The notes under the pieces: model-generated
Seen by the model: only the letters and a program-made list of their open reading frames with translations
What the model was told of the DNA's origin: nothing
Databases searched by the model: none
Assembly: GCA_035506535.1 (NCBI GenBank)
Contig: DATJPE010000077.1
Location: 1-32,587 of the forward strand
Reading direction: 5' to 3'
Origin: Actinomycetes bacterium
GTDB lineage: Bacteria > Actinomycetota > Actinomycetes > DATJPE01
DNA length: 32,587 nucleotides
Shown here: one piece after another, positions 1 to 32,587 of the stretch
How positions within the stretch are numbered: the first letter of the stretch is position 1
How the letters are laid out: each line of letters starts with the position of its first letter
Made by a program: the position numbers and the translations under genes

Positions 1-315
1 CTCCAGCCAGGCGAGGTGCTCGGCCCAGGCCTCGTCCTCCACAGCGGCCCGCTCGGCGTCCAGGACCGCCCGGTGCTCCGCCCAGGCCTCCGCCTCGACC
101 GCGGCGCGCTCGGCGTCCAGCCACGCGCGGTGGTCGGCCCATGCCGGCCCTTCGCAGGCTGCGCGTCGTGCCAGCAGCCAGCCGGTGTGCTGCGCCCACG
201 CGGTGGCCTCCACCGACGCCCGTTCGGCGTCCAACCACGCGCGGTGATCGGTCCAGGCGGGCTCTTCCGCGGCCCTTCGCTGCTCGGCCAACCAGGTGCG
301 GTGCTCATCCCACGC
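1..315 (-). repeat. 57-bp (19-residue) in-frame tandem repeat array, at least 6 units
   Basis: On the minus strand a Trp codon recurs exactly every 57 nt (310, 253, 196, 139, 82 and 25, lower coordinate of each codon). Each unit follows the pattern W-x-x-H-x-x-W-L-x-x-x-R-A-x-x-E-x-x-A. The nucleotide copies have diverged but the length is fixed. The array continues past the window edge, so the copy number is unknown. The composition suggests a continuous helix or coiled coil. Confidence 0.9.
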
Positions 316-1674
316 GACGACCTCGGCGGCGGCGCGCTCGGCCGCTGAGGCGGCGCGCCGCTTGGCCTCCTCCTCGGCCCTGCGTGCCGTGGCCGCGCGC
401 TCGAGGTCGGCCAGGCGGGCCTCCTCGACGGCCATGGCGACCAGCTCCGCCTCCCGGCGGCGCCGGTCGAGCTCGGCGGCCTTGCGCCGCCGTTCCTCCT
501 CCTGGGCCGAGGCCTTGAGCGCCGCGGTCTCCGCGACGGCGCGAGCCGCATCGGCCTGGGCCTCCTCGCGCTCGGCGCGCAGCCGGGCGACCTCACGGGC
601 CAGCCCACCCTCCGTCGCGCGCGGCTTCGCCGCCTCGTCCTCGGCCAGCGGCTCACCCTCGGCCAGCGGCTCACCCTCGGCGGGGTCGGCGCTCGCGACG
701 TCCTCCGCGGCGTCGGGGGCGGGCTCGTCGCCGGCTGGCTCCGTGGTCGACGCGTCCGCCACCTCGTCCAGGTCGAGCTTCTTGATCAGACTGCTGACGA
801 TGGCCACGGAACGAGCGACCGCGTCGTCGGCCGGGTCGTCCGTGAAGTCCTGGACGAGGAACCCCTCGTCGAACCCGTCGATGTCGCCCGCGTCGGTGTC
901 GCGGTGGCCGGTGTCGCTGTGGTCGGTGTCGCTGTCGTCGGTGTGGCTGTCATCGGCGGAGCTGTCATCGACGTCCATGTCGACGAGTCCGGCCCGCACC
1001 AGGGCCGAGATGACATGCCCGGCCTCGAACACCGTGAACCCGCAGTCGGCGGCGAGGTCCGCGACGGATCGTTCACCGTCGACCTTGCACAGCATCGCCC
1101 ACTCGCCGGGACCGAGCACGACGTCACCGTCGGCGTCCCCACCCGTGGCCAGCATGGGGATGGCGTCGGGGCCGCCGATCTCGCCGGTCAGTCGTCGCCA
1201 CTCGTTCATCCGCGCCCGCAGCCGCTGGAGGAGCTCGGGTACGGCCTGCGGCGGCGCGACGTCCTGCCGGGTCTTCTTGCCCTTGCGGAAGCGCCAGCTC
1301 GTGATGTTCCACTGCAGGAGGTCGACGAGCATGTCGGCCAGCTGCTCGCTGACGAACGACTCGACGACCACGCGGTCGACGTAGCCGAGGTGTACGAGCA
1401 GCTCCCCGAGCCGCCAGCCCTGCAGCTCGGAACGCTGGATCTCCAAGGCCTCGGCCAGCGACTCCGGCGCGAGCTCGCCGGAGGAGGTCAGCCGGGAGCC
1501 GAGCAGGGGACGTCGCCCGGGGACGAAGACGGAGTACACGAGGCCGTCACGGAGGTAGATCTCCGCCTCGTCGTCCTCCCCGCCGGCGACGTACAGACAG
1601 CCCGTCGCATCCTGCGCCCCGAGGTCCAGCAAGACCTGCTCGACCGGGCTGGTGAGGAGGTCGCCGTCGAGCAT
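1..1674 (-). CDS. DUF4388 (PATAN-like) domain protein with C-terminal repeats, partial
   Basis: Reading frame enters from the left edge, so the C-terminus is missing; 558 codons are visible. ATG at 1674 is preceded by a strong GGGAGGAGG Shine-Dalgarno (1684-1692) at 9 nt spacing. Residues about 1-220 look like DUF4388: MLDGDLLTSPVEQVLLDL, then an Asp/Glu-rich strand region, GRRPLLGSRL, and a helical half with WNITSWRFRKGKKTRQD. Next comes an Asp/Ser/Thr/His-rich linker (around SHTDDSDTDHSDTGHRD), an acidic Pro/Ala/Glu linker with a duplicated LAEGEP, and a long Ala/Arg/Glu-rich helix ending in 19-residue repeats. DUF4388 proteins are poorly characterised; PatA-N-like domains occur in signalling proteins linked to motility and small GTPases. 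A cytoplasmic scaffold or signalling role is inference. No membrane segment is seen. Confidence 0.85.
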   Translation of the reverse strand, partial: MLDGDLLTSPVEQVLLDLGAQDATGCLYVAGGEDDEAEIYLRDGLVYSVFVPGRRPLLGSRLTSSGELAPESLAEALEIQRSELQGWRLGELLVHLGYVDRVVVESFVSEQLADMLVDLLQWNITSWRFRKGKKTRQDVAPPQAVPELLQRLRARMNEWRRLTGEIGGPDAIPMLATGGDADGDVVLGPGEWAMLCKVDGERSVADLAADCGFTVFEAGHVISALVRAGLVDMDVDDSSADDSHTDDSDTDHSDTGHRDTDAGDIDGFDEGFLVQDFTDDPADDAVARSVAIVSSLIKKLDLDEVADASTTEPAGDEPAPDAAEDVASADPAEGEPLAEGEPLAEDEAAKPRATEGGLAREVARLRAEREEAQADAARAVAETAALKASAQEEERRRKAAELDRRRREAELVAMAVEEARLADLERAATARRAEEEAKRRAASAAERAAAEVVAWDEHRTWLAEQRRAAEEPAWTDHRAWLDAERASVEATAWAQHTGWLLARRAACEGPAWADHRAWLDAERAAVEAEAWAEHRAVLDAERAAVEDEAWAEHLAWLE

Positions 1675-1790
1675 GCCCGTAGGCCTCCTCCCCTGGTCGC
1701 GTGGATTCCCTTCACCATCGGCAGGTCCCCCCGGGGTGTTGAGCGTCGGGAGCCGCCCGACTACGCCTCGGCAGACCCCGAGAACGGGCG

Positions 1791-1854
1791 GTCACCGCCT
1801 GTCACAACGGGTCACGGAGTCGGTGACACCCGGTGACCGTGGGCGATTCGTGAC
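1791..1854. promoter_or_regulatory. Phased GTCAC/GTGAC array, BldD-box-like
   Basis: GTCAC occurs at 1791, 1801 and 1811 (exact 10-bp phase) and GTGAC at 1823, 1833 and 1850. The 1801/1833 and 1811/1823 pairs share one symmetry centre at 1819. Three stretches (1792-1804, 1802-1814, 1824-1836) fit TNAC-N5-GTNA, the conserved part of the Streptomyces BldD box. The array lies 12-75 nt upstream of the BKACE gene and in the divergent promoter of the DUF4388 gene. Which regulator binds is inference. Confidence 0.55.
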
Positions 1855-1865
1855 ACCATGACGCC

Positions 1866-2732
1866 ATGGCTGCTCCCGCCACGCTCATCACCGTCGCGCC
1901 GACCGGTGCCGAGACCGCGAAGAGCGACGCCCCCACGCTGCCGGTGACCCTCGAGGAGCTGCTGGAGCAGGCCGAGGCGTGCGAGGCGGCCGGCGCTGCC
2001 ATGGTGCACGTCCACATCCGCGACGCCGACGCCAACCCGACCCTCGACCTGGGCCGGTTGCGCGAGACCGTGGTGGCGCTGCGCGAGCGGACCGGCCTGA
2101 TCGTGCAGCTGTCGACCGGCGGCAGCGTGCACGACCCCTACGACGCCCGGCTGCGGGTGCTCGACGCCGAGCCAGACTCCTGCTCGCTGACCTGCGGCAC
2201 GGTCAACTTCGGCGACGACGTCTTCCTCAACCCCTGGCCGTTCATGGTCGAGCTCTACCGAGCGACCCAGGAGCGCGAGATCGTGCCCGAGTTCGAGCTC
2301 TTCGACCTCGGGCACGTCGCCGCGCTCCAGCGCCTGCTGGACCAGGAGGGGTCTCCGTACGGCGGCCACGTGCACTGCGATCTCGTCATGGGCGTTCCCG
2401 GAGGCATGCCGGGAACCGCGCAGGCCCTGGTCTCGGCCGTTGCCGGGCTGCCGCCGGGCTGCTCCTTCTCCGCGACGGGGATCGGCCGTACGTCGCTCAC
2501 CGTGGCGCTCGCCTCGCTCGCGGCCGGCGGGCACCTGCGGGTCGGGATGGAGGACACCCTGACGTTTCGCCGCGGCGAGCCCGTACGCGACAACGCGCAG
2601 CTCGTCGAGCGGGCCGCGACCCTCGCGACGCTGGTGCAGCGGCCGCCCATGCCGCTCGAGGCGGCCCGTGCCCTGCTGGGCGTGAAGGACCGGGCCGCGG
2701 TGGTCGGTGCTGGACGGGGGACGCCGACATGA
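1866..2732 (+). CDS. BKACE family beta-keto acid cleavage enzyme (DUF849, Kce-like)
   Basis: 288 aa, the usual length of the 3-keto-5-aminohexanoate cleavage (BKACE) family. These Zn-dependent TIM-barrel enzymes condense a beta-keto acid with acetyl-CoA and cleave it to acetoacetate plus a CoA ester. The HVHIRD motif gives H48 and H50, and GMEDT gives E229; these match the His-x-His plus Glu metal ligands described for Kce. E16 lies in the N-terminal GAETAKSD segment, and the GHVHCDLVMG and GIGRTSL strands are barrel elements. The actual substrate cannot be read from the sequence; family members act on many beta-keto acids, so lysine fermentation should not be assumed. First gene of a coupled plus-strand run; the stop TGA lies within an ATGA overlap with the next micro-ORF. 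ATG at 1866 has no clear Shine-Dalgarno. Confidence 0.88.
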   Translation: MAAPATLITVAPTGAETAKSDAPTLPVTLEELLEQAEACEAAGAAMVHVHIRDADANPTLDLGRLRETVVALRERTGLIVQLSTGGSVHDPYDARLRVLDAEPDSCSLTCGTVNFGDDVFLNPWPFMVELYRATQEREIVPEFELFDLGHVAALQRLLDQEGSPYGGHVHCDLVMGVPGGMPGTAQALVSAVAGLPPGCSFSATGIGRTSLTVALASLAAGGHLRVGMEDTLTFRRGEPVRDNAQLVERAATLATLVQRPPMPLEAARALLGVKDRAAVVGAGRGTPT

Positions 2733-2764
2733 CGGGCAAGCGGGGCATGACGGGGAAGCAGGGG
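2729..2764 (+). repeat. 18-bp tandem duplication at BKACE stop codon
   Basis: Two units beginning ATGACGGG, 15/18 identical, followed by a third partial unit starting ATGAG at 2765. The first unit contains the BKACE stop TGA (2730-2732), and the second repeats a TGA in the same frame (2748-2750). Confidence 0.75.
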
Positions 2765-2860
2765 ATGAGCGTGGTGCAGGAGCTGGCCGGAGGGCAGTCG
2801 AGGAGAAGGCAGGGTCACCGGGATGACAGGAGTGGCGGCGTGACGGGGGTGGCCGAGTGA
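2729..2860 (+). CDS. Hypothetical 43-aa micro-ORF between BKACE gene and rsiG
   Basis: The ATG at 2729 overlaps the BKACE stop (ATGA, 2729-2732), and its TGA at 2858-2860 overlaps the rsiG GTG (GTGA, 2857-2860). It therefore fills the 124-nt gap exactly and is positioned for translational coupling at both ends. The product is basic and Gly/Arg-rich, starts MTGKRGMTGKQGMSV, and has no recognisable domain or membrane segment. Its first 36 nt are two 18-bp tandem units (2729-2746 and 2747-2764, 15/18 identical). It may be a true microprotein or mainly a reading frame that carries ribosomes from the BKACE gene to rsiG. Alternative in-frame ATGs are at 2747 and 2765. Confidence 0.45.
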   Translation: MTGKRGMTGKQGMSVVQELAGGQSRRRQGHRDDRSGGVTGVAE

Positions 2861-3429
2861 GCGAGCCGCTGCTGTCGCCGCGTCCGGACGGACGCCGGCG
2901 CATCGATCGGGTGCTCGCCGAGGACTACCTCGACGGCCTGTCCGGGCGCTCGCTGGAGGACGTTCGTGTCCTGCGCCACGAGGCCGAGCAGGAAGAGGCC
3001 GACCTCTCCTACCTGCGCCGGCTCCTCCAGGGGCGTAGCGACCTGCTCCGAGCGGAGCTCGACCGTCGCGCGGGCTCCGCCGACGAGCCCCTCGTCGACC
3101 GGCTCGTCGACGTCTTGAGCGACGGGCCGCGGACCACCCACGGCAGCGGGCGGCACATCACCGTCGAGCCGTCCCGGGTCGCCGAGCACCGCCGCCGGGT
3201 CGAGCAGCTGGTCGCCGACATCGGGCTCTCCGACGTCGCGGGGCGCTCACCGGAGGAGCTGTCGCGCACCCTCGCGGTGCTCGAGGACTACGAGCGGGCG
3301 ATCAGCGAGCTTCGCCAGCGGGTTCAGGCGGTCATGGACGCCTGTACGTCCGAGATCGCCCGTCGCTATCGCGACGGTGAGGCGGACGTGTCCAGCCTGC
3401 TGGCCGTCGAGGCCAACCCCGAGGCGTGA
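2857..3429 (+). CDS. rsiG: RsiG-family anti-sigma factor (c-di-GMP-responsive, AmfC-like)
   Basis: 190 aa, GTG start. It resembles the actinobacterial 'aerial mycelium formation protein' family, whose characterised member RsiG sequesters the sigma factor WhiG when loaded with c-di-GMP. The diagnostic motif E(x)3S(x)2R(x)3Q(x)3D is present twice: E47-S51-R54-Q58-D62 in the first long helix and E146-S150-R153-Q157-D161 in the second. These are the two helices of the antiparallel coiled coil that binds a c-di-GMP dimer in Streptomyces RsiG. The link between them (residues about 88-105) is short and polar. The protein is predicted to be cytoplasmic. The start overlaps the micro-ORF stop (GTGA), and the stop overlaps the asparaginase start (GTGA). 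The BldD-like array upstream of the operon would be a second c-di-GMP input. The partner sigma gene is not in the window, and whether it controls sporulation or flagella here is unknown. Confidence 0.88.
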   Translation: MSEPLLSPRPDGRRRIDRVLAEDYLDGLSGRSLEDVRVLRHEAEQEEADLSYLRRLLQGRSDLLRAELDRRAGSADEPLVDRLVDVLSDGPRTTHGSGRHITVEPSRVAEHRRRVEQLVADIGLSDVAGRSPEELSRTLAVLEDYERAISELRQRVQAVMDACTSEIARRYRDGEADVSSLLAVEANPEA

Positions 3430-4382
3430 GCCTGAGCCGGCCGCTCGTCGAGGTCGTGCGCTCCGGGTTCGCCGAGAGCGTGCACCGCGGCTCGCTGGTC
3501 GCACTGAACGCCGCTGGGGCGGTCGCCCTGCGAGTCGGGGATCCCGACCGGGTGATCCTTCCCCGCTCGACGAACAAGCCGCTGCAGGCGGCCGGGATGC
3601 TCGAGGCCGGCCTGGCGCTCGAGGGGGAGCTTCTGGCCCTCGCGGCTGCCTCGCACTCAGGGGAGCCTCATCACCTCGCCGGCGTGGAGCGGATCCTGCT
3701 GGCTGCCGCGCTTCCGGCGTCCGCGTTGGGCTGCCCTCCAGATTTGCCGGCCGATCCGACGGAGCGGGAGCGGTGGCTGCGGGCCGGGCGGGCGCCCGAG
3801 CCGTTGGCGATGAACTGCTCGGGCAAGCACGCTGCGATGCTCGCCACCTGTGTGGTGCGCGGATGGCCGCCGGCGACGTACCGGGACCCTGAGCACCCGC
3901 TGCAGATGTTCCTGCGTGCCCGCGTGGAGGAGCTGGCGGGTGAGCGGGTCGGTGTGCTCGCCGTGGACGGGTGCGGCGCCCCGGTCTTCGGCCTCAGCCT
4001 GACCGGGCTGGCTCGCGCCATCCAGGCGCTGGTGACCGGGGAGGACACGTCCGGGCGGGCCGTCGCGGACGCCATGCGGGCCCATCCGGACTACGTCGGC
4101 GGGACGGGCCGCGACGTGACCCGCCTCATGCGTGGGGTACCCGGCCTGCTGGCGAAGGACGGTGCCGAGGGGGTGTACGTCGCCGCCGCGGCGGACGGCA
4201 CGACGGTCGCGGTGAAGGTCGAGGACGGCTCCTCCCGCGCAGCCGTACCGGCCCTGGTTGCGGCGCTGCACGCCCTGGGGATGAGCGCTCCCGTGCTCGA
4301 CGAGCTCGCCGAGTCACCGGTCCTCGGCGGCGGTCGACCGGTCGGCGTCGTCCGCGCGATCCCGGGCCTGTTCGGTCCGTAG
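3426..4382 (+). CDS. L-asparaginase II family protein (Asparaginase_II, Rhizobium-type)
   Basis: 318 aa, in the family range. Members hydrolyse asparagine to aspartate and ammonia and are unrelated to E. coli AnsA/AnsB. Conserved motifs: HRGSLVAL near the N-terminus, LPRSTNKPLQA (the family S/T-x-K-P-x-Q block), AAASHSGEPHH, and NCSGKHAAMLATC, which carries the catalytic-region Ser, Lys and Cys. Also DGCGAPVFG, and TGRDVTRLM followed by LLAKDGAEGVY. No signal peptide, so cytoplasmic. The GTG start overlaps the rsiG stop by 4 nt, implying translational coupling. The stop TAG doubles as the first bases of the -10 hexamer of the next gene. Confidence 0.88.
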   Translation: MSLSRPLVEVVRSGFAESVHRGSLVALNAAGAVALRVGDPDRVILPRSTNKPLQAAGMLEAGLALEGELLALAAASHSGEPHHLAGVERILLAAALPASALGCPPDLPADPTERERWLRAGRAPEPLAMNCSGKHAAMLATCVVRGWPPATYRDPEHPLQMFLRARVEELAGERVGVLAVDGCGAPVFGLSLTGLARAIQALVTGEDTSGRAVADAMRAHPDYVGGTGRDVTRLMRGVPGLLAKDGAEGVYVAAAADGTTVAVKVEDGSSRAAVPALVAALHALGMSAPVLDELAESPVLGGGRPVGVVRAIPGLFGP

Positions 4383-4385
4383 GCT
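4380..4385 (+). promoter_or_regulatory. -10 hexamer (TAGGCT) for a leaderless DUF2516 transcript
   Basis: TAGGCT fits actinobacterial TANNNT and ends 7 nt before the GTG at 4393, with no Shine-Dalgarno between. Its TAG is also the asparaginase stop codon (4380-4382). No convincing -35 element. Confidence 0.5.
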
Positions 4386-4392
4386 GTGCGCC

Positions 4393-4734
4393 GTGTCCAA
4401 CGCCCTCGCCCCGGTCGGGATCCTGAGCATCGGCGACATCATCCGATGGCTGTCGTGGCTGGCGCTCGCCGCGGAGGTCTTCGGCTTCATCGACGCGCTG
4501 ACCCATCGTCCGGAGGCCTACGTCGCGGCGGGCAAGCAGACCAAGGTGTTCTGGACGCTGCTCCTGGGCATCGCCTCCGTCATCACCGCGTTCACCGGGT
4601 TCCTCGGGCTCTTGGGGCTCGTCGGCGTCGTGGCGGTCACCGTCTACCTCGTGGACGTACGACCGGCACTTCGCGCGATGCGCGGCGGGCGTGGCGGGGG
4701 CGACCGGCACATGGGACCGTACGGCCCCTGGTGA
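4393..4734 (+). CDS. DUF2516 family small membrane protein
   Basis: 113 aa, GTG start. Two or three hydrophobic helices: about residues 12-37 (ending GFIDALTHRPEAY) and a long span at about 53-88 (LLLGIASVITAFTGFLGLLG, then VVAVTVYLVDV). A Gly/Arg-rich cytoplasmic tail follows. The TKVFWTLLLGIA and VYLVDVRPALR segments match what I know of actinobacterial DUF2516 proteins, which are uncharacterised. It probably has its own promoter (TAGGCT at 4380). The gene ends 1 nt before the macro-domain gene. Confidence 0.8.
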   Translation: MSNALAPVGILSIGDIIRWLSWLALAAEVFGFIDALTHRPEAYVAAGKQTKVFWTLLLGIASVITAFTGFLGLLGLVGVVAVTVYLVDVRPALRAMRGGRGGGDRHMGPYGPW

Positions 4735-4735
4735 C

Positions 4736-5257
4736 ATGACCCGGCCGCGGCTGTCCCTGCTCATCGGTGAGATCACCGACGTGGAGTGCGACGCCTTCGT
4801 GAACGTGACGAACTCGGCGTTGCACTCGAGCGGCGGACCCGACGGCGCGGTCTACCGAGCCGGAGGCCCACAGCTGGTCGCCGCCTGCCGCGAGGTACGG
4901 CGCCTGCGCTTCCCCAAGGGCTTGCCGGTGACCGAGGCGGTCGCGACCATCGGTGGAGCGCTGCGCGCGCGATGGGTGATCCACACGGTGGGCCCGGCCT
5001 ACTCCCCGCGGGAGGACCGTTCGTACCTGCTCTCGGCGACCTACCGCAACTGCCTGCGCGCGGCCGACGAGGTCGGGGCGCAGGACGTGGCGTTCCCGCC
5101 GATCTCCTCGGGCCTGCGCGGCTGGCCGCTGGAGCCGGCGGCGCGCATCGCGGTCGGCACGCTGGAGAACACCCCGACCCTGGTCCGCCACATCCGGATC
5201 GTGCTGCGCACGGCCGGCGTCCAGGAGGTCTTCGCCGAGGCCCTCGCCCGCCGCTGA
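4736..5257 (+). CDS. Macro-domain (ADP-ribose-binding) protein
   Basis: 173 aa from the ATG at 4736, chosen because it follows the DUF2516 stop (4732-4734) directly and gives a normal macro-domain N-terminus (LSLLIGEITDVECDAFVNVTN). An upstream in-frame GTG at 4691 would read through the DUF2516 tail. Macro features: the I-T-x-x-x-x-D-A-x-V-N-x-x-N strand, the Gly-rich GGPDGAVYRAGGPQL loop, WVIHTVGP, and the phosphate loop AFPPISSGLRGWPLEPAARIA. Family members bind or hydrolyse ADP-ribose or O-acetyl-ADP-ribose. Of the usual N-(A)-A-N-S/T, this protein has NVTNSAL, a slight deviation in the catalytic-Asn loop, so activity is uncertain. The single domain is cytoplasmic and has no fused partner. 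Confidence 0.85.
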   Translation: MTRPRLSLLIGEITDVECDAFVNVTNSALHSSGGPDGAVYRAGGPQLVAACREVRRLRFPKGLPVTEAVATIGGALRARWVIHTVGPAYSPREDRSYLLSATYRNCLRAADEVGAQDVAFPPISSGLRGWPLEPAARIAVGTLENTPTLVRHIRIVLRTAGVQEVFAEALARR

Positions 5258-5273
5258 CCGGCCCCATCTTCTC

Positions 5274-5332
5274 TGTCGAATGAACGCGGCGTTCCTCCAA
5301 TAGGTCCGACTGAATGTCGCGTTCATTCGACA
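5274..5332 (+). terminator. Long inverted repeat between convergent genes (terminator or repeat element)
   Basis: The arms 5274-5294 and 5312-5332 form 21 pairs with a 17-nt loop (5295-5311). 15 bp at the outer end are perfect, and the two deviations farther in are G-U pairs if transcribed on the plus strand. It sits between the convergent macro-domain and SDR genes, is AT-richer than its surroundings, and lacks a T-run. It could terminate plus-strand transcripts, or be a dispersed palindromic element. Confidence 0.6.
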
Positions 5333-5387
5333 ACGCAGCGGCATCCGGCTGCGGAGCGGGCGTCCCAGCACTCACCGCACGACGGGG

Positions 5388-6131
5388 TCAGGTCGGCAGT
5401 ACCCGGTGCACTTTGTGCTGGGCGGCCTGCGCCACCGGGCGGACCACGAGCAGGTCGACGTCGACGTGTGGGGGGCGCGTCACCGTCCACGCCACGCAGT
5501 CGGCGACGTCCTCGGCGGTGAGCGGCTCGGCCACCCCTTCGTAGACCTTCGCGGCGGCGGCGGCGTCGCCGCGGAAGCGCACCAGGGCGAACTCGTCCGT
5601 GCGGACCATCCCCGGGGCGATCTCGCTGACCCGGACCGGCTGGCCGCAGAGCTCCAGGCGCAGCGTCTCGGCGAGGGCCGCCTCGGCGTGCTTGGCGGCC
5701 GTGTAGCCACCGCCGCCCTCGTAGACCACGCGGCCGGCGGTCGACCCCATGAAGACGACGTGGCCGGCGCCGGCGACGAGGGCCGGCAGCAGAGCCTGGG
5801 TGACGCGAAGGGCGCCCAGCACGTTGACTGCGTACATCGCCTCCCACTCGGCCGGGGACGCCCCAGCGACCGGGTCGGCGCCGAAGGCGCCGCCGGCGTT
5901 GTTGACGAGGACGGCGAGCTGGTCGCCGACCTCCGAGGCCAGGGCAGCCACCGAGGCCTCGTCGGTGACGTCGAGGGTGACGGGTCGGGCGCCGGTCTGC
6001 TCGGCGAGCGCGTCCAGCCGGTCACGCCGGCGGGCCCCGGCGATGACGTCGAAGCCCTCGGCGCGCAGGCGGGCTACCGTCGCCGCGCCGATCCCGCTGC
6101 TGGCCCCGGTCACGACGGCGGTGCGTGTCAT
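5388..6131 (-). CDS. SDR family NAD(P)-dependent oxidoreductase
   Basis: 247 aa. Classical short-chain dehydrogenase: TGASSGIG cofactor motif near residues 9-16, ARRRDRL after the second strand (the Arg cluster suggests an NADP preference), [17 protein letters not shown], a Ser in VFMGSTAGR, and the YTAAK catalytic Tyr/Lys. The substrate cannot be assigned; the closest general type is the YdfG-like clade acting on 3-hydroxy acids. Transcribed divergently from mshA, with a palindromic element in the shared promoter. No Shine-Dalgarno is evident: CATGAT ends 6 nt before the ATG and may be a -10 for a leaderless mRNA. Confidence 0.88.
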
Positions 6132-6199
6132 GGCCCGATCATGCTCGATCGGGCACCGGTTTCGCGCCGCGGCCGGCTTCGGGGGAGGATCGGGCCATG
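6129..6199. promoter_or_regulatory. Divergent SDR-mshA promoter with GATCGGGC palindrome
   Basis: GCCCGATC (6133-6140), a 6-nt spacer and GATCGGGC (6147-6154) form a perfect 8-bp inverted repeat. GATCGGGC occurs again at 6188-6195. Twelve bases including each start codon are identical for the two divergent genes (GATCGGGCCATG: plus 6188-6199, minus 6140-6129). The spacing looks like an operator for a dimeric repressor over the SDR promoter. The regulator is unknown. Confidence 0.5.
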
Positions 6200-7498
6200 T
6201 CGGTCGTCCCGGTCCGCCGTACCGCCCCCCGGCGGGTGGCCATGCTGAGCGTGCACACCTCGCCGCTCGACCAGCCGGGGACCGGCGATGCCGGAGGCAT
6301 GAACGTCTACGTCGTCGAGCTAGCCCGCCGGCTGGCTGCGCTGGGGACCGAGGTGGAGGTGTTCACGCGCGCCACGCGAGGGGACCTGCCGCCGAGGGTC
6401 GAGCTGGCTCCCGGAGTGCTCGTGCGCCATGTGGCGGCCGGACCCTTCGAGGGCCTGGCCAAGGAGGACCTGCCAGCCCAGCTGTGCGCCCTGACCAGTG
6501 GCGTGCTGCGTGCCGAGGCGCGTCGTGAGGCCGGCTACTACGACCTCGTGCACAGCCACTACTGGCTCTCCGGCCAGGTGGGCTGGCTGGCCAAGGAGCG
6601 CTGGGGTGTGCCACTCGTGCACACCATGCACACCATGGCCCGGGTGAAGAACGCCTCCCTCGCCTCAGGGGACGCTGCGGAGCCCGCCTCCAGGATCATC
6701 GGCGAGACCCAGGTCGTGGCCGCCGCCGACCGGCTGGTCGCCAACACCGCCGAGGAGGGCGCCCAGCTGGTCGAGCTCTACGGGGCGGACCCGGCGAAGG
6801 TCTGCGTCGTCAACCCCGGCGTCGACCTGGATCGGTTCACCCCGGGGGACCGGGCGGAGTCCCGTCGTCGGCTGGGCCTCTCACCGGACGACGTGGTGCT
6901 GACCTTCGTCGGCCGCATCCAGCCCTTGAAGGCGCCCGACGTCCTGGTGCGGGCCGTCGCCCGCCTGCTCGCCGCGCGGCCGGAGCTGCGGACCAGGCTG
7001 GTCATCCACGTCGTCGGCGGCCCGAGCGGGTCGGGGCTGGCCCATCCCGAGCACCTGGCGAAGCTCGCTGCCCACCTCGGCGTCGCAGACGTGCTCCGCC
7101 TGGACCCGCCGCTGCCACAGGCCGAGCTCGTGCACGTGTACCGATCGGCGGACGTCGTGGCCGTGCCGTCGTACAGCGAGTCCTTCGGCCTGGTGGCGCT
7201 GGAGGCCCAGGCGTGCGGCACCCCGGTGGTGGCCGCCGCCGTCGGCGGGCTGCGCACCGCGGTCGCCGACGGGGTCAGCGGCCGCCTCGTCGAGGGGCAC
7301 GAGCCGCGCACGTGGGCGCGCGTCCTGGACTCGCTGGTCGTGGACCCGGACCTGCGCCGCACCCTCGCCGCCGGCGCGGTCGAGCACGCCCAGGGGTTCG
7401 GCTGGCCCTCGACCGCCGCGGCCGTCCTGGAGGTCTATCGCGAGGCGATGGCCGGTACGACCGCGCGCCGCCTGGCCTCCCTCCCCGTGGCTCGATGA
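6197..7498 (+). CDS. mshA: D-inositol-3-phosphate glycosyltransferase (mycothiol biosynthesis)
   Basis: 433 aa from the ATG at 6197, preceded by GGGGGAGG at 8 nt. The upstream in-frame ATG at 6125 would lengthen it beyond the family size and cross the promoter. MshA transfers GlcNAc from UDP-GlcNAc to 1L-myo-inositol 3-phosphate, the first step of mycothiol synthesis. GT4 family: the N-terminal [15 protein letters not shown] loop binds the substrate, followed by [22 protein letters not shown] and the linker [12 protein letters not shown]. The C-terminal domain has [15 protein letters not shown], the E-x7-E motif in [21 protein letters not shown], and [11 protein letters not shown]. Cytoplasmic. 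Followed by ybjN and gpmA as in Mycobacterium and Streptomyces. Confidence 0.95.
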
Positions 7499-7537
7499 GC
7501 CCCGTGGCTCGATGAGAGCCGTGGCTCGATGAGCTCC
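7487..7537 (+). repeat. 17-bp tandem repeat, 3 units, across mshA stop and ybjN start
   Basis: GTGGCTCGATGAG recurs at 7487, 7504 and 7521 with period 17. Each unit carries an overlapping ATGA. The first holds the mshA TGA (7496-7498) and the third supplies the ybjN ATG (7529). A period of 17 puts the three TGAs in three different frames. Confidence 0.9.
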
Positions 7538-8026
7538 GTCGACCCAGTCGACGCCGTCGCCGCAGTCGCCGCCGCGCTGGCCGCGGCCGGCGTCGACCAC
7601 GAGCGGCTGCGTCCCGACGCCTTCGCCGTGCGGCTGCCGGGCGAGCACAAGCTGGTCACGACCGTGGTCCTCGTGGTGGGCCAGCACAGCCTCCTCGTCG
7701 AGGCCTTCGTGATCCGGCGCCCCGACGAGAACCACGAGGCCTTCTACCGGCACCTTCTCGAGACCAACGCCGGGACCTACGCGGTGCACTTCTGCCTCGA
7801 CCGCATGGGCGACGTCTACCTCACCGGACGGCTGCCCCTGGCGGCGGTGGACGCTGACGAGCTCGACCGCGTCCTCGGCAGCGTGCTGACCTACGCCGAC
7901 GAGGCCTTCGACCGGCTGCTCGAGATCGGCTTCGTCACATCGATCCGGCGCGAGTGGGCGTGGCGGGAGAAGACGGGTCAGAGCCTGGCGAACCTGCGGG
8001 CCTTCGAGCGCTTCGCGAGCCAGTGA
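7529..8026 (+). CDS. YbjN domain-containing protein (Rv0487-like)
   Basis: 165 aa, cytoplasmic, with the alpha/beta fold of the YbjN/type III secretion chaperone-like superfamily: LVTTVVLVVGQHSLLVEAFVIRRPDE, then FYRHLLETNAGTYAVHFCLD, GDVYLTGRLPL, and a C-terminal helix with DEAFDRLLEIGF. The mshA-ybjN-gpmA neighbourhood is conserved in actinobacteria, but the function of this paralogue is unknown; a chaperone-like role is inferred from fold only. ATG at 7529 lies in the third copy of a 17-bp repeat. Upstream ATGs in earlier copies are out of frame. Confidence 0.85.
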   Translation: MSSVDPVDAVAAVAAALAAAGVDHERLRPDAFAVRLPGEHKLVTTVVLVVGQHSLLVEAFVIRRPDENHEAFYRHLLETNAGTYAVHFCLDRMGDVYLTGRLPLAAVDADELDRVLGSVLTYADEAFDRLLEIGFVTSIRREWAWREKTGQSLANLRAFERFASQ

Positions 8027-8037
8027 TCGGCGGTCAC

Positions 8038-8043
8038 TAGGCT
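8038..8043 (+). promoter_or_regulatory. -10 hexamer (TAGGCT) for leaderless gpmA
   Basis: TAGGCT ends 6 nt before the gpmA GTG (8050), and no Shine-Dalgarno is present. Same hexamer and geometry as at 4380. Confidence 0.5.
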
Positions 8044-8049
8044 GGCCGC

Positions 8050-8802
8050 GTGCCGACGTACACGCTGATCCTGCTCCGTCACGGCGAGAGCGAGTGGAAC
8101 GCCAAGAACCTGTTCACCGGCTGGGTCGACGTCGACCTCTCGGACACCGGCGTCGCCGAGGCGGCGCGCGGCGGCCGCCTCCTCGCCGAGTCGGGCCTGC
8201 TCCCCGACCTGCTGCACACCTCCGTGCTGCGTCGCGCCATCCGCACCGCGCAGGTCGCGCTCGACGGCTGCGACCGGTTGTGGATCCCGGTACGTCGCTC
8301 CTGGCGGCTCAACGAGCGGCACTACGGCGCGCTGCAGGGCAAGGACAAGGCCGCCACGCTCGAGGCTTACGGCGAGGAGCAGTTCATGCTCTGGCGGCGC
8401 TCGTACGACGTCCCGCCACCGCCGCTGGACGACGACTCCGAGTGGAGCCAGGTGTCCGACCCGCGCTACGCGGCGCTGCCCCCCGAGCTGCGACCGCGCA
8501 CGGAGTGCCTCGCGGACGTGGTCCGGCGCCTGCTGCCCTACTGGTACGACGCGATCGTGCCCGACCTGCGGACCGGTGCCACCGTGCTCGTGACCGCGCA
8601 CGGCAACTCGCTACGAGCGCTGGTCAAGCACCTCGACGGGATCTCGGACGAGGCGATCGCGGGGCTGAACATCCCCACGGGGATCCCGCTGGTCTACGAG
8701 CTCGACGAGGACCTGGTGCCCGTCGTGCGTGGCGGGCGCTACCTGGACCCCGACGCGGCCGCCGAGGCGATCGCCGCCGTCGCGGCCCAGGGTCGCCGCT
8801 GA
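8050..8802 (+). CDS. gpmA: 2,3-bisphosphoglycerate-dependent phosphoglycerate mutase
   Basis: 250 aa, normal for dPGM. It interconverts 3- and 2-phosphoglycerate in glycolysis. [18 protein letters not shown] contains the phosphohistidine H11; [16 protein letters not shown] contains the catalytic Glu; [25 protein letters not shown], and [16 protein letters not shown] with the second active-site His. GTG start without Shine-Dalgarno but with a TAGGCT hexamer 6 nt upstream, so a leaderless mRNA is likely. Convergent with phoU, only 13 nt between the stops. Cytoplasmic. Confidence 0.95.
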
Positions 8803-8815
8803 GCCCCGGTACGCG

Positions 8816-9478
8816 CTACCGCTTCTCGAGCTCGTCGTAGCGGGTGCCGGTCATCGTGTAGACGATGCGCCGCGCCATGCTGACCGCGTGGTCGGCGTAG
8901 CGCTCGTAGAAGCGGCTCAGCAAGGTCAGGTCGACCGCCTGGTCGACGCTTCCCGTCCACCCGGACAGGAGCGTGTGCAGGAGCTGGACGTTGAGGTCGT
9001 CCATCCGGTCGTCGAGGGTCTCCACCTCCAGCGCCAGCGCGAGGTTCTGGTCGGCGATCACGTCGCCGACGCGAGCGGCCATGAGCGATGCCTCCGCGGC
9101 CATCTCGACGAAGATCGGGCGTACGGAGTCCGGCACCGCGCACTCCGGGTAGCGCATCCTGGCGATCTTGGCGACATGTCTCGCGAGGTCCCCCATGCGC
9201 TCGATGGTCGCGCTGCTGCGCAGCGCGCCGGTCACGATGCGCAGGTCCGTCGCGACCGGCTGCTGCAGGGCCAGGAGGTCGGTGGCGCGCTCCTCCAGCT
9301 CGAGGGCCAGGGCGTCGATGTCCTCGTCCTGGGCGATCACCGACTCGGCCTTGCCGAGGTCGGCGTCGAGCAGCGCCGAGGAGGCGCGGTCGATCATCGA
9401 TCCGACCGCCCGCATCATCGTTACCAGCTGGTCGGTGACGCTGTCGAGCGCCTCGTGGTAGCTGTCGCGCATCTGCAC
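8816..9478 (-). CDS. phoU: Phosphate signalling protein PhoU
   Basis: 220 aa with two PhoU three-helix repeats: DEDIDALALELEERATDLLALQQPVATDLR and then RMGDLARHVAKIA in the first, and ETLDDRMDDLNVQLLHTLLS with ERYADHAVSMARRIVYTMTG in the second. PhoU damps the Pho regulon by linking the Pst transporter to the sensor kinase. Start: ATG at 9478 (a second ATG two codons later is possible). Transcribed divergently from senX3 with PHO-box-like repeats in between, the same arrangement as phoU-phoRP in Streptomyces. Pst genes are not in the window. Confidence 0.93.
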   Translation of the reverse strand: MQMRDSYHEALDSVTDQLVTMMRAVGSMIDRASSALLDADLGKAESVIAQDEDIDALALELEERATDLLALQQPVATDLRIVTGALRSSATIERMGDLARHVAKIARMRYPECAVPDSVRPIFVEMAAEASLMAARVGDVIADQNLALALEVETLDDRMDDLNVQLLHTLLSGWTGSVDQAVDLTLLSRFYERYADHAVSMARRIVYTMTGTRYDELEKR

Positions 9479-9554
9479 TCCGCAAGGTGGTCAGGGGGGC
9501 CCTGAGGGGGTGTCGCGGCCAGGCTATGCCCGCCCGACGCGAAGCCTGACGGCC

Positions 9555-9587
9555 TCGGAGTGAACGGCCGTCGCCCTCGGGGTGAAC
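9555..9587 (-). promoter_or_regulatory. PHO-box-like direct repeats between phoU and senX3
   Basis: On the minus strand three 11-nt units run consecutively: GTTCACCCCGA (9587-9577), a degenerate GGGCGACGGCC (9576-9566) and GTTCACTCCGA (9565-9555). GTTCACC with 11-nt periodicity is the PhoP PHO box of Streptomyces. Located 77 nt upstream of phoU and 75 nt upstream of senX3, it would allow autoregulation by RegX3/PhoP. Confidence 0.7.
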
Positions 9588-9648
9588 AGTTGGCGACCCC
9601 TGCGCCGACGAGGACCCCGCGGCGGCCATCGGCGCGTGCGCGCACACC

Positions 9649-9654
9649 TACGCT
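9649..9654 (+). promoter_or_regulatory. -10 hexamer (TACGCT) for leaderless senX3
   Basis: TACGCT ends 7 nt before the GTG at 9662, without a Shine-Dalgarno. Supports 9662 rather than the in-frame GTG at 9560, which lies inside the PHO-box-like repeats. Confidence 0.5.
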
Positions 9655-9661
9655 TGGCCGC

Positions 9662-10864
9662 GTGGACGCGAGCGTTGCGCTGGTCGCCGGAGCAGCGGTC
9701 GGCGTCCTCGTCGGGATCCTCGCCGTCGGGCCCGTGAGGTCGCTGTCCCGCCGGCACGCCGAGCCCCTGCCGCCCCCTCCGCCCCCCGCCCCCATCGGCG
9801 AGGGGACCACCGCCCTGCTCGCGGTCCTGCGCTCGGGGTCGGTCGTGGTGGACACCAAGGACCGGGTGCTGCGGACCAGCCCGACCGCGCAGGCGCTCGG
9901 GCTGGTCAGCGGCGGTCGACTGGCCATGCCGGCCCTGGCGAACCTGGTCGCGAAGGTGCGCGAGGACGGCCAGATCCGCGACCTGGACCTCACCCTGCCG
10001 CGGCGGAGGGGAACCGACGTGCGGCTCTCCGCTCGGGTCGCGCCGCTCGGGGACGGGGGGCTCATCGTGGTGCTCGTCGACGACACGACCGAGGCGCGGC
10101 GGGTGGAGGACGTACGCCGCGACTTCGTCGCCAACGTCAGCCACGAGCTCAAGACGCCGGTCGCCGCCCTGTCGCTGCTCGCCGAGTCCGTGGCCTCCTG
10201 CGCTGACGACCCGGAGGCGGTGGCCCGCTTCGCGGCACGGATGACCAAGGAGGCAGAGCGCCTGTCGACACTGGTGGTGGACCTCATCGACCTCTCCCGC
10301 GTGCAGGGCGACGACCCCCTCACGCACGCCGAGGTCGTGCAGGTCGAGGAGCTGGTCCGCGACGCCACGGATCGCAACCGCACCAGCGCCGCCGCGGCGA
10401 CGATCGACCTCGTGTCCGCGGCCCAGCCGGGGCTGCTGGTCTACGGCGATCGGGAGCAGCTCACGGCAGCGATCACCAACCTCATCGCGAACGCGGTCCA
10501 GTACAGCCCCCCGCGCACCCGCGTCGCCATCGCCGCTCGCTCGGCCGGCGACGTGGTGGAGATCAGCGTGACCGACCAGGGGATCGGGATCCCCGAGGCC
10601 GACCTGGACCGCGTGTTCGAGCGCTTCTACCGGGTCGACCCGGCGCGCTCGCGGGCGACCGGTGGGACCGGCCTGGGCCTGTCGATCGTGCGTCACGTGG
10701 TGAGCAACCACGGCGGAGAGGTGTCCGTCTGGAGCCGCGAGGGATCGGGGTCAACGTTCACCCTGCGCCTGCCCCGGCACCGGCTGAGCGAGCCGGAGCC
10801 CGAGGCCGAGAGCCCCGCGCCGGAGGGCGCGGCCCTGGAACCGCACGGGAAGGTGGCCCAGTGA
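9662..10864 (+). CDS. senX3: Sensor histidine kinase SenX3 (PhoR-like)
   Basis: 400 aa from the GTG at 9662. One N-terminal membrane segment (about residues 3-24, ALVAGAAVGVLVGILAVGPV), a PAS-like domain (about 50-140, ending LIVVLVDDTTEARRVEDVR), HisKA with phosphoacceptor H161 in NVSHELKTP, and HATPase_c: N-box LIANAVQYSP, G1 DQGIGIPEADLDRVFERFYR, G2 TGGTGLGLSIVRHVV. The tail is acidic and Pro/Glu-rich. It senses phosphate limitation, with PhoU as the likely inhibitory partner, and phosphorylates RegX3. The extracytoplasmic part is minimal, so sensing is probably intracellular via PAS/PhoU. The stop overlaps the regX3 GTG (GTGA). Confidence 0.92.
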   Translation: MDASVALVAGAAVGVLVGILAVGPVRSLSRRHAEPLPPPPPPAPIGEGTTALLAVLRSGSVVVDTKDRVLRTSPTAQALGLVSGGRLAMPALANLVAKVREDGQIRDLDLTLPRRRGTDVRLSARVAPLGDGGLIVVLVDDTTEARRVEDVRRDFVANVSHELKTPVAALSLLAESVASCADDPEAVARFAARMTKEAERLSTLVVDLIDLSRVQGDDPLTHAEVVQVEELVRDATDRNRTSAAAATIDLVSAAQPGLLVYGDREQLTAAITNLIANAVQYSPPRTRVAIAARSAGDVVEISVTDQGIGIPEADLDRVFERFYRVDPARSRATGGTGLGLSIVRHVVSNHGGEVSVWSREGSGSTFTLRLPRHRLSEPEPEAESPAPEGAALEPHGKVAQ

Positions 10865-11541
10865 CCCGGGTGCTCGTCGTCGAGGACGAAGAGTCGATCA
10901 GCGACGCGGTGTCGTACATGCTGCGCAAGGAGGGGTTCGAGGTCGCGGTGGCCGGGACCGGGCCGGCCGCCCTGGAGGAGTTCGACCGGGAGGGCGCCGA
11001 CCTCGTGCTGCTCGACCTCATGCTCCCGGGCTACCCGGGGACGGAGGTGTGCCGGCAGCTGCGCTCCCGGTCGAACGTCCCGGTGATCATGCTGACGGCC
11101 AAGGACAGCGAGATCGACAAGGTGGTGGGCCTCGAGCTGGGGGCGGACGACTACGTCACCAAGCCGTTCTCGATGCGCGAGCTGGTTGCCCGGATCCGAG
11201 CCGTGCTGCGTCGCGGCGGCGAGTCCGAGGAGCTGCTGCCAGGGGTCCTCGAGTCCGGCCCGGTCCGGATGGACGTCGAGCGGCACACCGTCACCATCCG
11301 CGGGGTCGCCACGCCGATGCCGCTCAAGGAGTTCGACCTCCTCGAGCTGCTGCTGCGCAACACCGGACGGGTGCTGACCCGCGGGCAGCTGATCGACCGG
11401 GTGTGGGGCTCCGACTACGTGGGTGACACCAAGACGCTCGACGTCCACGTCAAGCGGCTGCGCGCCAAGCTCGAGGAGGACCCCGCGCACCCGCGCCACA
11501 TCATCACGGTGCGCGGGCTGGGCTACAAGTTCGAAGCCTGA
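10861..11541 (+). CDS. regX3: Two-component response regulator RegX3 (PhoP/PhoB-type)
   Basis: 226 aa. OmpR/PhoB family. Receiver domain residues about 1-120: acidic pocket VVEDEES, phosphoacceptor D52 in LVLLDLMLPG, Thr in VIMLTAKDSE, Lys in DDYVTKPFS. Winged-helix domain residues about 130-224: LKEFDLLELLLRNTGRVLTR, the recognition helix region TKTLDVHVKRLRAKLEEDP, and the wing ITVRGLGYKF. Controls phosphate-starvation genes; the PHO-box-like repeats upstream of phoU/senX3 are a likely target. Translationally coupled to senX3 by GTGA overlap. Convergent with the lipoprotein gene. Confidence 0.95.
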   Translation: MTRVLVVEDEESISDAVSYMLRKEGFEVAVAGTGPAALEEFDREGADLVLLDLMLPGYPGTEVCRQLRSRSNVPVIMLTAKDSEIDKVVGLELGADDYVTKPFSMRELVARIRAVLRRGGESEELLPGVLESGPVRMDVERHTVTIRGVATPMPLKEFDLLELLLRNTGRVLTRGQLIDRVWGSDYVGDTKTLDVHVKRLRAKLEEDPAHPRHIITVRGLGYKFEA

Positions 11542-11544
11542 GGA

Positions 11545-11584
11545 CCTGCCGGAGGGCGCTCCTGCCGGAGGGCGCTCCTGCCGG
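11545..11584 (+). repeat. 16-bp tandem repeat (2.5 units) just after regX3
   Basis: CCTGCCGGAGGGCGCT at 11545-11560 and 11561-11576 is identical, and CCTGCCGG follows at 11577-11584. Starts 4 nt after the regX3 TGA, in the 69-nt gap between convergent genes. Each unit can form a short GGAG/CTCC stem. Confidence 0.85.
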
Positions 11585-11610
11585 CGGCTGCGGTGTCGCC
11601 GCGCCGCGCG

Positions 11611-12102
11611 TCAGCCCCCCTGGGACGGCCCGTCGGGGAGCATGACGAGGACCGTGAGGGTCAGCGTCCCCGCGCCCGCGAAGGTGAGCGTCACGGTCTG
11701 GAAGGTGCCCGGCTTGAAGGTCGCGTTCGGTACGTCGATCCCTGGCTGGCCGTTGCTGCCCGGCGTGATGAGCGCCCGGCCGGGGATCTCGAGGTCGCCC
11801 GGCGTCACCGCCCCCGCGCCGGACACGGCGACCGCGGTCAGGTGGTCGGGGACGACATCGTTGTTGGCGAAGCCGCCGATGAGGGTCGTGACCGGGGGAT
11901 CGGTGGTGGGGTCCTGCAGGAGGAGCAGGTTGCGGACCGACATGAACCCGACGTCGCCGGCCGCCCCGTTGGTCGGTCGGTGCACCTGGTTCGTGCCGGC
12001 GGCGAAGCCGGCGCCGCACGCCGAGGTGAGCAGGGCGACGACGACGGCCAGGGGGAGCAGCACCAGTCGTCGGGCGGGGAACGGCCGTCGGGCGAAGGTC
12101 AC
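11611..12102 (-). CDS. Lipoprotein, LpqE-like
   Basis: 163 aa, GTG start overlapping the UbiA stop (GTGA). N-terminal Arg/Lys-poor but Arg-positive n-region, hydrophobic core LVLLPLAVVVALL, and lipobox LTSAC with lipidated Cys at about residue 29. The mature part is an all-beta domain (GDVGFMSVRNLLLL, then IPGRALITPGSNGQPGIDVP, FKPGTFQTVTLTFAGAGTLTLTV), like the PCu(A)C-type fold of copper-binding proteins but without an obvious Met/His copper motif. In M. tuberculosis lpqE lies beside carD-ispD-ispF, and here the gene is close to carD-ispD-ispF, so LpqE orthology is likely by context. Function unknown; anchored to the outer face of the membrane. Confidence 0.75.
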   Translation of the reverse strand: MTFARRPFPARRLVLLPLAVVVALLTSACGAGFAAGTNQVHRPTNGAAGDVGFMSVRNLLLLQDPTTDPPVTTLIGGFANNDVVPDHLTAVAVSGAGAVTPGDLEIPGRALITPGSNGQPGIDVPNATFKPGTFQTVTLTFAGAGTLTLTVLVMLPDGPSQGG

Positions 12103-12953
12103 CCGCGCAGCGTACCGAGGGCCGAGGCCCAGTCACCGGCATGCGCCAACAAGACGGCCACATCGAGCAGGGCGAGGACGACGACGAGGCTGAACGCGGT
12201 CCGCGCCGCGGGCGGCCAGTCGTGCCCCACGGCGACGCCGGCGAGGACGAGCGAGGCGGCCAGGGCGGCCCAGCCCCACGCGTCCGGTGGACCGCCGGGG
12301 GCGAGCACCAGCAGCAGCGCCGCAGCGACCAGGCACGCCGCCGTCAGCGCCCGCGTGGCCCGTGCTCCGATCCGCGCGGGGAGCCCCGCGGCGCCGAGCC
12401 GGCGGTCGTCCTCGATGTCGGGCAGGGCGTTGGCGCCGTGGATCCCGATGCCGAGCAGGGCCCCGGCGGCGGTCGCCCACCAGGGCGCCCACGCCGCGTG
12501 CGGCAGGGCCAGCGTGACCACCGAGGGAAGCAGCCCGAACGAGACGGCGTACGGCAAGGGGGAGAGCAGCGTCGCCTTGAGCCGAAGGTCGTACGTCCAT
12601 CCGCTGGCGACCGCCACCAGATGGGTGAGGCCGGCGGCGAGGCCCAACGCGAGGGAGAGCGGCAGGCACGCGACGGCGGCTGCCGTCGCGGCGGCGCGCA
12701 CCGTCGCGGCGCCGACCGCGCCCCGGGCCAGCGGCTTGTCGGGACGCCCGGCCGCGACGTCACGGTCACGGTCCACCAGATCGTTGAGCCAGCCGATCGA
12801 GAGCTGGCCGGAGAGCACCGCGGCGCCGAGGAGCGCGCAGCGGCCCGCCGTGAGCCCGGCGCCCGCGCCGAGCCCCACGGCGACGGCCGTCACGGCCGCG
12901 CACGGGCCCGGGTGGCAGGACCGCAGCAGCGCGACGGCGCCGGGGCGGGTCAG
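12099..12953 (-). CDS. UbiA family prenyltransferase
   Basis: Polytopic membrane protein, eight or nine hydrophobic helices. UbiA motif 1 is NDLVDRDRD (N-D-x-x-D-x-x-x-D) and motif 2 DIEDD (in NALPDIEDDRRLG), the two Mg-diphosphate sites. It transfers a prenyl group to an aromatic or other acceptor; the acceptor is not identifiable. The start is a problem: no in-frame ATG/GTG/TTG precedes the conserved LLRSCHPGP stretch, and the first GTG (12893) would remove it. A CTG at 12953 overlaps the redoxin stop as CTGA, like the GTGA couplings elsewhere, and gives 284 aa, a normal length; I use it with caution. The stop overlaps the lipoprotein GTG. Confidence 0.8.
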   Translation of the reverse strand: MTRPGAVALLRSCHPGPCAAVTAVAVGLGAGAGLTAGRCALLGAAVLSGQLSIGWLNDLVDRDRDVAAGRPDKPLARGAVGAATVRAAATAAAVACLPLSLALGLAAGLTHLVAVASGWTYDLRLKATLLSPLPYAVSFGLLPSVVTLALPHAAWAPWWATAAGALLGIGIHGANALPDIEDDRRLGAAGLPARIGARATRALTAACLVAAALLLVLAPGGPPDAWGWAALAASLVLAGVAVGHDWPPAARTAFSLVVVLALLDVAVLLAHAGDWASALGTLRG

Positions 12954-13705
12954 GAGGTGCTCGCCCGAACGAGCGCGCGCAGGTCCGGGTCGAGCCCGGT
13001 CGAGGGGCTGATCCGCCGCTCGATCGCGGTCACCGTGCCGTCGGCGGCGACGAACGTCACCGACGGGGCCTCCTGCCCGAACGCCTGCACGAGGCGGCTC
13101 GAGTGGTCCACAGCCACGGTCGCCTCGCCGGCCACCTTGCTGGCCAGCTGGAGCAGGGTCCTCTCCTGCGCCGGCGGTCCCACGAGCACCAGGGGCAGTC
13201 CCCTCGACCGGACCTGCAGCACGACCGAGGACACCACGTCGGCACAGTCGGTGCAGCCGGGGGGGACGAACAGCAGGACCGCCGGGCGGATCGCCCGCGC
13301 CAGGACCTCCAGCGAGCCCACGCTCACCGTCACGTCGGGTATCAGCCCCCCGACCTGCCCGGGGTCCTGGGAGACGGCGGTCGCCAGCGGCCGCGGGAGC
13401 GGCCCGTCGCCCGGTCGTGGTTCCAGCAGGGTCATGAGCGAGCCGACGAGCATCAGCACGAGGACCCCGGCGATCAGGACCGGCGCCGGGAGCCCCCGGG
13501 GCCCGAGCCTTCGGCGGCCGTGCCGGTGGTGTGGCCGTCCGCCCTCGGCCACGGCGAGCTCGCGAAGGTAGGCGAGACGGTCGGCCTCGAGCGTGCGGGC
13601 GTCGTCCGGCACGACGACGGCGTACCCGTCCGGCCAGTCGACCCAGGTCGAGGGCGCACCGTCGAGATCGTCGTGGTGACCGCTGGGGTCGGGTGCCGCA
13701 GCCAC
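12950..13705 (-). CDS. Membrane-anchored thioredoxin-like (redoxin) protein
   Basis: 251 aa from the GTG at 13705. Residues about 1-60 are cytoplasmic (DGAPSTWVDWPDGYAVVVPD, then YLRELAVAEGG) and basic up to a single membrane helix (about 78-100, PVLIAGVLVLMLVGSLMTLL). An extracytoplasmic thioredoxin-like domain follows, with a C-x-x-C in VPPGCTDCADVV, then LVLVGPP and PSVTFVAADGTVTAIE. The topology resembles TlpA/ResA-type or MauE-partnered redoxins that act on exported proteins. The usual cis-Pro is probably in EAPSVTF. First gene of the redoxin-UbiA-lipoprotein operon. TATCCT 7 nt upstream of the GTG suggests a leaderless transcript. Confidence 0.72.
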   Translation of the reverse strand: MAAAPDPSGHHDDLDGAPSTWVDWPDGYAVVVPDDARTLEADRLAYLRELAVAEGGRPHHRHGRRRLGPRGLPAPVLIAGVLVLMLVGSLMTLLEPRPGDGPLPRPLATAVSQDPGQVGGLIPDVTVSVGSLEVLARAIRPAVLLFVPPGCTDCADVVSSVVLQVRSRGLPLVLVGPPAQERTLLQLASKVAGEATVAVDHSSRLVQAFGQEAPSVTFVAADGTVTAIERRISPSTGLDPDLRALVRASTS

Positions 13706-13712
13706 GAGGGTC

Positions 13713-13718
13713 AGGATA
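13713..13718 (-). promoter_or_regulatory. -10 hexamer (TATCCT) for leaderless redoxin operon
   Basis: Minus strand TATCCT, 7 nt before the GTG at 13705. No Shine-Dalgarno. Lies in the 234-nt region divergent to carD. Confidence 0.5.
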
Positions 13719-13905
13719 GAGAGGCAGGTGTCGGGAGGGCATGCGATCCTGCGCACGAGAGCGCTGCGGGCCGGGGACCAGCCGGCGCGCGCGTCGGTGG
13801 ACCCGCGCGCGTGGCACGGAACAGGCCGTTCTGTCAAGAGCCCTGAAGCGCCTCATCATGGCTCTGACCTGCGCAAACGCCCGTCTGGGGGGTCCGCGGG
13901 CGTGT

Positions 13906-13911
13906 TATCCT
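13906..13911 (+). promoter_or_regulatory. -10 hexamer (TATCCT) for carD
   Basis: TATCCT fits TANNNT and would start transcription near 13918, leaving a leader of about 22 nt with an AGAGGGG Shine-Dalgarno before the ATG at 13940. The -35 position (about 13883) is poor, as is common for actinobacterial housekeeping promoters. The rest of 13706-13939 shows only GC-rich repeats of GCGCGCG. Confidence 0.45.
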
Positions 13912-13939
13912 GGTGGCCAGCGAGAGGGGTACCGGACAG

Positions 13940-14422
13940 ATGACTTTCCAGGTCGGCGAGACCGTCGTCTACCCGCACCACGGGGCCGCGCGCATCGAGG
14001 CGATGGAGACCCGCGTGATCAAGGGTGAGGAGCGGCTCTACCTCGTCCTCAAGGTCGCGCAAGGTGACCTGACCGTGCGGGTCCCGGCCGACAACGCCGA
14101 ATACGTCGGCGTTCGCGACGTCGTGGGCCAGGAGGGCCTCGACCGGGTGTTCGAGGTGCTGCGGGCGCCGCACACCGAGGAGCCGACCAACTGGTCGCGC
14201 CGGTACAAGGCCAACCTGGAGAAGCTCGCCAGCGGGGATGTCATCAAGGTCGCCGAGGTGGTCCGGGACCTGTGGCGCCGCGAACGCGAGCGCGGCCTGT
14301 CGGCCGGCGAGAAGCGGATGCTCGCGAAGGCGCGCCAGATCCTTGTGTCCGAGCTCGCTCTTGCCGAGAACACCAACGAGGACAAGGCCGAGACCATCCT
14401 CGACGAGGTCCTCGCCTCCTGA
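13940..14422 (+). CDS. carD: CarD family transcriptional regulator
   Basis: 160 aa from the ATG at 13940, with Shine-Dalgarno; an upstream GTG at 13913 would give an atypical N-terminus. The N-terminal Tudor-like RNAP-interaction domain ([19 protein letters not shown], then [17 protein letters not shown]) binds the RNAP beta lobe. The C-terminal helical DNA-binding domain contains W at about 92 in [14 protein letters not shown], the wedge Trp region, plus [19 protein letters not shown] and [19 protein letters not shown]. CarD stabilises the open complex, notably at rRNA promoters. Same family length as the mycobacterial protein. Followed by PIN-TRAM, ispD and ispF. Confidence 0.95.
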
Positions 14423-14508
14423 TCGGGTCCTGACAGCGGTCGGCGGCGAGTCCCTCGCCCCGCCGACCCCCGGGGTGACCGGGCGGTCCGACCTGGAGGA
14501 TCGCCGCG

Positions 14509-15621
14509 ATGGCCGACCGGCTCCCCCGGCGCAGGCGCGTGCCGCAGCCGGTCGTGGAGGTGCTGCGCCTGTGCATCGTGCTGGCCGGCGCCGCACTCGG
14601 CTACCAGGCCGCCGGCATCTTCCCCGGCCCGGTGGGCTCCCTCGGCCCGGTGGCCCTGGGGGTGATCATCGGCTCGGGTCTCGGGTACGCCCTCGGGGGC
14701 GTCCTCGGCCGGTCGACGGTGCACGCGATGAGCCGTACCGAGCAGGTCCTGCGCGGCGTCCCCGCGGAGCAGATCGTCGCGGGCTTCTTCGGCGCCCTGC
14801 TGGGCCTGCTGGGCGGGGCCGCGGTCGCCTGGCCGGTGTTCCTCATCGGGCATGCCGCGGTCGCGGTGCCGCTGTTCGTCTTCGTGCTGCTGGCCACCGC
14901 GATGCTGGGCTACCGGATCGGGGCGCTGCGCCGCGAGTCGATGATCGCCATGTTCGGGCCGGGGGCCGGGATGGCGCCCGCCGCGGCGACGACCTCCTCG
15001 GTCCTGCCCCGGCTCGTCGATTCCTCGGTGGCCATCGACGGTCGCATCGTCGAGGTGGTCCGCGCCGGGTTCCTCGGCGGCCGGATGATCGTGATCAAGC
15101 CGGTGCTCGACGAGCTGCAGGGGCTCGCCGACGCCCACGACGACCTGCGGCGCGCCAAGGGCCGCCGCGGGCTGGAGATCCTCGAGGCGCTGCGTCGAGA
15201 GCCGTCGGTGGAGCTCGAGGTCGTCGACGACCTGGCGGTGGCCGTGCCGGATGTGGACGCCAAGCTGGTGCGCACCGCTCTGGACACCGGGTGGGCGCTG
15301 CTCACCCTGGACTCCAACCTCGCCCGCTCCGCCGCCCTGGCGGGGGTACGTGTGCTGAACCTGCACGCCCTGACACTGGCGATGCGCCCGTCGGTGGCCG
15401 CGGGGGACGAGGTGAACGTGTTGCTGACCAAGGCCGGCAAGGAGGCGGGCCAAGCGGTCGGCTACCTCGACGACGGCACGATGGTCGTTGTCGAGCGCGC
15501 ACGGGAGGCGGTGGGACAAGATGCCCTCGTCCAGGTGACGAGCGTGCTCACGACGGCGAACGGCCGGATGGTCTTCGCCCGGCCCGTCCTCCTGGACGGG
15601 CACCCGGTCCCCGGCCGGTGA
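14509..15621 (+). CDS. PIN/TRAM domain membrane protein (YacL-like)
   Basis: 370 aa. Four N-terminal membrane helices (about residues 18-38, 44-66, 85-110, 112-140), then a PIN nuclease domain starting at LVDSSVAIDGRIVEVV (first acidic residue D171), with PVLDELQGLAD, RRGLEILEALR, DAKLVRTALDTGWALLTLDSNLA, and a C-terminal TRAM domain (GDEVNVLLTKAGKEAGQAVGYLDDGTMVVVE). The combination is that of Bacillus YacL, which lies in the same neighbourhood as carD-like and isp genes. A membrane-tethered ribonuclease or RNA-binding role is inferred. ATG at 14509 with a GGAGG Shine-Dalgarno at 14495-14499. Confidence 0.9.
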   Translation: MADRLPRRRRVPQPVVEVLRLCIVLAGAALGYQAAGIFPGPVGSLGPVALGVIIGSGLGYALGGVLGRSTVHAMSRTEQVLRGVPAEQIVAGFFGALLGLLGGAAVAWPVFLIGHAAVAVPLFVFVLLATAMLGYRIGALRRESMIAMFGPGAGMAPAAATTSSVLPRLVDSSVAIDGRIVEVVRAGFLGGRMIVIKPVLDELQGLADAHDDLRRAKGRRGLEILEALRREPSVELEVVDDLAVAVPDVDAKLVRTALDTGWALLTLDSNLARSAALAGVRVLNLHALTLAMRPSVAAGDEVNVLLTKAGKEAGQAVGYLDDGTMVVVERAREAVGQDALVQVTSVLTTANGRMVFARPVLLDGHPVPGR

Positions 15622-15652
15622 GCCCGCCGGCTCGAGGCGAAGGGTGGCGCGG

Positions 15653-16354
15653 ATGGGCGCAGCAGCGCCGAGGGTCGCGGCCATCGTGCCCGCGGCCGGG
15701 CGCGGGGACCGGCTGGGCCCCGGCGAGCCGAAGGCGCTGCGGCCGGTCGGTGGGGTCCCGCTCCTCGTGCACGCCGTCCGGGCGCTGGCCTCCGCCGCCT
15801 CGGTGGACCTCGTCGTCGTGGCGGCTCCCGCCGGTCGGCGGGAGGACGTAAAGGCTCTGCTGGGCAGGCCGGACGGAGCCGACGTGGTCGTCGTGGAGGG
15901 CGGGGAGGACCGCCAGGAGTCGGTACGCCGCGCGCTGTCGGCCATCCCCGAGGAGGTCGAGGTCGTGCTCGTCCACGATGCCGCCCGCGCCTTCGCGCCG
16001 GTGGGTCTGATCGAAGCCGTCGCCGCCGCCGTGCGGGCCGGGGCCGAGGCCGTCGTCCCGGGGCTGCCGGTCGTGGACACGCTCAAGCAGGTCGACGAGG
16101 ACGGGTACGTCGTCGCGACCGTGGACCGCTCGGTCATCCGCGCCATCCAGACGCCGCAGGGCTTCCCCCGACGGGTCCTCGCGAGCCTGCACGACGGCCA
16201 CGAGGGTGACCCGCACACCGACGACGCGGGGCTCGCCGAGGCGGCCGGGATCGGGGTGCTCGTGGTGCCCGGCTCGGAGGAGGCGTTCAAGGTGACCGTC
16301 CCGCTCGACCTGGAGCTGGCCGCGGCCGTCGTCCGCCGCCGGAGCGGGTCATGA
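15653..16354 (+). CDS. ispD: 2-C-methyl-D-erythritol 4-phosphate cytidylyltransferase
   Basis: 233 aa from the ATG at 15653, favoured over the GTG at 15644 because GAAGGG (15639-15644) is then 8 nt away. Third step of the MEP isoprenoid pathway: CTP plus MEP to CDP-ME. Nucleotide-binding [60 protein letters not shown]. Cytoplasmic. The stop overlaps the ispF ATG (ATGA). The isoprenoid supply may be relevant to the nearby UbiA prenyltransferase, but the link is only by proximity. Confidence 0.94.
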
Positions 16355-16842
16355 GCGCCCCCCGTGTCGGGCTCGGCGTCGACGTCCATCCGCTCGTCGC
16401 CGGGCGGCCGATGCGCCTGGCCGGCCTGGACTGGCCAGAGGAGGCGGCCGGGTGCTCGGGCCACTCCGACGGCGACGTCGTCGCCCATGCGATGTGCGAC
16501 GCGCTGCTGTCGGCCGCCGGGCTGGGCGACCTCGGGTCGGTGGTCGGCACCGACCGTGAGGAGTGGGCCGGCGCGAGCGGCGTACGGCTGCTCGCGCACG
16601 TGCACCGGCTGCTCGCCGACGAGGGCTGGCGGGTCGGGAACGTGACCGTCCAGCTGGTGGGCGAGCGTCCGCGCCTGAGCGCCAGGCGGGCCGAGGCTGA
16701 GGCGACGCTCTCCGCCGCCCTCGGCGGTGCGCCCGTCTCGGCCAGCGCAACGACGACGGACGGCCTGGGCCTCACCGGACGCGGCGAGGGCCTCGCCGCG
16801 ATCGCCACGGCACTGCTCACCCGGAGGTCGGCCGATGAGTGA
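16351..16842 (+). CDS. ispF: 2-C-methyl-D-erythritol 2,4-cyclodiphosphate synthase
   Basis: 163 aa, the trimeric fifth enzyme of the MEP pathway (CDP-ME-2-phosphate to MEcPP plus CMP). Metal ligands in GVDVHPL (Asp, His) and the second His in [17 protein letters not shown]; the actinobacterial-type loop [34 protein letters not shown] for CDP binding. Overlaps ispD by ATGA and the downstream AAA+ gene by 8 nt. Confidence 0.94.
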
Positions 16843-18037
16843 CGAGCTGCTCGACAGCCTGCGCCGCGCGGTCGAGGCGGCCCCCGGCGATGTGCCCCTT
16901 CGACTGCACCTCGCCGCCGAGCTCGTCCATGCGGGACTCACCACCGAGGCGGTGTCCCACCTCGGGATCGTGCTCGCTGGGGACCCGACCTCGGCCGAGG
17001 CGCTCGAGCTGATGGGCCAGGCGCTGGGGACGACCCAGCCGTCGTCGAGCGCCGACCGGTTCAGCTGGAGTGCCGCCGAGGCGGACGTGGCCGGGATCGT
17101 CGAGCCGATGTTCGTCAACTCCTCGCCGGGCGAGCGGAGCGAGGAGGCGATACCCGACCCGTACGACGTCGTCCCCAGCGGCGTACGGCTCTCCGACGTC
17201 GGCGGGCTGCGCGAGGTGAAGGAGCGGCTCGACGTCGCCTTCCTCACGCCGATGCGAAACCCCGAGCTCCGTGCCTTGTACGGCAAGAGCCTCAAGGGCG
17301 GCCTGCTTCTCTACGGCCCGCCCGGGTGCGGCAAGACCTTCCTCGCCAAGGCGGTCGCCGGCGAGCTGCAGGCGGGCTTCCTGCACATCGGCCTGTCCGA
17401 CGTCCTCGACATGTGGATCGGGCAGAGCGAGCGCAACCTCCACGAGATCTTCGAGATCGCGAGGCGTCGCGCCCCCTGCGTCGTCTTCCTCGACGAGATC
17501 GACGCTCTGGGGCAGAAGCGGAGCCAGCTACGCACCTCCGCCTTGCGCGGCACGGTGAACCAGCTGCTGGCGGAGCTCGACGGGGTCGCCTCCGACAACG
17601 AGGGTGTCTTCGTCCTCGCCGCCACCAACCACCCCTGGGACGTCGATGTCGCACTGCGCCGGCCGGGGCGGCTCGACCGGATGCTGCTCGTCCTCCCCCC
17701 GGACCAGGAGGCGCGCGAGGCGATCCTGCGCAGCCACCTCAAGGACCGGCCGGTCGCCGGCGTCGACATCGGCAAGCTGGCCCGGGAGACCGACGGGTTC
17801 TCGGGCGCCGACCTCGCGCACGTCTGCGACACCGCGGCCGAGCTGGCGCTGATGGACTCGGCTCGTACCGGCAACGTCCGCATGATCACGATGGCCGACC
17901 TCGAGGCCGCACGGGGCCAGATCCGACCCTCGGTGGGTGCGTGGCTGGAGACCGCCCGCAATGTCGCGCTGTTCGCCAACTCGGGTGGGGAGTACGACCC
18001 CCTGCTTGCCTACCTGAAGAAGCGGCGCCTGGCATGA
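16835..18037 (+). CDS. AAA+ ATPase with N-terminal TPR-like region (p97/SpoVK-like)
   Basis: 400 aa from the ATG at 16835, with CGGAGG (16822-16827) at 7 nt. Residues about 1-65 form two TPR-like helical pairs ([20 protein letters not shown], then LELMGQAL). A linker follows, then one classical AAA module: Walker A GPPGCGKT (K167), pore loop with aromatic MWIG (in [13 protein letters not shown]), Walker B FLDEID (D220/E221), sensor 1 ATN, arginine-finger region RRPGRLDR, sensor 2 GFSGADLA. All catalytic residues are present, so an active hexameric unfoldase or remodeller is likely. It overlaps ispF and the TPR gene (ATGA), so it is likely co-expressed with both. Substrate unknown. Proteasomal Mpa is unlikely: no coiled coil or C-terminal QYL. 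Confidence 0.88.
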
Positions 18038-19104
18038 CCGAGGACCGCGGCGCGCTCCAACGGGCCGAGCATCTGCTGGCCGTCCGTCGCCACGACGAGG
18101 CGGCCGCACTCGCCGCGCGGCACCTTGCGTCCATGCCGGACAGTGTCTGGGGCTGGCGCATCCTGACCCAGGCGCGGCTCGGGAGCGGCGACGGCAAAGG
18201 AGCTCTCGATGCGGCCCGATCGCTGGTGCGGCTGGCGCCGGACGACCCGACCGCGCACGCCCTGGCCGGACACGCATACCTGATCCTTCGGGAGCCGGGT
18301 CAGGCGGCGAGCGCGTTCGATGAGGCGATCCGGCTGTCGCCGCGCGACTGGTCACACTTCCACAACCGTGCCCTCGCCCGGTACCAAGACAAGCAGCACG
18401 TGTCAGCGCTGGCCGACGTCGACCGTGCGCTCGAGCTGCACCCGCTGTCTGCGCAGTCGCACGGCCTTCGCGGAGCGGTCCTCAGCTCGATGGGCCGACG
18501 GCGCGCCTCTCTCGAGGCCACCGAGCGTGCCCTCGAGATCGACCCGACGAGCGCTCATGCGCACAACAATCACGGGGTGGACCTGCTCCGGCGCGGGCAC
18601 ATCGGGGTCGCGGCCTCCGCCTTCGACAGGGCCCTCGCGGCCGATCCGCACGATCCTCGAATCAGGCGCAACCTGGATGTCGTGCTGCTCAAGACGGCCC
18701 GCCGCGGCTGGCTGCTCGGGCCTGGCGTCATGCTGGCCTGCTTCACCGCGGCGGAGCTGCTCTGGCCGCCCACGGCCCGCCTGACGCTGGGACTGGCCCT
18801 GGTCGTCGTCATGTTCGGCGTCCTCCTGGTGCCGTTGCGCCGCCTGTCCCGGGGGGCGCGCCGTCACCTGTGGCGCAGGGTTCGGCAGGACCCGTTCCTG
18901 CGCTTCTCATCGGCGCTCGCCCTTGCCTCAGGCGGACTGGCCCTGATCATGTCCGTTCTGCCCGTGTCGGAGGCGGAGTCGCTGGGTCACTACGTCGGAG
19001 TCTTGGCGATCGTCTTGGCCTGGGTCGCCTGGGCGCGCGGCTGGACGACCCAGCGGCGGAAGAAGCCTCAGGCCGCGAGCGACGTCTACCCCCCGGTGAC
19101 GTAG
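18034..19104 (+). CDS. TPR-repeat membrane protein
   Basis: 356 aa; the ATG overlaps the AAA+ stop. Residues about 5-215 are five or six TPR units (AEHLLAVRRHDEAAALAARHL, LVRLAPDDPTAHALAGHAYL, REPGQAASAFDEAIRLSPRD, ADVDRALELHPLSAQSHGLRG, RALEIDPTSAHAHNNHGVD, RRGHIGVAASAFDRALAADP). The C-terminal third has four hydrophobic helices: a pair at about 228-268, then LALASGGLALIMSVLPV and VGVLAIVLAWVAWARGW, with basic loops. The TPR part is probably cytoplasmic and could recruit the coupled AAA+ ATPase to the membrane. That partnership is inferred from overlap and shared TPR content. No known system is recognised. Confidence 0.82.
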   Translation: MTEDRGALQRAEHLLAVRRHDEAAALAARHLASMPDSVWGWRILTQARLGSGDGKGALDAARSLVRLAPDDPTAHALAGHAYLILREPGQAASAFDEAIRLSPRDWSHFHNRALARYQDKQHVSALADVDRALELHPLSAQSHGLRGAVLSSMGRRRASLEATERALEIDPTSAHAHNNHGVDLLRRGHIGVAASAFDRALAADPHDPRIRRNLDVVLLKTARRGWLLGPGVMLACFTAAELLWPPTARLTLGLALVVVMFGVLLVPLRRLSRGARRHLWRRVRQDPFLRFSSALALASGGLALIMSVLPVSEAESLGHYVGVLAIVLAWVAWARGWTTQRRKKPQAASDVYPPVT

Positions 19105-19107
19105 CGT
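19102..19107 (+). promoter_or_regulatory. -10 hexamer (TAGCGT) for a leaderless PPOX gene
   Basis: TAGCGT ends 7 nt before the GTG at 19115. Its TAG is the stop codon of the TPR gene (19102-19104), as at 4380. Confidence 0.45.
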
Positions 19108-19114
19108 CAGGGGC

Positions 19115-19510
19115 GTGCCTGTGGAGCTGCCGCCGGATGCACGAGCGCTCCTTGACCGCCCGGTGTGCGCCACGTTGGCGACGATCAACCCGGACGGGCA
19201 ACCGCAGCTGTCTGTCGTGTGGGTGAAACGGGACGGCGACGACATCCTCGTCTCCACCGTCACCGGCCGGCAGAAGTACCGGAACCTCCTCCGTGACCCG
19301 CGGGCCACGGTCCTCGTCTTCGATCCCGAGGATCCGGACCACTACGTCGAGGTTCGCGGCCACGTCTCGATGACCGAGGAGGGCGGGCCGGAGCTGATCC
19401 AGGAGCTCGGCTGGCGCTACAACGGCGAGCGCTTCAGCGGGGACGAGGGGACCGATCGCGTCCGCGTCGTCGTCCGGCTCACCCCGGACCGCGTCGTCGT
19501 CCGGCACTGA
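19115..19510 (+). CDS. PPOX-class F420/flavin-dependent oxidoreductase
   Basis: 131 aa, split-barrel fold of the pyridoxamine-phosphate-oxidase-like class. The N-terminal LLDRPVCATLATINPDGQPQLSVVWV is the hallmark of TIGR03618-type F420-dependent enzymes. TGRQKYRNLLRDPRATVLVFDPED contains the cofactor-phosphate Lys/Arg region, followed by YVEVRGHVSM and a C-terminal strand VRVVVRLTPDRVVV. Cytoplasmic dimer expected; substrate unknown. GTG start without Shine-Dalgarno, and TAGCGT 7 nt upstream. The 3' end lies in an 18-bp tandem duplication. Confidence 0.85.
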   Translation: MPVELPPDARALLDRPVCATLATINPDGQPQLSVVWVKRDGDDILVSTVTGRQKYRNLLRDPRATVLVFDPEDPDHYVEVRGHVSMTEEGGPELIQELGWRYNGERFSGDEGTDRVRVVVRLTPDRVVVRH

Positions 19511-19549
19511 GTCCTCGTCCGGCACTGAGTCGCCGGTCCGGCGCTGACC
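19498..19549 (+). repeat. 18-bp tandem repeat across PPOX stop
   Basis: CGTCCGGCACTGAGTC at 19498-19513 and 19516-19531 is identical (period 18), with a degenerate third unit to about 19549. The first copy contains the stop TGA (19508-19510); the second gives an in-frame backup TGA at 19526-19528. Confidence 0.85.
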
Positions 19550-19603
19550 GCTGACCGGGGTCTCGCAAGGTCCGCGTGGCGAAGCGCCTGACCGCACTGC
19601 CCG

Positions 19604-19609
19604 TACCCT
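19604..19609 (+). promoter_or_regulatory. -10 hexamer (TACCCT) for leaderless cysS
   Basis: TACCCT ends 7 nt before the cysS GTG (19617). The intervening TGCCCGG is not a good Shine-Dalgarno. Confidence 0.45.
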
Positions 19610-19616
19610 TGCCCGG

Positions 19617-21029
19617 GTGAGCCTGCGCCTCTACGACACCGCCGCCCGCGAGGTCCGGGACTTCGTCCCGCTGGTCCCCGGCAAGGTCGGCGTGTACGTC
19701 TGCGGGCTCACCGTCCAGTCCGACCCCCACCTCGGCCACGTGCGCTCCGCGGTGGCCTTCGACGTGCTGCGGCGCTGGCTGGCCCACTCCGGCTTCGACG
19801 TCACCTACATCCGCAACGTCACGGACATCGACGACAAGATCCTGCTGAAGTCCGCCGAGGAGGGCCGCGAGTGGTGGGAGCACGCCTTCCGCTACGAGCG
19901 CGCGGTGACGTGGGCCTACGACGCCCTCGGCTGCCTGCCACCCACCTACGAGCCACGCGCCACCGGTCACGTGCCGGAGATGCTGGAGATCATCGAGACC
20001 CTGCTCGAGCGCGGGCACGCGTACGTCGCCGCCGACGGCAGCGGTGACGTCTATTTCGACGTCCGGTCGTGGCCGGCGTACGGCGAGCTCACCCACCAGC
20101 GGGTGGACGACATGGAGCCGGCGGCCGACGCGGACCCCCGCGGCAAGCGCGACCCGCGCGACTTCGCCCTCTGGAAGGGGCGCAAGCCGGAGGAGCCGGC
20201 CACCGCCTCGTGGCCGACGCCGTGGGGCCCGGGTCGGCCGGGCTGGCACGTCGAGTGCTCCGCGATGGCCGGCAAGTACCTCGGCGCCGAGTTCGACATC
20301 CACGGCGGCGGCATCGACCTTCGCTTTCCCCACCACGAGAACGAGCAGGCACAGTCGCGGGCGGCCGGTCAGCCCTTCGCCCGCTACTGGATGCACAACG
20401 CGTGGCTCACCACGGCCGGCGAGAAGATGAGCAAGTCGCTGGGGAACAGCCTGCTGGTACCGGAGGTGCTGCGTCGCTTCCGCGCGGTCGAAGTGCGCTG
20501 GTACATGGTGTCCGCGCACTACCGCAGCAACGTCGAGTACTCCGACGAGGCCGTGGCGGAGGCCGCGACGGCCTACCGGCGGGTCGAGGGCTTCGTCGAG
20601 CGCGCCGTCGAGCTGGTCGGTCACGTCGAGCCGGCGGCCCAGGTCCCTGATGCCTTCGCCGCTCACCTGGACGACGACCTCTCGGTGCCCGCCGCCCTGG
20701 CCGTGCTGCACGAGACGCTTCGTGCCGGCAACGCCGCCTTGGCCGAGGGCGGCGTCGACGGGGTGCGGACGGCGCTCGCCGACGTACGCGCGATGACCGC
20801 CGTCCTCGGCGTCGACCCGCTCGACCCGAGGTGGGCGGTCGCGTCCGACGAGCGGCTGCGCGCCACCGTCGATGCGCTGGTCGCCGTCGCGCTCGAGCAG
20901 CGGGAGGCGGCCCGAGATCGCAAGGACTACGCGGGGGCCGACGCGATCCGCGACGCGCTCAAGGCGTCCGGCGTCGTCGTCGAGGACACCGCGGCCGGGC
21001 CTCGCTGGACCCTGCAGGGCGGCTCGTGA
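19617..21029 (+). CDS. cysS: Cysteinyl-tRNA synthetase
   Basis: 470 aa, class I aminoacyl-tRNA synthetase charging tRNA-Cys. [18 protein letters not shown] contains the first Zn-ligand Cys and the HIGH-like [31 protein letters not shown] and [17 protein letters not shown] supply further Zn ligands (Cys, His, Glu); KMSKSLGN is the KMSKS loop. The C-terminal helical DALR-type domain ends in [30 protein letters not shown] start, probably leaderless. Followed by rlmB with a 1-nt overlap, as in mycobacteria (cysS1 - Rv3579c). Confidence 0.96.
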
Positions 21030-21988
21030 TGGCGGGCAACTCCCAGCGCCGCGGGGCGCGGCGGACCTCGGGGTCGAAGAAGGGCGCGACCACCGGTTCG
21101 GGTGGCAAGGGCGCGAACGCCTTGCGGGGCAAGGGCCCGACGCCACCGGCCGAGTCGCGCAAGGGCCACCCCGCAGCCCGGCGCTCGGCCGCTACCACCC
21201 GGCGCACGACGCCGTCGCGCCCGGCCCGGAGCACCCGCCAGAAGGACGCGCTCGAGGTCGTCGCGGGCCGCAACGCCGTCCTCGAGGCGCTGCGGGCCAA
21301 GGTGCCGGTGCAGACGCTGTACGTCGCGGAGCGGGTCGAGGCCGACGACCGCGTCCGCGAGATCGTCCGCCTGGCCAACCACGCGCACGTTCCCCTCCTC
21401 GAGGCACCCCGCGCCGAGCTGGACCGGATCACCGGCGGCGCCGTGCACCAGGGCGTCGCGGTCCAGGTCCCCGCCTACCACTACGCCCATCCGGACGACC
21501 TGCTGGCACGTGCGGAGGCATCGGGCGAGGCGACGCTCATCGTGGCCCTCGACGGCGTCACCGACCCGCGCAACCTCGGCGCGATCCTGCGCTCGACCGC
21601 GGCCTTCGGCGGGCACGGGGTGCTCGTCCCCGAACGCCGGTCGGCGGGGATGACCGCGGGAGCCTGGAAGGCCTCGGCGGGTGCCGCGGCCCGCCTCCCC
21701 GTCGCCCGGGCGACCAATCTGACCCGCGCGCTGCAGGGCTACGCGAAGGCCGGCTGCGTGCTCGTCGGGCTGACGGCCGACGCGCCGACCGACGTGGTCG
21801 ACCTGGAGGTGGCCGACGGCCCCCTCGTCCTCGTCGTCGGCTCCGAGGGCCGAGGCCTCTCGCGCCTGGTCTCCGAGACCTGTGACGTGCTCGCCCGCAT
21901 CCCCATGCACTCCGAGGTCGAGAGCCTGAACGCGTCGGTGGCCGCCGCCATCGCCCTGCACGCGGTGGCGCAGCGCCGCCGCGTCTGA
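21029..21988 (+). CDS. rlmB: 23S rRNA (guanosine-2'-O)-methyltransferase RlmB family
   Basis: 319 aa; ATG at 21029 overlaps the cysS stop by 1 nt. Residues about 1-72 are a basic Gly/Arg/Thr low-complexity tail, probably RNA-binding, usual in actinobacterial members. Then the RNA-binding substrate domain (VVAGRNAVLEALRAKVPVQTLYVA) and the SPOUT methyltransferase domain with its knot: DGVTDPRNLGAILRS (motif 1), LVLVVGSEGRGLSRLV (motif 2), IPMHSEVESLNASVAAAI (motif 3). It methylates a guanosine ribose, by family G2251 of 23S rRNA, with SAM; another rRNA/tRNA site is possible. The stop is inside an exact 16-bp duplication. Confidence 0.92.
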   Translation: MAGNSQRRGARRTSGSKKGATTGSGGKGANALRGKGPTPPAESRKGHPAARRSAATTRRTTPSRPARSTRQKDALEVVAGRNAVLEALRAKVPVQTLYVAERVEADDRVREIVRLANHAHVPLLEAPRAELDRITGGAVHQGVAVQVPAYHYAHPDDLLARAEASGEATLIVALDGVTDPRNLGAILRSTAAFGGHGVLVPERRSAGMTAGAWKASAGAAARLPVARATNLTRALQGYAKAGCVLVGLTADAPTDVVDLEVADGPLVLVVGSEGRGLSRLVSETCDVLARIPMHSEVESLNASVAAAIALHAVAQRRRV

Positions 21989-22005
21989 CCGCCGCCGCGT
22001 CTGAC
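21974..22005 (+). repeat. Exact 16-bp tandem duplication at rlmB stop
   Basis: CGCCGCCGCGTCTGAC at 21974-21989 and 21990-22005, identical. The first copy holds the rlmB TGA (21986-21988). Confidence 0.9.
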
Positions 22006-22022
22006 TCCGGGTGCGGTCAGAC
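21999..22022. terminator. Hairpin between convergent rlmB and DUF4032 genes
   Basis: GTCTGAC (21999-22005) pairs with GTCAGAC (22016-22022), 7 bp with a 10-nt loop. A second small stem ACCCG/CGGGT follows (22021-22034). There is no T-run. The left arm comes from the second copy of the 16-bp duplication. Confidence 0.45.
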
Positions 22023-22033
22023 CCGTCGTCGGG

Positions 22034-23293
22034 TCAGTCCAGGATGGGCGGCAGGCTCATCGTCGTGTCGCTCGGGCTGCCGGAGCGTTTGCCGAGGACC
22101 GCCAGCTCGTCGGGCTTCTTGCTCAAGACGTCGGCGACGTACGCCCTCGCGGCGGCCAGCGTGCCCACGTCGCGCCCCTCGCGCTCGGAGAGGAACCACC
22201 GGTGCTCCAGCACCTCGTGGAACACCTGGGCGGGCTCGAGCTTGCCCCGGAGCTCGCGCGGGACCTGGCGGACGACCGGCTCGAACACGTCGGTGAGCCA
22301 CCGGTGGGCGGCGATCTCCTGGTCCGCGTCGGAGAAGCCCATGCTGGCTCGGTAGGCGTCCAGGTCGTTGAGCAGGCGCCGGGCCTGGTTCTCCTCGACG
22401 TCGAGACCGGTGAGCCGCAGGAGGCGCCGCGAGTGGTGGCCGGCCTCCACGACCTTGGGCTGCACCCGCACGAGACTGCCGTCGGTCTCGCGGGTGACCT
22501 CGAACTCCTCGACGTCGAAGCCGAGCTCGTTGAGCCGGCGGACCTTCTCGTCGACGCGGTAGCGCTCGCCGCTTCGTACCACCACCGCCGACGACAGTTC
22601 CTCCCACAGGCGGCCGTAGCGCACGACGATCGCCTCGGCCGTCTCCGCCGGGTCGATCGACTCGTGCAGCTGCTCGCCGGCCTCCAGGTCGAGCAGCTCG
22701 CCGAAGATGTTGAGGTGGGCGACCTCGATGTCCTGCTGGCGCTGGCCGTCGGAGAGACGCTCGCGCAGTTCCCCCGTCTCGGCGTCGACGAGATAGGCCG
22801 CGAAGGCTCCCGCGTCTCGCCGGAACAGGGTGTTGGAGAGCGAGCAGTCCCGCCAGGCGAAGCCGGCGACGTGCAGGCGGACCAGCAACAGGGCCAGCGC
22901 GTCCAGCAGGCGGTTGGCCGTGTCCGGCCGCAGGGTCTGGGAGAACAACGCCCGGTACGGCAGCGAGAACTGCAGGTGCCTGGTGATGAGAGCGGCCTCG
23001 AGGTCCTCGCCCTCGGGATCGGTCCGGTCGGTGACCACACCGACCGCCTCGACGCACGGCACCGCGAGTCGGTCGAGTCGTCGCAGCAGCCCGTACTCGT
23101 GCTCGGCGAGAGGCTCGGCCACCTCCTTGACCGCGTAGACCACGCCGTTCACCCGCACGAAGCGGACGACGTGGCGGGAGATCCCGCGCGGCAGGGCGAC
23201 GAGCTGGTCGGCGGGCCACTCCTCGAGCGGCACCTGCCACGGCAGGAACAGCAGCTCGGGCTCGTCCGCCGAACCCGTGATCCGCAGGGCCAC
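22034..23293 (-). CDS. DUF4032 domain protein with kinase-like fold
   Basis: 419 aa, GTG start. The N-terminal half reads like a lipopolysaccharide-kinase/aminoglycoside-phosphotransferase-type fold: VVYAVKEV (K56), RLHVAGFAWRDCSLSNTLF with a catalytic-type D149 and N154, and AYLVDAETGEL with D170 in the DFG position. The DUF4032 C-terminal half is helical (VRRLNELGFDVEEFEV, then GLDVEENQARRLLNDLDAYRASMG and VFHEVLEHRWFLSEREGRDV). Conserved in actinobacteria beside rlmB and msiK-type genes; substrate unknown, no experimental function that I know of. Cytoplasmic. Separated from the upstream ABC gene by a strong hairpin, so probably transcribed separately. Confidence 0.85.
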   Translation of the reverse strand: MALRITGSADEPELLFLPWQVPLEEWPADQLVALPRGISRHVVRFVRVNGVVYAVKEVAEPLAEHEYGLLRRLDRLAVPCVEAVGVVTDRTDPEGEDLEAALITRHLQFSLPYRALFSQTLRPDTANRLLDALALLLVRLHVAGFAWRDCSLSNTLFRRDAGAFAAYLVDAETGELRERLSDGQRQQDIEVAHLNIFGELLDLEAGEQLHESIDPAETAEAIVVRYGRLWEELSSAVVVRSGERYRVDEKVRRLNELGFDVEEFEVTRETDGSLVRVQPKVVEAGHHSRRLLRLTGLDVEENQARRLLNDLDAYRASMGFSDADQEIAAHRWLTDVFEPVVRQVPRELRGKLEPAQVFHEVLEHRWFLSEREGRDVGTLAAARAYVADVLSKKPDELAVLGKRSGSPSDTTMSLPPILD

Positions 23294-23312
23294 GGCATCC
23301 CAGTCTGCCGAA

Positions 23313-23342
23313 ACGGGGCCGCCGCTCGTGCGACGGCCCCGT
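23313..23342 (-). terminator. Intrinsic terminator-like hairpin after ABC ATPase gene
   Basis: On the minus strand ACGGGGCCG (23342-23334) pairs perfectly with CGGCCCCGT (23321-23313): a 9-bp stem with a 12-nt loop, followed by TT. It lies 32 nt after the ABC gene stop and 19 nt before the DUF4032 start. Confidence 0.65.
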
Positions 23343-23374
23343 CCCGACGTGTCGTCAGCGCGAAGTCCGAACGA

Positions 23375-24463
23375 CTAGAGCCGCTCGCCGGACGCCATGG
23401 AGAACACGTGCGTGTTGCCGGGCTTGACCGTGACACGGATCGTCTCGCCCTTGTTCGGCGGGGTACGCCCATCGGCGCGCACGATGACGTCGACCGTCTT
23501 GCCCTCGGCGTCGACGACCTGCCCGTAGACATAGGCGTCCGCGCCGAGCTCCTCGACCACGACGACCGTGACCGGGATGCCGGAGGGGTCCGTCGTGATG
23601 TCGAGGTCCTCCGGGCGGAAGCCGAGCGTGACGTCCTTGGCGCCCTCCTTGCCGGCGGCGTCCAGCGCGGTCCGCTCCACCGGCACCGTCGAACCTGCGA
23701 CGACCACACCTCCGTCAGTGACCTTGCCCTCGACGAGGTTCATCTGCGGCGAGCCGATGAAGCCGGCGACGAAGACGTTGTTCGGGTGGTCGTACATCTG
23801 CCGGGGGCTGTCGACCTGCTGGAGGACGCCGTCCTTGAGCACGGCGACCCGGTCGCCCATGGTCATGGCCTCAACCTGGTCGTGAGTCACATAGACGGTG
23901 GTCACCGCGAGCCGGCGCTGCAGAGCGGCGATCTGCGTCCGCGTCTGGACGCGCAGCTTCGCGTCGAGGTTGGAGAGAGGCTCGTCCATGAGGAACACCT
24001 GGGGATGCCGCACGATGGCCCGACCCATGGCCACGCGCTGGCGCTGGCCACCGGAGAGCGCCTTCGGCTTGCGCTGGAGGTAGGGCTCGAGGTCGAGAAG
24101 CTTGGCGGCCTCCTGAACGCGCTGGGCGATCTCGGCCTTCGGGGTGCCGGCGATCTTCAGGGCGAAGCCCATGTTGTCCGCCACGGTCATGTGGGGGTAG
24201 AGGGCGTAGCTCTGGAACACCATCGCGACGTCGCGGTCCTTGGGCGGGAGCAGCGTGACGTCCCTGTCGCCGATGCGGATCGAGCCGGAGTTGACCTCCT
24301 CGAGACCGGCGAGCATGCGAAGGGCGGTCGACTTCCCGCAACCGGACGGCCCGACGAGGACGAGGAACTCGCCGTCGTTGATGTCGAGGTTCAGCCGGTC
24401 GACCGAGGGTCTGGTGTTGCCCTCATAGATTCGAGTGGCGTTGTCGTAGACGACTGTGGCCAT
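23375..24463 (-). CDS. Sugar ABC transporter ATP-binding protein (MsiK/UgpC-type)
   Basis: 362 aa, CUT1-family ATPase length. Walker A GPSGCGKST, Q-loop VFQSYALYPHM, signature LSGGQRQR, Walker B VFLMDEPLSNLDAK, switch His in VTHDQVEAM, D-loop intact. The C-terminal TOBE/OB regulatory region runs from about residue 240 (FIGSPQMNLVEGKV, then VTLGFRPEDL). No permease or binding-protein genes are adjacent, as for MsiK of Streptomyces, a shared ATPase serving several sugar importers. ATG at 24463 with GGAAGGAA Shine-Dalgarno. Peripheral membrane protein on the cytoplasmic face. Confidence 0.92.
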   Translation of the reverse strand: MATVVYDNATRIYEGNTRPSVDRLNLDINDGEFLVLVGPSGCGKSTALRMLAGLEEVNSGSIRIGDRDVTLLPPKDRDVAMVFQSYALYPHMTVADNMGFALKIAGTPKAEIAQRVQEAAKLLDLEPYLQRKPKALSGGQRQRVAMGRAIVRHPQVFLMDEPLSNLDAKLRVQTRTQIAALQRRLAVTTVYVTHDQVEAMTMGDRVAVLKDGVLQQVDSPRQMYDHPNNVFVAGFIGSPQMNLVEGKVTDGGVVVAGSTVPVERTALDAAGKEGAKDVTLGFRPEDLDITTDPSGIPVTVVVVEELGADAYVYGQVVDAEGKTVDVIVRADGRTPPNKGETIRVTVKPGNTHVFSMASGERL

Positions 24464-24673
24464 GCGCGTTCGATTCCTTCCACCGGCAGGTACGTGCCGG
24501 ACGATCCGTCGTGGAGGAGTGCCCGTCGCCCGCGGCGTCGGGATGGTGCTCGGCCATCTTCGGGCCTGGGGGCCCTCGTTGTCAGCCAGAGCGGCAAACG
24601 TGCGGCGCGACGCAGCTTCCGCGTCCGCGTGAGAGCATGCCGACGGTGGCAGGGGCCGGGACGGGGGTCAGTC
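24464..24673. promoter_or_regulatory. Divergent promoter region, ABC ATPase / HATPase regulator
   Basis: 210 nt without a gene. It holds two small perfect stems: CCGGCA/TGCCGG around 24483-24500 (6-nt spacer) and GGGCC/GGCCC at 24562-24575. No clear TANNNT promoter or known operator was identified. Confidence 0.3.
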
Positions 24674-25672
24674 GTGGCGGACCGAGCAGGCGGCCTCCGG
24701 CTGGCCTGGGAGCGTCGTGACGGGGACTCCGCCTTCTGCGCCGTCCGCGAGCTTCGCTCGGGTCGGGTCGCCATCGCCCTCGGCTGCGTCGACGGCGATG
24801 CCTCGGGCCGATCTGCCAGCCATCTCGCGGCTGCCCTGCGCGCGGCCGGCGACGACGACCTGCCCCCCGCCCGCGCGCTCGACGACGCGGGGGATGCGCT
24901 GTACCGCCTCGATCCCGCGGCGATCGCCCGTTGCGCCTACGCCGTCCACGACCCGGTCGACGGCTCGCTCGAGCTGGCCCTGGCCGGGGACCTCGGCGTG
25001 CTGCTCGTGGACGGCGCCTCGGCGGTGGCGCCCGGCGAGGCGGGTCCGCCCATCGGCGGCGCCTCGACGGGGGGACGTCGGCAGAGCGTCCGCGCCTGGC
25101 CGGCGGACGCGACGCTCGTGCTGTGCACGGGTCCGCTCGACCCCCGCGCCTGGCAGCGCTGGTGGCGCGGCGGCGTGTCGCCGCACGTCGAGGGTCTGCC
25201 GGGCCTGCTCCTCGACCGGCTGCCCGCGGCCGGCGCAGCCGTGCTCGCCGCCAGACCGGACGCCCTCCTAGCGCCCCGCGTGGCGACCCTGCCTCTGACC
25301 GCCGAGCCGGCGGGGGTCCGGCGCGCCCGCGAGTTCGTCGCGAGGACGCTGCAGGAGTGGGGTCTGGCGGGCGACCAGGTGGAGCGGGCCCGGTTGGTGG
25401 CCAGCGAGCTGGCCACCAACGCCGTCCGCTACGGCGGGGAGCAGCTCTCGGTCCACCTCGCCCTCGGCCCCGAACGGCTGGCGGTCGAGGTCCGTGACGC
25501 GACCTCGGAGCTGCCGCGCGGCGCGACGCCGGGCGGTGAGGCCGAAGGCGGGCGCGGCCTGCTGCTCGTCGGGTCGTTGGCCCAGGACTGGGGCGCCCGC
25601 CCGCTCCACCCGCATGGCAAGGCGGTGTGGTGCCGCCTGCCCGGGGCGAGCCCTCAGCCCTCCCACGAGTAG
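24674..25672 (+). CDS. ATP-binding regulator: degenerate SpoIIE-like phosphatase plus RsbW-like HATPase
   Basis: 332 aa from the GTG at 24674 (start moderately certain). Residues about 1-190 align by eye with a PP2C/SpoIIE domain: VAIALGCVDGDASGRSASHL at the D-x-S-G position, AVHDPVDGSLELALAGDLGVLLV, then GPPIGG and TLVLCTGPLDPR, where the usual metal-binding T-D-G-L has become T-G-P-L. The C-terminal residues about 210-325 form HATPase_c_2: RARLVASELATNAVRYGG (N-box), VEVRDATSELPRG (G1), GRGLLLVGSLAQDWG (G2). The kinase half looks intact and the phosphatase half looks inactive or specialised. Likely an anti-sigma or switch-protein kinase with a built-in sensor module; the partner is not in the window. 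Its last 19 nt overlap the convergent Gfo/Idh gene. Confidence 0.75.
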   Translation: MADRAGGLRLAWERRDGDSAFCAVRELRSGRVAIALGCVDGDASGRSASHLAAALRAAGDDDLPPARALDDAGDALYRLDPAAIARCAYAVHDPVDGSLELALAGDLGVLLVDGASAVAPGEAGPPIGGASTGGRRQSVRAWPADATLVLCTGPLDPRAWQRWWRGGVSPHVEGLPGLLLDRLPAAGAAVLAARPDALLAPRVATLPLTAEPAGVRRAREFVARTLQEWGLAGDQVERARLVASELATNAVRYGGEQLSVHLALGPERLAVEVRDATSELPRGATPGGEAEGGRGLLLVGSLAQDWGARPLHPHGKAVWCRLPGASPQPSHE

Positions 25673-26658
25673 CGCAGCCCGATCTGGCGCCGGATCTCGT
25701 CCATCGTCGACATGATCGAGAGGATCTCGGCGTGCGGGAGGACCGGGCTCTCGGTCAGCCCGGCCCGGACGCAGCGAGCCACCTCGGCGGCCTGCATCCG
25801 CAGCCCGTGTCCCTCGAAGGGGAACTCGCGGCGCTCCCGTCGCCCGTCGCGGTGGACCAGCGTGTAGGCGCTCGGCGCATAGAAGGTGCCGTCCACCTCG
25901 ATCCGGGCCTCGGTGCCCGCGATCCAGGCCTGGCACGGCGTCTTGGCCTCCAACGTCGTGGTCACGACACCGTGCGCCCCGTCGGCGTACTCCAGCACCG
26001 CCGAGGTCTGCGCGTCGACACCGGTGAAGGCCTTGCTGCTGCGCGCGCTGACCCGTTCCGGGGCTCCGAGCACCATCGACACGAAGGAGACCGGATAGAT
26101 ACCGAGGTCGAGCAGGGCACCTCCGGCCAGCTCCGGTGCGAAGAGTCGGTGGACGGGGTCGGGCGGGAAGTACTGCCCGTGGTCGGCCGAGACGGCCCGC
26201 ACGGTCCCCAGGGTGCCGGCGGCCAGCTCGGTCCGGATCGAGACCACGTGGGGCAGGAAGCGTGTCCACATCGCCTCCATCGCGAACAGGCCACGCGCCC
26301 GAGCGGCGTTGAGGACCTCCTCGGCCTCACGCGCGTTGACCGTGAACGGCTTCTCCACGAGCACGGGGTGCCCGGCGTCGATGGCGAGCAGGGCCGCGTC
26401 CCGGTGGCTGTTGTGCGGGGTGGCGACGTACACGGCGTCGATGTCCCGGTCGGCCACCAGCTCCTCGTAGCTGGCGTGACGGCGCGCCACGCCGTGCTCG
26501 TCGCCGAACGCGTCCGCGCCGGCGCCGGTTCGCGAGCCGACGGCCACCACCTCGGCGTCGGGGAGCCGGGCGACGTCGCGGGCGAACGCCGCGGCGATCC
26601 CTCCGGTCCCGATGATTCCCCAGCGGAAGGCAGCCGCGGCGGCGGGCGTGGTCGTCAC
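25654..26658 (-). CDS. Gfo/Idh/MocA family oxidoreductase
   Basis: 334 aa from the GTG at 26658. Rossmann domain with GIIGTGGIAAAFA, VAVGSRTGAGADAFGDEHG, AVYVATPHNSHRDAALLAIDAG and the family EKPF (in LVEKPFTVN). The C-terminal substrate domain contains EAMWTRFLPHVVSIR, GGALLDLGIYPVSF and KTPCQAWIAGTEARIEVDG. NAD(P)-dependent sugar or trans-dihydrodiol dehydrogenase type; AMWTRFLP resembles the dimeric dihydrodiol dehydrogenase/glucose-fructose oxidoreductase clade. Substrate unassigned. CAGGAT 6 nt before the GTG may be a weak leaderless -10. It overlaps the plus-strand HATPase gene tail to tail by 19 bp. Confidence 0.9.
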   Translation of the reverse strand: MTTTPAAAAAFRWGIIGTGGIAAAFARDVARLPDAEVVAVGSRTGAGADAFGDEHGVARRHASYEELVADRDIDAVYVATPHNSHRDAALLAIDAGHPVLVEKPFTVNAREAEEVLNAARARGLFAMEAMWTRFLPHVVSIRTELAAGTLGTVRAVSADHGQYFPPDPVHRLFAPELAGGALLDLGIYPVSFVSMVLGAPERVSARSSKAFTGVDAQTSAVLEYADGAHGVVTTTLEAKTPCQAWIAGTEARIEVDGTFYAPSAYTLVHRDGRRERREFPFEGHGLRMQAAEVARCVRAGLTESPVLPHAEILSIMSTMDEIRRQIGLRYSWEG

Positions 26659-26682
26659 GGGCCCATCCTGTCGCAGGCGGGC

Positions 26683-26722
26683 TACATTGGTGGCCCGGTG
26701 TTGGCCCGGTGTGGGCCCGGTG
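26683..26722 (+). promoter_or_regulatory. tRNA-Thr promoter region with three 11-bp repeats
   Basis: TACATT at 26683-26688 fits a -10. GGCCCGGTG then recurs at 26692, 26703 and 26714, an exact 11-bp phase. The repeats lie between the putative start site and the mature tRNA 5' end (26739), so they would be in the tRNA leader. Confidence 0.45.
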
Positions 26723-26738
26723 ACAGGCCGGGGATCCG

Positions 26739-26811
26739 GCCGGCGTGGCGCAACTGGCAGCGCACCCGACTTGTAATCGGGCGGTTCCCGGTTCGAATCC
26801 GGGCGTCGGCT
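26739..26811 (+). tRNA. tRNA-Thr (anticodon TGT)
   Basis: 73 nt cloverleaf. Acceptor stem GCCGGCG/CGTCGGC with one G-T pair, D-arm GCGC/GCGC, anticodon stem CCCGA/TCGGG with loop CTTGTAA (anticodon TGT at 26772-26774), a 5-nt variable loop, T-arm CCCGG/CCGGG with TTCGAAT, discriminator T. CCA is not encoded. Reads ACA and probably other ACN codons. Confidence 0.95.
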
Positions 26812-26829
26812 CTCGTCCTGGGAGGGGGC

Positions 26830-26940
26830 ATGTCTCGCAGCAGGGCGACCACCATCGCCCTCGCGGCCACCGCCGTCCTGTGCGTCGTGGAGGTCGCGCT
26901 CGTCCACCTCGGCCGGACGGTACGGTTCGACCCGGCGTGA
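26830..26940 (+). CDS. Small 36-aa membrane-segment ORF, possibly 5' part of a split SRPBCC gene
   Basis: ATG at 26830 has a near-ideal Shine-Dalgarno (GGAGGGGG, 26821-26828). The product is a basic MSRSRATT start, one hydrophobic helix (IALAATAVLCVVEVALVHL) and RTVRFDPA, then TGA. The next ORF begins 7 nt later in the +1 frame with MRLPGDDL. As I recall them, related SRPBCC proteins have an N-terminal membrane helix followed by a PGD-containing segment in one chain. So this may be the separated N-terminus, or a genuine small membrane protein translated ahead of the SRPBCC gene. Confidence 0.55.
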   Translation: MSRSRATTIALAATAVLCVVEVALVHLGRTVRFDPA

Positions 26941-26947
26941 ACGTGCG

Positions 26948-27508
26948 ATGCGCCTGCCCGGCGACGACCTCATCGGGCATCCCGATGTCGTGACCACCCA
27001 CGCGGTGACCGTCGACGCGCCGCCCGCCACGGTCTGGCCGTGGCTGGTGCAGATGGGCTGGCACCGGGGCGGCTGGTACACCTCGCGCTGGGTCGACCGG
27101 CTGCTCTTCCCGGCCAACGCCCCGAGCGCGACCCGGATCGTCCCCGAGCTGCAGCACCTCGAGGTGGGGGACTTCGTGCCGGACGGTCCGCCCGAGACCG
27201 AGTGCGGCCTGCACGTCATGGCGATCGACCCCGGGCGCTCGCTCGTGCTGCGGTCGACCAGCCACCTGCCCAAGCGTTGGCGGGACAGCGGCGTCGCCCG
27301 CCTCGACTGGTCGTGGGCCTTCGTCCTGCTGCCCGTCGACGGGGTGAGCCGTACCCGCTTCGTCTTCCGCTCGCGATGGGTCACCCAGCCGTGGTGGCTC
27401 ACCGCCGCGGGTCTGGTCCTCGTCGTCCCAGCGGACTTCGTCATGTCCCGGGCCATGCTTCGCGGGGTGCGAACCCGGGCGGAGGGATGGCGCACTGAGG
27501 TTCGCTGA
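26948..27508 (+). CDS. SRPBCC (START-like) superfamily protein
   Basis: 186 aa from the ATG at 26948. Beta-strand THAVTVDAPPATVWPWLVQMGWHRGGWYT is the typical SRPBCC start (V-x-A-P-x-x-x-V-W-x-W-L). It continues LQHLEVGDFVPDGP, FVLLPVDGVSRTRFVFRSRW, and a hydrophobic C-terminal helix (WWLTAAGLVLVVPADFVMSRAML). Such proteins bind hydrophobic ligands; none is known here. It lacks its own Shine-Dalgarno, consistent with coupling to, or frameshift from, the 36-aa ORF upstream; in-frame codons upstream of the ATG (RRERA) lead into it. A hairpin overlaps its stop codon. Confidence 0.75.
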   Translation: MRLPGDDLIGHPDVVTTHAVTVDAPPATVWPWLVQMGWHRGGWYTSRWVDRLLFPANAPSATRIVPELQHLEVGDFVPDGPPETECGLHVMAIDPGRSLVLRSTSHLPKRWRDSGVARLDWSWAFVLLPVDGVSRTRFVFRSRWVTQPWWLTAAGLVLVVPADFVMSRAMLRGVRTRAEGWRTEVR

Positions 27509-27523
27509 CTGCCGGGTCAGCGA
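27502..27523 (+). terminator. 8-bp hairpin at SRPBCC stop codon
   Basis: TCGCTGAC (27502-27509) pairs perfectly with GTCAGCGA (27516-27523), 6-nt loop. No T-run. It includes the stop TGA (27506-27508). Confidence 0.5.
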
Positions 27524-27549
27524 GTGCTCACGCCCCGCTCCCTCTCACG

Positions 27550-27555
27550 TACGAT
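27550..27555 (+). promoter_or_regulatory. -10 hexamer (TACGAT) for protease gene
   Basis: TACGAT fits TANNNT. The start site near 27562 would leave a leader of about 117 nt before the ATG at 27679. No good -35. Confidence 0.4.
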
Positions 27556-27648
27556 GAGGCGCTGCACGAGAGCCTTTGGGGCGAAGTTCATCCGGCGCGC
27601 TTGGCTGTCGACCGGAGAGCGGACACCATCTGCTCGACCGGGGTGACT

Positions 27649-27671
27649 CTCCGGGACCCTTCGACCTGGAG
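27649..27671 (+). promoter_or_regulatory. Hairpin sequestering the protease Shine-Dalgarno
   Basis: CTCCGGG (27649-27655) pairs with CCTGGAG (27665-27671), including one G-U, 9-nt loop. The right arm contains the GGAG ribosome binding site 7 nt before the ATG. It could restrain translation; no known riboswitch class was recognised in the leader. Confidence 0.4.
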
Positions 27672-27678
27672 CACCCCG

Positions 27679-29634
27679 ATGTCCGCACGCCGACCCATCG
27701 CCTCCGCTGCCGCGCTCACGTGCCTTCTCGGGCTCGTGACGCTGGCCGGTACGTCGCCCGCGACGGCCGCCTCCACCGCGATCCCCGCGGCGCTGCGCAG
27801 CTATGTCCGCGCGGACCGCACCGGCGCCCAGTGGTCCCTCGCCTCGACCCACGCGGCGGCGGCGTGGACCAAGTCGACCGGCAGCGGCGTCGTCGTGGCG
27901 ACGGTCGACACCGGGGCCGACGAGAGCGCACCGGACCTCCAGGGCCAGCTGGTCCCCGGCGCCCACCTCGACAAGACCGGCCGCATCGTGGCCGGGGACG
28001 TGACCGACACCTACGGCCACGGGACCCACGTCGCCGGGATCATCGCCGCGAAGGACGACGGCTCTGGCATCACGGGCATCGCGCCGGGTGCCAAGGTCAT
28101 GCCGATCAACGTGGACAGCCCGCTGCTGGACGGCGAGACGGTGGGCGAGGCGATCCACTGGGCGACCGACCACGGAGCCAAGGTCATCAACCTGTCCCTC
28201 GGCTTCGACGACATCAAGCTCTACCAGTCCGACGTCGCGCCGATCTGCGCCGCGTCGAAGTACGCCTATGACCACGGAGTGGTCGTGGTGGCCGCCGCCG
28301 GGAACGACGGCGAGGACCTCGACCTGCCCTCGGCCCCCGCTGACTGCGGTGACCCGATCTCCGTGGCGGCGCTGGACAACACCCTGCAGACGACGTCGTG
28401 GTCCTCCTTCGACCCGACGGTCGCGCTGGCGGCGCCCGGCGCGAACATCTACTCCACGGTCCCCACGTCGGTCTCGAGGACCCGCTACGCGACCTTCTCC
28501 GGGACCTCGATGGCCTCCCCCTTCGTCGCCGGCGTGGCCGCTCTCGTGCTCGCCGAGCACCCCGGCTGGACCCCGGACCAGGTCAAGACGCGCCTGGAGG
28601 ACACCGCCGAGGACCTCGGCCCGTCCGGCTTCGACCCGCGGTACGGCTACGGCGCCGTGGATCCGGCGGCCGCCGTGGGGGCGGCCGCTCCCGCGCCGGT
28701 CGCGGTCCACTTCCTCACCGCCGGCGCGACCGGGCTGCCGAGCCGCCTCGACGCCGACGGCGACCCCGTGATCGACCACACGCTGGTCACGTGGGAGCCG
28801 GACGCCACCGCCAAGGTCACCGGGTACACGGTGACGACCTACGCCCCCTCGGGGACCACGACGACCGACCTGCCGGGTACGGCGGTGCGCTACATCACCC
28901 CGGTCACGACCGCGGGGTACGTCGTCACCGCACACACGACGAGCGGCGACCTCGTGTCCCCACCCGTCTGGTACTCCGTCCAGGACGACACCTCGTCGGG
29001 CATGACCACGCTCAAGCCGGTGCAGCACCTCAAGGCGCGGTTCACCGCGAGGGGCTCGGTCGTCGTGAGCTGGACCAACCCCAAGGTCAACGCCGGCCAC
29101 GCCGATGTCGTCTTCGTCGTCCTCAACAACAACCTCGCCGTGTTCCGGCAGGGCAAGATCCCGACGCACGTCACCGTCCCGGCGCGCTCGGTACCGCCCG
29201 GCGACCTCGCCATCCTGGTCGACGTCGTGTCCAGCCAGGACTTCACCGACGCGGCCGCCACGACGAAGCTCGGCGCCCGCGTGCCCTTCTCCGGAACGGC
29301 GGCACGCGCCGGCTTCGACCGCTACCGGCTGACCTTGAACCTGGCGCCGAGCTGGGGCCACCGGGTCTGCCACCTCAAGACCTGCGAGGGCGTGAAGCTC
29401 TTCGTCGTCACCCATGGGGTGGTGTACGTGTCCTACCTCGACGAGGACGGCCAAGCCGTGACGACGGTCCGCGGCAGGGCGCACCTCTCATCGGTGCTGG
29501 TGCGGGTACGAGCGGCGCGTCACCACTACCACCGCCTCGACATGACGACGGTCCACCTCAAGATCCACCGGTCGCGGTCGAGCGGGTCCGGCGGGTCCGA
29601 GTCCGGCGGCTCCGGGTCGATCGGTGTCGGCTGA
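27679..29634 (+). CDS. Secreted S8 (subtilisin-like) serine protease
   Basis: 651 aa from the ATG at 27679 (CTGGAG Shine-Dalgarno); the TTG at 27601 would put 26 residues before the signal peptide. Signal peptide: SARR, core AAALTCLLGLVTLAG, cleavage near ATAAS (about residue 31). Catalytic triad D77 (VDTGAD), H114 (YGHGTHVAG), S277 (FSGTSMASP), with Asn in AAAGND. After the catalytic domain (to about 335) come one or two Fn3-like beta domains (VTGYTVTTYAP, then RGSVVVSWTNPK), a Cys pair (VCHLKTCEG) and a Gly/Ser-rich tail. No sortase motif or prodomain is obvious, so it is probably released. Convergent with the amidase gene. Confidence 0.92.
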   Translation: MSARRPIASAAALTCLLGLVTLAGTSPATAASTAIPAALRSYVRADRTGAQWSLASTHAAAAWTKSTGSGVVVATVDTGADESAPDLQGQLVPGAHLDKTGRIVAGDVTDTYGHGTHVAGIIAAKDDGSGITGIAPGAKVMPINVDSPLLDGETVGEAIHWATDHGAKVINLSLGFDDIKLYQSDVAPICAASKYAYDHGVVVVAAAGNDGEDLDLPSAPADCGDPISVAALDNTLQTTSWSSFDPTVALAAPGANIYSTVPTSVSRTRYATFSGTSMASPFVAGVAALVLAEHPGWTPDQVKTRLEDTAEDLGPSGFDPRYGYGAVDPAAAVGAAAPAPVAVHFLTAGATGLPSRLDADGDPVIDHTLVTWEPDATAKVTGYTVTTYAPSGTTTTDLPGTAVRYITPVTTAGYVVTAHTTSGDLVSPPVWYSVQDDTSSGMTTLKPVQHLKARFTARGSVVVSWTNPKVNAGHADVVFVVLNNNLAVFRQGKIPTHVTVPARSVPPGDLAILVDVVSSQDFTDAAATTKLGARVPFSGTAARAGFDRYRLTLNLAPSWGHRVCHLKTCEGVKLFVVTHGVVYVSYLDEDGQAVTTVRGRAHLSSVLVRVRAARHHYHRLDMTTVHLKIHRSRSSGSGGSESGGSGSIGVG

Positions 29635-29648
29635 GCCCCGGGTTCAGC
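29630..29648. terminator. Hairpin between convergent protease and amidase genes
   Basis: GCTGAGCC (29630-29637) pairs with GGTTCAGC (29641-29648), 8 bp with one G-U and a 3-nt loop. It includes both stop codons and may serve both directions. Confidence 0.5.
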
Positions 29649-30468
29649 GCCGCAGGAACCGGCGGATCCCGTCGAGGAGCCCGGCGGCGTAGCGCGCCTG
29701 CCCGGTCCGGGAGGACATCAGCAGCGCGTCGTGGGCGTTGCGCATGTTGCCGAGCTCGACGAGCACGGCGGGGACGTTGCTCAGGTTGAGCGTCCCCAGG
29801 TCGGTGCGAACATCCAGCCCGTCGCCGCCGTACGCCGTCGACCGGCTCAGGTGGACCTGCCCGAGCCCGGCGCGGACGTCGAGGGCGAGTGTGCGCGACC
29901 GCGCGTAGATGTCGTCGGTGTAGCCCTTGATCCGGCCTGGCCGGATCACGACGAAGCCGTGCTGGGCGGAGGCGAGCCCGTCGCCGTGGAGGCTGATCAG
30001 CAGGTTGGCGTGCACCTTGGCTCCGAACCGCCCGCGGGTGGTCACGCACGGGCCCCAGCCGGTGTCGCTGGTCCGGGTGAGCCGGACCGTGGCGCCGAGA
30101 GCCTCCAGGCGAGCCCGCAGTCGTTTGGCCAGCTGCCAGGTGAAGCGGTGCTCGGGGAAGCCGGCGTTGGTCGAGGTGCCGACCGTGTTGCACGCCTTCC
30201 ACTCGGTGCCGATCCACACGAGGCGGTTGATCTGGGCCAGGTGCGAGGAGTTCCCGCCGTTGTGGCCCGGGTCGATCGCGATCACCACTCCCGACAGTGG
30301 CTTGGCGCTCGACCTGCTGGACCACAGGGCCGCGGCGTCAGAGACGCTGCGCTGTGGGGCCGGGCTCGTGCTGACGGTGGCGACCGGCGTAGGTGCCGCG
30401 GCCACCGCGGTCGAGGCCGCCAGGGCGGCCGCGGTCAGGGCTGCGGCGAGCAGGGCGGGTCGATGCAC
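29644..30468 (-). CDS. Secreted N-acetylmuramoyl-L-alanine amidase (Amidase_3)
   Basis: 274 aa, GTG start. Signal peptide with core LLAAALTAAALAASTAVA and cleavage around AVAAA (about residue 25). The amidase starts at VVIAIDPGHNGGN (first Zn His), followed by a Glu in FPEHRFTWQLAKRL, the second His in NLLISLHGDG, and the catalytic Glu in VPAVLVELGNMRN. It cleaves the amide bond between MurNAc and the stem peptide, extracytoplasmic. A short insertion (residues about 75-105: Trp, Cys) precedes the metal Glu, with a Cys partner in WGPCVTTRG, a probable disulfide. TAGCCT 6 nt upstream of the GTG and no Shine-Dalgarno suggest a leaderless mRNA. Confidence 0.92.
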   Translation of the reverse strand: MHRPALLAAALTAAALAASTAVAAAPTPVATVSTSPAPQRSVSDAAALWSSRSSAKPLSGVVIAIDPGHNGGNSSHLAQINRLVWIGTEWKACNTVGTSTNAGFPEHRFTWQLAKRLRARLEALGATVRLTRTSDTGWGPCVTTRGRFGAKVHANLLISLHGDGLASAQHGFVVIRPGRIKGYTDDIYARSRTLALDVRAGLGQVHLSRSTAYGGDGLDVRTDLGTLNLSNVPAVLVELGNMRNAHDALLMSSRTGQARYAAGLLDGIRRFLRR

Positions 30469-30474
30469 CGTGGG

Positions 30475-30480
30475 AGGCTA
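30475..30480 (-). promoter_or_regulatory. -10 hexamer (TAGCCT) for leaderless amidase gene
   Basis: Minus strand TAGCCT ends 6 nt before the GTG at 30468. No purine-rich Shine-Dalgarno between. Confidence 0.45.
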
Positions 30481-30525
30481 CCCCGAACGGTCGCGGCGCC
30501 TCGCTCGTGCCGTCGTGAAGCCGCT

Positions 30526-32587
30526 TCAGTTCGACGGGGCCGGCGTGATGCCGCTGATGATGTAGTCCTCGTCGTTGAAGTCGAGGTTCACGCCCTGCGA
30601 GTCCACGCACATCAGGTAGGTGTTCGCGACGATCGCGCCCGAAGCGTTGCGCAACGGGTAGAAGCGGATGTGATGGCCGCAGGGGCCCGACGTGGGGCAG
30701 CCGTGGCGGTAGTCGTTGGCCATGGTGCCGGTGTTCAGGGTGTCGTCGCTCCAGTCTGCGGTCGACCCCGAGTTCGTCCGGAACCCGAAGGTCTGGCCAC
30801 CCGGGCTGAAGCTGCCCTCGGCCCGCGGCCCGTTGCTGCCACCGGGGAGCAGGGTCTGGTAGTCGGTCCCCGCCTGGCTGAGGAAGTTGGTGGCCGATCC
30901 TGGGCTGCCCTGCGGGTACCAGAAGAGCGGCTCGTGCCCGCCCTGGGTGTGGGTCGCCACGACCTGCCGGACCGACACGCTGCCGTCGCTCGCCTGCCAG
31001 TACGGCGACAGGACCTCGTCACCGACCGCCACGACCAGGCCGTTGCCGTAGTTGATCCCCTTGTACACACCGTTCGCGTCGTAGCCGCCGGTCAGGTGCG
31101 TCGTGATCCCGAGGGCCTGGTTGATGAACGACTGCAGGGGCAGCTCGTCCGCCCCGCCGGCGGTCTGCTGCCACGCCCCCGCCAGCGTGGCCGTGGCCAC
31201 GGTGTGGCCGGGGTCGTTGCTGTTGATCGTGAGCTGGCCGTACTGGACACCCTTGGCCGGCAGGTTGCTGGCGTCGCACGTGGTCGCCGGCGTGTTCCCG
31301 CGGCAGTAGTCGAACCGGACCTCGACGGTGATCGAGGATCCGCTGCCGAGGCTGTAGGGGAAGGAGACGGCCGTCCCGCCCGGGCACCCGTCCTCGAGGT
31401 TGGAGTACACGAGCTCGTACGGCCCGCTGACGCTCATCGAGTTGATCGTGACCGGCCCGCCCCCGGTGTTGGTGAGCCGCATGTCCGCGCAGGGCTTGAC
31501 GTGCAGGGTGTCGGTCTTGTCCACGTTGGTGGTCCCGATGCGGTTGAACACGTAGCGGTAGTCGGTGAGCTGGGTTCCGAGGGCGGTCTTGATCGCCCCT
31601 GAGGGCCAGTCGAGGTTGGTCGGCACGAGGCTCCCGCCCCAGCCGCTCGGGACCGGCCCGTTGTTGACGGCGGGCGTCTTCGCGGACCTCGCCGGTGACG
31701 CGGACCGCCACGTCGAGGCCACCGCGACGACGACGTAGGTGTAGGTGGTGTTCGCCCCGACCGAGAGGTCGACGTAGCTCGTGCTCCCGTCAGTGATCTC
31801 GGCCAGGGGGGTGTTCGACGCTCCCGAGGGCGGGACCGCGGAGCCGTTGCCCCGGAAGACCTGGTACTCGGTCGTGTCGGGGCCAGTGCTGTTCCAGGCG
31901 AGCAGCACCTGGCCGGAGGACGCCGTGGCCGTCAGGGTCACGGCCGGCACCGGGACCGCGCTGACCGCGCTCGCCGGCGCCTTGCCGCCGGCGGAGACCG
32001 ACACGACGCGGAAGTAGTAGGTCTGGCCGTTGACGAGGGGGTGGCCGGCGCCGTCCTTCGTGACCGGCAGGCTGCGGGCGTCGGCGTGGCTCGTGCTCGC
32101 CGCTGGGGTCCCGGTGATGCTCACGGTCGAGGTCGCGCCGACGTACACGCGGAACCCGGTGATGGCATCGGCCCCGGCTGGGACGGTCCACGACACCGTC
32201 ACCGACTTGTCGTTCGGCGCCGTGGTCACCCCGGAGGGGGCGGGGATCGGTGTCCCCGGCACCGCGCTCGAGTGAGCCGTGAACGCATCGGCGTAGGCCT
32301 GGACGACGTAGTACCGCGTCTGGCCGTTGGTGAGCCCCTTGTCGGTGAAGGAGTGCGCCGCCGCCTTGAGGGTCGCCAGCGGGGTGGTCAACGAGACGCC
32401 CGAGGTGGGGCCGCGGTAGATCCGCCAGCCCTGGACGGTGCCGCCCGCGTCGTGCCAGCTCACCTCGACCGTGCCGTCGCCGGACAGCGTGCTCACCTCG
32501 GTCGGGACCTTCGGCGGGACGAGCGGTCGAGCGGAGACCTTGGCCCCCGAGGTGGCGTGGTGCTTGGGGCTGATCGCGCGGACGACG
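30526..32587 (-). CDS. Multi-fibronectin type III surface/secreted protein, partial
   Basis: The frame is open to the right edge, so the N-terminus is missing; 686 codons are visible and no start is assigned (an internal GTG at 32496 lies within an Fn3 domain). At least three full Fn3 domains: VEVSWHDAGGTVQGWRIYRG..., VTVSWTVPAGADAITGFRVY... and VLLAWNSTGPDTTEYQVFRG..., preceded by the end of another. The C-terminal about 380 residues start near SGWGGSLVPTNLDWPSG, have an anchor-D/ASH-like beta domain (MRLTNTGGGPVTINSMSVSG, two or three Cys), and end in a domain finishing MCVDSQGVNLDFNDEDYIIS, whose Asp-rich end suggests Ca or glycan binding. No membrane anchor is seen at the C-terminus. Probably an extracellular adhesin or glycan-binding protein. 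Confidence 0.8.
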   Translation of the reverse strand, partial: VVRAISPKHHATSGAKVSARPLVPPKVPTEVSTLSGDGTVEVSWHDAGGTVQGWRIYRGPTSGVSLTTPLATLKAAAHSFTDKGLTNGQTRYYVVQAYADAFTAHSSAVPGTPIPAPSGVTTAPNDKSVTVSWTVPAGADAITGFRVYVGATSTVSITGTPAASTSHADARSLPVTKDGAGHPLVNGQTYYFRVVSVSAGGKAPASAVSAVPVPAVTLTATASSGQVLLAWNSTGPDTTEYQVFRGNGSAVPPSGASNTPLAEITDGSTSYVDLSVGANTTYTYVVVAVASTWRSASPARSAKTPAVNNGPVPSGWGGSLVPTNLDWPSGAIKTALGTQLTDYRYVFNRIGTTNVDKTDTLHVKPCADMRLTNTGGGPVTINSMSVSGPYELVYSNLEDGCPGGTAVSFPYSLGSGSSITVEVRFDYCRGNTPATTCDASNLPAKGVQYGQLTINSNDPGHTVATATLAGAWQQTAGGADELPLQSFINQALGITTHLTGGYDANGVYKGINYGNGLVVAVGDEVLSPYWQASDGSVSVRQVVATHTQGGHEPLFWYPQGSPGSATNFLSQAGTDYQTLLPGGSNGPRAEGSFSPGGQTFGFRTNSGSTADWSDDTLNTGTMANDYRHGCPTSGPCGHHIRFYPLRNASGAIVANTYLMCVDSQGVNLDFNDEDYIISGITPAPSN

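Follow-up and report, generated by a model that had tools for sequence, protein, structure and literature searches.

A dense GTSAC half-site array as a putative lineage-specific operator of the kce-rsiG promoter, beside a conserved WhiG-type promoter, in an Actinomycetes genome

The window analyzed here is one whole contig (C77, 32,587 nucleotides) of a 3.35 Mb draft genome from an Actinomycetes bacterium. A gene for a DUF4388 protein and kce, which encodes a beta-keto acid cleavage enzyme, are divergent and separated by an intergenic gap of 191 bp. The kce gene is followed by rsiG and by asnII, whose start overlaps the rsiG stop and which is kept as a neighbor in relatives. The features of the locus are as follows:

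1..1674, minus strand: gene for a DUF4388 protein (PF14332), start codon at 1674, cut short by the contig end
1716..1743, minus strand: CTCAACACCCCGGGGGGACCTGCCGATG, promoter of sigma28/WhiG type for the divergent DUF4388 gene, present in 33/47 orthologous gaps
1789..1805, plus strand: left arm of the predicted operator, CGGTCACCGCCTGTCAC, with half-sites 1791 and 1801 and core box A (BldD-like, 1792-1804); pairs in inverted orientation with 1823-1839 at 15/17 positions
1811..1815, plus strand: extra half-site GTCAC, 10 bp after 1801, giving the overlapping core box B (1802-1814)
1823..1839, minus strand: right arm of the predicted operator, CGGTCACCGGGTGTCAC in the minus-strand reading, with half-sites 1823 and 1833 and core box C (1824-1836)
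1850..1859, plus strand: extended -10 element TGA-CACCAT (itself at 1851-1859), including a sixth "half-site" GTGAC; recurs in orthologs
1866..2732, plus strand: kce, BKACE-family beta-keto acid cleavage enzyme (PF05853, E=3e-87)
2857..3429, plus strand: rsiG, twin-motif c-di-GMP-dependent anti-sigma factor (PF22802, E=1e-26)
3426..4382, plus strand: asnII, asparaginase II-family gene and third gene of the operon (PF06089, E=7e-108)

RsiG is an anti-sigma factor that elsewhere sequesters the sigma factor WhiG at high c-di-GMP. To our knowledge, nearly all studies of the RsiG-WhiG pair have been carried out in Streptomyces and Rubrobacter. A sequence-only reading of this DNA had named kce and rsiG at the locus, and both names are confirmed by the BKACE-family match, by PF22802, and by the E(X)3S(X)2R(X)3Q(X)3D motif of RsiG, which is present twice (EADLSYLRRLLQGRSD and ERAISELRQRVQAVMD). 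The genome resembles the studied systems in carrying a twin-motif RsiG together with whiG, which is found as two fragments at contig ends of C35 and C57; bldD and mtrA are also present. The split of whiG across the C35 end and the C57 start (L136/L137) is probably an assembly break, not a broken gene. Unlike the studied systems, rsiG here is divergent from the DUF4388 gene, which carries an MshEN-like segment.

That segment comprises residues 55-111 of the DUF4388 protein, which have profile matches to the N-domains of MshE, PilB, and PilF in PDB (E 2e-10 to 1e-3). Against NF053729, the NCBI model of the MshE-type c-di-GMP motif, this copy scores 33.3 of 38 bits and is below the cutoff, and six of nine orthologs score above it. 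The AlphaFold model of the N-terminus is fair (pLDDT 83). A Foldseek search with it against PDB gave no significant match (best E 0.3; PilB N-domain probability 0.75), so the MshEN assignment rests on sequence profiles. From these profiles, the protein is likely a c-di-GMP effector with an MshEN-type (c-di-GMP-binding-like) segment. DUF4388 is not mentioned together with c-di-GMP in the literature searched. The MshEN-like segment is the third c-di-GMP-related element at this locus.

Within the gap, GTCAC occurs at 1791, 1801, and 1811 in exact 10-bp steps, and GTGAC occurs at 1823, 1833, and 1850 (start-to-start steps of 10, 10, 12, 10, and 17). The 13-mers at 1792, 1802, and 1824 fit TNAC-N5-GTNA. 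The sequence-only reading had reported six GTSAC half-sites in 64 bp, three of them in exact 10-bp phase, and three such 13-mers, and all of these are found at the positions it gave. It had also described a symmetry about 1819; a dyad does exist there, but a better one is centered at 1814. The latter is the strongest symmetry of the array: 1789-1805 and 1823-1839 are the arms of a 17-bp inverted repeat and agree at 15/17 positions. The arm centers are about three helical turns apart, and half-site 1811 sits between the two arms. The agreement between arms covers the flanks and part of the spacer, as expected of a recognized site. Counted from the kce ATG, the right arm spans about -43 to -27 and overlies the -35 region. 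On its other side, about 48 bp separate the array from the -35 of the divergent WhiG-type promoter.

The letters of the sixth half-site (1850), which had been counted into the array, are indeed there, but they are better read as part of a -10 promoter element. The kce ATG is 6 nt downstream of the extended -10, the hexamer of which (CACCAT) is weak. Of 47 divergent loci, 19 have the pattern GTG[AG]CA[CG][CG]AT ahead of kce or rsiG, including 13 of the 26 in which kce comes first, and only in this one of the 19 is it accompanied by the array. Half-site 1850 was reinterpreted because the same element is found in relatives that lack the array, which leaves a predicted operator proper of five half-sites over about -75 to -27 of the kce-rsiG-asnII promoter. 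This promoter is probably leaderless, with a start placed from spacing only. Given the presumed start sites, the palindrome would be outside the transcripts of both promoters. Similar elements precede mtrA starts in several genomes, and they also precede unrelated leaderless-looking genes.

The array is non-random, and it is far beyond what shuffling produces. Among 20,000 versions of the 191-bp gap made by dinucleotide shuffling, none had six half-sites in 64 bp, one had five, and none had three TNAC-N5-GTNA boxes (0/20,000). Outside the array, the densest 64-bp stretch of the window has three half-sites. Genome-wide motif counts, obtained by pattern searches and from retrieved stretches of sequence, indicate that the array is unique within the 3.35 Mb genome. 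GTSAC-N5-GTSAC occurs 14 times, and three of these occurrences are in the array; TNAC-N5-GTNAC-N5-GTNAC occurs in the array only, and a looser triple with 4-8 bp spacers is found in only three other places. An origin by chance, or as a non-functional remnant of a local inverted duplication, would be in keeping with the absence of the array from all relatives tested. We consider such an origin very improbable against the shuffle statistics, the genome-wide uniqueness, and the precise placement of the array, upstream of the -35 region and across it.

Comparison with relatives is useful for separating conserved from recent promoter features. The comparison set consisted of 47 divergent loci including this one; the other 46 are all from other families, and the nearest genomes belong to the same class only. 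The relatives that could be named at 54 further loci are mostly uncultured Frankiales-like and Sporichthyaceae-like bins. Conservation of the array upstream of kce and rsiG, a check proposed in the sequence-only reading, failed, because the array was found in none of the 46 orthologous gaps (other families, same class at nearest). It is therefore not an ancient part of the promoter, and it appears to be lineage-specific as far as class-level comparison can tell; its absence at this distance is compatible with selection on it within its own lineage. Relatives without the array retain both the WhiG-type promoter and the -10 element, and the array is therefore an addition to a conserved core.

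Flagellar/WhiG (sigma28) promoters have the -35 sequence TAAA and the -10 sequence GCCGATAA. Upstream of the DUF4388 gene, the minus strand from 1743 to 1716 reads CTCAAC-N15-TGCCGATG. The promoter letters within it, TCAA-N16-GCCGATGG, resemble a flagellar/WhiG promoter with three mismatches to TAAA/GCCGATAA; these mismatches in the conserved TCAA-N16-GCCGATG of the DUF4388 gene are a further difference from the known RsiG-WhiG switch. The pattern [GC]CTCAA-N16-[GT][CT]CGA is present in 33 of 47 divergent gaps, compared to 0.015 expected from mononucleotide shuffles. All 33 loci share identical CTCAA and CGA blocks, both of which the search pattern itself partly fixes. In a relative (G010) in which another gene separates DUF4388 and kce, the promoter is kept upstream of DUF4388. 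Across 25 genomes, CTCAA-N16-GCCGATG has 72 matches, compared to three for the reversed pattern. The conserved feature of the gap is the WhiG-type promoter, and it is a more durable observation than the array; it did not figure in the sequence-only reading. From its letters we infer WhiG as the sigma factor for the DUF4388 promoter, which would tie the rsiG neighborhood to the very sigma factor that RsiG inhibits.

Elsewhere in this genome, CTCAA-N16-GCCGATG is just upstream of a GGDEF-EAL gene (L126, G000:C5:25479), a GGDEF gene (L130, G000:C34:8420), a camelysin-like gene (L134, G000:C74:25752), and a DUF2510 gene (L129, G000:C33:62658). It is possible that these four genes form a WhiG regulon. 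In Rubrobacter, WhiG promoters also precede diguanylate cyclase/phosphodiesterase genes (PMC8325347), and flagellar-type promoters before c-di-GMP genes are thus shared with the RsiG-WhiG switch of that genus.

Taken as a whole, the array is probably an operator for a transcription factor at the kce-rsiG-asnII promoter, specific to this lineage, and we put the probability of this reading at about 0.62. Its position at -75 to -27 of kce fits control of kce-rsiG. A dimeric, probably cooperative regulator would bind the two inverted 17-bp sites. At the right arm it would lie over the -35 region and so most likely repress kce-rsiG, and activation through the left arm is an alternative direction of control. 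Because RsiG elsewhere sequesters WhiG at high c-di-GMP, such an operator would set the amount of anti-sigma factor made. At the opposite end of the gap, the WhiG/sigma28-type promoter would drive DUF4388, a likely output of the sigma factor of RsiG. The gap would in this way join the supply of an anti-sigma factor to a likely output of its sigma factor.

In Streptomyces, the full BldD consensus is nTnACnC(A/T)GnGTnAn (PMC7374567). The sequence-only reading had proposed that the array is bound by BldD, and a search of the genome did find a bldD ortholog (G000:C76:49454-49942) with the c-di-GMP motifs RGD and RQDD. Its product (PF21179) has 78% identity to the S. coelicolor protein, and the DNA-binding domain is near-identical (61/71). 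As in Streptomyces BldD-(c-di-GMP) systems, bldD has a canonical box in its own promoter; this box, TCACTGACCGTGA, is excellent, and the promoter has four GTSAC half-sites in a stretch of about 50 bp. It is also one of the six intergenic GTSAC-N5-GTSAC sites of the genome. If BldD-(c-di-GMP) repressed kce-rsiG, the same messenger would shut off RsiG synthesis and activate the RsiG already made. The three array boxes have the 13-bp pseudo-palindromic geometry TNAC-N5-GTNA of the Streptomyces BldD box, but boxes A and B overlap, and the C.G spacer with its central A/T is not matched: the central A/T is found in none of the three, compared to 21 of 25 boxes from bldD promoters. A BldD weight matrix was built from 25 core-matching boxes in the bldD promoters of relatives, boxes that are presumed to be BldD sites, with this genome excluded. 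By this matrix the array boxes score 10.2, 8.0, and 10.6, no better than random core matches (median 11.5), and the bldD box of this genome scores 17.25. The 46 orthologous gaps show no enrichment of BldD boxes (median p 0.56 against shuffles, one locus below 0.05), and relatives do not conserve the array at this promoter. In the portions of the literature that the search reached, rsiG is not named as a BldD target. Thus, of the BldD proposal, the presence of bldD and the loose core geometry stand, and the full consensus, the score, and conservation in orthologs do not. BldD would be the best single named candidate for the binder, tentatively and at well under even odds.

Several other regulators read similar letters. 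MtrA sites are GTnACC-n5-GTnAC and GTCACAgcg repeats with an 11-bp period (PMC13189361, PMC4285127), and the GlnR site is GTnAC-n6-GTnAC, also with an 11-bp period (PMC10704036). An OmpR-family response regulator of the MtrA or GlnR type, probably acting as an activator from head-to-tail repeats, would account for the GTnAC half-site letters and for the three half-sites in direct repeat, and mtrA is in the genome. However, the array repeats every 10 bp and contains no 11-bp pair, two of its half-sites are inverted, and the inverted 17-mer pair would be left unexplained. The Streptomyces-type mtrA promoter of this genome itself shows GTCAC-n6-GTGAC. The spacing rules out MtrA or GlnR as a good fit, and we consider this type of binder unlikely. 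BldC operators are AATTNNNN(C) direct repeats every 9 bp that contain AATT (PMC5859096); the array shares head-to-tail repeats at about one-turn spacing, but it is G+C-rich, lacks AATT, and has 10-bp steps, which rules out BldC. The BldM site, TCACcCgnncGgGTGA, is a 16-bp palindrome (PMC4125116), and BldM is ruled out as well, because the array, with TCAC-N7-GTGA, falls short by one base and has no CCG core. Since the MtrA/GlnR, BldC, and BldM motifs do not fit, the likeliest single class of binder, at somewhat less than an even chance, would be a lineage-specific regulator outside the named families that reads the 17-mer CGGTCACCGSSTGTCAC as a dimer. Agreement of the 17-mers in the flanks and part of the spacer suggests one longer site, not loose half-sites; none of the known motifs tested fits, and the class has other, unrelated GTSAC arrays in 10-bp phase. 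Against such a regulator, no regulator gene is adjacent, and the 14 GTSAC-N5-GTSAC sites of the genome include no second GTCACCGNNTGTCAC, which leaves no regulon to outline.

A larger scheme would make the 191-bp gap a multi-level c-di-GMP hub. In it, BldD-(c-di-GMP) would set the supply of RsiG, RsiG-(c-di-GMP) would restrain WhiG, and WhiG would drive the MshEN-type effector here and diguanylate cyclases elsewhere, closing a feedback loop. We regard this scheme as improbable. For the reading that we prefer, a lineage-specific operator, a dense putative operator on the rsiG promoter offers a concrete place to study the transcription of rsiG, of which no account was found in the literature searched. 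The WhiG-type promoter of the DUF4388/MshEN gene adjoining rsiG is also found in about 30 other genomes. This conserved promoter predicts a target of the RsiG-WhiG switch in many uncultured actinomycetes, and through it roles of WhiG outside spores and pili become testable.

Other sites with related letters were observed in this and other genomes. In this genome, two BldD-like core boxes 21 bp apart (L138:4173-4206, G000:C23) are 240 bp upstream of a sugar transferase gene of bacterial, exopolysaccharide type, and one of these boxes equals array box A except for a single base. A good BldD box, TCACTCCCCGTGA (L147:2033-2045, G000:C3), is 153 bp upstream of a WhiB-family gene. Genome G266 (family f4, genus g73) has 25 matches to an array of three GTSAC half-sites, far above other genomes, and these look like a repeated operator or element. 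In the genomes of family f20 (L214, L216-L220), four GTSAC half-sites in 10-bp phase form a conserved array. It lies downstream of a gene for a NarL-type regulator and upstream of one for a conserved membrane microprotein of 44 residues.
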